Assembly (NCBI RefSeq): GCF_010729485.1 | Contig: NZ_AP022609.1 | Span: forward strand, 2,232,001-2,296,000 | Length of the DNA: 64,000 nucleotides | Direction of reading: 5' to 3' | Source of the DNA: Mycolicibacter hiberniae | GTDB lineage: Bacteria; Actinomycetota; Actinomycetes; Mycobacteriales; Mycobacteriaceae | Shown: positions 1-64,000 of the stretch, piece by piece | Layout of the letters: each line of letters begins with the position of its first letter | Position numbering within the stretch: the stretch's first letter is position 1 | Translations under genes and position numbers: made by a program | The notes under the pieces: model-generated | Told to the model about the DNA's origin: nothing | The model's input: only the letters and a program-made list of their open reading frames with translations | Databases searched by the model: none

Positions 1-326
1 TATTTCAGGCCGCGCGCGTTGAAGAAGGTGGCACTGACCTTCTGCTGGCCGCTGCCCAGGGTGATCACCAGATATTCGTTGGGCCGCCGGCCCGGCTGGC
101 GCCTCATCGGTCTGGCCACGGCGGTGGCGATGGTGTCCACCAGGGTGATGTGTTCGCCCTCGAGCGCCTGGGCGTCGTCGACGCCGCGTTTGGTCGCGCC
201 CTCGACGTAGCTGCGGGGGTAGTGCCGCAGCAGGTCGTCGACCGTACGGATTCCGAAGAACTCGTCGAGTTTGGCGGCCGCGTCCGAACCCAGCACGTAG
301 TCCAGCCGGTCGGCCAACGTGACCAT
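1..326 (-). CDS. recG: ATP-dependent DNA helicase RecG, N-terminal fragment
   Basis: This is the N-terminal part of RecG, the helicase that regresses stalled replication forks and branch-migrates Holliday junctions. The reading frame runs from ATG at 326 to the window edge, so the C-terminus is missing. Visible residues begin MVTLADRLDYVLG and continue through a segment with LLRHYPRSY, typical of the RecG wedge domain entry, then GQQKVSATFFN. It starts 2 bases after the stop of the upstream DAK2-domain gene, so the two are probably co-transcribed and coupled. The same DAK2-recG order occurs in M. tuberculosis (Rv2974c-Rv2973c). The helicase motifs lie outside the window, so the call rests on the N-terminus and synteny. 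Confidence 0.85.
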   Translation of the reverse strand, partial: MVTLADRLDYVLGSDAAAKLDEFFGIRTVDDLLRHYPRSYVEGATKRGVDDAQALEGEHITLVDTIATAVARPMRRQPGRRPNEYLVITLGSGQQKVSATFFNARGLK

Positions 327-328
327 CG

Positions 329-1978
329 TCACTCGACCCCGATCAGCAGTGCGTCCCCCCGATGCCCGGTGAAGTAGGTCGCCAGCTCGGTACCCGGGTG
401 CCGATCGTGCACGTGCCGGGCCAACACCTCGATGACTTGCCCACCGAAGCCCGCCCCGAACAGCACCGTCACCAGCTCACCGCCGGCGGCCAGCATCAGG
501 TCGATCAGACCGATCGCCGCCGCTCCGACATCGCGGGCCACGATCAACACCTCGTCGCCGGCGATGCCCAGGCCGTCACCGGGTTGGCAGGAGCCCGCCC
601 AGGTCAGTGCCTGTTCAGTCGCCACCCGCACCGACCCGAGCCGAGTTCCGCCGGCCGCCCGGGCCATGGTGTAGCCGTCGTCGACCAGCGGACGGCCCGG
701 ATCGTGCACCGCCAGTGCCGCCAGGCCCTGCACCATCGAGCCGGTCGGCACCGGCACCACGTCCACCCCCCACCCGATGGCCGCCGTAGCGCCCGCCACC
801 AGTTCCTCGGCGGCGACGTAGCCGTTGGGCAGCAGCATCACCTGGGCTGCGCCGGTGTCGACCACCGCCCGCAGCAGCTGCTGCGCGGAGACCATCATCA
901 CCGGCTCCGCGCTGTGCGGGTCCGGCCGCAGTACGCAGGCGCCCTCGGAGTCGAACAGCGCCTCGGCGCCGTCGCCGTCGACCACGGCGAGCACCGCGCG
1001 CTCCCGTGTCCAGCTGCCCGGAGACGGGCCGGTGGCCCCGGCCAGCGCGGAGATCTGGATCCGGCGCGGCCGGCCGAACGCCAGCCCGGCCTCGACGGCG
1101 GCACCGGCGTCATCGGTGTGCACGTGCACCGAATATCCACCGACCACGCCCGAGGTTGCGATCGCGACCGATTCGCCGAGCTGCGTCAACCGTTCGCGCA
1201 GGGCCTCGGTGTCCTCGGGGCTGCATTCGCCGAGGAGGTACATCACCTCGAACTGGGGTGCCGGCGGCTCGGTGCCCGCTTCGGGTGTCCGGGGCCGCGG
1301 CGACGGTTGATACCGGGCCCGCACCGGGGCCTGCCCGGTGACCGTCGAACGCAGCGCGTCGAGCAGCACCAGCAGGCCGCGACCGCCCGCGTCGACCACC
1401 CCGGCCTCGGCGAGCACGTCGAGCTGGGTGGTGGTGGCCTCGAGCGCCTCGGCGGCGGCGTCGGTGCCCGCCACCAGCGCCGGACCCAACTCGGCCCCCT
1501 GCGCCGCAGACCGCTGCACGGCAGCAGCCGCGGCCTGCAGAACCGACACGATGGTGCCGGGGACCTCGCGGCCTCCCATCGAGGTGACCACCAGCTCCAC
1601 CCCGTGCCGTAAGCCGGCTGCGAGCAGCGCCGCGTCGATCACGGTGGTGCCGGCCCCGCGTTCGGCCGTCACATCGGCCAGGCCCCGCAAGATCTGCGAC
1701 AGGATCACCCCGGAGTTGCCCCGGGCGCCGTGCAGCGCTCCGGACGACAGTGCGGCCGCCACCCGCCCGACCTCGCCCGAGGCCGCCTCGGTGTTGGCCT
1801 CGGCCAGGGCCGAGCGCATGGTGAACAGCATGTTGGTGCCGGTGTCGCAGTCGGCGACCGGGAAAACGTTGAGCTGGTTGATCTCGTCGGTGTGGGTGAT
1901 CAGGTCGCCGACGGCGGTGTGCGCCCAGTCCCGCAAGGTCGCCGCATCCAGCAGACGATCGGGGTTGCCCACCTCCAC
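329..1978 (-). CDS. DAK2-domain (FakA/YloV-type) kinase-like protein
   Basis: The protein belongs to the DhaL/DegV-associated family typified by FakA, the fatty acid kinase that phosphorylates fatty acids bound to a FakB partner. The N-terminal DAK2 domain carries NQLNVFPVADCDTGTNM (about residues 34-50), with the paired Asp residues that bind Mg-ADP in this family. It then has HGARGNSG, followed by a middle region and a C-terminal domain ending in LLIGVE. The frame is open to a GTG at 2035. The GTG at 1978, preceded by AGGAAGG, gives about 549 residues and fits the family start better. M. tuberculosis carries this gene split as Rv2974c/Rv2975c, whereas here it is intact. No FakB partner is visible nearby. 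Fatty acid kinase activity is inferred. Confidence 0.75.
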   Translation of the reverse strand: MEVGNPDRLLDAATLRDWAHTAVGDLITHTDEINQLNVFPVADCDTGTNMLFTMRSALAEANTEAASGEVGRVAAALSSGALHGARGNSGVILSQILRGLADVTAERGAGTTVIDAALLAAGLRHGVELVVTSMGGREVPGTIVSVLQAAAAAVQRSAAQGAELGPALVAGTDAAAEALEATTTQLDVLAEAGVVDAGGRGLLVLLDALRSTVTGQAPVRARYQPSPRPRTPEAGTEPPAPQFEVMYLLGECSPEDTEALRERLTQLGESVAIATSGVVGGYSVHVHTDDAGAAVEAGLAFGRPRRIQISALAGATGPSPGSWTRERAVLAVVDGDGAEALFDSEGACVLRPDPHSAEPVMMVSAQQLLRAVVDTGAAQVMLLPNGYVAAEELVAGATAAIGWGVDVVPVPTGSMVQGLAALAVHDPGRPLVDDGYTMARAAGGTRLGSVRVATEQALTWAGSCQPGDGLGIAGDEVLIVARDVGAAAIGLIDLMLAAGGELVTVLFGAGFGGQVIEVLARHVHDRHPGTELATYFTGHRGDALLIGVE

Positions 1979-2164
1979 CCACCTTCCTGCCGTGCCTCCG
2001 GTGGCCGCAAGCCTAATCACTTCGGACGACAGCACAGCTCACCCACGTCCGGTCGGGACGGGGCGTTTTGGTGGTTGCCCCGCCCGGCGGGTATCCTGAT
2101 CAGGTTGTCGGGCCACCCGCTGAGGTCGTTGGCCCTCAAGCAGACGTTTTGAGGAGTGTCACAT

Positions 2165-2356
2165 ATGGCTGCCGTGTGCGATATCTGCGGAAAGGGCCCC
2201 GGCTTCGGCAAGTCGGTGTCCCACTCGCACCGTCGGACCAGCCGTCGGTGGGACCCGAACATCCAGGTTGTGCACGCCGCCCGTCCCGGCGGTAACAAGC
2301 AGCGCCTGAACGCCTGCACTTCCTGCATCAAGGCCGGCAAGGTCGTCCGCGGCTAA
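2165..2356 (+). CDS. rpmB: 50S ribosomal protein L28, zinc-binding type
   Basis: This is ribosomal protein L28 of the large subunit, 63 residues. It begins [20 protein letters not shown] and has the basic segment [10 protein letters not shown] that contacts 23S rRNA. Two CxxC pairs (CDIC near the N-terminus and CTSC near residue 54) mark it as the C+ zinc-binding form. In mycobacteria this paralogue is the one repressed or alternated with a zinc-free copy by Zur; regulation is not visible here. The ATG at 2165 is chosen over the GTG at 2156 because GAGGA at 2151-2155 is correctly spaced only for the ATG. The gene is divergent from the DAK2 gene. Confidence 0.95.
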
Positions 2357-2408
2357 CTCCGCGTTCCCGGCTACCCGGGCGCCCGCTTCGGCGGCCGTCT
2401 TGGCGGCT

Positions 2409-3089
2409 TCACTGCAGACGCCAGTCGATCGGCTCGGCTCCCAGCTGTGCCAGCAGCTCGTTGGCGCGGCTGAAGGGGCGCGATCCGAAGAACCCACGCG
2501 ACGCCGAAAGCGGCGACGGGTGCGGTGACTCGATGGTGAGGCAGTGCTCGTTGAGCATCGGCTTGAGCGTCCCGGCGTCGCGGCCCCACAAGATCGCCAC
2601 CATGGGCCGTCGGCGGGCCACCAGCGCGCGGATCGCACACTCGGTGATCGCCTCCCAGCCCTTGCCGCGATGCGACGCGGGCGCACCCGGTTGCACCGTC
2701 AGCACCCTGTTGAGCAGCAGCACACCGCGCTGCGCCCACGGGGACAGATCACCGTTGGAGGGCGTGGGATAACCCAGGTCCGCGGTGTACTCGGTGAAGA
2801 TGTTCGCCAGGCTGCGCGGCAACGGCCGCACATGCGGTGCCACCGAGAAGCTGAGGCCCACCGCGTGGCCCGGCGTCGGGTAGGGGTCCTGCCCGACGAT
2901 CAGCACCCGTACGTCGTCGAACGGAAAGCTGAAGGCGCGCAAGATGTTCTGCCCCTCCGGCAGATAGCCGCGGCCGGCCGTCGTCTCCTCACGCAGGAAC
3001 TTTCCCAGCACGGCTACTTGATCGCTCACCGGCGCCAGCGCAGTGGCCCAACCGCTTTCGACAAGTTCGGGAAGTGGACGAGCACTCAT
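2409..3089 (-). CDS. ung: Uracil-DNA glycosylase, family 1
   Basis: The enzyme removes uracil from DNA at the start of base excision repair. The 226-residue protein has the family 1 water-activating loop GQDPYP (residues 66-71) and the minor-groove intercalation loop HPSPLS (190-195), with LLLNRVLTV between them. Length and motif spacing match bacterial Ung. The start ATG at 3089 lies just after the stop of thiL on the same strand (7-base gap), so the two probably share a transcript, as in M. tuberculosis (Rv2977c-Rv2976c). High GC and reactive nitrogen stress make this repair route important in mycobacteria. Confidence 0.95.
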
Positions 3090-3095
3090 GGTGTC

Positions 3096-4067
3096 TCAAC
3101 GTAACGGTGCGCCGGGATCGAACGACTGCCAGCCCGCCTGCCCGTCCCACACGACCCCGTCGACCAGCACCCGCGCCGGCCCGGGCAGCACGTGACCGAT
3201 GGCGCGCCAACCGGCCGGGACGCCGTCGGGAAACGCGGCGACCAAGGCGTGATCCTCTCCCCCGCCCAGCACCCACGACCACGGGTCGGCGCCGACTGCC
3301 GCAGCCGCGGAAGCCAGCACCCGGTGATCGGGCGCCAGCGCCGCCGTGGACACGTCCAGCGTCACCTGTGATGCGTCCGCCAGGTGCCCCAGGTCGGCGA
3401 TCAATCCATCGGAGACGTCGGTCATCGCCTGAGCGCCGGCGCCGGCGGCCACCGCACCCTGCCCGTAGGGCGGCTCCGGGACCAGATGCCGCTGCTCGAG
3501 CTCGGGGAATCCCCCGGCACCGTCGCTCAAGAGCCGCAGACCCGCCGCGGAGCGGCCCAGGTCGCCGGCCACCGCCAGCGTCGTCCCGGGGCGCGCGCCG
3601 GACCGCAGCACCGGAGCCCGGCCGGCCAGCTCTCCCAGCACCGTCACCGACACCACCCAGCGGTCGGCCTGAACCAGGTCGCCGCCGACCACGCCCGCGC
3701 CCAGGCGCTCGGCCTCGGCCCACATCCCGTCGGCCAGGGCCGCGGCGTCTGCGGCGGGCGTGTCGGAGGGCGCCCCGAAACCGACCACGAACGCGGTGGG
3801 GCGTGCCCCCATCGCCTCGATATCGGCCGCGTTCTGCGCGATGGCCTTGCGCCCGACCTGCTCGGGGGCCGACCAGTCCAGCCGGAAATGCCGCCCTTCG
3901 ACCAGCATGTCGGTGGAGACCACCACCCGGCCGTCGGCGCAGCCCACCACCGCCGCGTCGTCGCCGGGTCCCAGCTGCGTGGTGGCGGGCTGACGGCGCC
4001 CGGCAACCAGCCGGTCGATCATGGGAAACTCTCCAAGCTGACCCAGCGTGGGCTCATTACCGCGCAC
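3096..4067 (-). CDS. thiL: Thiamine-monophosphate kinase
   Basis: ThiL phosphorylates thiamine monophosphate to the cofactor thiamine diphosphate using ATP. It is a PurM-like AIR synthase fold protein. The sequence shows LGPGDDAAVV near the N-terminus, VSTDMLVEGRHF (Mg/phosphate binding Asp), GDLV, VSDGLIADL and WVLGGGEDHALVA, all in family order. The chosen start is GTG at 4067 (VRGNEPTLGQLGEF), which restores the Leu-Gly-Glu-Phe segment found before the first conserved block in relatives. ATG at 4022 is a shorter alternative, and the frame also stays open upstream. It lies head to head with the DUF3515 gene and upstream of ung. Confidence 0.92.
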   Translation of the reverse strand: MRGNEPTLGQLGEFPMIDRLVAGRRQPATTQLGPGDDAAVVGCADGRVVVSTDMLVEGRHFRLDWSAPEQVGRKAIAQNAADIEAMGARPTAFVVGFGAPSDTPAADAAALADGMWAEAERLGAGVVGGDLVQADRWVVSVTVLGELAGRAPVLRSGARPGTTLAVAGDLGRSAAGLRLLSDGAGGFPELEQRHLVPEPPYGQGAVAAGAGAQAMTDVSDGLIADLGHLADASQVTLDVSTAALAPDHRVLASAAAAVGADPWSWVLGGGEDHALVAAFPDGVPAGWRAIGHVLPGPARVLVDGVVWDGQAGWQSFDPGAPLR

Positions 4068-4106
4068 AGCCTGGAGTGTAGGTGCGATCAGAATGGTGGG
4101 CGGGGC

Positions 4107-4655
4107 GTGATCGGTCCGGACAACGATGCAGACGACGGGCCGCCGCGCTTTGCCCTGATCCTGGCGCTGGTGGTGGCCGTCGCCGCGGTGGGTATCGCAC
4201 TGACGGTCGCCGCGGTGCGCCACCCGGGCGGGCGGGGTGCCGAACCGGTCCCGCTCGCCACGGTGCCCGCCCCGCAGGCCGACAGCGCCGACTGCCATGC
4301 CGTGTTGGACGCGCTGCCGACTGCGCTCGGCGACTATCGGCGCGCCGAGCTGGCCGAACCGGCCCCGCCGGGCGCCGCTGCCTGGACCGCCGCGGACGGT
4401 GCGGCGGTTGTGCTGCGCTGCGGGCTGGACCGGCCGACCGACTTCGTGGTGGGTTCACCCATCCAGGTGGTCGATCACGTGCAGTGGTTCGAGGTTCGCG
4501 AAGGTGACCGGGCCACCTGGTATGTGGTGGACCGGAGTACCTATCTGGCGCTCACCCTGCCGCCGGGTTCGGGGCCCACGCCTATCCAGGAGATTTCGGA
4601 TCTGATTGCCGAGAAGTGGGCGCCGGTGGCGATCCGGCCGGGCCCGCCGCGCTGA
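4107..4655 (+). CDS. DUF3515 membrane-anchored protein (Rv2980-like)
   Basis: The protein has 182 residues from GTG 4107. One transmembrane helix near the N-terminus (FALILALVVAVAAVGIAL, about residues 15-32) is followed by an exported domain containing two cysteines (SADCHAVLDALP and VLRCGLDRP) that could form a disulphide. These features and the position between thiL and ddlA match the actinobacterial DUF3515 family (Rv2980 in M. tuberculosis). Function is unknown; the context next to cell-wall ligase DdlA is suggestive but not proof. The gene is divergent from thiL with only about 40 bases between the starts, so the two promoters must overlap. Confidence 0.75.
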   Translation: MIGPDNDADDGPPRFALILALVVAVAAVGIALTVAAVRHPGGRGAEPVPLATVPAPQADSADCHAVLDALPTALGDYRRAELAEPAPPGAAAWTAADGAAVVLRCGLDRPTDFVVGSPIQVVDHVQWFEVREGDRATWYVVDRSTYLALTLPPGSGPTPIQEISDLIAEKWAPVAIRPGPPR

Positions 4656-4663
4656 GTGGTTTC

Positions 4664-4723
4664 GCCGAACGTGCATTCACGCCGAGGATCTGCCTGATTT
4701 TCCGCCCTGAGTGCACGTTCGGC
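4664..4723. repeat. Intergenic 12-bp perfect inverted repeat
   Basis: GCCGAACGTGCA (4664-4675) and its exact complement TGCACGTTCGGC (4712-4723) flank a 36-base spacer. Pairing can extend four more bases inward with one G-U. It lies between the convergent DUF3515 and ddlA genes, where it could serve as a bidirectional terminator. No T-run follows on either side, so a dispersed palindromic repeat is an alternative. Confidence 0.6.
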
Positions 4724-4745
4724 GCGGCGGCGGGCGTCGAGCGCG

Positions 4746-9921
<5,176 letters not shown>

Positions 9922-9971
9922 CCGACCGCCCATCCACCGCCCAGCCCGAACTGACCTAGCAGGAGTGCAAG

Positions 9972-10904
9972 GTGCTCGAAACGACGGTGTCGAAGGGCTC
10001 TTCGCCGGCCGACAAGGTGATCCGCGCCGCCGGCGCCGTGCTGTGGCGGATGCGGCACGGCGGCGTCGAAGTTGCCGTCATTCACCGCCCCCGTTATGAC
10101 GACTGGTCCCTGCCGAAGGGCAAGGTCGATCCCGGGGAGAACGAGCCGGTGACTGCCGTGCGGGAGATCCTGGAGGAGACCGGCCAGCACGCGCACCTGG
10201 GCCGCCGACTGGGGGCGGTCAGCTACCCGGTGGCGCAGGGCACCAAAAAGGTGCGGTACTGGGCCGCCCGGGCCCTGGGCGGAGACTTCACGCCCAATGA
10301 CGAGGTAGACGAACTGGCATGGCTGCCGGTCGACGCGGCGATGCAGGAACTGCAGTACCCCCACGACCGGAAGATATTGCGGCGGTTCACCAAGGCGCCC
10401 GCCGATACCGAGACGGTGTTGATCGTGCGGCACGGCACCGCCGGGCGCCGATCACGCTTCTCCGGAGATGACCGCGAGCGGCCGTTGGACAAGATGGGCC
10501 GCGCCCAGGCCGAGGCGCTCACCGGCCTGCTACTGGCTTTCGGCGCCACCGATGTGTACGCGGCCGACCGGGTGCGCTGTGAGCAGACGGTGGAGCCCCT
10601 GGCCGCCGAACTCGGGGTTGAGGTGCGTGCCGAGCCGACGCTGACCGAAGAGGCCTACTCCCACAACCCCAAGCGTGCCCGCCGCAGGGTGATGGAGATC
10701 GCCCAGCTCGGCGGCACGCCGGTTATCTGCACCCAGGGCAAGGTGATTCCCGACCTGATCGCCTGGTGGTGTGCGCGCGACGGCATCAAGCCCGACAAGT
10801 CGCGCAATCGCAAAGGCAGTACCTGGGTGCTGTCGCGGTCGGGTGGCCGGCTGGTCGCCGCCGATCATCTCGGCAGCCCGCTGGCCGGCCACAAGTCGAC
10901 ATAA
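9972..10904 (+). CDS. mutT1: MutT1 Nudix hydrolase with C-terminal histidine phosphatase domain
   Basis: The protein hydrolyses oxidised nucleotides such as 8-oxo-GTP and diadenosine polyphosphates, limiting mutation. It fuses an N-terminal Nudix domain ([19 protein letters not shown], then REILEETG, residues about 35-70) to a C-terminal histidine phosphatase domain with [11 protein letters not shown] and [11 protein letters not shown]. The ending [13 protein letters not shown] is shared with Rv2985. The start is GTG 9972, 310 residues, with AGGAG 11 bases upstream. It follows ppk and converges with hupB across a strong terminator hairpin. Confidence 0.93.
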
Positions 10905-10908
10905 ACGA

Positions 10909-10942
10909 CCGAGCGCCGCGGGGATAGCCCCGCGGCGCTCGG
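10909..10942. terminator. Bidirectional hairpin between mutT1 and hupB
   Basis: A perfect 15-bp stem (CCGAGCGCCGCGGGG / CCCCGCGGCGCTCGG) with the 4-base loop ATAG lies between the convergent mutT1 and hupB stops. There is no long T-run, but GC-rich hairpins without U-tracts are common mycobacterial terminators. It can serve both strands. Confidence 0.8.
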
Positions 10943-10952
10943 CTGTTCGTGG

Positions 10953-11684
10953 TTACTTGCGGCCCTTGCGAGCCGGGGCCTTGGTCGCGGCCTTCTTGGC
11001 CGGAGCCTTCTTGGCCGGAGCCGCCTTGGTCGCGGCCTTCTTCGCGACGACCTTCTTGGCCGGAGCCGCCTTGGTCGCGGCCTTCTTCGCGACGACCTTC
11101 TTGGCCGGAGCCGCCTTGGTCGCGGCCTTCTTCGCGACGACCTTCTTGGCCGGGGCCTTGGTCACCGCCTTCTTGGCCGGAGCCTTGGTCACCGCCTTCT
11201 TGGCCGGAGCCGCCTTGGTCACGGCCTTCTTGGCCGGAACCTTCTTGGCCGGGGCCTTCGCTGCTGCCTTGGTGGTGGCCTTGGCGGCGGTCTTCTTCGC
11301 CGCAGCCTTGGCGGCCTTCTTAGCCGGCGACTTCTTCGCAGCCTTGGCCGCGGTGGTGCTGGTACCAGCGCCACGCTTGACGGCGAGTCCCTCAGCCGGG
11401 ACGCGCTGCGCGCCAGAAACAATCGCCTTGAACTGCGCACCGGGGCGGAATGCGGGAACTGACGTCGGCTTCACCTTGACCGTTTCACCGGTGCGGGGAT
11501 TGCGGGCGACGCGCGCGGCGCGACGACGACGCTCGAAGACGCCGAACCCGGTGATGGTGACGCTCTCACCCTTGTGGACGGCGCGCACAATGGCATTGAC
11601 GAAATGCTCGACGGCTTCGGTCGCCGACCGACGGTCGGTGTCCAATTCCTTTGTGAGCACGTCGATGAGCTCTGCTTTGTTCAT
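10953..11684 (-). CDS. hupB: Nucleoid-associated protein HupB (HU with Lys/Ala-rich tail)
   Basis: HupB compacts the chromosome and, in M. tuberculosis (Rv2986c), also affects iron homeostasis and surface properties. Residues 1-90 are a canonical HU domain ([44 protein letters not shown]). Residues about 100-243 form the mycobacterial histone-H1-like tail of PAKKA/KAAPAKK repeats ending PARKGRK. At 243 residues it is longer than the 214-residue M. tuberculosis protein; the surplus lies in the repeat tail. Start ATG 11684 follows GGAGGGA. It has its own promoter with a TATAAT -10 element about 100 bases upstream and shares a terminator with mutT1. Confidence 0.96.
11020..11154 (-). repeat. Three in-frame 45-bp tandem repeats in the hupB tail
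   Basis: Units begin at 11020, 11065 and 11110 on the plus-strand numbering and are nearly identical. Each encodes one 15-residue block, [15 protein letters not shown], in the HupB tail. Being multiples of three, gain or loss of units would change tail length without breaking the frame. Confidence 0.9.
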
Positions 11685-11784
11685 CCAATCCCTCCGAGAC
11701 CAGTGGCCCTACTTGAGCCGACTAGTGCACACGGTAATCCCTGATACCACAAATATCCAAGAGCCACGCGCAATTTCAGACGAG

Positions 11785-11813
11785 ATTATAGGCGAATTCG
11801 GTAATCCGGTTAC
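11785..11813 (-). promoter_or_regulatory. Probable hupB promoter
   Basis: On the minus strand a perfect TATAAT (11790-11785) is preceded by 17 bases and the hexamer GTAACC (11813-11808), a weak -35. The predicted transcript start lies about 95 bases before the hupB ATG, leaving a substantial 5' leader. This region fills most of the hupB-leuD gap. Confidence 0.6.
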
Positions 11814-11873
11814 CGCCCTTGAACGCCGGTCACAGCACTGCGCCCACCGGAAATTAAGGTCGGCTGCGCCACC

Positions 11874-12470
11874 TCACGAAGCAGGCAGGGTGCGCGGCTT
11901 CCAGCTCGGCCGAGCGGCCTCAAATGCGTCGATGTCTTCGAGTTTCCGCAGCGTAAGACCTATATCGTCGAGCCCTTCGGACAATCGCCAGGCGGTGTAG
12001 TCATCAATCGTGAACGGCACCACCACCGTTCCGGCGGTGATATTCCGATCTTGAAGATTGACAGTGATTTCCAGACCCGGGCTCTGCTCGATGAGCTTCC
12101 ACAGCAGTTCCACATCATCCTGGGCCACCTGGGCGGCAAGCAGGCCTGCCTTGCCGGCATTGCCCCGGAAGATGTCGGCGAATCGAGACGAGATCACCAC
12201 CCGGAACCCGTAGTCGAGCAGCGCCCACACCGCGTGTTCCCGCGACGACCCGGTGCCGAAGTCCGGCCCCGCCACCAGCACCGAACCTTTGTCGAACGGG
12301 CTGAGATTCAGCACGAAGGAGGGGTCGGTGCGCCACGTGGCGAACAGACCGTCCTCGAAGCCGGTCCGGGTGATGCGCTTCAAATAGACCGCGGGAATAA
12401 TCTGGTCGGTGTCGACATTGGACTGGCGCAGCGGGACGCCGATTCCGGTGTGGGTGTGGAAAGCTTTCAT
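11874..12470 (-). CDS. leuD: 3-isopropylmalate dehydratase small subunit
   Basis: LeuD is the swivelling small subunit of isopropylmalate isomerase, which interconverts 2- and 3-isopropylmalate in leucine synthesis with LeuC. The 198-residue protein begins [20 protein letters not shown] and has [33 protein letters not shown] (substrate-specificity loop) and ISSRFADIF. All match the family. It lies 29 bases downstream of leuC, forming the leuCD operon seen in M. tuberculosis (Rv2988c-Rv2987c). Confidence 0.97.
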
Positions 12471-12499
12471 GACTAGGCTCCTTTAAAAGGCCGTGGCGG

Positions 12500-13927
12500 T
12501 CAGTTCAAGTCGGCGGGGGCCGACAGCCTGCCGCGGACAGCGGTGGCGGCGGCTACAGCCGGGGAAACCAGATGGGTGCGTCCACCCTTGCCCTGCCGGC
12601 CCTCGAAATTGCGGTTGGACGTCGACGCCGAGCGCTGACCGGGTGACAGCTGATCCGGGTTCATCCCCAGACACATCGAACATCCGGGTTGGCGCCACTC
12701 GGCACCCGCCGCGGTGAAAACCTCGGCCAGGCCTTCTGCTTCGGCTTGATTGCGCACGCGCATCGAGCCCGGCACCACGAGCATGCGCACCCCGTCGGCG
12801 ACCTGGCGTCCTCGCAGCACATCGGCAACCGCACGCAGGTCCTCGATACGGCCGTTGGTGCACGATCCGACGAAGACGGTGTCGACCGGGATGTCGCGCA
12901 TCGGCGTGCCCGGTGCAAGATCCATGTAGGCCAACGCCTTCTCGGCGGCGCGCCGCTCCGCCTCGTCGGTGATCGACTCGGGGTCGGGTACTTCGGCGCC
13001 CAGTGGGACGCCCTGGCCGGGGTTGGTGCCCCACGTGACGAACGGTGTCAGCGCAGCGGCGTCCAGGTGGACCTCAGCGTCGAACGTGGCACCGGGGTCG
13101 GTGCGCAGGCTGCTCCAGTAGGCCACCGCGGCGTCCCAATCCGCACCGGTGGGCGCGTGCGGCTTGCCTCGCAGATACTCGTAAGTGGTCTCGTCGGGAG
13201 CGACCATTCCGGCCCGAGCGCCGGCCTCAATGCTCATGTTGCAGATCGTCATCCGGGCCTCCATCGACAGTGCTTCGATGGCGCTGCCGCGGTACTCGAT
13301 GACGTAGCCCTGGCCGCCGCCGGTGCCGATCTGGGCGATCACCGCCAAGATGATGTCCTTGGCCGTCACACCGTCGGCGAGCTGCCCGTCGACGTTGACC
13401 GCCATCGTCTTGAACGGACGCAGCGGCAGCGTCTGGGTAGCCAGCACGTGTTCAACCTCGGACGTGCCGATGCCCATCGCCAGCGCCCCGAATGCGCCGT
13501 GCGTGGAGGTGTGACTGTCGCCGCAGACCACCGTCGTGCCCGGCTGGGTGAGCCCCAGTTGCGGGCCGATGATGTGCACGATCCCCTGATCGATATCGCC
13601 CATGGGGTGCAAACGGATGCCGAACTCAGCACAGTTGCTCCGCAGCGTCTCGACCTGGGTCCGCGACACCGGGTCGGCGATCGGCTTGTCGATGTCCACC
13701 GTGGGCACGTTGTGGTCCTCGGTGGCGATGGTCAGATCCGGGCGCCGGACCGGCCGGCCGGCCAGCCGCAGCCCCTCGAAGGCCTGCGGGCTGGTCACTT
13801 CGTGCACCAGGTGCAGATCGATGTAGATCAGGTCGGGTTCAGTCCCACCACCGGATACCACGACGTGGTCTGCCCAGACCTTTTCGGCCAGGGTGCGAGG
13901 CTGCTCGGTCTTGAACATCACTGCCAT
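12500..13927 (-). CDS. leuC: 3-isopropylmalate dehydratase large subunit
   Basis: LeuC carries the 4Fe-4S cluster of isopropylmalate isomerase. The 475-residue aconitase-family protein has [35 protein letters not shown] and [13 protein letters not shown], which supply the three cluster cysteines, followed by [12 protein letters not shown]. The start ATG 13927 faces the IclR-family regulator at 13973 across only 45 bases. That spacing supports direct control by the regulator, as shown for NdgR/LtbR relatives in other actinobacteria. Confidence 0.97.
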
Positions 13928-13942
13928 CCCTCAATCTGTCCA

Positions 13943-13957
13943 TCTCATATTTTGAGA
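13943..13957. promoter_or_regulatory. Candidate operator between leuC and its IclR regulator
   Basis: TCTCATATTTTGAGA is an inverted repeat (TCTCA/TGAGA, 5-base spacer) in the 45-base gap between divergent leuC and the IclR-family gene. It is the only clear dyad there and sits where it would cover both promoters. Confidence 0.45.
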
Positions 13958-13972
13958 CGCTAGTATCTCTAT

Positions 13973-14674
13973 ATGGGACAGCATAGCGGCATCGGCGTTC
14001 TGGACAAAGCACTGGCGGTACTGCACTCGATCGCCGAATCGCCATGCGGACTGGCCGAACTGTGCGACCGCACCGGCCTGCCCCGCGCCACCGCGCACCG
14101 GCTGGCCGCAGGGCTGGAAACCCACCGACTGCTCGGGCGCGACACCGAGGGGCGCTGGCAGATCGGTCCCGCCGTCAGCGAACTGGCGGTCCACGCCGAC
14201 GATCCGCTCCGAACGGCCGGCGCGGCGGTCCTGCCCCGGCTGCGGGAGATCACCGGGGAGAGCGTGCAGTTGTACCGCCGAGAGGGCGCCGAACGGGTCT
14301 GCGTCGCGGCGCTGGAACCGCCTGCCGGGCTGCGCGACACCGTTCCGATCGGTTCCCGGCTGCCGATGACCGCCGGTTCGGGGGCCAAAGTGCTGTTGGC
14401 CTATGCCGAGCCCACGATGCAGCAGGACATGCTGTCGAAGGCGGCGTTCACCAGTCGCACCCTGGCGGAGATCCGCCGGCGGGGCTGGGCGCAGAGCGTC
14501 GCCGAACGAGAGCCGGGGGTGGCCAGTGTGTCGGCGCCGGTACGCGATCGCCGCGGCGCGGTGGTGGCTGCCGTCTCGGTCTCGGGCCCGATCGACCGGA
14601 TGGGCCGACGCCCGGGGGCACGCTGGGCCGCCGACCTGCTCGCTGCCGCCGACGCGCTCACCGAGCGACTGTAG
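13973..14674 (+). CDS. IclR-family regulator of leuCD (NdgR/LtbR type)
   Basis: The 233-residue protein has an N-terminal winged helix (VLDKALAVLHSIAESPCGLAELC, TGLPRATAHRLAAGLE, residues 8-60) and a C-terminal IclR effector domain (GSRLPMTAGSGAKVLLAY). It is divergent from leuCD, the arrangement of Streptomyces NdgR, C. glutamicum LtbR and M. tuberculosis Rv2989. In the first two it represses or controls leucine biosynthesis genes. The compact MGQHSGIGVLDKA start is characteristic of that subgroup. Leucine-responsive control of leuCD is inferred from this context. Confidence 0.85.
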   Translation: MGQHSGIGVLDKALAVLHSIAESPCGLAELCDRTGLPRATAHRLAAGLETHRLLGRDTEGRWQIGPAVSELAVHADDPLRTAGAAVLPRLREITGESVQLYRREGAERVCVAALEPPAGLRDTVPIGSRLPMTAGSGAKVLLAYAEPTMQQDMLSKAAFTSRTLAEIRRRGWAQSVAEREPGVASVSAPVRDRRGAVVAAVSVSGPIDRMGRRPGARWAADLLAAADALTERL

Positions 14675-14772
14675 ATCGCGGCGCGGGCGCCGGACTGCCC
14701 GCACACCGGCGGCACGCCGGTTGACTCGCGTCTGCGCGCCGGGGCATCCGGTCTGCCTGACAGACTGCAGAC

Positions 14773-15273
14773 ATGGGAACCAAACAGCGCGCACAGATCG
14801 TCATGACCGACACCGAGGTCGCCGACTTCGTCACCAACCACCGCACCGGCACACTGGCCACCATCGGCCCCGACGGTCGGCCTCACCTGACGGCGATGTG
14901 GTACGCCGTGCTCGACGGCGAGATCTGGCTCGAAACCAAGGCGAAGTCGCAGAAGGCGGTGAACATGCGCCGCGATCCGCGGGTCACCTTCCTGCTGGAG
15001 GCCGGCGAGACGTACGACACGCTGCGCGGGGTGGCCTTCGACGGCGTGGCGGAGATCGTCGACGACCCGGAAATCCTGTTCCGGGTGGGCGTCAGCGTCT
15101 GGGAGCGCTACACCGGGCCCTACTCCGAGGAGATGAAGCCGGCCGTCGAGGCCATGATGAACAACCGGGTGGCTGTGCGCATCGTCACTTCGCGCACCCG
15201 CTCTTGGGATCACCGCAAGCTCGGCCTGCCGGCGATGCCGCTGGGTGGAACCACTGCAGCCACCGACGACTGA
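14773..15273 (+). CDS. Rv2991-like split-barrel F420-binding-type protein
   Basis: The 166-residue protein belongs to the pyridoxamine-oxidase-like split beta-barrel superfamily (flavin/deazaflavin oxidoreductases). Landmarks are TGTLATIGPDGRPHLTAMWYA near the start, KSQKAVNMRRDPRVTFLLEAG and GVAFDGVAEIVDD. Its M. tuberculosis homologue Rv2991 binds F420 but has no settled substrate. Presence of fbiD in the same window shows the host makes F420. It ends at a strong bidirectional hairpin shared with the tRNA-Glu gene. Confidence 0.8.
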   Translation: MGTKQRAQIVMTDTEVADFVTNHRTGTLATIGPDGRPHLTAMWYAVLDGEIWLETKAKSQKAVNMRRDPRVTFLLEAGETYDTLRGVAFDGVAEIVDDPEILFRVGVSVWERYTGPYSEEMKPAVEAMMNNRVAVRIVTSRTRSWDHRKLGLPAMPLGGTTAATDD

Positions 15274-15295
15274 CGACAACTCGCCAGACACGGGA

Positions 15296-15331
15296 AAAGG
15301 GCCCGCACCTTCGAGAAGGTGCGGGCCCTTT
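15296..15331. terminator. Bidirectional terminator, Rv2991-like gene / tRNA-Glu
   Basis: A perfect 16-bp stem (AAAGGGCCCGCACCTT / AAGGTGCGGGCCCTTT) with loop CGAG. It ends in an A/T run on both sides and therefore works for the plus-strand gene ending at 15273 and the minus-strand tRNA ending at 15338. Confidence 0.9.
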
Positions 15332-15337
15332 GCGATG

Positions 15338-15410
15338 TACCCCCGATGGGATTCGAACCCACGCTACCGCCGTGAGAGGGCGGCGTCCTAGGCCGCTAGA
15401 CGACGGGGGC
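15338..15410 (-). tRNA. tRNA-Glu (CUC anticodon)
   Basis: Read on the minus strand, the sequence folds as a cloverleaf. The acceptor is GCCCCCG paired with CGGGGGT (one G-U). The D arm contains TAGCGGCCTAGGA, the anticodon loop has CTC, and the T arm contains GGTTCGAATCC. The CCA end is not encoded. The gene is 73 bases long and lies near gltX, the synthetase that charges it, as in M. tuberculosis. Confidence 0.95.
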
Positions 15411-15483
15411 TAGAACATTTCCGGGTTGCCAGCATAGCTCAACCCCAACGGCCCGCCTAATCGCTTGCAGCGGACCGCTTTTG

Positions 15484-15555
15484 CTGGGGTACCAGGACTC
15501 GAACCTAGAATGGCTGAACCAGAATCAGCTGTGTTGCCAATTACACCATACCCCA
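15484..15555 (-). tRNA. tRNA-Gln (CUG anticodon)
   Basis: Minus-strand cloverleaf of 72 bases. The acceptor is TGGGGTA paired with TACCCCA, the anticodon arm is GCTGA-TTCTGGT-TCAGC with anticodon CTG, and the T loop is TTCGAGT. CCA is not encoded. It precedes tRNA-Glu on the same strand. The gatCAB genes in this window imply Gln-tRNA(Gln) is made by transamidation of Glu-tRNA(Gln). Confidence 0.95.
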
Positions 15556-15654
15556 TTGGCCGGCCATCACCGCTGGTCAGCGTGCCTGGCGGGCACTGCT
15601 GGCCTGACGTTCTTGGGCCGACGAGCAGACTACCAAACTTCTACGCCGAAGTTG

Positions 15655-17127
15655 TCATCGCGCTTCCCCTACCCCCGCCCGGGCGGTTCGCAACCGCTCC
15701 AAGCTGCGTCGCGAGCCCAGCAATTCCAGCGACTCGAACAGCGGCGGGCTGACCAGACCACCGGAGACGGCGACCCGGACCGGACCGAACGCCTTGCGCG
15801 GTTTGAGGCCCAGTCCGTCCAGCAGCGCCGCCTTCAGCGATTCCTCGATGGAGGCGGTGGTCCAGTCCTGCACGGCCTCCAGAGCGGCGATGGCAGCGTC
15901 GAGCACCGGGGCCGATTCCGGGCCCAGCTCCTTGGCGGCGGCACGCGGCTCCAGCTCGTAGTGCTCGTCGTTGAAGAACTTCAACAGCGGCCAGGCGTCG
16001 CCGAGCACCACGATGCGGGTCTGCACCAAGCCGGCGGCCACCGCAAAGCCGGCGTCGTCCAGGCCGCTGTCGTGCCCGTGGGCATCCAGATATCCGCGCA
16101 GCCGGGCTGTGAAGTCGTCCAGGTCGAGCAGCCGGATGTGCTCGGCGTTGATCGCATCGGCCTTCTTCTGGTCGAACCGGGCCGGGTTGGAGTTGACGTT
16201 CACCACGTCGAACGCGGCCACCATCTCCTCCATGCTGAACACATCACGGTCATCGGCGATGGACCAGCCCAGCAGCGCCAGGTAGTTCAACAGACCCTCG
16301 GGGATGAACCCCCGGTCCCGGTGCGCGAAGAGATTCGACTGCGGGTCACGTTTGGACAGCTTCTTGGTGCCCTCGCCTAAAACGGTTGGCAGGTGCCCGA
16401 ATTCCGGAATCCCCTCAGCCACACCGATACGCATCAACGCCTGATACAGCGCGATCTGCCGCGGGGTGGACGGCAACAGGTCCTCGCCGCGCAGCACGTG
16501 GGTGATCTTCATCATGGCGTCGTCGACCGGGTTGACCAACGTGTACAGCGGGTCGCCGTTGGCCCGGGTCAGCGCGAAGTCGGGCACGGTGCCGGCCGGA
16601 AAGACCGTCGGCCCGCGCACCAGGTCCGTCCAGCCCAGCTCGGTGTCGGGCATCCGCAGTCGCACCACGGGCTTGCGACCCTCGGCGACGTACGCCGCCC
16701 GCTGGTCGGCGGTCAGGTCCCGGTCGAAGTTGTCGTAACCCAGCTTGGGGTTGCGCCCGGCGGCGCGGTGACGGGCCTCGACCTCCTCCGGCGTGGAGAA
16801 CGCCTCGTAGGCCTCCCCCGCCGCCAGCAACCGCGCCACCACGTCACGGTGGATATCGGTGCGCTCGGACTGCCGGTACGGCCCGTAGGGTCCGCCCACC
16901 TCGGGGCCCTCGTCCCAGTCGAGGTGCAGCCAGCGCAGTGCGTCGAGCAACGCCAGGTAGCTCTCCTCGCTGTCGCGCTCGGCGTCGGTGTCCTCCACCC
17001 GGAACACCATGGTGCCGCCGGTATGGCGGGCGTAGGCCCAGTTGAACAGGGCGGTACGGATCAGCCCGACGTGCGGAGTGCCGGTCGGCGAGGGGCAGAA
17101 CCGGACACGAACACCAGATGTGGTCAC
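15655..17127 (-). CDS. gltX: Glutamyl-tRNA synthetase (non-discriminating likely)
   Basis: GltX charges tRNA-Glu and, in organisms using GatCAB, also tRNA-Gln. The 490-residue class I synthetase has the HIGH-equivalent [20 protein letters not shown] near residue 13 and the KMSKS-equivalent KLSKRDPQ near residue 245, with [11 protein letters not shown] between. The start is GTG 17127, overlapping by one base the stop of the upstream hydrolase gene (TAGTG), so the genes are translationally coupled. Presence of gatC, gatA and gatB in the window and tRNA-Gln next door supports a non-discriminating enzyme, which is inference. Confidence 0.96.
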
Positions 17128-17912
17128 TACTTTCCTTTGCGGATAACCGGATTGGACAGGGTGCCGATGCCTTCAACGGCGATGGACACGGTGTCACCGT
17201 GCTCGATGGGGCCGACACCTTCGGGGGTGCCGGTAAGGATGATGTCGCCGGGCAGCAGCGTCATCACCGCGGAGACCCATTCCACGATGGCGCCCACGTC
17301 GTGCATCATCAGCGATGTCCGGCTGTCCTGCTTGACCACCCCGTTGACCTCGGTGCGAATGGCCAGGTCAGCCGGGTCGAGGTCGGTGACGATCCACGGC
17401 CCGATCGGGCAGAAGGTGTCGTGGCCTTTGGCCCGGGTCCATTGCCCGTCAGACTGCTGCTGGTCACGCGCCGACACGTCGTTGCCGATGGTGTAGCCCA
17501 AGATGTTGTCGCGGGCTCGCGCGGCCGGAACGTCCTTGCAGGGACGTGAGATGACCACGGCCAGCTCACCTTCGTAGTGGACCGGGGAAGCGTTGGCGGG
17601 CAGCTGAATCGGCACGTTGGGTCCGATGATCGCGGTGTTGGGCTTGAGGAACATCACCGGGTTGGCCGGTGGGGCACCACCCATTTCGGTGATGTGGGCG
17701 GCGTAGTTCTTGCCGATGCAGACCACCTTGCTGGCCAGAATCGGCGCCAGCAGCCGCACGTCCGCCAGCGGCCAGGAGCGGCCGGTGAACTCCGGTGTGC
17801 CGAAGGGGTGCTCGGCGATCTCGCGGGCGGTCATCTCGTGTGGCCGGTCGGGGTCCCCTTCAAGGCTGACGAAGGCGACGCCGTCCGGGCTGGCAATTCG
17901 GCCTAGGCGCAT
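17127..17912 (-). CDS. Fumarylacetoacetate hydrolase family protein (Rv2993c-like)
   Basis: The 261-residue protein is of the FAH/HpcE fold, which covers fumarylpyruvate and acylpyruvate hydrolases, oxaloacetate decarboxylases and ring-fission product isomerases. Visible are [29 protein letters not shown] (metal-binding Glu residues), [23 protein letters not shown] and [13 protein letters not shown]. All are standard for the family, so the metal site is intact. Its precise substrate cannot be read from sequence. It is co-transcribed with gltX, overlapping by one base, exactly as Rv2993c-Rv2992c. That conserved linkage argues for a housekeeping role rather than part of the aromatic pathway at 22667-32625. 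Confidence 0.85.
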
Positions 17913-17930
17913 TCCAGCAAGCCTAATGGC

Positions 17931-18031
17931 GACCGCAAGCGCGGCGGAGCCGGGCGAAGCGGGTCGCCATCAACCCAGCCCAAGCCGACCGCAAGCGCGG
18001 CGGAGCCGGGCGAAGCGAGCCGCCATCAACC
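17931..18031. repeat. Dispersed GC-rich repeat, copies B and C in tandem
   Basis: Two 45-base units start at 17931 and 17987, each GACCGCAAGCGCGGCGGAGC followed by CGGGCGAAGCG and ending GCCATCAACC. They differ at only a few positions and match copy A at 6949. They occupy the gap between the FAH-family gene and the MFS gene. Confidence 0.8.
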
Positions 18032-18080
18032 CGCCCAGCTTTGCCCGTCCTGTCGGGCGGGCCTGTGGAAGCATGGTCGG

Positions 18081-19337
18081 ATGTCCACCGAGTCGATCGG
18101 CACAGCCGCTCGCTGGTCGGTGATGGTCGTCGCCCTGCTGGCGACGTTGTGCTCGTTCGTCTTCATCAACGGCATCGCCTTCGTCATCCCGATGCTGGAG
18201 ACCAAGGGCGAGACCAACCTGGCGATGGCCGGCCTGCTGGCGTCGATGCCCAGTTTCGGCATGGTCTTGACGCTGTTCGCGTGGGGCGCTCTGCTGGACC
18301 GAGTCGGCGAGCGCATCGTGTTGAGTGTCGGTTCGGCCCTGACGGCTCTGGCCGCGTTCGCGGCCGCCTCGACGCACTCGCTGATCGGTGTCGGCGCCTT
18401 CCTCTTTCTGGGTGGTATGGCCGCCGCCAGCGCCAACAGCGCCAGCGGCCGGTTGGTGACGGGCTGGTTTCCGCCGCACCAGCGCGGACTGGTGATGGGC
18501 ATCCGCCAGACCGCACAGCCCCTGGGAATCGCGCTGGGGGCCGAGGTGATCCCCGAGTTGGCTGAGCACGGGCTGGCGCGGGCACTGATGTTCCCGGCGA
18601 CGTTGACCGCGGTGGCAGCGGTGGCGTGTGTGATCGGCGTGGTCGATCCGCCGCGCAGGCCGCGGTCGGCGGCCTCCGGCGCGGAACTCGCCAGCCCATA
18701 CCGCAATTCGAAGGTGTTGTGGCGCATCCACTTGTCCTCAGCGCTGCTGATGGTGCCGCAGTGTGTGCTCGCCACTTTCATGTTGGTGTGGCTGATAGTG
18801 GACACCCACTGGTCGATCGCCGCCGCGGCTGGGCTGGTGACGGTGTCGCAGCTGCTCGGCGCGGCAGGCCGGGTGGCTGCCGGCCGGTGGTCAGACCGCG
18901 TGGGGTCGCGGTTGCGCCCGATCCGCGGCCTCGCCGTCGCCGGAGCGGTCGCGATGCTGGCTCTGGGGGCCACCGATCACCTGCACTCCCGGCTTGCCGA
19001 AGCCGCGATGGTGGTCGCGGCGGTGATCACCGTGCTGGACAACGGATTGGCCTCTACCGCGGTGGCCGAGATGGCGGGACCGTACTGGAGCGGGCGCGCG
19101 CTGGGCATCCAGAACACCACCCAGCGGCTGACCGCCGGGATCGCTCCCCCGATTTTCGGCGCATTGATCGGCGCCGTCGGCTACCCGCTGTCGTTCGCTC
19201 TGTGCGGACTGTTTCCGCTGGCCGCACTGCGGTTGGTCCCGGTGAAAGCCGAACCCGAAGGTCGCTCACCGCTGGAGGCGCTGCGCACCCTGCGGATGCC
19301 GCCGGCGCCACCGCCCAGCCCGCCTGCCGCGCCCTGA
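18081..19337 (+). CDS. MFS transporter (Rv2994-like)
   Basis: This 418-residue integral membrane protein has about 12 hydrophobic helices. It shows the MFS signature between helices 2 and 3 (GALLDRVGERIVLSVG) and its counterpart in the second half (AAGRWSDRVGSRLRPIRG), and ends in a proline-rich cytoplasmic tail (PPAPPPSPPAAP). The position after the FAH/gltX block matches Rv2994 of M. tuberculosis. The substrate is unknown. It ends 27 bases before ectA on the same strand, so a single transcript through both is possible. Export or uptake linked to ectoine is conceivable but not shown. Confidence 0.85.
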   Translation: MSTESIGTAARWSVMVVALLATLCSFVFINGIAFVIPMLETKGETNLAMAGLLASMPSFGMVLTLFAWGALLDRVGERIVLSVGSALTALAAFAAASTHSLIGVGAFLFLGGMAAASANSASGRLVTGWFPPHQRGLVMGIRQTAQPLGIALGAEVIPELAEHGLARALMFPATLTAVAAVACVIGVVDPPRRPRSAASGAELASPYRNSKVLWRIHLSSALLMVPQCVLATFMLVWLIVDTHWSIAAAAGLVTVSQLLGAAGRVAAGRWSDRVGSRLRPIRGLAVAGAVAMLALGATDHLHSRLAEAAMVVAAVITVLDNGLASTAVAEMAGPYWSGRALGIQNTTQRLTAGIAPPIFGALIGAVGYPLSFALCGLFPLAALRLVPVKAEPEGRSPLEALRTLRMPPAPPPSPPAAP

Positions 19338-19364
19338 GGCCGGCCGCCCAGTACCGTCGAAACG

Positions 19365-19874
19365 ATGACCGATACGGATCGTGTCCGGCTTCGGACACCG
19401 ACCGTGGCCGACGGCCCGAGCCTATGGCGGATGGCCGTCGACAGCGCGACTCTCGACGTCAATGCCCCCTACGCCTACCTGCTGTGGTGCCGCGATTTCG
19501 CGGCCACGTCGGTGATCGCCGAGGTCGAGGGGCACCCGGGCGGTTTCGTAACCGGGTATCGGCGCCCCACGCATCCGGAGGTCCTGATGATCTGGCAGGT
19601 GGCGGTCGACGCCGCGCACCGCGGAGTCGGACTGGCCGGCCTGATGCTCGATCACCTCGCTTCCAGGCACGTCGCCGCGGGCGTTACGCATGTTGAGACC
19701 TCGATCACACCCGATAACGCCGCCAGCCGGCGGCTGTTCGCGGCCTTCGCGCGCCGGTGGGACGCGCCGCTGGCGTGTTCCGAGCTGTTCGAAGCGGGTT
19801 TGTTCGCCGAATCCCATCTGGCAGAAGAACTGTTTCGCATCGGACCGCTTCGGGTACAACCACGACGCCTGTGA
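19365..19874 (+). CDS. ectA: L-2,4-diaminobutyrate N-acetyltransferase
   Basis: EctA acetylates diaminobutyrate to N-gamma-acetyl-diaminobutyrate, the second step in ectoine synthesis. The 169-residue GNAT protein has LDVNAPYAYLLWCRDFAATS, the EctA hallmark, then acetyl-CoA binding AHRGVGLAGLML and ETSITPDNAASRRLF. It differs from most ect operons in being set apart from ectB by 188 bases holding a promoter and structured leader. It follows the MFS gene by 27 bases, so its own promoter is not obvious. Confidence 0.95.
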   Translation: MTDTDRVRLRTPTVADGPSLWRMAVDSATLDVNAPYAYLLWCRDFAATSVIAEVEGHPGGFVTGYRRPTHPEVLMIWQVAVDAAHRGVGLAGLMLDHLASRHVAAGVTHVETSITPDNAASRRLFAAFARRWDAPLACSELFEAGLFAESHLAEELFRIGPLRVQPRRL

Positions 19875-19887
19875 GGCGCGACCGGGG

Positions 19888-19916
19888 TTGAGATAACAAA
19901 TTGGTCTCGGTAAGGT
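19888..19916 (+). promoter_or_regulatory. Promoter for ectBCD
   Basis: TTGAGA (19888-19893), a 17-base spacer and TAAGGT (19911-19916) form a good vegetative-type promoter in the ectA-ectB gap. Initiation is predicted near 19922-19924, giving a leader of about 140 bases before ectB. Confidence 0.6.
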
Positions 19917-19922
19917 CACGAA

Positions 19923-20062
19923 CACATAACCGTGGGCCCCGGGAGAGGCAGGCGGGGGGATCCGAACGGGGTGGTGGGTCGAGCCGAGAATCACCCACGG
20001 CACGAGTGTGATGGCGACCTGTCGTTCCGTTCCGTTGTCAGCGACCGACGGACGGGGGAACT
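19923..20062 (+). promoter_or_regulatory. Structured 5' leader of ectBCD; possible riboswitch
   Basis: The untranslated leader can form a closing helix CCGTGGG (19930-19936) with CCCACGG (19994-20000), enclosing a G-rich segment (GGGAGAGGCAGGCGGGGGGA). A downstream part contains GGCGACC and a TTCCGTTCCGTTGTCAGC element. The latter loosely resembles the 3' conserved part of ydaO/c-di-AMP riboswitches, a class known to govern osmolyte genes. The resemblance is partial and by eye. Confidence 0.35.
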
Positions 20063-21340
20063 ATGACGATTTTTGATGCGCTCGAGTCCGAGGTGCGCAG
20101 TTACTGCCGGTCATGGCCGGTGACGTTCGACCGCGCCAGCGGCTCTCGGATGTGGGATGCCGAGGGCAGGCAGTACCTGGATTTCTTCGCCGGCGCCGGT
20201 GCGCTCAACTACGGCCACAACCACCCCGATCTGCGGGCTCCACTGCTGGAATACCTGAGTTCGGATCGGGTGGTGCACAGCCTGGACATGAACACCACGG
20301 CCAAGGCCGAATTCCTCAGGCGCTTCGACGAGGTGATCCTCAAGCCACGCGAGCTGGACTACAAAGTCCAGTTTCCCGGGCCGACCGGAACCAACGCGGT
20401 GGAGTCGGCTCTGAAACTGGTGCGCAAGGTCACCGGCCGGGAGAGCATTATCAGCTTCACCAACGCCTTCCACGGCATGACCCTGGGCTCGCTGAGCGTC
20501 ACCGGCAATTCGATGAAGCGCGGCGGGGCGGGCATTCCGCTGGTGCACGCCACCCCGATGCCCTACGACAACTATCTCGACGGCGTGGTCCCCGACTTCT
20601 TGTGGTTCGAGCGCCTACTCGAGGACAGCGGCAGCGGTCTCAACGAGCCCGCGGGGGTGATCGTCGAGACGGTCCAGGGCGAGGGCGGAATCAACGTGGC
20701 GCGCCTGGAATGGCTGCGCGGCCTTTCCGAATTGTGCCGGCGCCATGACCTGTTGCTGATCGTCGACGACGTCCAGATGGGTTGCGGGCGCACCGGACCG
20801 TTCTTCAGTTTCGAGGCGGCCGGGATCGTCCCCGACATCGTCTGCCTCTCGAAATCCATCAGCGGCTACGGGCTGCCCATGGCGCTGACGCTGCTGAAGC
20901 CGGAACTGGACGTCTGGGAGCCCGGCGAGCACAACGGCACCTTCCGCGGCCAGAACCCGTCGTTCGTCACGGCCGCAGTGGCGCTGAACTTCTGGACGGA
21001 CGATCGTTTGGAGAAATCCGTGCTGCACAAGGGCGAACTGGTCGAGCAGGCATTGCGCGACGTGGTGGATCCGATCCCCGGGGCAACCGTCCGGGGCCGC
21101 GGCCTGATCCGCGGGGTGGCCTTCGAACGCCCGGAGCTGGCCGGCGCGGTGTGCCGCGAGGCGTTCGGACGCGGCCTGCTGCTGGAGACCTCCGGCCCGG
21201 ACGGCGAAGTCGTAAAACTCATGCCGCCGTTGGTCATCAATGACGACGACCTGGCCGAAGGACTGCTGATCACCGCTGCGTCGATCGAAACCGTCGCCGC
21301 CCGTGAACTCACCGCCACCACGTCAGGAGCCAGCCGATGA
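20063..21340 (+). CDS. ectB: Diaminobutyrate--2-oxoglutarate transaminase
   Basis: EctB converts aspartate semialdehyde to L-2,4-diaminobutyrate with glutamate as amino donor, the first committed step of ectoine synthesis. This 425-residue class III PLP aminotransferase has [18 protein letters not shown] near the N-terminus, [42 protein letters not shown] (Asp binding the PLP nitrogen) and [13 protein letters not shown], whose lysine forms the Schiff base. The start ATG 20063 follows GGGGGAA. Its stop overlaps the ectC start (ATGA), so ectB, ectC and ectD are coupled. Confidence 0.97.
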
Positions 21341-21744
21341 TCGTCCGTACCCTCGCCGAGATCAAGGGCACCGACCGGGATGTCGCGTCCAAGACCTGGA
21401 ACAGCCAGCGACTGCTGCTGGCGCGTGACGGCCAGCGGTTCTCCCTGCACGAGACCTGTCTCTACGCCGGTACCGAAACCTCGATGTGGTACGCCAACCA
21501 TGTCGAGGCGGTGTACTGCGTCGGCGGGGAAGGCGAGCTGCTCAACGACGAGACCGGCGAGGTGCACCCGTTGAGCGACGGCACCCTGTATCTGCTCGAC
21601 GGCCACGAGCGCCACCGGGTGACGGCCCACACCGACCTGCGCATGGTGTGCGTTTTCGACCCGCCGGTGACCGGCCAGGAGGTGCACGACGCGAACGGCG
21701 CCTACCCCCTGCTCGCCGAACAGCCCCACGAGACTGCGTCGTGA
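21337..21744 (+). CDS. ectC: L-ectoine synthase
   Basis: EctC cyclises N-gamma-acetyl-diaminobutyrate to ectoine. The 135-residue single-domain cupin starts [16 protein letters not shown], a family hallmark. It has [12 protein letters not shown] [31 protein letters not shown] (metal-binding Glu/His) and YLLDGHERH. It overlaps ectB by four bases and ends overlapping the ectD GTG start by four bases. Expression is expected with ectB and ectD under osmotic control. Confidence 0.97.
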
Positions 21745-22631
21745 CGACCGCCGTCACCGACCGCTATCCCACCCGCAACAACGTCGCGATCGGCATCGAG
21801 CCCCGCCGCGACCCGGTGGTATGGGCACCCGGTACCAACGGCGGTCCGCTGAGCCCGGCCGCGGTCGAGCAGTTCGACACTGACGGGTTCTTGACCGTCA
21901 CCCCCCTGCTGAGCCCCGAGATCGTGACCGACCTGCGCGACGAACTGGACCGCCTGCGCGCCGACCCCGCCCTGGCCGCCGACGAGCGTTCGATCTGCGA
22001 ACGCGACAGCGCCCAGATCCGGTCGATCTTCGAGGTGCACCGGATCAGCCCGGCCTTCGCGGCGCTGGTCGCCGATCCGCGCCTGGTGGGTCCGGCCCGC
22101 CAGCTGCTCGGCTCCGATGTCTACGTGCACCAGAGCCGAGTCAACTTCAAGCCGGGCTTCAACGGCCGAGAGTTCTATTGGCACTCTGACTTTGAGACCT
22201 GGCACGCCGAAGACGGTATGCCGGCTCCCCGCGCCGTCAGCGTCTCGGTGGCCCTCACCGAGAACCGGGACACCAATGGGTCGCTGATGATCATGCCCGG
22301 CTCACACCGCTGGTTCGTCTCCTGCCCGGGTCGCACGCCACCGGACCACTACCGCTCGTCTCTCACCGAGCAACAGATCGGCACGCCCGACGACGCGAGC
22401 CTGAGCTGGTTGGCCGATCGGTGCGGCATCCGGCAGATCACCGGCCCTGCCGGCTCTGCGGTGTTCTTCGACAGCAACTGCATGCACGGGTCGAGCAGCA
22501 ACATCACCCCGTATGCACGCTCGAACGTGTTCATCGTCTACAACAGCGTGGACAACGCCCTCGTGGGGCCGTTCGGCGCCACCGTTGCTCGACCGACCTT
22601 CATCGCCAGCCGCGTGTTTCACCCGGTTTAG
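21741..22631 (+). CDS. ectD: Ectoine 5-hydroxylase
   Basis: EctD is a 2-oxoglutarate/Fe(II) dioxygenase converting ectoine to 5-hydroxyectoine, a better protectant against heat and desiccation. The 296-residue protein has the iron ligands in [17 protein letters not shown] (His-x-Asp) and CMHGSSSN (distal His), with [17 protein letters not shown] and [11 protein letters not shown] typical of EctD. The start is GTG 21741, coupled to ectC. It converges on the IclR gene with 35 bases between stops and no clear terminator. Confidence 0.96.
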
Positions 22632-22666
22632 CGCAGCCAATCCCCGACGGCCGCGCCGACGCTCGG

Positions 22667-23482
22667 TCAACCGATCCGGGCACCGATCTCGGTGGCCGCC
22701 TCGATCAGCACATCGGCCACCCCGTCGTACTGCGCAGCGCTCAGTCGGTGAATGGGCGCAGCGGCGTTCAGCGCCAGGAGCACACCGGGCGCCCTGGCCG
22801 CGATCCCCACCGCCACGGAGGCGACACCGTCCTCGCTGCCCTCGCGGTTCACCGCGTATCCCTGCTGTCGTACCCGGTCGAGCTCGCGCTGCAGCTCGGT
22901 GCGGGTGCCCACGGAATGGGCCGTGAGGCGCGGGAGCTGCTCATCGGGGTACAGCCGGAGGAAGTCGGCGTCGGACAGCCGCGCCAGCAGGGCCTTACCC
23001 GTCGAGGTGCAATGCGCCGGCATCGCGCGGCCGTGTCGTGATGCCACCCGAACCGCAGTCGGCCCCTCGGCCGCGGCGATGAACCGCACGTTGGCACCCT
23101 CGAGCATGCCCAGATGGACCGATTCCCTCAGGCGTTCGCTGAGGCGCGCCAGCACCGGCTTTGCCGCACCCTCGATGTCGATCCGGTTGAACACCGAAAA
23201 CGCAACGCTCATCAGTGCGGGCCCGGGGTGATAGGCCTTGGACACCGGATCCTGGCGGACGAACCCCCGGTACTGCAGCATGGCCAGCAACCGGTGAGCC
23301 GTCGAGGATGCGACGTCCAGGTGCCTCGCCGCGTCGGTCAGCCGGATCTGCGGCTGCTCGCCCAGCAGCAGGATGAGCTTCAGCGCCCGGTCCACCGATC
23401 CGATGGGATATTGCGGCACTTCCCCTTCGGCGCCCACCCGGCCGGCCGCTGACTCGGCGGGAAACGAGGACTTGCTCTGCAT
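22667..23482 (-). CDS. IclR-family regulator of the aromatic operon
   Basis: The 271-residue protein from ATG 23482 has a helix-turn-helix (SVDRALKLILLLGEQPQIRLTDAARHLDVAS in two parts, about residues 30-60) and an IclR effector domain (HCTSTGKALLARLSD, VNREGSEDGVASVAVGI). It is divergent from the Rieske dioxygenase operon across a 244-base region with inverted repeats. Regulators of this family control protocatechuate, phthalate and beta-ketoadipate operons (PcaR, PcaU, PhtR). It is therefore the likely effector-responsive switch for 23727-32625. The frame is open upstream, but MQSKSSF is the first reasonable start. Confidence 0.85.
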   Translation of the reverse strand: MQSKSSFPAESAAGRVGAEGEVPQYPIGSVDRALKLILLLGEQPQIRLTDAARHLDVASSTAHRLLAMLQYRGFVRQDPVSKAYHPGPALMSVAFSVFNRIDIEGAAKPVLARLSERLRESVHLGMLEGANVRFIAAAEGPTAVRVASRHGRAMPAHCTSTGKALLARLSDADFLRLYPDEQLPRLTAHSVGTRTELQRELDRVRQQGYAVNREGSEDGVASVAVGIAARAPGVLLALNAAAPIHRLSAAQYDGVADVLIEAATEIGARIG

Positions 23483-23618
23483 ACCAGAAACCCTACGCCA
23501 CCATCGCGACGCATGGGCGCAGCTGACGCGGGTCAGCCGCACCCGGCGCGCAGGCTGGTCGCAGCCGCCCGCTGCCCGCCATCAAAACCAGTTCAGAGCG
23601 TTATACCGGTCGTTGTTG

Positions 23619-23688
23619 CAGTGCTGTTGACCTGCACTGGGCCTGCCTGGCAAGGTTGGTCCACACCGAGGCATCGTTTTCTGCAGAA
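23619..23688. promoter_or_regulatory. Operator/promoter region of the aromatic operon
   Basis: The divergent region holds CAGTGC (23619-23624) and GCACTG (23634-23639), a perfect inverted repeat overlapping a TTGACC -35-like hexamer (23627-23632). Forty bases further on is the palindrome TTCTGCAGAA (23679-23688). Both are plausible IclR-regulator sites. The -10 element is weak (CAAGGT), fitting an activated promoter. Confidence 0.45.
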
Positions 23689-23726
23689 CAGACACCGTGG
23701 GCCCTGAAAGACTGGAGTCGCAATCG

Positions 23727-25166
23727 ATGAGTGATCACCGGCACGTCCTCGACGAGGTCAGGCGGGGAATGATCCCGGCACATATCTACAACGACGCCGA
23801 GATCTTCGAACTCGAAAAGGAGCGGCTCTTTCGCCGGGCCTGGATGTTCGTGGCGCATGAATCGGAGATCCCGCAGAACGGCGACTACGTGGTGCGCCGC
23901 CTGCTCAACGACTCGTTCATCATCGCGCGGGACGCGAAAGGCGACGTGCGGGCCATGTTCAACATGTGCCTGCACCGCGGGATGCAGATCTGCCGCGCAG
24001 AGATGGGCAACGCCTCGAACTTCCGGTGCCCCTACCACGGGTGGTCGTACCGCAACGACGGCCGAATCACCGGCCTGCCCTTCCATCAGGAGGCCTACGG
24101 CGGCGAGGCGGGCTTTTCGAAAAGGGGTCAAACCCTCTTGCCGGCACCGAATCTGGCCAGCTACAACGGTCTGATCTTCATCAGCCTGGACCCGCAGGCC
24201 CCTCCCCTTACGGAGTTCCTCGGCGACTTCGCCTTCTATCTGGACTTCTACACCCGGCAAAGCCGAGCCGGCTTGCAGGTGCACGGCCCGCAACGGTGGC
24301 GCATCAAGGCGAACTGGAAGATCGGCGTGGAGAATTTCGCCGGGGACATGTATCACACACCGCACACCCACGCCTCAGTGGTCGACATCGGATTGTTCCG
24401 GGAACCCAAGGCGCAGAAGCGCAAAGACGGAGCCACGTACTGGGCTACCTGCGGCGGCGGAACGACCTACAAGCTGCCGCCGGGCACCTTTGAGGAGCGG
24501 ATGCGCTACGTCGGCTACCCCGACGAGATGGTGGAGCGGATCAAGGACGTGTGGTCGCCCGACCACCAGCGCCTGGTCAGCGACGACGGTTTCATGATCT
24601 CGGCGGCCTCGTGCTTTCCCAACATGAGCCTGGTGCACAACTGGCCCAAGATTCAAGACAGCGAAGACGTCTTGCCATTCATTTCGATTCGCACCTGGCA
24701 GCCGGTCAGCGAGAACGAAACCGAGGTGTACTCGTGGTTCGCCGTGGACGCGGCAGCCCCCGAGCAGTTCAAGAAGGACTCCTACAAGGCCTATCTGATG
24801 TGCTTCGGCTCCACAGGCATGTTCGAGCAGGACGATGTGGAGAACTGGGTCTCGCTGACCAATACCGCCGGCGGATCGATGGCCCGTCAACTGCTGCTCA
24901 ACGGCCGGATGGGTCTGCTCGCCGACGACACCCCGGTCGTGGATGCGTTGCCGCCGGAGCGATTCCACGGTCCCGGCACCGCTCAGGTCGGCTACAACGA
25001 GAACAACCAGCGGGCGATCCTTCGGATGTGGGCCGATCACCTTGAGCTGCCCCCGGTGGCGACGACTCCGGCAGCCATGGGCACGCACCGCGAGTCGATT
25101 ACCCCCCTGGTACAGACCAACGGCACACCGCGATGCGAGGCGAGCGTGAAGGAGGCCCAGCTATGA
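23727..25166 (+). CDS. Rieske ring-hydroxylating dioxygenase, large (alpha) subunit
   Basis: This catalytic subunit adds both atoms of O2 to an aromatic ring to give a cis-dihydrodiol. The 479-residue protein from ATG 23727 has a Rieske 2Fe-2S site (CLHRGMQIC, then FRCPYHGWSY) at about residues 80-105. The mononuclear iron site NFAGDMYHTPHTH (Asp, two His) lies near residue 205. The size, the separate beta subunit and the diol dehydrogenase place it among alpha-beta dioxygenases. The downstream decarboxylase and pca genes make phthalate 3,4-dioxygenase (PhtAa type) my best guess; the substrate is inference. No ferredoxin or reductase gene is present in the operon. Confidence 0.88.
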   Translation: MSDHRHVLDEVRRGMIPAHIYNDAEIFELEKERLFRRAWMFVAHESEIPQNGDYVVRRLLNDSFIIARDAKGDVRAMFNMCLHRGMQICRAEMGNASNFRCPYHGWSYRNDGRITGLPFHQEAYGGEAGFSKRGQTLLPAPNLASYNGLIFISLDPQAPPLTEFLGDFAFYLDFYTRQSRAGLQVHGPQRWRIKANWKIGVENFAGDMYHTPHTHASVVDIGLFREPKAQKRKDGATYWATCGGGTTYKLPPGTFEERMRYVGYPDEMVERIKDVWSPDHQRLVSDDGFMISAASCFPNMSLVHNWPKIQDSEDVLPFISIRTWQPVSENETEVYSWFAVDAAAPEQFKKDSYKAYLMCFGSTGMFEQDDVENWVSLTNTAGGSMARQLLLNGRMGLLADDTPVVDALPPERFHGPGTAQVGYNENNQRAILRMWADHLELPPVATTPAAMGTHRESITPLVQTNGTPRCEASVKEAQL

Positions 25167-25786
25167 CGGCCACTGAGCAAGACCGGGGCGGCCGGCTCCC
25201 CCGGCCGGATGCCAGCGCACCCTGGGAGTTGGCGGTACTGGGAGATCATGCGCCGACGAACGTTCGCGTGGGAAGGCCCTTGCCGTTCAACGATTCCCGG
25301 CACCTGCAGGCGCATCAGTTCCTGATCGACGAGGCCTACCTGCTGGATGCACAGCAGTACTCCGAATGGCTCGACACCCTCACCGAGGACATCCACTACT
25401 TCATGCCCGTCCGGGTGACCACGGCCGCGGGTGCGGGTTTCGACACCTCCCCCGGCATGGCCCATTTCGACGAGAACAAATACTCGTTGAGCAGGCGCGT
25501 CGCGCGCTTTGCCACCGAGCACGCGTGGACCGAAGACCCTCCGTCACGGCTGCGCCACCACATCACCAACGTCCGGACGTTCGCCTGCGACGACGACGCA
25601 CATCTGATCGTCGAGTCCGCCGAGCTGCTCTTCCGCAGCCGCGGCGATGTGAACGAAGCCGCGCTGGTGTCCTGCGGAAGGGAAGACCTGCTGCGCCTGA
25701 CCGATCAGGGCTGGAAGTTGGCGCGTCGCACCATCTATGTCGATGAGTCCGTCCTGCGCATGCAGAACCTGGCGGTGTTCCTGTGA
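25163..25786 (+). CDS. Rieske ring-hydroxylating dioxygenase, small (beta) subunit
   Basis: The 207-residue protein is the structural beta subunit that packs with the Rieske alpha subunit into an alpha3beta3 enzyme. It has the SnoaL/NTF2-like fold signature of the family: HQFLIDEAYLLDAQQYSEWL, EDIHYFMPVR, RLRHHITNVR and the ending VDESVLRMQNLAVFL. It starts at ATG 25163 preceded by AAGGAGG and overlaps the alpha gene by four bases. It overlaps the next small gene by four bases (GTGA), so the whole set is coupled. Confidence 0.9.
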   Translation: MTATEQDRGGRLPRPDASAPWELAVLGDHAPTNVRVGRPLPFNDSRHLQAHQFLIDEAYLLDAQQYSEWLDTLTEDIHYFMPVRVTTAAGAGFDTSPGMAHFDENKYSLSRRVARFATEHAWTEDPPSRLRHHITNVRTFACDDDAHLIVESAELLFRSRGDVNEAALVSCGREDLLRLTDQGWKLARRTIYVDESVLRMQNLAVFL

Positions 25787-26043
25787 GCGCACTCGACGAC
25801 CTACTGGCCGGTGCGGTGGGTGAGCCCATAAGCATCGCCAACGAATTCACCGAAGTGACGCTGCGCCGGGTCGACACCCGCAACGGTTCCAGGCTGCTCA
25901 TCACCGCTGCCAAGTCGGGACGCTGGATCAGTCTCGACGCTCTGGAAGTCGAGGCATTGACCTGGCAGAACGACTACACACTGGCCGCGATGGTCGGCAA
26001 CCTGCAACAACCACTGCTCACCGACGACAGCGACCTGCCGTGA
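25783..26043 (+). CDS. Small conserved-looking protein of unknown function in dioxygenase operon
   Basis: An 86-residue protein with GTG start overlapping the beta-subunit stop, and its own stop overlapping the diol dehydrogenase GTG, both by four bases. Tight coupling on both sides shows it is a real gene. It has no signal peptide, membrane segment or cysteine, so it is not a ferredoxin. The sequence has a compact alpha/beta look (ITAAKSGRWISLDALEVEAL) and an acidic end. I do not recognise a domain. An accessory or assembly role for the dioxygenase is a guess from position. Confidence 0.75.
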   Translation: MSALDDLLAGAVGEPISIANEFTEVTLRRVDTRNGSRLLITAAKSGRWISLDALEVEALTWQNDYTLAAMVGNLQQPLLTDDSDLP

Positions 26044-26849
26044 CGCGTTGGCTGGAGGGCAAACGGGCGCTTGTCGTCGGCGCCGGCTCAGGTATCGGCC
26101 GTGCGGTTGTCGACGCCTATCTCGAAGAAGGAGCCCGGGTCGCGGTATTGGAGCGCGACCCGGCCAAATGCGCGGCGCTGGAGAACCAACTGCCGCAAGT
26201 CACCGTGACGCAGGGCGACGCGGCGACGGCACAGGCCAATGAACGGGCCGTCGCAGCCGCCGTGGCGGCCTTCGGCGGCCTGGACACTCTGGTGAACTGC
26301 GTGGGGATCTTCGACTTCTACAAGGGCATCACCGACATCGCGCCCCAGGAACTGGCGCCGGCGTTCGAGGAGATGTTCACCACAAACGTGCTGAGCCACC
26401 TGCAGTCGGTGAAGGCCGCCGTTCCGGCGCTACAAGCCCAGGAGGGTTCGTCCATCCTGCTGACCGAGTCCGCGTCGTCGTACTACGCGGGACGCGGCGG
26501 CGTCCTCTACGTCGCATCGAAGTTCGCCGTCCGCGGCTTGGTCACAAGCCTCGCCTACGAACTCGCCCCGCATATCCGTGTCAACGGTGTCGCCCCTGGA
26601 GGGACTCTGAACACCGACTTGCGCGGTCTGCACAACCTGTCGCTGGATCATGTCCGCTTGGACGACACCCCGGATCGGGCGCGTGATCTGGCGGCTCGCA
26701 CCCCGCTGCACGTCGCCCTCACGCCGCAGGACCATGCCTGGAGCTTCGTCTTCCTGGCATCCGAGAGATCCCGCGGCATAACCTCCGGAAGCATCCACCC
26801 CGACGGCGGGTTCGGCATGGGTGGCGCACAACCGTCCCCGAGAGGCTGA
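26040..26849 (+). CDS. cis-Dihydrodiol dehydrogenase (SDR family)
   Basis: This 269-residue short-chain dehydrogenase should oxidise the cis-dihydrodiol made by the Rieske enzyme to a catechol with NAD+. It shows GAGSGIGRAVVDAYLEEG (cofactor binding), DTLVNCVGIFDFYKGITDI, catalytic Ser and YxxxK in SASSYYAGRGGVLYVASKFAV, and VNGVAPGGTLNTDLRG. The latter is the pattern of BphB/NidB-type aromatic diol dehydrogenases rather than general SDRs. GTG start 26040 overlaps the small gene upstream. The decarboxylase gene starts three bases after its stop. Confidence 0.88.
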   Translation: MTRWLEGKRALVVGAGSGIGRAVVDAYLEEGARVAVLERDPAKCAALENQLPQVTVTQGDAATAQANERAVAAAVAAFGGLDTLVNCVGIFDFYKGITDIAPQELAPAFEEMFTTNVLSHLQSVKAAVPALQAQEGSSILLTESASSYYAGRGGVLYVASKFAVRGLVTSLAYELAPHIRVNGVAPGGTLNTDLRGLHNLSLDHVRLDDTPDRARDLAARTPLHVALTPQDHAWSFVFLASERSRGITSGSIHPDGGFGMGGAQPSPRG

Positions 26850-26852
26850 CCC

Positions 26853-27578
26853 ATGAGCGCAGATCTGGCAGCAGCGCGAGCGGAGATCGCCCAGGCCTGC
26901 CGAGTGGCCGCGTCGCGCGGCCTGGTCGACGGAATTCTCGGGCACATCAGTGCCCGGGTCGATGACGATCACCTCCTGATCCGGTGCCGCAGCGATTCCG
27001 ACCGGGGTGTGGCGTTCACCCGTCCCGACGACATTCGGCTCATCCGTTTCGACGGAACGCCGGGCGCCGCCGGGGAATTGGACGGGTATCGGCCACCCAA
27101 CGAGTTGCCGATCCACGTCGAGACGCTGCGGGCACATCCCGAACACCACGCCGTGGCGCATCTGCACCCGCCGGCCGTGGTGGCCGTCGACCTCGCCGGT
27201 ATCACGATCGAGCCCATCTACGGCGCCTACGACATCCCCGGCGCGTGGCTCGCGCGCCGGGGCGTCCCGGTATACCCCAGGGCCGTACTGATCCACACCG
27301 CGGCACTGGGCAAGGAGATGGTGGCCGCCATGGCGGGGAAGCCGGTGGTGATCTGCCGCGGTCATGGCATCACCAGTGCCGCCGCCACCGTGGCACAGGC
27401 CGTTCTGCAGGCGATAAGCCTCGACCAGTTGGCGTCCATGGCGCTGCGGATACGTTCGGCCGGCGGCACGTGTACGCCGATCGACGAATCGGACTGGGCG
27501 CACCTGCCCGACCTCGGACCGTCGTTCACAACCGACGCTGCCTGGCGCCATGAAGTCGCCCGGCTGGAAGCCGGCTGA
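26853..27578 (+). CDS. Class II aldolase-family protein, probable dihydroxyphthalate decarboxylase
   Basis: The 241-residue protein is of the class II aldolase/adducin family, with zinc ligands in HAVAHLHPPAV and ICRGHGITSA and an N-terminal GILGHISAR typical of the fold. In phthalate pathways the 3,4-dihydroxyphthalate 2-decarboxylase (PhtC) belongs to this family and yields protocatechuate. The position here, between a diol dehydrogenase and pcaHG, fits that role exactly. The decarboxylase function is inferred. A true aldolase acting on a sugar phosphate would not make sense in this operon. Confidence 0.75.
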   Translation: MSADLAAARAEIAQACRVAASRGLVDGILGHISARVDDDHLLIRCRSDSDRGVAFTRPDDIRLIRFDGTPGAAGELDGYRPPNELPIHVETLRAHPEHHAVAHLHPPAVVAVDLAGITIEPIYGAYDIPGAWLARRGVPVYPRAVLIHTAALGKEMVAAMAGKPVVICRGHGITSAAATVAQAVLQAISLDQLASMALRIRSAGGTCTPIDESDWAHLPDLGPSFTTDAAWRHEVARLEAG

Positions 27579-27644
27579 GCGCACAGCCATGGGTATTCCT
27601 CGTCGATCCTTCATTCCGCGCGCCGCTGCCGATAGCGTGTGGCT

Positions 27645-28391
27645 ATGACCGGTCAGGCGCAGATCAGCGCGGAGATTGCGGCGATCCAGGCCGAGTACTC
27701 GCGCGCCGGCGTTGCCGAAAGCCAGCCGAGACTGGACTATCCGCCTTACCGAAGCAGCATGCTGCGCCACCCCAAAAACGCTCTGCACCTGGCGGATCCA
27801 GATGCCGTCGAACTACAGGCTCCGTGCTTCGGCGATACTGAGGTGGATCCGCTGGACGCCGACCTGACGGCCCAGCATGCCGGCGACCCGATCGGTGAGC
27901 GAACGGTGGTGACCGGACGGATCCTCGACGGCGACGGCAGGCCGGTGCGCCGGCAACTCGTCGAGATATGGCAGGCCAACGCCAGTGGCCGCTACATCCA
28001 CCAGGGCGATCAGCATCCCGCACCGCTGGATCCCCATTTCACCGGGGCCGGGCGGTGCCTCACCGACGACGCCGGGTTCTACCGGTTCACCACGATCAAG
28101 CCCGGTCCGTATCCCTGGCGCAACCACCACAACGCGTGGCGTCCTGCCCATATCCATTTCTCGCTGTTCGGCAGCGATTTCACCCAACGGATGATCACCC
28201 AGATGTACTTCCCCGGCGACCCCCTGCTGGCGCTGGATCCGATCTATCAGTCGATCACCGACCCGAGGGCCCGCGACCGGCTGGTCGCGGCTTACGACCA
28301 TGAGGTCTCCAGTCCCGAATGGGCCACCGGCTACCGCTGGGACATCGTGCTCACCGGCCCGGTCACAACACCTTTCGAGGAACCGCGATGA
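27645..28391 (+). CDS. pcaH: Protocatechuate 3,4-dioxygenase beta subunit
   Basis: PcaH carries the Fe(III) site of the intradiol enzyme that opens protocatechuate to 3-carboxy-cis,cis-muconate. The 248-residue protein from ATG 27645 has the N-terminal YPPYRSSMLRHPK typical of beta subunits. VEIWQANASGRYIHQGD and GPYPWRNHHNAWRPAHIHFSLFG supply the two Tyr and two His iron ligands. The Met at 27645 is preferred over GTG 27639. It overlaps pcaG by four bases. A 66-base gap separates it from the decarboxylase gene. Confidence 0.95.
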   Translation: MTGQAQISAEIAAIQAEYSRAGVAESQPRLDYPPYRSSMLRHPKNALHLADPDAVELQAPCFGDTEVDPLDADLTAQHAGDPIGERTVVTGRILDGDGRPVRRQLVEIWQANASGRYIHQGDQHPAPLDPHFTGAGRCLTDDAGFYRFTTIKPGPYPWRNHHNAWRPAHIHFSLFGSDFTQRMITQMYFPGDPLLALDPIYQSITDPRARDRLVAAYDHEVSSPEWATGYRWDIVLTGPVTTPFEEPR

Positions 28392-28939
28392 GCAGGCTGA
28401 CGGCCACCCCGGGGCAGACCATCGGTCCCTTCTTCGGCTTCGCGCTGCCCTTCGACCGCGGCCACGAACTGGTGGCACCGGGCTCGCCGGGTGCCATCAC
28501 GCTGCACGGCACCGTCACCGACGGCGCCGGAGCTCCGGTTCCCGATGCGCTGCTGGAGATCTGGCAGGCCGACGCAGACGGCACCGTGTCGAGGTCGTGC
28601 GGTTCGCTTCACCGTGGCGGCCCGAGCTTCACCGGTTGGGGACGCACCGAGACCGATGCCGACGGTCATTACCGCTTCACCACCGTCGCCCCTGGAGCGG
28701 CCCACGGCTGCGCCCCGTTCATCGCCGTCACGCTGTTCGCGCGCGGACTGTTGAACCGGCTGTTCACCCGGGCCTATCTGCCCGGCGATCGGCTCGAGGC
28801 CGATCCGCTGCTGAATTCGCTACCGGCCGAACGACGGCGGACACTGGTCGCGGTGCCCGACGAACACGGCTTCCGGTTCGACATCAGGATGCAAGGCGCC
28901 GACGAGACGGTGTTCCTGGCCTACCGGGGGCAGCCGTGA
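28388..28939 (+). CDS. pcaG: Protocatechuate 3,4-dioxygenase alpha subunit
   Basis: PcaG is the non-catalytic alpha subunit of protocatechuate 3,4-dioxygenase and shapes the substrate pocket. The 183-residue protein has TPGQTIGPFFGFALPF at the N-terminus, DALLEIWQADADG, the sandwich strand GPSFTGWGRTETDADGHY, and ends FDIRMQGADETVFLAY, a typical alpha-subunit ending. The iron ligands of the beta subunit are absent, as expected. It starts and ends with four-base overlaps to pcaH and pcaB. Confidence 0.95.
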   Translation: MSRLTATPGQTIGPFFGFALPFDRGHELVAPGSPGAITLHGTVTDGAGAPVPDALLEIWQADADGTVSRSCGSLHRGGPSFTGWGRTETDADGHYRFTTVAPGAAHGCAPFIAVTLFARGLLNRLFTRAYLPGDRLEADPLLNSLPAERRRTLVAVPDEHGFRFDIRMQGADETVFLAYRGQP

Positions 28940-30138
28940 CCGACTTGTTGTGGCCCGGCGACCACCGGGCAGGGCAGACCTTCAGTGACGCGGCGTTTCT
29001 GGCGGCAATGGTCCGGGTCGAGAATGCTTGGCTGAGCGTGCTTGTCGAGGCCGGCATCGCACCGGCCTCGGCACGGGCCGACCTGACCACGGCGATCTCG
29101 CCCGCCGACGCCGAGGGCCTCGCCGTCGCCGCCGAAGCGACCGGCAACCCGGTTCCCCCGCTCGTCGACCTGCTGCGGCGCAGCTGCGGCGGCGAACCGG
29201 GCCGCTGGCTGCACCGCGGGTTGACCAGCCAGGACGTCCTCGACACCGCGCTGATGCTCTGCCTGCGCGACGCACTGGACCGTGTCGGCGGCGAACTCAC
29301 CGCACAGGTACGCCTCCTGGCCGAACTGGCCGAAGCCCATCGCGACCGCCCGATGCTCGCCCGGACCCTGACGCAGGCGGCCCTGCCCAGCACCGCCGGC
29401 GTGAAGTTCGCCCACTGGCTTACCGGTGTTCTGGACGGCGCCGACTGCCTGGCCGCCCTGCCGGCACTTGCGGTGCAGGCCGGCGGCGCCGCGGGAACGA
29501 TGGCCGCCGCCACCGAGCTGGCCGGCTCACCCGCCGGGGCACTGGCCCTGTCCGGGCGACTGGCCGCAGCCCTGGGGCTCGCCGACAGTCCGCCCTGGCA
29601 CACCACCCGGTCGGTCATCACCCGGGTGGGCGATGCACTGGTGACCTGTTGCGATGCGTGGTCACACATCGCCAACGACGCTGCCACCGGCAGCAGACCC
29701 GAGATCGGCGAACTGGCCGAGGGCCGCGGCGGCGGCTCGTCGACGATGCCACACAAGAGCAATCCAGTGCTGTCCATCCTGATCCGCCGCACCGGATTGA
29801 CCGCCCCAGCACTGGCCGCCGGGCTGCACGCCGCCTCAGCAGCCAGTATCGACGAGCGCTCCGACGGCGGCTGGCATGCCGAGTGGGCGCTGCTGCGGAC
29901 CTTGTCGCGCCGCACCGTCGCCGCGGCACTCCAGACAACCGAACTGCTCACCGGGCTGGTCATAGACACCGATCGCGCCGCGACGAACCTGGCCGCTGCC
30001 GGTGACCTGTTCGGGGAGCAGCGGACGATGACCGACTTGACCGGGCGTACCTCCGGCGACGACTACACCGGAGCCGCAAACCATCTCATCGATACCGCAC
30101 TACGACGCGCACGCCAGCACCTTGGGGAGGCAACATGA
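28936..30138 (+). CDS. pcaB: 3-carboxy-cis,cis-muconate cycloisomerase
   Basis: PcaB cyclises 3-carboxymuconate to gamma-carboxymuconolactone. The 400-residue fumarase/aspartase superfamily protein starts GTG 28936 (VTDLLWPGDHRAG). It has the family signature in GGGSSTMPHKSNPVLS (about residue 270), LHRGLTSQDVLDT and ARTLTQAALPS. A longer frame is open upstream but would overlap pcaHG entirely, so the coupled GTG is chosen. It overlaps pcaL by four bases. Confidence 0.94.
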   Translation: MTDLLWPGDHRAGQTFSDAAFLAAMVRVENAWLSVLVEAGIAPASARADLTTAISPADAEGLAVAAEATGNPVPPLVDLLRRSCGGEPGRWLHRGLTSQDVLDTALMLCLRDALDRVGGELTAQVRLLAELAEAHRDRPMLARTLTQAALPSTAGVKFAHWLTGVLDGADCLAALPALAVQAGGAAGTMAAATELAGSPAGALALSGRLAAALGLADSPPWHTTRSVITRVGDALVTCCDAWSHIANDAATGSRPEIGELAEGRGGGSSTMPHKSNPVLSILIRRTGLTAPALAAGLHAASAASIDERSDGGWHAEWALLRTLSRRTVAAALQTTELLTGLVIDTDRAATNLAAAGDLFGEQRTMTDLTGRTSGDDYTGAANHLIDTALRRARQHLGEAT

Positions 30139-31292
30139 CCGCGCCGCGCTTGGCCGCCACCGACTTCGGCGGACCCCGCGACGCAGAACTGCTCCTGCTC
30201 GGGCCGTCGCTTGGCACCTCGGCGGCCGCGCTGTGGAGCTCGGCCGCTGAACGGCTCACCGAGAACCTGCGCGTCGTCGGCTGGGACCTGCCCGGCCACG
30301 GGCGCAGCCCGGCCGCACCGTTCCGGATGCCGGACCTGGCGGCAGGCGTGCTCGCCCTCGCCGATGAGATCGCGCCCCGGGCCGCGTTTCACTATGCGGG
30401 TAACTCCATCGGCGGCGCGGTCGGTCTGCAGCTGGCACTCGACGCCCCCGAGCGACTGTCGAGCGCGACACTGCTGTGCACCGGGGCCGCCATCGGGCGA
30501 CCGGAAGACTGGGCCGTGCGCGCGGCCACGGTCCGCGCATCGGGCACCACCGCAGTCGTCGACGCGTGCGTGCAACGCTGGTTCGCCCCCGGGTTCATCG
30601 ATCGGCAACCCGAACTGGTCGCCGCGTTGGTGGATGCGCTGCTTGTCACCGACAACGAATCGTATGCCCAGGCATGTGAGGCGCTGGCCGAATTCGACGT
30701 CACCGCACTACTCGACCGCATTGCTACGCCGGTGCTGGCCGTCGCCGGCTCCGCCGATGCTGCCACTCCCCCGGAATCGCTGCGCCGCATCGCCTCCGGA
30801 GTCAGCCACGGTCGCCTGGTGGTGCTCGACGACGTCGGCCACCTGGCACCCGCCGAAGCCCCCGACGCGACGGCGAACCTGATTCGCGAGCATCTGACGG
30901 TGCGGGACCCGGTGTACGCCGCCGGCATGTCGGTGCGCCGAAGCGTGCTCGGCGACGAGCACGTCGACCGCGCCATCGCGGGCAGCACCGGCCTCACCGC
31001 CGATTTTCAGGAGCTGATCACCCGTTACGCGTGGGGCAGCATCTGGACCCGTGACGGCCTCGACCGGCGCAGCCGCTCGATCGTCACCCTGACGGCCCTG
31101 GTGGCTCGCGGCCACCACGAGGAGCTGGCGATGCATCTGCGTGCGGCACGGCGCAACGGTCTGAGCAACGACGAGATCAAGGAGGTGTTGTTGCAGACCG
31201 CCGTCTACTGCGGCGTGCCCGATGCCAACACCGCCTTCCGCATCGCCGCGCAGGTACTCGCCGACCACGACGACCCGGAGGATCCCCGGTGA
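30135..31292 (+). CDS. pcaL: Fused 3-oxoadipate enol-lactonase / 4-carboxymuconolactone decarboxylase
   Basis: PcaL combines two consecutive steps: decarboxylation of gamma-carboxymuconolactone and hydrolysis of the enol-lactone to beta-ketoadipate. Residues about 1-255 are an alpha/beta hydrolase (GWDLPGHGRSP; nucleophile in YAGNSIGGAVG; LDDVGHLAPAE with the catalytic His). Residues about 265-385 are a carboxymuconolactone decarboxylase domain (GDEHVDRAIAGSTGLTADFQ, LTALVARGHHEELAMHLRAA, EVLLQTAVYCGVPDAN). This fusion is usual in actinobacteria. ATG 30135 overlaps pcaB, and its end overlaps pcaI. Confidence 0.95.
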   Translation: MTAPRLAATDFGGPRDAELLLLGPSLGTSAAALWSSAAERLTENLRVVGWDLPGHGRSPAAPFRMPDLAAGVLALADEIAPRAAFHYAGNSIGGAVGLQLALDAPERLSSATLLCTGAAIGRPEDWAVRAATVRASGTTAVVDACVQRWFAPGFIDRQPELVAALVDALLVTDNESYAQACEALAEFDVTALLDRIATPVLAVAGSADAATPPESLRRIASGVSHGRLVVLDDVGHLAPAEAPDATANLIREHLTVRDPVYAAGMSVRRSVLGDEHVDRAIAGSTGLTADFQELITRYAWGSIWTRDGLDRRSRSIVTLTALVARGHHEELAMHLRAARRNGLSNDEIKEVLLQTAVYCGVPDANTAFRIAAQVLADHDDPEDPR

Positions 31293-31954
31293 GCCGCACC
31301 GTGATCTGCCAGTCCGCAGCCGAGGCGCTGTCTGGAATCGCCGACGGCGCAACCATCCTGGTGGGTGGTTTCGGGATGGCGGGCATGCCCACCGTCCTGA
31401 TCGACGCCCTGATCGCCCAGGGCGCCGGCGATCTGACCATCGTCAGCAACAACGCGGGCAACGGCGACGCCGGGCTGGCGGCGCTGCTGGCCGCCGGCCG
31501 CGTCCGCAAAGTCATCTGTTCGTTTCCGCGCCAATCTGATTCCTATGTGTTCGATCGCTTGTATCGGGCCGGCAAGATCGCCCTGGAGCTGGTACCGCAG
31601 GGCAACCTGGCCGAACGTGTACGCGCCGCCGGTGCGGGCATCGGGGCGTTCTACTGCCCCACCGGTGTCGGCACGCTGCTCACCGAGGGCAAGGAGATCC
31701 GGACCATCAACGGCCGCGATTACGCGCTGGAATACCCCATCCACGGCGATGTCGCACTGATCCGTGCCCATATCGCCGATCGCGCCGGAAATCTGGTCTA
31801 CCGCAAGACCGCCCGCAACTTCGGACCGGTGATGGCCACCGCCGCCACGCTGACGGTCGCCGAGGTGTCCCGCGTCGTCGACACCGGGCAGCTGGATCCT
31901 GAAAAGGTTGTGACGCCGGGGATCTACGTCGACCGGATCGTGGAGACGCGATAG
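31289..31954 (+). CDS. pcaI: 3-oxoadipate CoA-transferase subunit A
   Basis: PcaI is the alpha subunit of the enzyme that moves CoA from succinyl-CoA to beta-ketoadipate. The 221-residue protein shows GATILVGGFGMAGMPTVLIDALI, LTIVSNNAGNGD, the substrate loop FYCPTGVGTLLTEGKE and ends with a segment on VTPGIYVDRIVE, all typical of 3-oxoacid CoA-transferase A subunits. The GTG start 31289 overlaps pcaL. Its TAG overlaps the pcaJ GTG by one base. Confidence 0.95.
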   Translation: MSRTVICQSAAEALSGIADGATILVGGFGMAGMPTVLIDALIAQGAGDLTIVSNNAGNGDAGLAALLAAGRVRKVICSFPRQSDSYVFDRLYRAGKIALELVPQGNLAERVRAAGAGIGAFYCPTGVGTLLTEGKEIRTINGRDYALEYPIHGDVALIRAHIADRAGNLVYRKTARNFGPVMATAATLTVAEVSRVVDTGQLDPEKVVTPGIYVDRIVETR

Positions 31955-32625
31955 TGACGCCAAAACAGGCTCAGCCGATCGAGCACCTGAGCCGCGGTCC
32001 CCTGACCCGCGACGAACTCGCCGCCGTCATCGCCCGGGACATCCCCGCCGGCTCCTACGTCAATCTGGGTATCGGTCAACCGACGCTGGTGGCCGATCAC
32101 CTGTCACCCGAGGACGCGGTCATCCTGCACACCGAGAACGGGATGCTGGGCATGGGGCCCGCGGCGCGGGATGGCGACATCGATGCCGACCTGACCAATG
32201 CCGGCAAGATCCCGGTCACCGAGTTGCCCGGTGCCGCTTACTTCCATCACGCCGACTCCTTCGCGATGATGCGCGGCGGCCACCTCGACGTGTGCGTACT
32301 GGGCGCGTTACAGGTCAGTCGATGCGGCGACTTGGCCAACTGGCACACCGGGGAGCCGGGCGCGATTCCCGCCGTCGGCGGCGCCATGGACCTGGCGATC
32401 GGAGCCAAGAACGTGTTCGTGATGATGGACCTGTTCACCAAGGACGGTGCCGCCAAACTGGTCGAGTCGTGCACCTACCCGCTGACCGGCCTGCGCTGCG
32501 TCAGCAGGGTTTACACCGAGTACGCCGTCATCGACATCGACACTGCCGCAGGCAGGCTGCGGGTACGGGAGACCTTCGGCACCACGGTCGCCGAGCTCGC
32601 GGCGCGCCTGCCCGTCGACCTCTGA
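31954..32625 (+). CDS. pcaJ: 3-oxoadipate CoA-transferase subunit B
   Basis: PcaJ is the beta subunit carrying the catalytic glutamate that forms the glutamyl-CoA thioester. The 223-residue protein has SYVNLGIGQPTLVADHL and HTENGMLGMGP (catalytic Glu in the TENG motif), then GGHLDVCVLGALQVS and PLTGLRCVSRVYTEYAV. Start GTG 31954. It is the last gene of the run. The thiolase needed to finish the pathway (PcaF) is not in this window, so it must lie elsewhere. The operon converges on leuB with 25 bases between stops. Confidence 0.95.
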   Translation: MTPKQAQPIEHLSRGPLTRDELAAVIARDIPAGSYVNLGIGQPTLVADHLSPEDAVILHTENGMLGMGPAARDGDIDADLTNAGKIPVTELPGAAYFHHADSFAMMRGGHLDVCVLGALQVSRCGDLANWHTGEPGAIPAVGGAMDLAIGAKNVFVMMDLFTKDGAAKLVESCTYPLTGLRCVSRVYTEYAVIDIDTAAGRLRVRETFGTTVAELAARLPVDL

Positions 32626-32650
32626 GGCCCGGCACAGATGCGCCGGTGCC

Positions 32651-33667
32651 CTAGAGCAGGCCCAGAATCCGCTCTCCGGTGGCCGCGGTGGACAGCTTCT
32701 GCCCGCCGCGGGTGGCCAGGTGCTTCGCGACGGCGGCGTCGACCCGAGCGGCGGCATCGTTCTCGCCGATGTGGCCCAGCAGCATGGCCACCGACATGAC
32801 CGCCGCGGTCGGGTCGGCGATGCCCTGGCCGGCGATGTCGGGCGCGCTGCCGTGCACCGGCTCGAACATCGACGGGTTGACGCCGGTGGCGTCGATGTTG
32901 CCGCTGGCCGCCAGACCGATTCCCCCGCACACGGCACCCGCGAGGTCGGTGATGATGTCACCGAACAGGTTGTCGCTGACGATCACGTCGAACCTGCCCG
33001 GGTCGGTGACCATATAGATCGTGGCCGCGTCGACGTGGGTGTAGGCGGTCTCGACGTCGGGGTATTCCTTACCGATCTCGGCCACCGTCCGGGTCCACAG
33101 CGACCCCGCGTAGGCCAGCACGTTGTTCTTGTGCACCAAGGTCAGATGCCTGCGCCGGGCGCGGGCCTTCTCGAAGGCGAAGCGGACCACCCGGGCCACC
33201 CCGAACGCGGTGTTGACACTGACCTCGGTGGCGACCTCGTGCGCGGTGCCTACCCGCAGCGCCCCGCCGTTGCCGGTATAGGGCCCCTCGGTGCCTTCGC
33301 GCACCACCAGGAAGTCGATCTCCGGCGGGTCGGCCAGGGGGCTGTCGACGCCGGGGTACAGCCGGCTGGGACGCAGGTTGACGTGGTGATCCAGTGCGAA
33401 GCGCGCGTGCAGCAGCAGGCCGCGCTCCAGGACCCCCGACGGCACCGACGGGTCACCGATCGCGCCGAGCAGGATCACGTCGTGGCCGCGGATCTCCTCG
33501 AGTACGGAATCCGGGAGAATCTCCCCGGTGGCGTGGTAACGCCGGGCACCCAAGTCGTATTCGGTCTTCTCGGTACCGGGCAGCACGGCGTCGAGCACCT
33601 TGACCGCCTCGGCGATCACCTCCGGGCCGATTCCGTCGCCGGGAATGACGGCAAGTTTGAGGCTCAT
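32651..33667 (-). CDS. leuB: 3-isopropylmalate dehydrogenase
   Basis: LeuB oxidatively decarboxylates 3-isopropylmalate in leucine synthesis. The 338-residue protein begins [20 protein letters not shown] and shows [23 protein letters not shown] (substrate arginines), [15 protein letters not shown] and [28 protein letters not shown] in two segments (metal-binding Asp). Size fits the short actinobacterial form (Rv2995c). Its ATG overlaps the serA stop (ATGA), so it is co-translated with serA. Confidence 0.97.
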
Positions 33668-35250
33668 GACAGGTCTACCTCTTCAATCTTGTTGGCGCCG
33701 ACTGCTGCACTGATCGCCGACTGCACCTCGGCGGGGACCTGGCGGTCCACCCGCAAGAGCACCGTCGCCGCAGGGCCCTCGGCGTCTTCGGACAGCTGGG
33801 CGGCGTGAATGTTGATGCCGGCCGATCCCAGCAGCGTCCCGATCTTGCCCAGTGCGCCGGGCTGGTCGGTGTAGTTGATGATCAGGTTGACACCCTGGGC
33901 CCGCAGGTCGAAGTGCCGGCCGTTGATCTCGACGATCTTCTCCACCTGCTGGGTGCCCGACAACGTGCCGGCGACGGTGACCGCCGATCCGTCGGCGGTG
34001 ACCGCCCGGAGCTCTACGACGCTGCGGTGGTTGGGACTTTCGGTGGCGGTACCGATCTCGGCGTCCACACCGCGCTCGGCGGCCAGCGCCGGCGCGTTGA
34101 CGAACGTCACCGGGTCTTCGATGACGGCCGAGAACAGTCCGCGCAGAGCCGACAGTCGCAGCACACCGACGTCGTCGGCGGCCAGCTCGCCGCGCACCTG
34201 TACCGACAGCGAGACCGGAAGCCCGTCGGAGAGCGCCCCGGCGAGCAGGCCCAGCTTGCGAACCAGGTCCAGCCAGGGTGCGACTTCCTCACTGACCGCG
34301 CCGCCGCCGACGTTGACCGCGTCGGGAACGAATTCGCCCGCCAGCGCCAGCTTCACGCTCTTGGCGACGTCGGTGCCGGCCCGGTCCTGCGCCTCGACGG
34401 TCGAGGCGCCCAGGTGCGGAGTCACCACCACCTGAGACAGGTCAAACAGCGGCGAATCGGTGCAGGGTTCGGTGGCGAACACGTCCAGCCCGGCGGCCCG
34501 GACATGGCCGCTGGTGATCGAATCGGCCAGTGCCTGTTCGTCGATCAGCCCGCCGCGGGCGGCGTTGACGATGATCACCCCCGGCTTGGTCTTGGCGAGG
34601 GCTTCCTTGCCGATCAGGCCCGCCGTCTCAGGGGTTTTCGGCAGGTGCACCGAGATGAAGTCTGCCCGGGCGAGCAGTTCGTCGAGGCTGAGCAGTTCGA
34701 TGCCGAGCTGGGCGGCGCGGGCCGCCGACACGTACGGGTCATAGGCCACGATGTGGGCGCCGAACGCGGCCAGCCGCTGGGCGACCAACTGCCCGATGCG
34801 CCCCAGGCCCACCACGCCGACGGTGTGATCGAAGATCTCGGTGCCGGAGAACGACGACCGCTTCCACTGCTTGGCGTGCAACGAGGCGTCGGCGGCCGGG
34901 ATCTCGCGGGCAGCGGCGAGCATCAGCGCGATCGCATGCTCGGCGGCGCTGTGGATGTTCGACGTCGGCGCGTTGACCACCAAAACCCCGCGAGCGGTGG
35001 CGGCCTCGACATCGACGTTGTCCAGGCCGACCCCGGCGCGCGCCACGATCTTGAGCTTCGTGCCGGCCGCCAGGACCTCGGCATCCACAGTGGTGGCCGA
35101 GCGCACCAGCAGCGCATCCGCTTCCGGGACCGCGGCCAGCAGCTTTTCCCGGTCCGGGCCGTCCACCCAGCGAACCTCGACCTGGTCGCCGAGGGCGGCG
35201 ACGGTGGATTGGGCGAGTTTGTCAGCGATCAAAACCACAGGCAGAGTCAC
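33664..35250 (-). CDS. serA: D-3-phosphoglycerate dehydrogenase, type I
   Basis: SerA starts serine biosynthesis by oxidising 3-phosphoglycerate. The 528-residue protein is the long mycobacterial type. It has a catalytic/NAD core ([17 protein letters not shown] near residue 140; [14 protein letters not shown] with the catalytic His), an intervening allosteric domain at about 320-450, and a C-terminal ACT domain ([20 protein letters not shown]). The ACT and intervening domains mediate serine feedback in Rv2996c. It leads the serA-leuB pair; its promoter must lie in the 683-base gap upstream. Confidence 0.97.
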
Positions 35251-35933
35251 CCGGACAGCCTAATGTGCTGCGCTCGGCGTCTTCGTCCGGGTTTGTGCGG
35301 AAGGCCCAGCAGTGGTTGAGGTGCGCCAGTTCGCGGGATCGGCTCGTCACCGAGCGGTCCTTGATCACGCCGATATAGGAGCAACGAGGCCGGCGGACAA
35401 ACTTCCGTCGGGAAAAACTCGAAGCCGACTTCTCTCGGACCGCGTCCGATTACAGCCCGAGGCCTTCGGCCTCACGTCGCCCCCATAGCGCCGAGAAGCC
35501 CCGCCTCAGATGAAAGATTAGGCTGAGAAACCGAACTTGGCTCACATACCATTACTAACTATCAATGCCGCCCGCCCGGCTCACCCTGTAAGGACCGTTC
35601 CCCTACAGAGACAGGCCTCGTTGCGACCCCTTCTAACCATCCCGGCATCGACCGCCCGTCAGACACCCGAACGGGCAATCCCACTGCCCCCGAACCAGCG
35701 TCAAGCTGCATTTATTAACCTTTCTGGCAACCAAACCGCAACCGCGAGTCAGTTCACCAGAATTGGGCGGCTCACAATTCGGGCCGCAACGCCTCAGCGG
35801 CAGACGCACCCCAAATCTACGCGCCCGCTCATCCGGAAGCCCGCCTCGAACGGCGCATCACTTGACAGGGTCGAAAATTGTGCGACCATGCTTTAACCAA
35901 GGATTTTATTAGAATGGACTGAAAGGAAATTAC
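35251..35933. other. 683-base intergenic region without a credible gene
   Basis: Between serA and the first GjpA-like gene the base composition drops below that of flanking genes. The only open frame (35537-35896) lacks coding character: it is rich in Pro, Thr and Arg, with no conserved feature. The region must hold the serA promoter at its left end. The GjpA-like gene has TTGACA at 35863-35868 at the right end. I see no repeat, tRNA or clear structured RNA. Confidence 0.5.
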
Positions 35934-36746
35934 GTGCAGACAGCCCTTCGCCCTCACATGAGCGTGGGCATCGCTATGCTCGCTGCCGGCGCCATCGCTG
36001 CAGCGCCAGCTTCTCACGCAGCCGCTCCGCAGTTGCCCGAAATCGCGCTGAGCGCCAGTGCCAGCACCATCGCGGACGTCTTCCAGGCCGTCACATTCCT
36101 TGGCGATCTGAACTTCGATGTAGTCCAGCCGGCGGCGTTTAGGACCACCGACTTGAACCACGGTTATCTCTGGAGCGTCTTCAACGGAATTCCGCCGTAC
36201 GGTGATGGAACTCCCGCGCTCGATGAGCCGATGCTCTCGGTGATCAACTTCATCACCTCACCCCTCAGCGGAGTGTTGCTCGGAACGCTGGGTCCGGCGC
36301 TCGGCCCATGGGTGGAACTGGCCAACAGTCTCCAGATCGCCTTCGCCAGCCTGTCTGACGGCGACTTCGCTCAGGCGTTCCAAGACTTGCTGGCGGTACC
36401 CGGAAACGTCTTCGATGCGTTTCTTAACGGCACCACGTTGGACCTCTCCGCGATCTTGCCCCTCGTGGACGAGAGTGGACTCTTCCCGCCCGGCGCTCTT
36501 AGCGGACTTGGTCTCGAGCTGGGCGGCCTACTGACTGAGGGTGTCACGATCGGCGACCCCGCAGATTTTGATCCGGGGAACCCTGAGAATCTGGGTATTG
36601 GCGGTTCAATCTGGAATGCGATCAGCCTTCATTTCCCCGGCGACGGTTCTGGCGACATCGTTGGCGAAGCGGTCGGTCCCGTGGCGGCCTTCACGAACCT
36701 GTGGGACGTCATCATCGCGACACTCGATCTGGGTGGTGCCGAGTAG
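35934..36746 (+). CDS. Secreted GjpA-like outer-membrane protein, paralogue 1
   Basis: The 270-residue exported protein has a Sec signal peptide (HMSVGIAMLAAGAIAAAPASHAAA, cut near residue 30). A hydrophobic low-charge body contains FITSPLSGVLLGTLGPALGP, NVFDAFLNGTTLDLSAILPLV and LGLELGGLLTEGVTI. These blocks recur in the proteins at 47352 and 48720. The family resembles the mycobacterial and Gordonia proteins named GjpA porin. A porin role is by homology of name only, since the sequence lacks an obvious beta-barrel periodicity to my eye. GTG 35934 follows GAAAGGAA. Confidence 0.7.
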   Translation: MQTALRPHMSVGIAMLAAGAIAAAPASHAAAPQLPEIALSASASTIADVFQAVTFLGDLNFDVVQPAAFRTTDLNHGYLWSVFNGIPPYGDGTPALDEPMLSVINFITSPLSGVLLGTLGPALGPWVELANSLQIAFASLSDGDFAQAFQDLLAVPGNVFDAFLNGTTLDLSAILPLVDESGLFPPGALSGLGLELGGLLTEGVTIGDPADFDPGNPENLGIGGSIWNAISLHFPGDGSGDIVGEAVGPVAAFTNLWDVIIATLDLGGAE

Positions 36747-36885
36747 TTCAGCGGTTCGCTTCGGCGGGTGCCTGCGCAGATCACGATCTTCGTGGGCGCC
36801 CGCCGAGGACCAACGCGGGCACACGGCCGGAGGCCGCGTACCCCGGCCGGGCAACCAACCCTCCGCAGTTCCCTACCATCGACGA

Positions 36886-38319
36886 ATGGACGTCACCGTC
36901 GTCGGTAGTGGACCCAACGGCCTGGCCGCCGCCGTCATCTGTGCCCGGGCAGGCCTGTCGGTCCAGGTTCTGGAAGCCCAACCCACCTTCGGCGGCGGCG
37001 CTCGCACCGCCGCCGATCCGGAGTTCGGCGACGTGTCCCACGACATCTGCTCGGCGGTGCACCCACTCGGGTTGGCGTCGCCGTTCTTCGCCGAGTTCGA
37101 TCTGGCGGCCCGCGGTGTGCAGCTGACCTCGCCCGAGATCTCCTATGGCAATCCGCTCGATGACCGGCCCGCGGCGATCGCCTACCGCGACCTCGACCGG
37201 ACCTGCGCGGAGCTGGAGCACGGCTCGTCCTGGCGCCGGCTGTTGGGCCCGCTGGTCGCCGACAGCCGGTCCGTCGTCGAATTTCTGTTGGGCGACAAGC
37301 GGTCGGTGCCGTCCGGTATCGCGACGGTCGCTCGGCTGGGCTTGCGCATGGCCGCACAGGCGGGCCCGGCCTGGAACGCGACGCTGCCCGGCGAGGACGC
37401 CCGCGCCCTCTACACCGGGGTGGCGGCGCACACGATCTCGCGGCTGCCGTCGGTGACCTCCGCCGGTGCGGGCATGATGCTGGCGACCCTGGGCCATACG
37501 GTCGGCTGGCCTATCCCCGTCGGCGGCAGCCAAGCCATCACCGACGCGCTGATCGCCGACCTGACCGCCCACGGCGGCCAGTTGACCGCCGGAGCGCCGG
37601 TGACCACGCCGCCGGGTGGCGTCGTGCTGTTCGACACCGCGCCGACCGAACTGCTGAAGGTCTACGGCGACGCCCTGCCGGCCCGGTACGCCAAGGCGCT
37701 GCGCCGCTATCGCTTCGGGTCGGCGGCCGCCAAGGTCGACTTCGTCCTCTCCGGCGAGGTGCCGTGGAGCGATCCGCGGCTGGCGCAGGCGCCCACGCTG
37801 CACCTGGGAGGCGACCGCCGACAGATGGCCCGCGCCGAGGCGGAGGTCGCCGCCGGCCGGCACGCGCAGCAGCCGATGATCCTGGCCGCCTTGCCCCATC
37901 TGGTGGACCCGTCCCGCGTCGACGCCGCCGGGCGCCGGCCGATGTGGGCGTATGCCCACGTCCCGGCCGGTTCGACCCTCGACCAGACCGAAACCGTCAC
38001 GGCCGGCATCGAGCGGTTCGCCCCAGGCTTCCGCGACATCGTGGTTGCCGCACGGTCGGTACCGGCAGCCCGGCTGGCGCACCACAACGCCAACTATGTC
38101 GGCGGCGACATCGCCGCCGGAGGCAACAACGCGGTGCGCGCCCTGGCCGGCCCGACGCCGCGACTGAACCCATGGACCACTCCGGTTCCCGGCGTCTACC
38201 TGTGCTCGGCGGCCACCCCTCCCGGCGCGGGGGTGCACGGCATGGCCGGCTTCTATGCCGCGCGGACGCTGCTGCGCCGCGAGTTCGGGATCAGCCGGAT
38301 GCCGAGCCTGGCACCCTGA
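36886..38319 (+). CDS. FAD-dependent oxidoreductase, phytoene-desaturase-like (Rv2997-like)
   Basis: The 477-residue protein begins [20 protein letters not shown], an FAD-binding Rossmann motif, followed by [15 protein letters not shown]. It has [18 protein letters not shown] and a C-terminal FAD-contact segment ([24 protein letters not shown]), together the layout of the phytoene desaturase/retinol saturase-like family. It is the positional homologue of M. tuberculosis Rv2997. No carotenoid genes are nearby, so the substrate, perhaps a lipid or polyprenyl chain, is unknown. ATG 36886 is chosen because the glycine-rich motif normally lies within the first ten residues. Confidence 0.83.
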
Positions 38320-38510
38320 CCGCGCTGGCTACCACGCCCTTGTCAGCTCGGCTAACTAATAAAGCCACCGGCAAGACGCAGCGTTTACATAGTTTTTCCC
38401 CAGATAAATAGGGACAATCTGCCAGCTTTGGGGTAGCCTCAGCTAACTTGTGCTGGGCGCGACAGCAACGCCCCAAAGTGACACAAGTCACGAGCTATGA
38501 GGAGCAAGCC

Positions 38511-39131
38511 ATGAACATCACCCTTCGACCCCTGGCCCTGGCGGGAGCCGCAGTCATCAGCGCCGGTGCGATCGCCGCCACTCCCGTGGTCATCGCACCG
38601 GCCCACGTGCACATGCCGGCCATCGAACTCACCGCCGACGCCGGCCCGCTCGACGGCATCGGCGACTTTCTGAACGGCATCGATTTCGAGGGCCTGTTCA
38701 ATGGCTTCAGCAACCTGCTGGCCAACATCGACCTGGGCGGTATCTTCGCCGGCTTCGGCGACTTTCTGACCAACATCGACCTGGCCGGGATCTTCGCGGG
38801 CTTCGGCGACTTCTTGACCAACATCGACCTGTCCGGCATCTTCACCGGCTTCGGCGACTTCTTGACCAACATCGACCTGACCGGCATCTTCACCGGCCTG
38901 GGCGACCTGCTGACCAACATCGACCTGACCGGCATCTTCGCCGGCCTGGGCGACCTGCTGGTCAACATCGACTTCTCGGACCTGTTCGCCAACATCGACC
39001 TGTCCGGACTGTTCGACAACATCGACCTGTCCGGACTGTTCGCCAACATCGACCTGTCGGGCATCTTCGCCAACATCGACTTCTCGGGGATCTTCGACGG
39101 TCTGCTCGACGGCTTGGGCGGCGGCGTGTAA
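38511..39131 (+). CDS. Secreted NID-repeat protein (GjpA-like signal region)
   Basis: The 206-residue exported protein starts at ATG 38511 after GAGGAG. The signal peptide (ALAGAAVISAGAIAATPVVIAPAH in part, residues 8-32) is close to those of the GjpA-like proteins. Residues 51-146 are six 16-residue repeats (consensus GDFLTNIDLSGIFTGF). Residues 152-196 are five 9-residue repeats (NIDLSGLFA). The hydrophobic spacing recalls a solenoid such as pentapeptide repeats, but the periods are 16 and 9. No cysteine and almost no basic residue follow the signal. I do not know a function; a surface or outer-membrane role is inferred from the export signal and neighbours. Confidence 0.8.
   Translation: MNITLRPLALAGAAVISAGAIAATPVVIAPAHVHMPAIELTADAGPLDGIGDFLNGIDFEGLFNGFSNLLANIDLGGIFAGFGDFLTNIDLAGIFAGFGDFLTNIDLSGIFTGFGDFLTNIDLTGIFTGLGDLLTNIDLTGIFAGLGDLLVNIDFSDLFANIDLSGLFDNIDLSGLFANIDLSGIFANIDFSGIFDGLLDGLGGGV
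38661..39098 (+). repeat. 48-bp and 27-bp in-frame tandem repeats
   Basis: The coding repeat array has 48-base units from 38661 to 38948 and 27-base units from 38964 to 39098. The nucleotide sequence is strongly conserved between units (for example ACCAACATCGACCTG recurring), indicating expansion by slippage or recombination rather than only protein-level selection. Confidence 0.85.
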
Positions 39132-39144
39132 CCACCGCACAAAG

Positions 39145-39178
39145 CGAGTGGCCCCTTCCTTTCGGAAGGGGCCACTCG
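39145..39178. terminator. Terminator between NID-repeat gene and ilvC
   Basis: A 15-bp perfect stem (CGAGTGGCCCCTTCC / GGAAGGGGCCACTCG) with loop TTTC, followed by TCTTTT on the plus strand. It ends the NID-repeat gene and may also serve ilvC on the other strand. Confidence 0.9.
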
Positions 39179-39216
39179 TCTTTTCGCCTCGGGTAGCGGC
39201 TAGCGCACCGCTGTGC

Positions 39217-40242
<1,026 letters not shown>

Positions 40243-40281
40243 TTACTATCTCTTCGTTGGGGAACTATGTCTTCGCTGGGA

Positions 40282-40794
40282 CTATTTGGCCGCGCCGATG
40301 CCACGCGGACCGCGAGACAACGATACGAGACCTGACTGGACGATCTCCCTGATGCCATAGGGCTCGAGCACCCGCAGCAGCGCATCGAACTTCGCCGGTG
40401 TACCGGTGGCCTCGATGATCAACGACTCCGGCGAGACATCGATCACCCTGGCCCGGAACAGGTTCACCGCCTCGACGATCTGTCCGCGAGTGCTGGCATC
40501 GGCACGGACTTTGATCAAGGCGATCTCGCGGGAGACGGAGTTGTCCTCCTCCTGCTCAACGATCTTGATGACGTTGATCAGTTTGTTGAGCTGCTTGGTG
40601 ATCTGCTCCAGCGGAGTGTCCTCCACCGAGACGACGATCGTCATCCGCGACATGTTCTTGGTCTCGGTCGCGCCGACGGCCAGCGACTCGATGTTGAAGC
40701 CGCGCCGGGAGAACAGCGCCGCCACCCGCGCCAGGACGCCGGGCTTGTCCTCGACGAGCACCGAGAGCGTGTGGGTCTTCCAGCCTGTTGCCAT
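40282..40794 (-). CDS. ilvN: Acetolactate synthase regulatory small subunit
   Basis: IlvN confers valine feedback inhibition on the acetolactate synthase catalytic subunit. The 170-residue protein has an N-terminal ACT domain (HTLSVLVEDKPGVLARVAALFSRRGFNI in two parts, residues 7-35) and a C-terminal ALS_ss_C domain (REIALIKVRADASTRGQI). The start ATG 40794 overlaps the ilvB TGA by one base. A much longer frame runs antiparallel through ilvB in another register, but the coupled ATG gives the correct family length. Confidence 0.97.
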   Translation of the reverse strand: MATGWKTHTLSVLVEDKPGVLARVAALFSRRGFNIESLAVGATETKNMSRMTIVVSVEDTPLEQITKQLNKLINVIKIVEQEEDNSVSREIALIKVRADASTRGQIVEAVNLFRARVIDVSPESLIIEATGTPAKFDALLRVLEPYGIREIVQSGLVSLSRGPRGIGAAK

Positions 40795-42662
40795 CACGCG
40801 TGCCCCTCGTTGTTCTCGTCGTCGAACAGCGGCCGGATGCCGCGTGCGGCCTGGATCTCGTCGTTGCTGGTGCCGGCCGCCACCATGGGCCACACCTGGG
40901 CGTCTGCTCCGACGATGAAGTCGATCACCACCGGGCGGTCGGTGACCGCCCGGGCCGCCTTGATGACGTCTTCGACGTCTTCCTCGCGCTCGCAGCGCAA
41001 CCCGACGCAGCCGAGCGCTTCGGCCAGCAGCACGAAGTCGGGAATGCGGCGTGAGTGGGTGGCCAGGTCGGTCTGCGAGTAGCGCTCCCCGTAGAACAGC
41101 GTCTGCCACTGTCGCACCATGCCGAGATTGCCGTTGTTGATCAGCGCCACCTTGATCGGCATACCTTCGATGGCACAGGTGGCGAGTTCCTGATTGGTCA
41201 TCTGGAAGCAGCCGTCGCCGTCGATGGCCCAGACCTCGGCGTCCGGGCGGCCCATCTGGGCGCCCATCGCCGCGGGAATGGCAAAGCCCATGGTGCCCAG
41301 GCCACCGGAGTTCAGCCAGGTGCGCGGCTTCTCGTACTGCACGAACTGCGCGGCCCACATCTGGTGCTGGCCGACTCCGGCGACGTAGAGCGCGTCGGGG
41401 CCGGCGATGCGGCCCAGCGTCTCGATCACGTATTCCGGCGACAGGCTGCCGTCGCTCTGCGGCCCGTAGCTCAGCGGGTACGTCGAGCGCACCTCGTCGA
41501 GGTAGCTCCACCAGTCCGACAGATCCAGTGCGAGCTTCTCACGGCGAAGCACCTCGAGCAGTTCGGTGATGACGGCCTTGACGTCACCGACGATCGGGAC
41601 GTCGGCGTGGCGGTTCTTGCCGATCTCGGCGGGGTCGATGTCGGCGTGAATCACCTTGGCGTCCGGGGCGAACGAGTCCAGCTGGCCGGTGACCCGGTCG
41701 TCGAAACGGGCTCCCAGTGTGATCAGCAGATCCGAGCGCTGCAGCCCGGCCACCGCCGCCACCGTGCCGTGCATGCCGGGCATGCCCAGGTGCTGGCGGT
41801 GACTGTCCGGGAAAGCGCCGCGCGCCATCAGGGTGGTGACCACGGGGACGCCGGTCAACTCGGCCAGTTCGGCCAGCTCCTGGCAGGCGTCACCACGGAT
41901 GACCCCGCCGCCGACGTAGAGCACCGGCCGGCGTGCTGCGGCGATCAGCTTGGCGGCTTCCCGGACCTGCCGGCTGTGCGGCTTGGTGGTGGGCTTGTAA
42001 CCGGGCAGATCCAGCCGGGGCGGCCAGGCGAAGCTGCATTGGCCCTGCAGCACATCCTTGGGGATATCAACGAGAACTGCTCCGGGCCGTCCGCTTGCCG
42101 CGATGTGGAATGCCTCGGCGAGCGCACGCGGGATGTCGTCACCGTTGCGGACCAGGAAGTTGTGCTTGGTGATCGGCATCGTGATGCCGGAGATGTCGGC
42201 CTCCTGGAAGGCATCGGTGCCGATCAGCTGGCGGCCGACCTGACCGGTGATCGCGACCACCGGGATGGAGTCCATCTGGGCGTCGGCCAGCGGGGTGACC
42301 AGGTTGGTGGCCCCCGGCCCCGAGGTGGCCATCATGACGCCGACCCGCCCGGTGGCGTGCGCGTAGCCGCTGGCGGCGTGCCCGGCGCCCTGCTCATGGC
42401 GGACCAGCACGTGGCGCAGCTTCTTCGAGTCGAACAGCGGGTCATAGACCGGCAGGACCGCGCCACCGGGGATGCCGAAGATGACGTCCACGTCGAGTTC
42501 TTCCAGCGATCGGATGACCGACTGGGCACCGGTCATCTGCTCGGGCGCGACGCGCCTACCGGGCGATTTGGCCTTGTCTGAAGCTGCGTCCGGAGCCGAA
42601 GCCCCGTTTGCGGCGGGCGGCGGCGCCGACCGCTCCGACGACCGGCTGGTGGGTGCGCTCAC
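40794..42662 (-). CDS. ilvB: Acetolactate synthase catalytic large subunit
   Basis: IlvB makes acetolactate from pyruvate with thiamine diphosphate, FAD and Mg. From GTG 42662 it has 622 residues with a 35-residue Ser/Ala/Pro-rich N-terminal extension. Then come [40 protein letters not shown] (TPP-activating Glu), [10 protein letters not shown], and [16 protein letters not shown] with [13 protein letters not shown] (Mg and TPP binding). The GTG after GAGGAAA is preferred to the 36-residue upstream extension, because that segment is the attenuator terminator. It is the first structural gene of ilvBNC. Confidence 0.97.
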
Positions 42663-42703
42663 GGTTTCCTCTTCAATTCCTCGGGTGCAGAACTGGTGGC
42701 AAC

Positions 42704-42740
42704 AAAAAACCCCCGCCAGCTCAGCTGCTGCACGAGGGTT
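42704..42740 (-). terminator. ilvB attenuator terminator
   Basis: On the minus strand AACCCTCGTGCAGC pairs with GCTGGCGGGGGTT, allowing one bulge and two G-U pairs, followed directly by TTTTTT. It lies between the leader peptide and the ilvB start, so transcription must read through it to express ilvBNC. Confidence 0.85.
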
Positions 42741-42759
42741 GCGCGTCGGTGGTTGGAAG

Positions 42760-42810
42760 TCAGGCAACAACCAACGCGCAGTGGGCTACTACGAGCATGC
42801 CGTTGTCCAT
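42760..42810 (-). CDS. ilvB leader peptide (attenuation)
   Basis: A 16-codon open frame on the minus strand encodes [16 protein letters not shown] and stops 20 bases before the attenuator terminator. Seven of its 16 residues are Leu, Val or Ala in two clusters (LVVA and ALVVA), so ribosome speed would report charged Val/Leu/Ala tRNA. A strong stem, GCGCGTTGGTTG with CAACCA and ACGCGC, overlaps its 3' end and can act as the competing helix. The start is a few bases from the predicted transcription start, giving a nearly leaderless message. Peptide, terminator and operon content together define a classical ilv attenuator. Confidence 0.85.
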
Positions 42811-42818
42811 AGCAGACG

Positions 42819-42848
42819 ACGGTAGCCGCTGAACCGAGCGTGCGTCAA
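42819..42848 (-). promoter_or_regulatory. ilvBNC promoter
   Basis: On the minus strand TTGACG (42848-42843), an 18-base spacer and TACCGT (42824-42819) form a recognisable promoter. Transcription would begin only a few bases before the leader-peptide ATG at 42810. Confidence 0.65.
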
Positions 42849-42860
42849 ATGAGCAGCCGC

Positions 42861-43715
42861 TTAGCTGAGGTGGTCGACCAGCGATCCCTGCTCGCCGAAG
42901 AGCTCTGCCTCCCAGTGTTCGAGCAGCGCGGTGTTGTCGTGGTCGTCGGGATGAAAGCCGGGGCGCAGGTATTCACCCAGCCGGCCAACGACGGTGCGGG
43001 TCAGAAACGGCGAATGCCGCAGGGCGGCGAAGCTGCGGACAAGCCGGACCGGGTTGTAAGCGGCCCGGTCGCCGAAGAGCGAGATCAGCGTGTTCGCCAA
43101 GACGGCGAGGGGGAAACTGAAGCGGATGATCCGCATCGTCCGGATGCGCCGGGTCTCATCGCCCCCGACCGCGCGATAGACGTCGAAGGCCACCGAGCGG
43201 TGCTCGGATTCCTCGATGGCGTGCCACAGCAGCATGGACCGCACTTCGCTCGTGCCCAGCCCAGCCTGCGCCCTCTCGTCCGAGAGCAGGGTCTCGGCGA
43301 ACACGGCGGTGAAATGCTCAAGCGCGGCGGTGATGGCCAGGCAGGTCAGCGGAGAGAAGCGTCGTTCGATGACCTTCTGACGGCGGTTCACCAGCCGGTC
43401 GACCTTGCTGGTCGGATAACCCATCTCCTGCAGGCGTTCATTGAGTGCGCGGTGCTCGCGACCGTGGGTCACCTCCTGACCGATGAATCCCTTGACCTGT
43501 TCTTTGAGGTCGGGGTCGGTGATCTGGTCGGCGTAGCGACGCACCGAACGAATGAAGAAGTCCTCACCCTCGGGGAACACCGCCGACAGGTGCGCGATCA
43601 CGTGGCTCATCACCAGGTCGCCCTGAACGAAGTGGCGGTCCAGGGCCGCCACCGGGTAGTTGAACCGGATGCGACGCGGCTGTACCGCCGGGTGGCGGTT
43701 GTCGTTGGGGCTCAT
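42861..43715 (-). CDS. Predicted metal-dependent hydrolase (PF10118-type)
   Basis: The 284-residue protein is all-helical with histidine/glutamate clusters typical of the DUF/PF10118 metal-dependent hydrolase family: GQEVTHGREHRALNERL, AALEHFTAVFAE and WHAIEESEHRSVAFDVY. These look like a ferritin-like di-metal centre. Members are common in mycobacteria and often sit next to TetR regulators, as here. The ATG 43715 overlaps the TetR stop (ATGA), so the two are coupled. The substrate is unknown. A hydrophobic stretch (FSFPLAVLANTLISLFG) near residue 205 could contact membrane or lipid. Confidence 0.75.
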   Translation of the reverse strand: MSPNDNRHPAVQPRRIRFNYPVAALDRHFVQGDLVMSHVIAHLSAVFPEGEDFFIRSVRRYADQITDPDLKEQVKGFIGQEVTHGREHRALNERLQEMGYPTSKVDRLVNRRQKVIERRFSPLTCLAITAALEHFTAVFAETLLSDERAQAGLGTSEVRSMLLWHAIEESEHRSVAFDVYRAVGGDETRRIRTMRIIRFSFPLAVLANTLISLFGDRAAYNPVRLVRSFAALRHSPFLTRTVVGRLGEYLRPGFHPDDHDNTALLEHWEAELFGEQGSLVDHLS

Positions 43716-44356
43716 GGCTCTCTCTCGGGTTGAGGGTCTGCAAGGCCGGTCGCCAGAGGACGAACCAGCCGTTTGAAGGCGTCGAGGATGTCGGCGGCGG
43801 GCAGCGCCTCGTAGCCGGCGATCGACCGGGACATCGCCAGGCCGTTCATCAGCGCGAACGTCATCTGCGGCCCGACCCGCGACTGCGCGGTGTCGGCGGT
43901 GTCGGCCGCGGCGAGCAGTTCGGTGTAGATCCGGTCGCACGCGTCGGCGAACTGCCGGTCGGTCTCAATCACCGCGGGCGCCAGGTCGGGGTCGGTTCGG
44001 GCCGCCACCCACAGTTCGTGGGTCGCGGTGAACGTCGGACCGCAATACATCGACCACAGCAGATCGACGGCTTCGTCGAGCTTGTCCGCAGCAGAATCCA
44101 GCCCCGCCATCAACACCTCGAACTCTTGAATACGGCGATTCAGAGCGAAGTCGACGGCAGCGCTCAGCAGCCCCACCTTGGTGGGGAAATGCCCCTGCAG
44201 GGCCCCTACCGAGACCCCGGCACGGCGGGCAACCTCGGTGGTGGTGGTCCCTTTGAAACCGACGTCCACCAGCGCCTCGAGCGTCGCATCCAGCAGCGCG
44301 CGCCGGGTCTCGGCAGTACGCTCCGCCTGGGTTCGGCGGGGCTTGGTCGGTGGCAC
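43712..44356 (-). CDS. TetR-family regulator
   Basis: The 214-residue protein has an N-terminal TetR DNA-binding domain (RRALLDATLEALVDVGFKGTTTTEVARRAGVSVGALQGHFPTK in pieces, residues 18-60) and a helical ligand-binding domain. It is coupled to the metal-dependent hydrolase downstream. An AT-rich palindrome just before its start is a good autoregulatory site, so the most likely role is control of this two-gene unit. Start GTG 44356 (VPPTKPRR) is chosen over further-upstream codons because helix 1 lies close behind. Ligand unknown; lipid or hydrophobic ligands are frequent in such pairs. Confidence 0.85.
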   Translation of the reverse strand: MPPTKPRRTQAERTAETRRALLDATLEALVDVGFKGTTTTEVARRAGVSVGALQGHFPTKVGLLSAAVDFALNRRIQEFEVLMAGLDSAADKLDEAVDLLWSMYCGPTFTATHELWVAARTDPDLAPAVIETDRQFADACDRIYTELLAAADTADTAQSRVGPQMTFALMNGLAMSRSIAGYEALPAADILDAFKRLVRPLATGLADPQPEREP

Positions 44357-44367
44357 GCGACCATGAT

Positions 44368-44405
44368 GCGACAGATAAAATAAGTAGTCAATATTTTTTT
44401 GTCGC
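44368..44405. promoter_or_regulatory. AT-rich palindromic operator upstream of the TetR gene
   Basis: GCGACA (44368-44373) and TGTCGC (44400-44405) bracket a very AT-rich centre (GATAAAATA ... TATTTTTTT), the only such stretch nearby. The pairing continues imperfectly inward. It lies 12 bases before the TetR start, covering its promoter. Confidence 0.55.
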
Positions 44406-44458
44406 AGCGTCCGCCGCCCACCCCGCCGCGCCCGCGTTACCGACGGTGACATCATGCG

Positions 44459-44851
44459 GTGGTGGCCTCTGCAGCACCCGACCCGCAGCCCGTGGTGATC
44501 CGCGTTTCGCCGATGGCGCATTTCGCCGTCGGCTTCCTGACGCTGGGGCTGCTGATCCCCGTGTTGACCTGGCCCGTCACCGCCCCGCTGTTGACGCTGC
44601 CCGTGGTGGCGTCGGCGCTGATCGTCCGGTGGCGAACCGTGGCTGACTCCCGCCGGCTCACCGTGCGAACCCTGCTCGGCAGCCGCTCGGTGGACTGGGA
44701 CGCCGTCGACGGCCTGGGCTTCACCCGGGGATCGTGGGCGCGGGCGCGTCTGCGCGACGGCGAGTCGTTGCGGTTGCCCGCGGTCAGTTTTGCCACCCTG
44801 CCGTTACTGAGCCAAGCCAGCGGCGGCCGGGTGCCGAACCCGTATCGCTGA
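44459..44851 (+). CDS. cfp6: PH-domain membrane protein Cfp6-like (Rv3004)
   Basis: The 130-residue protein has two hydrophobic segments (MAHFAVGFLTLGLLIPVLTW and a following stretch) and a C-terminal bacterial PH-like domain (VRTLLGSRSVDWDAVDGLGF, LRLPAVSFATLPLLSQASGG). It corresponds to M. tuberculosis Cfp6/Rv3004, a low-molecular-weight culture-filtrate antigen of unknown role, and sits in the same place between ilvB and the DoxX gene. Start could be either of two adjacent GTG codons (44459, 44462). It converges with the DoxX gene. Confidence 0.78.
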   Translation: MVASAAPDPQPVVIRVSPMAHFAVGFLTLGLLIPVLTWPVTAPLLTLPVVASALIVRWRTVADSRRLTVRTLLGSRSVDWDAVDGLGFTRGSWARARLRDGESLRLPAVSFATLPLLSQASGGRVPNPYR

Positions 44852-44864
44852 GCAGCCGGTTCGG

Positions 44865-45575
44865 TCAGCCCAGCGGGTTGGCCCCGTTGAGGAACACCCA
44901 CATCGCGACGCCTCCGGCGATCCCCAGCACGAGCGCCACCACGGATCCGATGAAGGGCCGTCGCGCCCAGCCGCGGTCGCCGTCGAGTCCGTACCGGCCC
45001 GGGCCGGCCAGCACGATCGCCACCGCCACCACGATCAGCAGCAGGTGGAATTCGTGCCCGTCGGGCAGAAAGAGACCGAACCGGCCCTCGCCGTTGGAGG
45101 AGACACCCACGAGAACGGCGTTGATGAAGTAGGCCAGCGCCCCGGCCGCCGCAACGGGGGTGAACAGACCGAGCGCCAGCAGCAGGCCCGCGGCAATCTG
45201 ACCGCCGCCCGCCGCATAGGTCAGGATGTCGGCGTGCTGGTAGCCGGCTTCGGCGATGGAATTCTTGAACCCGCTCAGGCCCTGGCCACCCCACCAGCCG
45301 AACAGCTTGCGCAGCCCGTGGGCCACCAGCAGCACGCCCAGGCCCAGCCGCAGCACCAACAGGCCCAGATCCTGGGTACCGCGCCGGTCCACCGCCCGGA
45401 ACGGTTCGTCGGCGTCGGCGTCCGGGCCGACGGAGACTCCGACGCGGCCGGGGCCGGCGGGCGGCGCCGCATAGGGCAGCGGGTGGTAGCCCCCCGCCAG
45501 GGGACGTACGCCGGAGGGGTCATAGGCCGGGATGGCGGTGGTCTCGAAGTCACCGGTATAGGTCGGCGATGGCAT
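44865..45575 (-). CDS. DoxX-family membrane protein (Rv3005c-like)
   Basis: From ATG 45575 the protein has 236 residues: a Pro/Tyr-rich cytoplasmic N-terminus of about 85 residues and four transmembrane helices of the DoxX family (DLGLLVLRLGLGVLLVAHGLRKLFGWWGGQGL, in pieces; GGGQIAAGLLLALGLFTP; GALAYFINAVLV). In M. tuberculosis, DoxX (Rv3005c) joins the superoxide dismutase SodA and the thiosulfate sulfurtransferase SseA in a membrane oxidoreductase complex; that partnership is inferred here. The M. tuberculosis protein is annotated longer, so an upstream start is possible. Confidence 0.82.
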   Translation of the reverse strand: MPSPTYTGDFETTAIPAYDPSGVRPLAGGYHPLPYAAPPAGPGRVGVSVGPDADADEPFRAVDRRGTQDLGLLVLRLGLGVLLVAHGLRKLFGWWGGQGLSGFKNSIAEAGYQHADILTYAAGGGQIAAGLLLALGLFTPVAAAGALAYFINAVLVGVSSNGEGRFGLFLPDGHEFHLLLIVVAVAIVLAGPGRYGLDGDRGWARRPFIGSVVALVLGIAGGVAMWVFLNGANPLG

Positions 45576-45814
45576 GTCGTCCTCCGGATCTACCAGACGT
45601 GCCGACTTGGGACGTCCATTGCCTGCGTCGGCAGTCTCACCCGGCCGACGCCAGTGTGAGCCCTCACCATGACTGGTCACCCTGCAAGAGTAAGGGCAAG
45701 CTCGGCGGGATTGGGGATTTGACCGGGTTCGTTAGCGAATCGAATCCGGCCCGACCGCCGCCCTGCGGTGGGCATCGTGGCGAGATCGGGGCGGGTGTCC
45801 GTAACCTGACGGGC

Positions 45815-46936
45815 ATGCAGATGCGCGGGGCAGTTCGCCGAGTGCCTGTCGTACTGGGCGCGGCATTGCTGGTGCTGACCGGTTGTGCACACTTCGACGA
45901 CGCCCAGTCACAGCCGTTCACCACTGTGCCGCGGCGCGGCATGGCGCCGTCCACGACTCCCCCGCCGCCGCCACCGCTGCCCGCCAACCCGTTCCCCAAG
46001 CAGTGCCCGGCTCCCGGGGTGATGCAAGGCTGCCTGGAGAGCACCAGCGGCCTGATCATGCACGGCGACAGCAAGTCGGCACTGGTCGCCGAACGGACCA
46101 CCGGCGCCGTCAAGGAAGTGTCGCTGACCGCCGAACCCAAGGTGAAGACCGTGATCGGCGTCGACCCTGCCGGGGACGGCGGCTTGATGGACATCGTGTT
46201 GTCACCGACCTACACCCAGGACCGGCTGATGTACGCCTACATCAGCACGCCCACCGACAACCGGGTGATCCGGATCGCCGACGGCGACGTCCCGAAGGAC
46301 ATCTTGACCGGAATCCCCAAAGGCCCGACCGGCAACACCGGGGCCCTGATCTTCACCAGCCCCACCACCCTGGTGGTGCTGACCGGCGATGCGGGCAATC
46401 CGGCTGCGGCCGCCGATCCCGGCTCCACCGCGGGCAAGGTCCTGCGCATCGAGCAGCCCACGACCATCGATCAGGCTGCGCCGACCACCGCCCTGAGCGG
46501 CATGGGCGCCGGCGGCGGACTGTGCACCGATCCCGTCGACGGCTCGCTCTACGTGACCGACCGGTCACCCAGTGGCGACCGCCTGCAGCGCATCACCAAA
46601 GACTCGCGGGTGTCGACGGTGTGGACGTGGCCCGACAAGCCCGGCGTCGCGGGGTGTGCAGCCATGGACGGCGTGGTGCTGGTCAACCTGGTCAACACCA
46701 AACAGACGGTGGCGGTCCGACTGGCCGCCGGCACCGGGTCGGTCACCAGCGAACCGGAGGTCATGCGCCAGGACACCCACGGGCACGTCTGGGCCGTCAA
46801 GATGTCACCGGACGGCAACGTCTGGGGCGCGACGGTGAACAAGACCGCCGGAGATGCCGAGAAACTCGACGACGTGGTCTTCCCGCTGTTCCCGTCCGGT
46901 GGCGGGTTCCCCCGCGCCAACGACGACAAAGACTAG
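45815..46936 (+). CDS. lppZ: LppZ-like lipoprotein, glucose/sorbosone dehydrogenase-type propeller
   Basis: The 373-residue lipoprotein begins MQMRGAVRRVPVVLGAALLV with lipobox LTGC at residues about 22-25. The linker is Pro-rich (STTPPPPPPLPANPFP). The body resembles PQQ-type glucose/sorbosone dehydrogenase propellers: DGGLMDIVLSPTYTQDRLMYAY, ALIFTSPTTLVVLTGDAGN, and VDGSLYVTDRSPSGDRLQRIT. Its place after the DoxX gene and its lipobox identify it with LppZ (Rv3006). The enzymatic cofactor and substrate are not established for LppZ. Confidence 0.87.
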   Translation: MQMRGAVRRVPVVLGAALLVLTGCAHFDDAQSQPFTTVPRRGMAPSTTPPPPPPLPANPFPKQCPAPGVMQGCLESTSGLIMHGDSKSALVAERTTGAVKEVSLTAEPKVKTVIGVDPAGDGGLMDIVLSPTYTQDRLMYAYISTPTDNRVIRIADGDVPKDILTGIPKGPTGNTGALIFTSPTTLVVLTGDAGNPAAAADPGSTAGKVLRIEQPTTIDQAAPTTALSGMGAGGGLCTDPVDGSLYVTDRSPSGDRLQRITKDSRVSTVWTWPDKPGVAGCAAMDGVVLVNLVNTKQTVAVRLAAGTGSVTSEPEVMRQDTHGHVWAVKMSPDGNVWGATVNKTAGDAEKLDDVVFPLFPSGGGFPRANDDKD

Positions 46937-47351
46937 CGACCACCGCCCGCCAACCGCGTGAGTTAGCCGCCGAATTTCGGCACCCCACCTGCGACGATGT
47001 TAAGGGCGCTTCAGCCCACTTCGATTGCCTATGAAGCCTCAGCTTAGCCTTAGCTTTGTTGGCCAGCCGAGATCGCAGGATGCCCCGGCCCACCTTTTCC
47101 ATGGACACCTCGGTCATGGCCGCGCCCCTGGGGCACCCGGCCGTTTCCGCCGCAGGCTAAGGCGTACTCGCCGGTAACCGCGATTTCCCCACTCACGGCG
47201 CCGGAGCCCGTGCCGTGAGTCCGCATGCGCGTGGACCCCCGAGGACTCGCCACAAAAAATATTTACAAAAGTAAAGACTTCTCAGCATTAGCTAAGTTAT
47301 GGTAGCTTCCTCGCAGCGGTATCGAGAGCCAACTAAAAGGAGAATCGCACT
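46937..47351. other. Intergenic region upstream of GjpA-like paralogue 2
   Basis: No gene is seen in these 415 bases. It contains a 9-bp perfect inverted repeat ACTCACGGC (47191-47199) / GCCGTGAGT (47212-47220). An AT-rich segment (47252-47300) holds the motif ATTAGCTAAG also found before the NID-repeat gene. The GTG start of the next gene is preceded by AAAAGGAG. The promoter is probably in the AT-rich part. Confidence 0.5.
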
Positions 47352-48425
47352 GTGCAGTCGCTAACCACCCGTCCCTGGATCACCTCCGGGATTGCCGTAG
47401 TCGGCGCGGGCTTGATCGCCGTCGCCCCGGTGGCACCCCACAGCACCACCGACCTGCACCTGCCGGACGTGCAACTCACCGCGTTCGACCCGTTCGGCGC
47501 CTGGATCGACCTGTTCAACACCTCGTCCGCCAACGCCGAGACCCTGGCGGACACCTACTTCCTGGCTCCGGGCGCCGTCCTGCAGCAGATCCTGGTCAAC
47601 CAGTTCGGCTACCTCGGTGACATCCTCAACAACCCGGCCAGCATCTTCGACGTGTTCTCCAACATCGGCGACAACATCGGAAATGTGTTCGGCGATCTCA
47701 CCCTGCTCGGGGCGGAATTCGACCTCGAGGACTGGAGCACCCTGGCGCCGCTGGCACAGGCCAACGACACCATGCACAGCCTCATGACCCTGGCATTCCC
47801 GGACATCATGGGCGCTGACATGGACCCGGAGACCCTCGCGATCGTCACCGAGGTCCTGAACTTCCTCGCCTCGCCGCTGACCGGCGCCCTGATCGGCGCG
47901 CTCGGTCCGGTGCTGAGCCCGCTGGTGGAGTTCGGCAACGTCGTCGGTGACATCGTCGCCGACCTGGGCGAAGACCCGTCCGCGGCGCTGCAGGACCTCT
48001 TCGACCTGCCGGCCCGGGTGATCGGTTCGTTCTTCAACGGCAGCGATCTCGACCTCAGCTTCCTGATCCCGCTCATCGCCGACGCGGGCATTCTGCCCGA
48101 GGGCATCACGATCGACGCGCTGGGCCTGTCGCTGGGCGGGCTGCTGACCCCCGGCCAGACCATCTTGCCGATCGGCGCCGACGTCACGGAGACTGTCGAG
48201 TCGGGCGAGAACCTCTTCATCGGTGGCTCGCTGTGGAACGCCCTGAGCCTCAACGTCATCGGGATCGACATCGTGGGCAATGCCGTCGGCCCGATCGGTT
48301 CGATGGTGGCGCTGTCGCAGATCATCGCCGGAGCAATCGGCTGGGAGGGTGGAACCAACCCGCTCGCCGACCTGAGCTTCCCGATCCTGGACTGGTTCGA
48401 CGGCGGCGAAGCCGTGCCGGCATAG
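47352..48425 (+). CDS. Secreted GjpA-like outer-membrane protein, paralogue 2
   Basis: The 357-residue exported protein starts at GTG 47352. The signal peptide includes RPWITSGIAVVGAGLIAVAP and the mature part begins near HSTTDLHLPDVQLTAF, a pattern shared by the family. Conserved blocks are QILVNQFGYLGDILNNPASIF, FLASPLTGALIGALGPVLSPLVEF, FDLPARVIGSFFNGSDLDLSFLIPLI and LGLSLGGLLTPGQTILPIGAD. It is the longest-described form of the family annotated as GjpA porin in mycobacteria. It ends with SQIIAGAIGWEGG and is followed by a 16-bp terminator hairpin. Confidence 0.75.
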   Translation: MQSLTTRPWITSGIAVVGAGLIAVAPVAPHSTTDLHLPDVQLTAFDPFGAWIDLFNTSSANAETLADTYFLAPGAVLQQILVNQFGYLGDILNNPASIFDVFSNIGDNIGNVFGDLTLLGAEFDLEDWSTLAPLAQANDTMHSLMTLAFPDIMGADMDPETLAIVTEVLNFLASPLTGALIGALGPVLSPLVEFGNVVGDIVADLGEDPSAALQDLFDLPARVIGSFFNGSDLDLSFLIPLIADAGILPEGITIDALGLSLGGLLTPGQTILPIGADVTETVESGENLFIGGSLWNALSLNVIGIDIVGNAVGPIGSMVALSQIIAGAIGWEGGTNPLADLSFPILDWFDGGEAVPA

Positions 48426-48445
48426 CCACGCCCTACCGGGCAACA

Positions 48446-48480
48446 CGATGGCCCCCTTCCCGACGGGAAGGGGGCCATCG
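48446..48480 (+). terminator. Terminator of GjpA-like paralogue 2
   Basis: A perfect 16-bp stem (CGATGGCCCCCTTCCC / GGGAAGGGGGCCATCG) with loop GAC, followed by GGCTTTCT. Its TGGCCCC core is shared with the terminators at 39145 and 49824. The rest of the gap to 48720 holds an AT-richer probable promoter near 48640-48680 and no gene. Confidence 0.85.
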
Positions 48481-48719
48481 GGCTTTCTGACAGCAGATTC
48501 GGCGACGTCGACGTGGCGCGCTTTCACGCGGATGCAAGGCCCCCGCAGGTCGCACCGCGCAGACCGCTGCTGCATCCCAGCCGAATGAGCTCGCCACTCA
48601 GCGAGCCGGGCGCACCCCCTTGACCAAACCACATAAAGTGAATTAGGTTTCTCTATGTTACTTTCAGGTAAGTTCCTCGGAACGGTCCTGACCACTGCAA
48701 ATACGTACTTAGGAGACCA

Positions 48720-49802
48720 ATGCAGCACGCTGCCGCCCGCCCCTGGACCGTCACCGGCGTCGCCCTCCTCAGCGCCGGAGCCATCGCCTCGGGCCCCGTC
48801 ACCGCGCCCGTGCCCGCGCTGACTGGCCCGCAATCACTGGCTGTGCAGCTGACAGCTGGGTGGGATGACGTGTGGCAGACCGCGGGCGCCAACGCCACGG
48901 CGATCTGGAACCACTTCTCTGCCGTTCCGTTCCCGGCCCTGCAGCAGGTTGTGGCCAACCAGATCGGCTATGTCCACGGCGTCTTCGACGGTTCGAAGAG
49001 CTTCGGGGACATCGCGCAGGAGGCCCACACCCACCTGGGGGCTCTGTTCGGCACACCCGCCGACGGCGACACGCCCGCCTCCCCCGGCGCACTGTTCGGC
49101 CCGTTCCTGCCCGCGGGCGGCGCCACCGACACCCTGTACCAGTCGCTCGACGACGTGGTCACCGGGCCCGGGATGATCGGATCGGTCATGACCCACGCGA
49201 CCCTCTTCACGCTCCTCACCGACCCGGCCATCCTTCCCGACATCGCCACCTCCCTCGGCTTCGACGAGAGCATGGTGCCCGTGTTGGGTTCGGTGCTGGA
49301 GTTCGCGGCGTCCCCGTTGAGCGGCATCCTGATCGGCCAGGTCTCCACCATGCTCAGTCCGATGCTGCAGTTCAACGAGGACCTCGGCAACATCTGGGAA
49401 TCGTTGTCCTCCGGCAGCCCCGACTGGAGTGCGGCGTTCGACTCTCTGATCGGTATGCCTGCCAATCTCGCCGATGCCTACCTCAACGGCTACGGCGAGG
49501 TCGACCTGATGCCCATCCTGGATCAGCTGGGGATCACGTTGCCCGCCTTGACCCTTCTGGACCTGCCCACCGAAATCACCGCCCTGAGCGTGAACCTGGG
49601 CGGCCTGCTCAGCCCGGCCGGCTCGATCTTCGACGCCATCGGCATGGGCACCAGCACCGACGCACTGGGCGACACGGAACTCCTGTTCGACCTGCCCGGC
49701 CTCGGAGTGGGTCCGATCGCCTCCATGGTCGCCATGAGCCAGGCCATCGCCGAAGCCTTCGGCTGGGACGGAAGCAGCGACATCCTGGCAAGCCTGTTCT
49801 AG
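48720..49802 (+). CDS. Secreted GjpA-like outer-membrane protein, paralogue 3
   Basis: The 360-residue exported protein begins MQHAAARPWTVTGVALLSAG; its signal peptide closely parallels paralogue 2. Shared blocks include QVVANQIGYVHGVFDGSKSF, FAASPLSGILIGQVSTMLSPM, LIGMPANLADAYLNGYGEVD and VNLGGLLSPAGSIFDAIG, and it ends SQAIAEAFGWDGSSD like paralogue 2 (SQIIAGAIGWEGG). The two adjacent genes are thus a tandem duplication, now well diverged. ATG 48720 follows TAGGAGACC. It ends at its own terminator. Confidence 0.75.
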   Translation: MQHAAARPWTVTGVALLSAGAIASGPVTAPVPALTGPQSLAVQLTAGWDDVWQTAGANATAIWNHFSAVPFPALQQVVANQIGYVHGVFDGSKSFGDIAQEAHTHLGALFGTPADGDTPASPGALFGPFLPAGGATDTLYQSLDDVVTGPGMIGSVMTHATLFTLLTDPAILPDIATSLGFDESMVPVLGSVLEFAASPLSGILIGQVSTMLSPMLQFNEDLGNIWESLSSGSPDWSAAFDSLIGMPANLADAYLNGYGEVDLMPILDQLGITLPALTLLDLPTEITALSVNLGGLLSPAGSIFDAIGMGTSTDALGDTELLFDLPGLGVGPIASMVAMSQAIAEAFGWDGSSDILASLF

Positions 49803-49823
49803 ATCGCAGCGCCCCGCACCACC

Positions 49824-49853
49824 AAGTGGCCCCCTCCCCGGAGGGGGCCACTT
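49824..49853 (+). terminator. Terminator of GjpA-like paralogue 3
   Basis: AAGTGGCCCCCTCC pairs with GGAGGGGGCCACTT across a minimal loop, giving about 12 stable pairs and a short A/T flank on each side. Confidence 0.85.
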
Positions 49854-49976
49854 TGGCGCGCGCCGGTTCTCACAGAAGTATTACTGACTCCGCCCGAGCT
49901 CCTTAAAAGTCCGGTCTAGGTTGGAAGTCGGGTCGAGAGGCCCCAGCAGGACCGTCGAACGAAGGGATGGCAGGCG

Positions 49977-50051
49977 ATGTTGATTGATGTTCGATGGCTG
50001 AAGTTCGTGTTGGGCCGCTGGGCCAGTCGGCCCGTTCACGCCCTGCCGTAG
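49977..50051 (+). CDS. Possible 24-residue small ORF
   Basis: ATG 49977 opens a short frame (MLIDVRWLKFVLGRWASRPV and four more residues) ending at TAG 50051, with AAGGGATGG eleven bases upstream as a possible ribosome site. The peptide is basic and has three tryptophan/phenylalanine positions that could make an amphipathic helix. It stands alone between the GjpA-like terminator and the convergent gatB. It may be chance; I include it because of spacing and an otherwise unexplained 240-base gap. Confidence 0.25.
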   Translation: MLIDVRWLKFVLGRWASRPVHALP

Positions 50052-50090
50052 ATTCGCGGCGGCGCCGCTAACGCAGGGATGCAGCGGGGT

Positions 50091-51593
50091 CTACCCGCAG
50101 GCAGCCAGAACCAGTTCGCGCACCCGGGCCGCATCGGCCTGGCCTTTGGTGGCCTTCATCACCGCGCCGACGATGGCGCCGGCGGCCTGCACCTTGCCGG
50201 CCCGGATCTTCTCGGCCACATCGGGATTGGCCGCCAGAGCCTCGTCAATGGCGGCCTGGATCACCGAGTCGTCACGCACCACGACCAGGCCCCGGTCAGC
50301 CATCACCTGAGCGGGCTCGCCCTCACCGGCGAGCACCCCCTCCACCACCTGCCGGGCCAGCTTGTTCGACAGCTCACCCGAATCCACCAGTGCCACTACT
50401 TCGGCGACCTGTTTGGGCGTGATGCCCAGGGCGTCGAGCTCGACTCCGGCTTCGTTGGCCTTCTGCACCAGGAAGTTTCCCCACCAGGCCCGGGCCGCCT
50501 CACTGGATGCCCCGGCCGCAACGGTGGCTGCCACCAACTCCACCGCACCGGCGTTGACCAGGTCGCGCATCACCTCATCGGAGACGCCCCACCGCTCCTG
50601 GATTCGCCGGCGCGACAGCCACGGCAACTCAGGGATGGTGTCGCGCAGTTGCGCGACCAGCTCCGCCGACGGCGCGACCGGTTCCAGGTCCGGCTCGGGG
50701 AAGTACCGGTAGTCCTCCGCGGTCTCCTTGGCCCGGCCCGGACTGGTGTAGCCGGCTTCGTGGAAATGCCGAGTTTCCTGAACCACAGTGCCACCAGCGG
50801 AGAGCACCGCACCCTGGCGCCGCATCTCGTAGCTCACCGCCACCTCGACGCTCTTGAGCGAGTTGACGTTCTTGGTCTCGGTGCGGGTCCCGAATTCGGC
50901 TGCGCCGCTGGGCTTGAGAGACACGTTCGCGTCGCAGCGCATCGAACCCTGGTCCATCCGCACGTCGGAGACATCCAACGCGCGCAGCAGATCCCGCAGC
51001 GCGGTCACATAGGCCCGGGCGATCTGCGGGGCACGCTCTCCGGCGCCGACTATCGGCTTGGTGACGATCTCGATCAGCGGCACTCCGGCCCGGTTGTAGT
51101 CGACCAGCGATTCGCTGGCGCCCTCGATGCGTCCGGTGTCGCTGCCCACGTGGGTGAGCTTGCCGGTGTCTTCCTCCATGTGGGCGCGCTCGATGTCCAC
51201 CCGCCACACCGAGCCGTCCTCGAGCGGCACGTCGAGGTAGCCGTTGAAGGCGATCGGCTCGTCGTACTGGGAGATCTGGTAGTTCTTCGGCTGGTCGGGA
51301 TAGAAGTAGTTCTTCCGGGCGAACCGGCACCACGAGGCGATTTCGCAGTTGAGCGCCAGCCCGATCCGAATCGCCGATTCGACGGCGGCGCCGTTGAGCA
51401 CCGGCAGCGAACCGGGCAACCCCAGACACACCGGACACACCTGGGTGTTCGGTTCGGCACCGAACGCTGTCGCGCATCCGCAGAACATCTTGGTGGCCGT
51501 GGACAGCTCGACGTGCACTTCCAGGCCAAGAACCGGGTCGAAGCGGGAAATGACGTCGGCGTAGTCGAGCAGTTCGGCGACAGCAGCGGTCAT
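50091..51593 (-). CDS. gatB: Asp-tRNA(Asn)/Glu-tRNA(Gln) amidotransferase subunit B
   Basis: GatB binds tRNA and phosphorylates the misacylated amino acid within GatCAB. From ATG 51593 the 500-residue protein has [20 protein letters not shown] and [13 protein letters not shown] (zinc cysteines), [19 protein letters not shown], the tail-domain segment [15 protein letters not shown] and the C-terminal YqeY-like end with [12 protein letters not shown]. It is set apart from gatA and gatC by pfkA and small genes, as in M. tuberculosis. The frame extends upstream but the [11 protein letters not shown] start fits relatives. Confidence 0.97.
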
Positions 51594-51630
51594 GGCGCAA
51601 AGTCTAGGTGACCCGGCCTGGCCCGCCTCG

Positions 51631-52296
51631 TCACACCGGCCAGTCCTCCAAGCGGTAGGCGGCGTCGAAGAACATCCATTCATAGCGCGCGGCGGTCCGC
51701 AGATGCCGGCACATCAGATTCCACTCCGGACCCTGCGCTTGGGCGCCGATCCGTTCGGCAACGGCCAGCACCGCTTCGACCACCGCCGCGAAGTCCTGGC
51801 CCGCGTAGGTATCGATCCAGCGCTGGAACAGCGGCTCCGGTGACCCGTGACGCTGTAGGTGCTCACCCACCCGGGCGTAGATCCAGTAGCAGGGCAGCAC
51901 GGCGGCGACGGCTTCGGCATAGGAGCCCGCCGCGGTGACGGCCAACAGGTAGCTGGCGTAGGCCTGCGTGGTGGGAGTGACCGGCAGCGCGGCAGCGGTC
52001 TCGATGTCGAGTCCAAGCTCCGCCAGCAGTCCCGCATGCAGCTCGGCTTCGGCCAACGCCGCGCCGGCGTGCTCGGCGAACATCGCCAGCTCCGCTTCGA
52101 TCGGTGCCTTGGCCGCGCAGGCCGCCAAAGCCCGCGCATAGCTATGCAGGTAGTGCGCGTCCTGGACGAGGTAGTGGCGAAACCGGCTCGGCTCCAAGGA
52201 ACCTTCGGTCAACCCGGTGACGAAGGGATGCTCGCAGATCCGCCGGTAGATGCCGTCGATATTGGCCCACAACCGCTCCCGGTTCCGCTCGGTCAT
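51631..52296 (-). CDS. tenA: TenA-family aminopyrimidine aminohydrolase
   Basis: TenA salvages the pyrimidine half of degraded thiamine by hydrolysing 4-amino-5-aminomethyl-2-methylpyrimidine. The 221-residue all-helical protein has the catalytic cysteine in [15 protein letters not shown] and acidic and aromatic pocket residues in [20 protein letters not shown] and [19 protein letters not shown]. The active site is thus intact. It is not part of the standard M. tuberculosis order here. With thiL in the same window it supports thiamine salvage, although the two are 48 kb apart and not co-transcribed. Confidence 0.87.
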
Positions 52297-52333
52297 ACCT
52301 CACGGTAGGCGACGCCGCCCTAGACTGTCCCCC

Positions 52334-52720
52334 ATGCCCGACCGCAACGTACTCGGCGGCCCGCTGGAGCCGTGCGGCAGCGACCCGATCACCGGCTTCT
52401 ACCGCGACGGCTGTTGTTCCTCGGGCCCGGAGGACATTGGGCTGCACACGATTTGCGCCGTCGTCACCGGCGAGTTCCTGGACCACCAGCGCTCGATCGG
52501 CAACGATCTGACCACTCCGATTCCGGCTTACCGGTTTCCGGGCCTGACGCCCGGCGATCGCTGGTGTGTGACCGCGCCGAACTGGCTACGGGCCCACCGC
52601 GACGGCTGTGCCGCTCCGGTGGTGCTCGCCGCCACCGATGAACGCACCCTGGAAGTGGTCAGCCTGGAGATACTGGCCGACTACGCCGTCGACGTACCCG
52701 ATGATCCGGGTGACCTGTGA
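52334..52720 (+). CDS. DUF2237 family protein
   Basis: The 128-residue protein opens with NVLGGPLEPCGSDPITGFYRDGCC, the signature of DUF2237, followed by HTICAVVTGEFLDHQ, PGLTPGDRWCVTAPNWLRA and a C-terminal HTLEVV-like ERTLEVVSLEIL. Four cysteines are conserved in the family, which is widespread in bacteria with no assigned function. The gene is divergent from tenA, separated by about 38 bases, and converges on the DUF732 gene. Confidence 0.85.
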   Translation: MPDRNVLGGPLEPCGSDPITGFYRDGCCSSGPEDIGLHTICAVVTGEFLDHQRSIGNDLTTPIPAYRFPGLTPGDRWCVTAPNWLRAHRDGCAAPVVLAATDERTLEVVSLEILADYAVDVPDDPGDL

Positions 52721-52745
52721 CCGCTGGCGGCGCCGACCGCGTGAA

Positions 52746-53090
52746 TCAGGATCCGATCGCCCCGACACCGCCGCTGCTGTGCTGCCGGCGCTTCTCGTAA
52801 TAGACGAATTCCTGGACCAGCAGCCCGTCTTCGGGGCAGTCCGCCATCACCGACCCGGCGAGCAGCCGACCGGTCTGGTCGGCGGGCAGGCCGCTGGTGG
52901 CCAGAATGTGCCCCACCGCGTTGCGGACACCGACCAGACTCGGCTGGTCCTGGATGAGCGCGCAGACATCGTGGCCGTGATCGGTGACGTAATCGCTGAT
53001 CAGATCACCGGTAGCGTAGGCCGGAGCGGACAAGACCAGCCCCATCGGCAGTCCACACAGCACTGCGGCAGACACCGCTAACTTCCCCAT
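52746..53090 (-). CDS. Secreted DUF732 protein
   Basis: From ATG 53090 the 114-residue protein has a Sec signal peptide (KLAVSAAVLCGLPMGLVLSA, cleavage after PAYA). The small mature domain contains HDVCALIQDQPSLVGVRNAV and VMADCPEDGLLVQEFV. Two cysteines likely form a disulphide. This is the mycobacterial DUF732 family of small exported proteins, many copies per genome and of unknown function. A further upstream GTG/ATG would add a non-signal extension, so the Met before GKLAV is chosen. Confidence 0.82.
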   Translation of the reverse strand: MGKLAVSAAVLCGLPMGLVLSAPAYATGDLISDYVTDHGHDVCALIQDQPSLVGVRNAVGHILATSGLPADQTGRLLAGSVMADCPEDGLLVQEFVYYEKRRQHSSGGVGAIGS

Positions 53091-53192
53091 ACCCCACCCC
53101 CAGCCATAGACCGTCCGGTAACACAAGCCGCAACCTCACCATTGTGCGGCAACACACCTGCTGCTGTCACCTCAGCCCGGAGTAGCCCGGAG

Positions 53193-54224
53193 TTACCCGA
53201 AGAACGCCGCCGCGTCGTCGTAGCGGCTCTGCGGCACCACTTTGAGCTGTCGCACCGCGTCGGCCAAGGCCACCCGGCCGATCTCCTGACCCCGCAGCGA
53301 CACCATCATGCCGTATTCGCCGGCGTGGGCCGCGTCGGCGGCATTGACGCCGAACCGGGTCGCGAGCACCCGGTCATAGGCGGTCGGGGTGCCGCCGCGC
53401 TGCACATGGCCCAACACGGTGGTCCGGACTTCCTTTTTGACGCGCCTTTCGATTTCCACGGCCAGCTGGGCGGCGACGCCGGTGAATCTCTCGTGGCCGA
53501 ACTCGTCGACGCCGCCCGCCCGCAACTCCATCGAACCGGCCGCGGGCTTGGCCCCTTCGGCGACCACACAGATGAAATGCGAGGAACCATGCTGGAAGCG
53601 CTGCTTGACCAACCGGCACACCTCTTCGACGTCGAAGGGCTGCTCGGGGATCAGCGTCATGTGCGCCCCGGTGGCCAAGCCCGCGTTGAGCGCGATCCAG
53701 CCGGCGTGGCGGCCCATCACCTCCACCAGCATCACTCGCTGGTGAGATTCCGCGGTGGAGTGCAGCCGATCGATCGCGTCGGTGGCGACCTGCAAGGCGG
53801 TGTCGTGGCCGAAGGTGACATCCGTGCAGTCGATGTCGTTGTCGATGGTCTTGGGCACCCCGACCACCGGAACGTTCTCCTGCGACAGCCAGTGCGCCGC
53901 AGTCAAAGTGCCCTCCCCGCCGATGGGAATGAGCACGTCGATGCCGTTGTCGTCGAGAGTCTGCTTCACCTGATCCAGGCCGGCGCGCAGCTTGTCCGGA
54001 TTCACCCGGGCGGTGCCGAGCATGGTTCCGCCCTTGCCGAGCAGGCGGTCGTTGCGGTCGTCGTTGGCCAACTGGACGCGCCGGTTCTCCAGCAGCCCCC
54101 GCCAGCCGTCCTGAAACCCGACCACCGTCGAGCCGTAGCGCGAGTCGCAGGTGCGCACCACCGCCCTGATCACCGCGTTCAATCCGGGGCAGTCACCGCC
54201 ACCGGTCAGGAGTCCGATCCGCAT
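53193..54224 (-). CDS. pfkA: 6-phosphofructokinase
   Basis: PfkA phosphorylates fructose 6-phosphate in glycolysis. The 343-residue protein begins [20 protein letters not shown], has [35 protein letters not shown] (catalytic Asp) and [13 protein letters not shown] (substrate binding), ending DAAAFFG. It belongs to the actinobacterial group in which phosphoryl donor, ATP or PPi, needs checking; the M. tuberculosis enzyme (Rv3010c) uses ATP. It is between gatA and gatB, 76 bases after gatA on the same strand. Confidence 0.96.
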
Positions 54225-54300
54225 GCGTCCATCTTGCCGGGTGCCGCGGGCCGTGGGGGCGCGGACGCCGAATCATGGCCGCCCGCCGGCTCGGCGCCGG

Positions 54301-55782
54301 CTAGATCGCGCTGGCCAGTTTCCCGCGGGCGGCTTCGTAGGCGGCACCCACCCGGTAGAGCCGGTCATCGGCCAGCGCGGGAGCCATGATCTGCAGGCCC
54401 ACCGGCAGCCCGTCGTCGCCGGAAAGCCCGCAGGGCACCGACATGCCGCAGTGCCCGGCCAGGTTCAGCGGCAGCGTGCACAAGTCGAACAGATACATCG
54501 CCAGCGGGTCATCGACCTTCTCCCCCAACCGGAACGCCGTGGTGGGTGTCGTCGGCGAGATCAGTACGTCGACGGAGGTGTATGCCTCGTCCAGGTCGCG
54601 GGCGATCAGCGTGCGGACCTTCTGCGCCTGGTTGTAGTAGGCGTCGTAGTAGCCCGCCGACAGCGCGTAGGTGCCGAGCATGATGCGCCGCTTGACCTCC
54701 GGACCGAACCCGGCAGCGCGGCTGAGCGCCATCACCTCTTCGGCACTGTGGGTGCCGTCGTCGCCGACCCGCAATCCGAACCGCATCGCATCGAAGCGGG
54801 CCAGGTTGGACGAGACCTCGGACGGCAGAATCAGGTAGTAGGCGCTCAGCGAGTAGTCGAAGTGTGGACAGTCCACCTCGGAGATCTGCGCGCCCAGAGA
54901 TTTCAACTGTTCGACCGCGGCGTTGAACGACGCCAGCACACCGGCCTGGTAGCCCTCCCCGCTGTGCAGCTGGCGCACCACGCCGATGCGCACGCCCGAC
55001 AGGTCGCCGTCGTCGCCGGCGCGTGCGGCGCCGACCACGTCCGGCACCGGCACATCCAGCGAGGTGGAGTCGCGCGGGTCATGCCCGGCGATCACCGAGT
55101 GCAGCAGCGCGGTGTCGAGCACCGTGCGGGCGCACGGCCCGCCCTGGTCCAGCGACGACGCGCAGGCGACCAGCCCGTAGCGGCTCACCGTGCCGTAGGT
55201 GGGCTTGACGCCGACCGTGGCGGTCAGCGCGGCCGGCTGACGGATCGAGCCGCCGGTGTCGGTACCGATGGCCAGGGGCGCCTGGAACGCCGCCAGGGCT
55301 GCGGCGCTCCCCCCGCCGGAGCCGCCCGGAACCCGCTCGACATCCCAGGGATTGCGGGTCGGCCCGAAGGCGGAATTCTCCGTCGACGAGCCCATCGCGA
55401 ACTCGTCCATGTTGGTCTTGCCCAGGATCGGGATGCCCGCCGCGCGGAGCCGTGCGGTGACCGTCGCATCGTAGGGCGCCCGCCACCCTTCCAGGATCTT
55501 GGATCCGCAGGTGGTGGGCGCATCGACGGTGGTGAACACGTCCTTGAGCGCCAGCGGCACACCGGCCAGGGCCGAGGGTGCGTCGCCGGCGGCGATGGCC
55601 TTGTCGGCGGCCTCCGCCGCGGCCAGCGCCGCGTCGGCGCCCACGTGCAGGAACGCCCCGTACCGGTCGTCGGTCGCCGCGATCTGCTCGAGGTGGGCAC
55701 GGGTGACCTCGACCGAGGACACCTCGCGCGCGGCGATCTGGGCCGCCAGTGTGGCCGCGTCGGACCGGATGAGCTCGCTCAC
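54301..55782 (-). CDS. gatA: Asp-tRNA(Asn)/Glu-tRNA(Gln) amidotransferase subunit A
   Basis: GatA is the amidase that releases ammonia from glutamine for GatCAB. The 493-residue amidase-signature protein has the catalytic Lys in [12 protein letters not shown] and the cis-Ser/Ser nucleophile region [15 protein letters not shown] with [14 protein letters not shown], complete for activity. It starts GTG 55782, overlapping gatC by four bases. It ends 76 bases before pfkA. Confidence 0.97.
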
Positions 55783-56078
55783 TGGCTCTCCCCCAGGATC
55801 TGCGGGACCGCGAAGCGGTTCTCGGCGGCGCGTGGGGCGGCGGCCAGGGCCTCGCCCTGGGACAGCCCGGCGACCACCGTGTCGGACCGCGTGACGTTGA
55901 CGTCCTTGAGCGGGTTGTCGGTCGCCTCGACTCCGGTGACGTCAACCGCCTGAATCGCGCTGACATGGCTGAGGATCGCGTCGAGCTGGCCTGCGAAGCC
56001 GTCCAGTTCGGCGTCGGTGAGCGCCAACCGGGCCAGCCGCGCCAGGTGGGCTACGTCGTCACGGGAGATCTGGGACAC
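55779..56078 (-). CDS. gatC: Asp-tRNA(Asn)/Glu-tRNA(Gln) amidotransferase subunit C
   Basis: GatC is the small scaffold that wraps GatA and GatB. The 99-residue protein starts [20 protein letters not shown], the family N-terminal helix, then [20 protein letters not shown], and ends in the RFAVPQIL segment that inserts into GatA. Its stop overlaps gatA. It is the first gene of the gatC-gatA-pfkA run and divergent from the ACT-domain gene. Confidence 0.97.
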
Positions 56079-56165
56079 GACTCGAAAGCCTAGTCGGCCC
56101 CTCGCGCCGACGGTAAAGGCAGCATCGCCTGCGGCAGCCCGGCAGGCACTGTGGGAAAGTTGCCC

Positions 56166-56831
56166 ATGCCTTCCTATCTGCTGCGCGTCGAACTCGACGA
56201 CCGCCCCGGCAGCCTGGGTTCGCTGGCCGTGGGTCTGGGCTCGGTGGGTGCTGACATCTTGTCGCTGGACGTCGTGGAACGCGGCAGCGGCTCGGCGATC
56301 GACGACTTGGTGGTCGAGCTGCCGCAGGGTTCGATGCCCGACGTGCTGATCACCGCCGCCGAGCGGCTACCCGGGGTGCGGGTGCACAGCGTCCGTCCGC
56401 ACACCGGACTGCTGGACGCGCACCGCGAACTCGAACTCATCGATCACGTCGCAGCAGCCGGGGACCGCAGCGCCAAGTTGCAGAAGCTGGCCGACGAAGC
56501 GCCGCGGGTGCTTCGGGTGAGCTGGTGCACCGTGCTGCGCAGCGAGGGGTCCGATGGGGCGTTCCGCCGGCTCGCGGGCAGCCGTGGAACCCCGGAGACC
56601 GAGGTCGGGACGGTGCCGTGGTTGCCGATCGAGCGGGCCACCGCGTTGGACAACACCGCCGCCTGGGTGCCCGCGGTGTGGCGGGAGATGGACGTCGCGT
56701 TGGCGGCGGCACCGCTGGGCAGCCCGGACACCGCGGTTGTCCTGGGCCGGACCGGGGGTCCGGCGTTCCTGCCCGCCGAGGTGGTCCGGCTGGGTTATCT
56801 GGCCGGCATCGTGGCGACCCTGCTGCGTTGA
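56166..56831 (+). CDS. ACT-domain protein (Rv3013-like)
   Basis: The 221-residue protein begins [31 protein letters not shown], an ACT domain likely to bind an amino acid. A second half without recognisable enzyme motif ends in a segment ([19 protein letters not shown]). The start at 56166 puts the ACT domain directly at the N-terminus. In M. tuberculosis Rv3013 sits at the same place next to gatC. Function unknown; an amino-acid sensing role is inferred from ACT alone. Confidence 0.8.
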
Positions 56832-56883
56832 TCCATTAGCCGGGGGTGGCGACGTTCACCGCCACCGGCACGCCCGGCTCCAT

Positions 56884-57480
56884 TCAATCGTTGGTCTCCG
56901 GCGCGGCCGTCAGCGCTTTGCGCAAGACGAGCCTGGTCTGCGCAATGGCGTCGGCAGGCGCGACACCGCCGCGGGCGATCAAGGTGGCAGCGGCAAGAAT
57001 CTGGCTGCCGAAGGTGGTTGCCGCGACGATCGGCGATATCCGCCGGTCGACTTCGCCGGCCCGCTGCGCCCGGTGCACCGCCGCGGCGAGCACCTCCATC
57101 GACTGCGCCTCGGCGACCAACCGGCTGGGATCGGCGATCGGAGCCAAAATCAGCACCCGGTAGCGACTGGCGACTTCGACGGCGGGACCGACCAGTTCTA
57201 TGAGGCTCGGCAACACCGGACCGGACTTCGGCAGTGATAGGTAGAGCTCGCGCATATTCGCCACCGCTGCCGCGTGAATGGCGACCACCAGTTGCTCCCG
57301 GTTCGGGAAGTGCCGGTAGAGGGTGCCTCGGTTGAGCGCCGCGGCGTCGGCGATCTCCTGCATCGAGGCGTTCGGGTCTCCTGCGAGGACGTCGGTTGCC
57401 GCCTCCAGGATTCGTTGCCGGTTCTCGATCACGTCGGATCGCATCCGGCTCGTGTCGACCGACGAAGTCCCACGCGCCAT
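56884..57480 (-). CDS. TetR-family regulator of the BVMO operon
   Basis: The 198-residue protein from ATG 57480 has a TetR helix-turn-helix (RQRILEAATDVLAGDPNASMQEIADAAALNRGTLYRHFPNRE in parts, residues 15-60) and a C-terminal helical ligand domain. It is divergent from the monooxygenase gene across 126 bases that contain a good palindrome at 57525. It therefore probably represses the monooxygenase-dehydrogenase pair until a ligand, perhaps the ketone substrate, is present. A longer upstream frame exists but would cover the operator region. Confidence 0.85.
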   Translation of the reverse strand: MARGTSSVDTSRMRSDVIENRQRILEAATDVLAGDPNASMQEIADAAALNRGTLYRHFPNREQLVVAIHAAAVANMRELYLSLPKSGPVLPSLIELVGPAVEVASRYRVLILAPIADPSRLVAEAQSMEVLAAAVHRAQRAGEVDRRISPIVAATTFGSQILAAATLIARGGVAPADAIAQTRLVLRKALTAAPETND

Positions 57481-57524
57481 GGTTGACAGCGTAATCGACG
57501 CGTGCCAGACTTCGAGCACCTAAA

Positions 57525-57541
57525 TGCGACATACTGTTGCA
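57525..57541. promoter_or_regulatory. Palindromic operator between TetR and BVMO genes
   Basis: TGCGACATACTGTTGCA has arms TGCGACA and TGTTGCA with one mismatch around a 3-base centre, the size and shape of TetR-family operators. It lies mid-way between the divergent starts. Confidence 0.55.
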
Positions 57542-57606
57542 CTTCAGCGTTCCCGGGGCCGCACGTCGGTCGTGCGTCATTCCCGAGCCGACACAGCGAG
57601 GAACTC

Positions 57607-59223
57607 ATGGCCACAAGCGATCACGCCTTGTCAGCGCCGGGCAACGAGGCCGACGGCGCCGGGCCGGAGCAGCGCGGGATCCCCGACCACGAGATCGTGA
57701 TCGTCGGCGCGGGCTTCTCGGGAATCGGCTCGGCGATCAAGCTCGTCGAGGCGGGGTTCAACGATTTCGTGATCCTCGACGATGGGGATGGCGTGGGCGG
57801 CACCTGGCATTGGAACCGCTACCCCGGGGTGGCGGTCGACATCCCGTCGTACAGCTATCAGTTCTCATTCGAGAAGCGGGCCACCTGGTCGCGCACCTAC
57901 GCCAACGGTGCGGAACTGGCGGACTACGCCAGTCACTGCGTGGACAAGTACGGCCTTCGCGGCCGGCTGCGGCTGAACACGAACGTGCAGTCGGCCCGGT
58001 TCGACGAAGCCCATGCGCTGTGGCGCCTGAGCACCCAACAGGGCGACATCAGCGCCCGCTTTGTCATCAACGCGTCCGGGGCGCTGACAACACCCAAGAT
58101 GCCCGACATCGAGGGCATCGAACTCTTCGCCGGATCGGTCATGCACAGCGCCCGCTGGGATGACTCGGTCGACTTCTCCGACGCCCGGGTCGGGATCATC
58201 GGAACGGGGGCCTCCGCCGTCCAAATCATTCCGGCCATTGCCCCGCGAACCCGGCACCTGACGGTATTCCAGCGCACCCCGATCTGGTGCATGCCGAAAC
58301 TCGACCTCAAGATTCCCGGTGCCGTGCAGACCCTGATCGGCAGAATTCCCGCCCTGGAACTTGCGCTACGGGTCGCCAGTGAGGCGTTTGTCGAGATCAC
58401 CTTCCCCATCGTGGCCCACTATCACAAGTTTTTCCCGGTCGGAAAGCTCGCGCAGCAGCAGGCGAAGCTCTATCTGTACAGCCAGGTGAAGGATCCCGCG
58501 CTGCGCGAAAAGCTGCTGCCCACCTACACGCTGGGCTGCAAACGCCCGAGTTTCCACAACAGCTACTACGCGGCCTACAACAGAGCGAACGTGCACCTGG
58601 AGACCAACGCCATCTCCCGCATCGATGAGCGCGGTGTCGTCACGGCCGACGGTGCGACCCACGAACTGGATGTCCTCATCCTGGCCACCGGTTTCAAAAT
58701 CGCGGACCCCGATGCGAATCCGACCTACGAGCTGATCGGCAACTCCGGACAACGGTTGGCCGACTGGTGGGATGCGAACAGGCTGCAGGCCTACGAGGGA
58801 GTCAGCGTTCCCGGTTTCCCCAACCACTTCTCCGTATACGGGCCCTACGGCTATAACGGCTCCTCGTATTTCAACCTCATCGAAACGCAGGCCGGGCATA
58901 TCGTGCGCTGCTTGAACCACGCGCGAGCCACCGCCAGCACGCTCGTCGAGATCAAACCCGAGGCCAATTCCCGCTTTTTCGAAGCCATGCTGTCTCGCCG
59001 TTACCGTCAGATCTTTTGGCAGAAGGGCTGCTGCTCCTCGAACAGCTACTACTTCGACAAGCACGGCGATGTCCCCATCCGGCCCACCACGACGTGGAAT
59101 ACCGCCCGCCGCGCCAAGCGTTTCCCGCTGGACGACTACCGGTTCACCACCGCTCACGCGTCCGGCAATGACCGGGCGGCCAGCCCGGACACCGCCGCTG
59201 CCGGGTCCGCCCGGCAAGGCTGA
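57607..59223 (+). CDS. Baeyer-Villiger-type flavin monooxygenase
   Basis: The 538-residue protein inserts an oxygen atom into ketones or oxidises related carbonyls with FAD and NADPH. It has the first Rossmann motif IVGAGFSGIGSAIKLVEAG (about residue 35-53), GVGGTWHWNRYPGVAVDIPSY in part, the BVMO fingerprint FAGSVMHSARWDD, and a second nucleotide motif IGTGASAVQIIPAI. These match type I BVMOs, including MymA-like mycobacterial enzymes, rather than FMO. ATG 57607 follows GAGGAACTC. The dehydrogenase gene follows by 50 bases. Substrate cannot be read from sequence. Confidence 0.85.
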   Translation: MATSDHALSAPGNEADGAGPEQRGIPDHEIVIVGAGFSGIGSAIKLVEAGFNDFVILDDGDGVGGTWHWNRYPGVAVDIPSYSYQFSFEKRATWSRTYANGAELADYASHCVDKYGLRGRLRLNTNVQSARFDEAHALWRLSTQQGDISARFVINASGALTTPKMPDIEGIELFAGSVMHSARWDDSVDFSDARVGIIGTGASAVQIIPAIAPRTRHLTVFQRTPIWCMPKLDLKIPGAVQTLIGRIPALELALRVASEAFVEITFPIVAHYHKFFPVGKLAQQQAKLYLYSQVKDPALREKLLPTYTLGCKRPSFHNSYYAAYNRANVHLETNAISRIDERGVVTADGATHELDVLILATGFKIADPDANPTYELIGNSGQRLADWWDANRLQAYEGVSVPGFPNHFSVYGPYGYNGSSYFNLIETQAGHIVRCLNHARATASTLVEIKPEANSRFFEAMLSRRYRQIFWQKGCCSSNSYYFDKHGDVPIRPTTTWNTARRAKRFPLDDYRFTTAHASGNDRAASPDTAAAGSARQG

Positions 59224-59273
59224 CCGCCCTAGACTCTCCGACATCGACAAACCCGAGACAGGCTGGATACACC

Positions 59274-60419
59274 GTGAGAGCAGTTGTTTGCCACGACGGC
59301 ACTTTGTCGGTTTCCGAACTTCCCACACCGCGTCCAGGCCGCGGTCAAGTCCGCCTGAAGGTGCTTCGGTGCGGCATCTGCGGTTCTGACCTGCACGCAC
59401 GCCACCACAGCGACGATCTGGCCGACGTGGCCGCCGACATGGGATACCTGGAGGCGATGCGATCGACCGACTGCACCGTGTTCGGGCACGAGTTCTGCGG
59501 CGAGATCCTCGAATACGGTCCACGGTGCAAGAAGCGGGCTCCGATCGGAAGCCGCGTCGTGGCTTTTCCGTTGCGGCGCGCGGGCGAGGGCATACATCCG
59601 ATCGGGCTTTCGGCGTCTGCGCCGGGCGGCTACGCCGAGGAACTGCTCGTCGAAGAATCCTTGATGGTGCCCGTCCCCGACGAACTCAGCACCGACATCG
59701 CCGCGCTGACCGAGCCCATGGCGGTCGGACTGCACACCGTGCGGCGGTCAAAGATCCGGCGAGGCCAGATCGCCGTCGTCATCGGCGCGGGCCCCATCGG
59801 GCTCGCGGTCGTGCTCATGCTCAAGGCGCGGGGTGTTCGCACGGTGATCGCCAGCGACTACAGCGCGGCACGACGCGCGTTGGCCAAGAAATGCGGGGCC
59901 GACATCGTCGTCGATCCGGCGACCGAATCTCCCATCGACTACGTCGAGAAACGGCCCGGGTACTTCACCAGCTCAGTAGCCGCGATGCGCCTGCTGCTAC
60001 GCGCCACCGAAGCGGCGAACACCCTGCCGATCCCGCTGTGGCAGACCTGGAGGGCGCTCGAATCTGTGGGGGTTGGCCCCAAAGCCCCGGTGATCTTCGA
60101 ATGCGTCGGCGTCCCTGGAGTCCTGAATTCGGTGATCACCTCCGCGCCGATCATGTCGCGCATCATCGTCGCCGGGGTGTGCATGGGCGAGGACCGGCTG
60201 CGGCTCGCGATGGCGATCAACAAAGAACTCGACATCCGTTTCGTCCTGGGATACACCCCGATTGAGTTCCGCCAGACCGTCAGAATGCTCGCCAAGAAGA
60301 AGATAGACCCGACACCGCTGATCACCGCCACCGTCTCACTGGCCGGGGTCGACGGGGCGTTCGAGGCGCTGGCCAGTCCCGACGACCACGCGAAGATTCT
60401 CATCGACCCTACTGTGTAG
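59274..60419 (+). CDS. Zinc-binding alcohol dehydrogenase, MDR family
   Basis: The 381-residue medium-chain dehydrogenase has the catalytic zinc ligands in RCGICGSDLHARH and FGHEFCGEILEYG. The cofactor motif is IGAGPIGLAVVLMLKARG, with FECVGVPGVLNSVI after it. The structural zinc cluster of four closely spaced cysteines is not evident, which is common for the sorbitol/threonine-dehydrogenase-like branch. It starts GTG 59274 in the transcript of the BVMO, so it probably supplies or removes a ketone for it. An insertion around residues 215-240 is unusual for length. Confidence 0.85.
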   Translation: MRAVVCHDGTLSVSELPTPRPGRGQVRLKVLRCGICGSDLHARHHSDDLADVAADMGYLEAMRSTDCTVFGHEFCGEILEYGPRCKKRAPIGSRVVAFPLRRAGEGIHPIGLSASAPGGYAEELLVEESLMVPVPDELSTDIAALTEPMAVGLHTVRRSKIRRGQIAVVIGAGPIGLAVVLMLKARGVRTVIASDYSAARRALAKKCGADIVVDPATESPIDYVEKRPGYFTSSVAAMRLLLRATEAANTLPIPLWQTWRALESVGVGPKAPVIFECVGVPGVLNSVITSAPIMSRIIVAGVCMGEDRLRLAMAINKELDIRFVLGYTPIEFRQTVRMLAKKKIDPTPLITATVSLAGVDGAFEALASPDDHAKILIDPTV

Positions 60420-60451
60420 CGAGGCCCCCGGGTCGGGATCGGGCGCAGCGG

Positions 60452-62803
60452 TTATGCCCCGACTCGGGTGACCGTGACGTTGATGGTGGTGGCTCCGGGG
60501 TCGGAGGCGATGACCAGCACGGTGGCGTTGGGCGCCGAGATCACGTGGCCGCCGGTGACACTCACGTCGTAGCCGTTCGGGTAGATGACGGCCGGCACAG
60601 CGATGTTGGTCTGCGCACCGGCGGCGAAGACGCCCTGGCCGTCGGCCATCTGCGTGGAGTAGCTGAGCTGGAACGTGCCGTTGTCGAACGACCAGTTGTT
60701 CGGAATACCCGCGACCGCCTGCGGGTAGGGCTCGGCGAGCACCTCCAGCTTCGCGGCGTCGATATTGTCGCCGGTCGGCGGCAGGCTGGTGTTGTACACC
60801 AACGACGCCGCACGGGCTGGGACGGGGATGTCCATATTGTTGTTCTGGCCGGTGTAGGTCCACGTCGCCCAGCCGTACCGGTGCCCGACGGCGGCATCTG
60901 TAAATGCGGTGTGTACGCCAGGAATGTTGCTGTTGCCGAACCCACCGATGTGGGCCGGGATGTCGTGCTCGTCGGCGTACCGCGCGGCGGTGGCGAGTGC
61001 CATATCGGCGAAGACGTCGCAGAACAGGTTGATACCCAACAGGTCTGAAGTCGGGCAGAAGTTCTGGAACGAGTAGATGGCCTTGTCGTCGTCGATCGCG
61101 CCCAGCTGGGTGGGGACGCCCAGATTGAACAGCACGTTGGGCTGCACGAACACCGGGGTGTCCGGATCCACCGAGCGGATCGCCGCGATCGCTTGGTTGT
61201 AGAACGGAGTCAGTTGCTGCGAGTCGAAGTAGGGGTTGCCCAACAGAGTCGAGAGCCAGTGCGATCCTGAGTGCGGTTCGGCGATCACCCCGAAGGCGGC
61301 CACGCCCGGGTTGTCTTTGAAGTAGTGCGCCACCACCTGCAGCATCTGCGCGTAGTGATTCTCCAGCCCGATACCGTCCGGCGCCTTGGCGTTGTTCCAG
61401 AACGCATCCCAGGCGTGGTTCCCAGCGGGGTTGACGAAGTAGTTCCAGGGGAAGCCGAAGTCGGGGTTGGGCAGCCCGCCGGTCTGCACCGCCCACTCCG
61501 GCGCCCCCACCCCGCCGAACGCGGTGCCGTAGAGGTCCTGGTGCATGTAGATGTTGCTGGTGACGCCGTGATTGGCCAGCGTCTGCACGGTCTGGGCAAC
61601 CGAGGCCAGATAGTCATAGTCGTAGACCCCGGGCTGCGGCTCGACCGCAGACCAGATCAGGCCCAGCTGAATATTGTTGAAGCCGTTGGTGGCCAGGAAC
61701 GCCGCATCGTCGTCGCCGAATCCGTCGGCTGACAACTCGTAGGGCGCCACCTTGTTCACGTGGTCGAAGCCGTGCAGGATCACCACGCGACCGTCACTGT
61801 CGATCAGCCAGGAACCGGCCGTCGAGTACCCACCGGTCCCGCCCCCGCTCAGCGCAACACCGGTACCGAACTGGCCGACGTCACCATGGGATCCGAACAT
61901 GAACAGGCTGCCGTCGCCGCCGGTACCGCCCAGTGCAGGCAACCGGGTGGCAACCCCACCCACACCACTGTTACCGGCATCGCCACCGTCACCACCGCTG
62001 CCGAACAGGCCGATAGCACTACCGCCGTCACCACCGTGCCCGCCGTCGACGCCATCACCACCGGCACCGCCGGCACCACCGATGCCGAACACCCAGCCAC
62101 CGGCACCACCGGAGCCACCGATCCCGCCGATCTCTCCATCACCACCGGCACCACCGGCACCACCGATGCCCAGCAACCAACCACCGGCGCCACCAGCGCC
62201 TCCGGCGGCGCCCTCGCCCCCGGCCCCGCCGGCACCACCGTTGCCGAACCACCCCGCCGCGCCACCGGCGCCACCGGCCACACTGTCGACAGTGCTGGAA
62301 TAACCGGCACCACCATCACCGAACAACCACCCACCGGCACCACCATCAGGATTCTCCGCAGTGCCGTCCGCGCCGTCGCCAATCGCATACGAACCCAACA
62401 GCTGGTTGACCCAACCGCCGACCTGAAGACCCAGATCGCTGTTGATGAAGTTGTCGACGCCGGTGTGGATCGGGGTGTAGAACCACTCATCGAACAACGC
62501 GGTCAAACCCACCGGCGACGCCAACGCCGCCAGCGGCTCGCCCACGCCGTCCAAATTGGCCCACGCGGCATCCCAATGCGCCGGGTCCAAAAACGTCTCC
62601 CACGCCGCCGAATCCAACAACGCACCCCAGTCGACGCCGCTGGTCGCCGCGTCCACAAACGGCGAGAACAACTCATCGAACACATCATCAAGATCCGCCC
62701 GCGCCGGCACCGCGGGAAGCAGCACCGCAATACCCACTCCGGTGCAGGCCGCGGCGGCGAGCCGCGCCTGGCCGTTGGTCCTCGTGCCGGGCCGCGCGCC
62801 CAT
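60452..62803 (-). CDS. Secreted PGRS/GH5 endoglycoceramidase-like protein
   Basis: The 783-residue protein starts at ATG 62803 after AGGAGG and has a Sec signal peptide cut near ARA-D (residue 37). Residues about 38-150 are helical, 153-328 a PGRS-type Gly/Ala-rich region, and about 331-690 a GH5 domain resembling endoglycoceramidases (FNNIQLGLIWSAVEPQPGVYD, IYMHQDLYGTAFGGVGAPEW). A beta-rich C-terminus ends INVTVTRVGA. The acid/base region reads IAEPHSGS with Glu 509 kept but the usual Asn changed to Ala. The nucleophile motif GEFG reads GGFG, with Gly at 621. Enzyme activity is therefore doubtful. A tandem paralogue lies upstream on the same strand. Confidence 0.8.
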   Translation of the reverse strand: MGARPGTRTNGQARLAAAACTGVGIAVLLPAVPARADLDDVFDELFSPFVDAATSGVDWGALLDSAAWETFLDPAHWDAAWANLDGVGEPLAALASPVGLTALFDEWFYTPIHTGVDNFINSDLGLQVGGWVNQLLGSYAIGDGADGTAENPDGGAGGWLFGDGGAGYSSTVDSVAGGAGGAAGWFGNGGAGGAGGEGAAGGAGGAGGWLLGIGGAGGAGGDGEIGGIGGSGGAGGWVFGIGGAGGAGGDGVDGGHGGDGGSAIGLFGSGGDGGDAGNSGVGGVATRLPALGGTGGDGSLFMFGSHGDVGQFGTGVALSGGGTGGYSTAGSWLIDSDGRVVILHGFDHVNKVAPYELSADGFGDDDAAFLATNGFNNIQLGLIWSAVEPQPGVYDYDYLASVAQTVQTLANHGVTSNIYMHQDLYGTAFGGVGAPEWAVQTGGLPNPDFGFPWNYFVNPAGNHAWDAFWNNAKAPDGIGLENHYAQMLQVVAHYFKDNPGVAAFGVIAEPHSGSHWLSTLLGNPYFDSQQLTPFYNQAIAAIRSVDPDTPVFVQPNVLFNLGVPTQLGAIDDDKAIYSFQNFCPTSDLLGINLFCDVFADMALATAARYADEHDIPAHIGGFGNSNIPGVHTAFTDAAVGHRYGWATWTYTGQNNNMDIPVPARAASLVYNTSLPPTGDNIDAAKLEVLAEPYPQAVAGIPNNWSFDNGTFQLSYSTQMADGQGVFAAGAQTNIAVPAVIYPNGYDVSVTGGHVISAPNATVLVIASDPGATTINVTVTRVGA
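61820..62347 (-). repeat. PGRS-type Gly-Gly-Ala repeat region
   Basis: This segment encodes residues 153-328 of the protein above, built of GGAGGxG and GGWLFGDGG/GGWVFGIGG units after an IGDGADGT hinge like that following PE domains in PE_PGRS proteins. The protein has no PE domain. The nucleotide repeats are degenerate. Confidence 0.85.
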
Positions 62804-62845
62804 GAAACCTCCTGCGAAAACAGCGAATCGGGTCTGGCGCAGCGG

Positions 62846-64000
62846 TTATGCCCCGACCCGGGTGACCGTGACGTTGATGGTGGTGGCTCCGGGGTCGGAG
62901 GCGATGACCAGCACGGTGGCGTTGGGCGCCGAGACCACTTGGCCGCCGGTGACATTGACCTCATAGCCGTTCGGGTAGATGACCGGCGGCACCGAGATGT
63001 TGGTCTGCGCACCGGCGGCGAAGACGCCCTGACCGTCGGCCATCTGCGTGGAGTAGCTGAGCTGGAACGTGCCGTTGTCGAACGACCACGCGTTGGGAAT
63101 GCCCGACACCGCCTGCGGATACGGCTCGGCGAGCACCTCCAGCTTCGCGGCATCGACATTGTCGCCTGTCGGCGGCAGGTTGGTGTCATAGACCAGCGAC
63201 TCGGCCTCGCGAGACGTGGCGGTGGTGGTGATGTCGTTCATACCGGTGTAGACCCACGTCGCCCAGCCGTATTGGTGCCGGGCGGCCGCATCCACTACCG
63301 CGGTGTGGGCGCCGAGAACGTTGCTGGCCCCGAAGCCGCCGATGTGTGCCGGGATGTTGTGCGCGTCTGGGTAAGTCGCCGCGTTATCGATCGCGATATC
63401 GGCGAACAGGTTGCAGAAGAAGTCGACGCCGAACAGGTCGACCGACGGGCAGAAGTGCTGGAACGAGTAGATGACCTTCTCGTCGTTCACCGTGCCCAAT
63501 TGGGTCTGGACGCCCAAATTGAAGAGCACATTCGGCTGTACGAACACCGGTGTGTAAGGGTCGACCGACCGGATCGCCGCGACCGATTGGTTGTAGAAGG
63601 GGGTTAGCTGCTGAGAGTCGAAGTACGGGCTGCCCAACAGGCTGGAGAGCCATTGCGATCCGGAGTGCGGTTCGGCCACGATACCGAAGGCGGCCACGCC
63701 GGGGTTGTCCTTGAAGTAGTTGGCCACGACCTGCAGCATCTGCGCGTGGTGGGTCTCCAGTCCGACCCCGTCGGGCGCCTTGGCGTTGCCCCAGAACGCA
63801 TCCCATGCGTGGTTCTGCGCCGGGTTGACGAAGTAACTCCAGGGGAAGCCGATGTCGATGTTAGGCAGTCCGCCGGTCTGTACCGCCCACTCCGGCGCCC
63901 CTTCGCCCCCGAACGGGGTGCTGTAGAGGTCCTGGTGCATGTAGATGTTGCTGGAAATGCCGTGCGCGGACAGCGTCTGTACCGTCTGGGCGACCGAGGC
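62846..64000 (-). CDS. Second GH5 endoglycoceramidase-like protein, 5' part outside window
   Basis: The reading frame is open from the window edge to the stop at 62846 (385 codons shown), so the N-terminus is missing. It aligns along its whole visible length with the GH5 and C-terminal parts of the 60452-62803 protein. Matches include IYMHQDLYSTPFGGEGAPEW, GIVAEPHSGSQWLSSL and IPAHIGGFGASN. It shares the same two changes: Ala before the acid/base Glu, and Gly where the nucleophile Glu should be. Only 42 bases separate its stop from the next gene's start, so the two are probably co-transcribed. A signal peptide or PGRS region cannot be judged. Confidence 0.8.
   Translation of the reverse strand, partial: ASVAQTVQTLSAHGISSNIYMHQDLYSTPFGGEGAPEWAVQTGGLPNIDIGFPWSYFVNPAQNHAWDAFWGNAKAPDGVGLETHHAQMLQVVANYFKDNPGVAAFGIVAEPHSGSQWLSSLLGSPYFDSQQLTPFYNQSVAAIRSVDPYTPVFVQPNVLFNLGVQTQLGTVNDEKVIYSFQHFCPSVDLFGVDFFCNLFADIAIDNAATYPDAHNIPAHIGGFGASNVLGAHTAVVDAAARHQYGWATWVYTGMNDITTTATSREAESLVYDTNLPPTGDNVDAAKLEVLAEPYPQAVSGIPNAWSFDNGTFQLSYSTQMADGQGVFAAGAQTNISVPPVIYPNGYEVNVTGGQVVSAPNATVLVIASDPGATTINVTVTRVGA

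What the first reader, a model, noticed from the sequence alone, without database searches (positions are those of the whole stretch)
60452..64000. Tandem GH5 endoglycoceramidase-like proteins with apparently lost catalytic residues
Both paralogues keep fold landmarks of GH5 endoglycoceramidases (WSAVEPQPGVYD, MHQD-LY, GAPEWAV). However, the nucleophile motif GEFG reads GGFG in both, the NEP acid/base motif reads AEP with the Glu kept, and the HxY-type motif region reads SFQNF or SFQHF. Identical losses in two diverged copies suggest selection for a non-hydrolytic role (glycolipid or glycan binding, transferase) or a relocated nucleophile, not simple decay. The alignment to endoglycoceramidase II is from memory.
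Basis: partly seen in the sequence, partly recalled or inferred. Interest (0 to 1): 0.7.

Follow-up and report, generated by a model that had tools for sequence, protein, structure and literature searches.

The report
Endoglycoceramidase-like proteins lacking the catalytic nucleophile
Two neighbouring proteins of a mycobacterium have the shape of enzymes that cut sugars off lipids but lack the residue that does the cutting and most of its helpers; relatives in other species keep this altered form, so the proteins probably grip such molecules instead of cutting them.

Summary
Two tandem minus-strand genes (60452-62803; 62846 to 65272, past the window end) encode a secretion-type N-terminus, a PGRS stretch and an endoglycoceramidase-like GH5 barrel with its C-terminal domain. 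Alignment to solved endoglycoceramidases I and II puts Gly where the nucleophile Glu belongs. Of eight GH5 signature residues five are replaced (Arg to Gln, Asn to Ala, His to Gln, Tyr to Phe, Glu to Gly); the acid/base Glu, one His and the Trp stay. The same genome holds at least four intact paralogues. Among 255 related domains 22 lack the nucleophile (15 Gly, 7 Ser); all 22 also lack Asn, His and Tyr, and all 22 keep the acid/base Glu. The Gly type sits between ligA and an ACT-type gene in five genomes, open, with dN/dS well below 1. The loss came before the duplication, so the two copies are one event. Best reading: a pseudoglycosidase that binds glycolipid or glycan head groups, as laboratory Glu-to-Ser endoglycoceramidases do in crystals with gangliosides. 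Binding and activity are untested. A nucleophile-free reaction using the retained Glu is not excluded.

The parts
60452..62803 (-). copy 1: secretion-type N-terminus, PGRS stretch, nucleophile-less GH5 barrel and GH5 C-terminal domain, 783 aa
   Evidence: ORF; Pfam PGRS 3.4e-17, Cellulase PF00150 4.1e-12, Glyco_hydro_5_C 6.4e-14
62174..62383 (-). PGRS repeat domain of copy 1 (residues 141-210)
60851..61711 (-). GH5 (PF00150) match of copy 1 (residues 365-651)
   Evidence: AF2 model; PDB matches
60476..60730 (-). GH5 C-terminal domain of copy 1 (residues 692-776)
60941..60943 (-). copy 1 Gly297 in place of the nucleophile Glu (E of EFG in EGC I)
61280..61282 (-). copy 1 Ala184 in place of the NEP Asn
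61277..61279 (-). copy 1 Glu185, retained acid/base
61058..61066 (-). copy 1 Gln256-Asn257-Phe258 in place of His-x-Tyr
61667..61669 (-). copy 1 Gln55 in place of the GH5 Arg
62846..64000 (-). copy 2, part inside the window (stop at 62846; frame continues to an ATG at 65272, outside the window)
63335..63337 (-). copy 2 Gly297 in place of the nucleophile Glu
63671..63676 (-). copy 2 Ala184-Glu185 (Asn lost, acid/base kept)
63452..63460 (-). copy 2 Gln256-His257-Phe258 in place of His-x-Tyr
59274..60419 (+). neighbour: zinc-binding alcohol dehydrogenase, part of the same accessory block
   Evidence: synteny
57502..59223 (+). neighbour: flavin-dependent monooxygenase (FMO / Baeyer-Villiger type), part of the block
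56884..57519 (-). neighbour: TetR regulator, part of the block
56151..56831 (+). flanking gene (ACT-type protein; name recalled, not tested); lies directly beside ligA in genomes without the block

Best explanation
Both proteins are pseudoglycosidases: exported PGRS proteins whose endoglycoceramidase-type GH5 barrel can no longer form the covalent glycosyl-enzyme and is kept as a binding site for the glucosyl or lactosyl end of glycolipids or related beta-glycans. Shown: the fold (prediction and sequence), the loss of the nucleophile and of four further signature residues (Arg, Asn, His, Tyr), the retention of Lys27, His97, Asp99, Glu185 and Trp324, a loss older than the tandem duplication, and purifying selection across species. 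Inferred: export (N-terminus read by eye), that the retained residues hold a sugar, and that binding is the selected function. The ligand (host, prey or own glycolipid) is not known.
Against: No binding datum. The pocket-side positions of the Gly lineage are only modestly more conserved than the rest of the barrel (variability ratio 0.84; intact groups 0.54-0.90; Ser lineage 0.78). Retention of the acid/base Glu in every member is more than a plain binding site would need. Asn184 and the Trp at 187, possible sugar contacts, are replaced.
Confidence: 0.5

Rival explanations
1. Regulatory or helper pseudoenzymes: the copies act with the intact PGRS-GH5 paralogues, as substrate presenters, competitors or partners.
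For: All five genomes with the Gly type have further matches of this GH5 family; the window genome has four with the eight residues intact. Precedent: inactive GH28 proteins of Phytophaga beetles take part in the pectin-digesting pathway of the active ones (PMC6549527, abstract).
Against: The intact genes lie at other places in the genome and I know of no complex in this family.
Confidence: 0.2
2. Still an enzyme, by a route that needs no enzyme nucleophile: the retained Glu185 works as acid or base and either water, the 2-acetamido group of the substrate, or an activated donor takes the place of the nucleophile.
For: Glu185 unchanged in 22 of 22 while Asn184, His256 and Tyr258 are lost in 22 of 22. 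The natural replacements, Gly and Ser, are small, as in the EGC II D314Y/E351S mutant used to couple glycosyl fluorides to sphingosines (PMC10796935, passages). Small residues at 184 and 297 could make room for a 2-acetamido group (inference). H256 to Asp in 11 of 22 could give another carboxylate.
Against: The window copies have Gln at 256; five of eight signature residues are gone, whereas the engineered enzyme named has two changes; no new carboxylate is shared by all 22.
Confidence: 0.15
3. The GH5 barrel is only a scaffold for a surface PGRS protein, changing with little functional demand or diversified for antigenic variation.
For: The block is more divergent between the window genome and M. 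engbaekii (dS 0.34 and 0.38 for the copies, 0.465 for the neighbouring dehydrogenase) than four intact paralogues (0.03-0.09) or the ACT-type gene (0.055), which points to exchange by recombination. The pocket is at the relaxed end of the conservation range.
Against: dN/dS 0.12-0.27; 26 derived positions are identical in 9 of 9 close Gly-type copies and rare in intact relatives.
Confidence: 0.15

Closest known systems
Endoglycoceramidase I of Rhodococcus equi (PDB 5ccu, 5j14, 5j7z)
   Different: R97Q, D137Y, N221A, W224H, H299Q, Y301F, E347G (chain index, mapped); PGRS region in front
Endoglycoceramidase II of Rhodococcus sp. and its E351S form (PDB 2osx)
   Different: Natural Gly, not engineered Ser, and four further signature residues lost
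Intact PGRS-GH5 paralogues of the same genome (G000:C1 near 388, 390, 3119 and 4308 kb)
   Same: Same domain order, 51-55% identity in the GH5 part
   Different: All eight signature residues present
Pseudoglycosidases such as YKL-39 (GH18), klotho (GH1), and inactive GH28 proteins of beetles
   Same: Glycoside hydrolase fold, catalysis lost, kept by evolution
   Different: Other GH families and hosts; none of these is an endoglycoceramidase-type GH5 or tied to PGRS

Membership tests
GH5 endoglycoceramidase-type fold | GH5 barrel with GH5 C-terminal domain and EGC-like structure | tested here: met
Catalytically competent GH5 (clan GH-A, retaining) | nucleophile Glu on strand 7 | tested here: not met
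   Gly in both copies
Catalytically competent GH5 (clan GH-A, retaining) | acid/base Glu on strand 4 | tested here: met
   Glu185
Catalytically competent GH5 (clan GH-A, retaining) | Arg, Asn, His and Tyr of the GH5 signature (the set of eight is recalled; its invariance was counted here) | tested here: not met
   Gln, Ala, Gln, Phe; in the 233 nucleophile-bearing relatives Arg 231, Asn 233, His 231, Tyr 231
Catalytically competent GH5 (clan GH-A, retaining) | His of HQD and Trp on strand 8 | tested here: met
NCBIfam NF051847 endoglycoceramidase I (equivalog) | score at or above the curated cut-off of 700 bits | tested here: not met
   218.3 bits (copy 1) and 142.9 bits (partial copy 2); the intact paralogues were not scored against it, so this does not set the copies apart from them
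Endoglycoceramidase (enzyme) | release of the glycan from glycosylceramides | not testable with these tools
   needs the purified protein
Pseudoglycosidase | glycosidase ancestry with catalytic residues lost and gene retained | tested here: met
Pseudoglycosidase lectin | glycan binding | not testable with these tools
   needs binding assays
PE_PGRS protein | N-terminal PE domain in front of PGRS | tested here: not met
   PGRS found, no PE family in the Pfam lists at E up to 1 (copy 1) or E up to 0.001 (copy 2)
Glycosynthase-like enzyme | small residue at the nucleophile position with the rest of the active site intact | tested here: not met
   small residue yes, but four further signature residues changed

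The most novel reading that the evidence does not exclude
A natural family of endoglycoceramidase-type GH5 proteins that still does chemistry without an enzyme nucleophile: the conserved acid/base Glu acts with a substrate 2-acetamido group, with water, or with an activated glycosyl donor in a pocket opened by Glu to Gly/Ser and Asn to Ala/Thr, making these natural counterparts of engineered glycosynthases or a substrate-assisted branch inside clan GH-A.
Probability: 0.12. Interest if true: 0.85.

Novelty: new variant of a known kind. Interest (0 to 1): 0.5.

Why it matters
Some public records of these proteins bear the name 'Endoglycoceramidase' (UniRef names of P0002 and P0003), a function that the sequence cannot support by the known mechanism. 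A lineage that drops the nucleophile and its neighbours as a set and keeps the acid/base Glu in 22 of 22 members makes a clean case for asking whether a GH5 pocket was turned into a lectin or into an enzyme of another mechanism, and what PGRS proteins of mycobacteria bind. The intact paralogues in the same genome are ready-made controls.

Tried and rejected
Simple decay: rejected by open frames, low dN/dS and presence in several species. A misaligned nucleophile: rejected; no Glu or Asp close to G297, and a profile and a single-sequence alignment to solved structures agree. Independent loss in the two copies: rejected by the trees. One or two origins of the nucleophile loss (Gly and Ser types): unresolved. 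The quick tree of 85 rows and the careful tree of 57 rows both put them apart, but a single clade is not rejected (AU p 0.874 and 0.183), and in the quick case the free search had missed a better tree. The Ser type as one clade gave p 0.857 in the quick tree and p 0.034 in the careful one.

A metal site from the new His24, His187 and His294 of the Gly type was considered; no coordinates of the model could be read, the sister protein L101 lacks all three, and the idea was dropped. Ser-type proteins were sought in 396 genomes of the genus: the best identity was 66%, which is the Gly-type sister of M. heraklionensis; so the Ser type is seen here only in proteins without an isolate name (metagenome, MAG or unnamed sources). 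The loci were not added to the residue count.

Literature: ten searches. 'PGRS' with 'endoglycoceramidase' gave 0 papers. No listed title or abstract start that I saw describes a nucleophile-less endoglycoceramidase; the lists were capped and the held library misses most subscription papers. PMC4758615 (passages) describes other glycosidase domains in PE and PPE proteins; the term GH5 does not occur in it. The primary EGC II and EGC I structure papers were not held.

The row pGH5_c2 was computed out of frame and is not used; copy 2 values come. The script stopped with an error at the last position (459), after printing the table used here.

Full report
What is there. Two minus-strand genes, 42 bases apart, end the window. 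Copy 1 (60452-62803, 783 aa) is complete; copy 2 starts outside (ATG at window coordinate 65272). Each has a basic-hydrophobic N-terminus ending in an A-x-A type site (read by eye; no predictor was run), a PGRS stretch (PF21526), a GH5 domain (PF00150) and the GH5 C-terminal domain PF18564. No PE domain was listed. The window lies at 2232001-2296000 of a single 4.397 Mb contig. The nearest named relatives are Mycolicibacter, M. engbaekii first (four intact paralogues are 97-100% identical to their M. engbaekii counterparts).

In-genome controls. The same genome has at least four more PGRS-GH5 genes (L010, L011 and two in L012) at 51-55% identity in the GH5 part, each with the eight signature residues intact.

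Survey. From the loci and the proteins of three database searches (each lists the best 120 of 892, 865 and 1112 matches), 260 distinct GH5 domains were cut out; 255 of at least 400 residues were counted (5 shorter ones dropped). 220 of 255 have all eight signature residues. 22 lack the nucleophile: 15 Gly, 7 Ser. In these 22, Asn184 is Ala 14, Thr 7, Ser 1; His256 is Asp 11, Gln 10, Ala 1; Tyr258 is Phe 22; Arg55 is lost in 21 (P0016 keeps it). Glu185, Lys27 and Asp99 are kept in 22, His97 and Trp324 in 21. The 233 with the nucleophile have Asn 233, Arg 231, His256 231, Tyr 231. The set is biased to relatives of the queries and many rows are close kin, so these are descriptive counts. In 297 genomes of the genus, 71 have a match at E up to 1e-30; the eight matches of 60% identity or more lie in five genomes, and all eight were read (one through the named record of the same contig) and lack the nucleophile. 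Not every weaker match was read.

History. In the trees the active-site columns were left out. The Gly type is one clade (support 100/98) with the M. heraklionensis protein L101 as sister (Gly at the nucleophile, other replacements elsewhere). Copy 1 groups with its M. engbaekii counterpart (100/100), so the loss is older than the duplication, and the duplication older than the split of these two loci. Gly and Ser types may be one or two events.

Selection. dN/dS (counting method): copy 1 against copy 2 0.27; copy 1 against M. engbaekii copy 1 0.16; copy 2 against M. engbaekii copy 2 0.12; the two M. engbaekii copies against each other 0.31; window copies against UM_WGJ, nonchromogenicus, longobardus and heraklionensis 0.125-0.27; against the sister L101 0.34-0.36. 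Intact paralogues against their nearest relatives gave 0.03-0.29. Codons at 185, 296 and 297 vary synonymously while the residue stays (10 genomic domains). Positions at the pocket side vary a little less than the rest of the barrel (0.112 against 0.134; ratio 0.84; intact groups 0.54-0.90; Ser lineage 0.78; positions chosen by me from the predicted strands), so the pocket is not freely drifting but is less protected than in most intact groups.

Place in the genome. Fourteen genomes, picked by me from those with GH5 matches, were searched for ligA and the ACT-type gene. In 9 of 14 the two matches are 12-73 bases apart; in the other five the nucleophile-less gene lies between them, with a TetR gene, and in four also with a flavin monooxygenase and a zinc dehydrogenase. 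Between the window genome and M. engbaekii the inserted stretch is more divergent than most flanks (dS: copies 0.34 and 0.38, dehydrogenase 0.465, TetR 0.384, monooxygenase 0.164; against ACT-type gene 0.055, pfkA 0.077, gatA 0.144, ligA 0.257, four intact paralogues 0.03-0.09): most simply an accessory block exchanged by recombination, whose reach includes part of ligA.

Mechanism. What has gone is the nucleophile and the residues that in GH5 enzymes hold it and the 2-hydroxyl (roles recalled); what stays is the acid/base Glu and residues equivalent, by motif order, to glucose contacts named for Sgl1 in PMC8497620 (passage). The ganglioside complexes carry Ser at the nucleophile in the printed sequences (5j14, 2osx). 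I therefore favour binding without cutting (0.5), with a helper role to the paralogues (0.2), a nucleophile-free reaction (0.15) and a scaffold role (0.15) as rivals. The total retention of Glu185 is the fact that fits binding least and keeps the novel case alive.

Novelty. Pseudoglycosidases are a known kind (PMC7828330, passages; PMC6549527, abstract). An endoglycoceramidase-type GH5 lineage of this sort, tied to PGRS, did not appear in the searches listed under Tried and rejected.

Noticed in passing
window 56500-65500 (and beyond): Accessory block between ligA and the ACT-type gene, absent in 9 of 14 related genomes examined, with synonymous divergence to M. engbaekii several times that of the ACT-type gene and pfkA; the dehydrogenase (59274-60419) is closer in dS to M. 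nonchromogenicus (0.166) than to M. engbaekii (0.465), pointing to mosaic exchange.
   Followed up: partly
L057 5140-7365, L058 5008-7365, P0013, P0045, P0051, P0056: Another altered GH5 group of this family: HQD reads TQG and the strand-8 Trp is Phe, while both catalytic Glu and the Asn are kept; possibly changed specificity.
   Followed up: no
P0014, P0016, P0023, P0026, P0035, P0036, P0038: Ser-type nucleophile-less proteins (LTSFG) with Thr or Ser for Asn and Asp for His, from sources without an isolate name; the Ser is the same change as in the laboratory EGC II E351S.
   Followed up: partly
G045, G073, G171, G221, G239, G096: In some genomes of the genus the match to this GH5 family comes in pieces or has a stop inside, unlike the open nucleophile-less genes; whether these are broken genes or assembly errors was not checked.
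   Followed up: no
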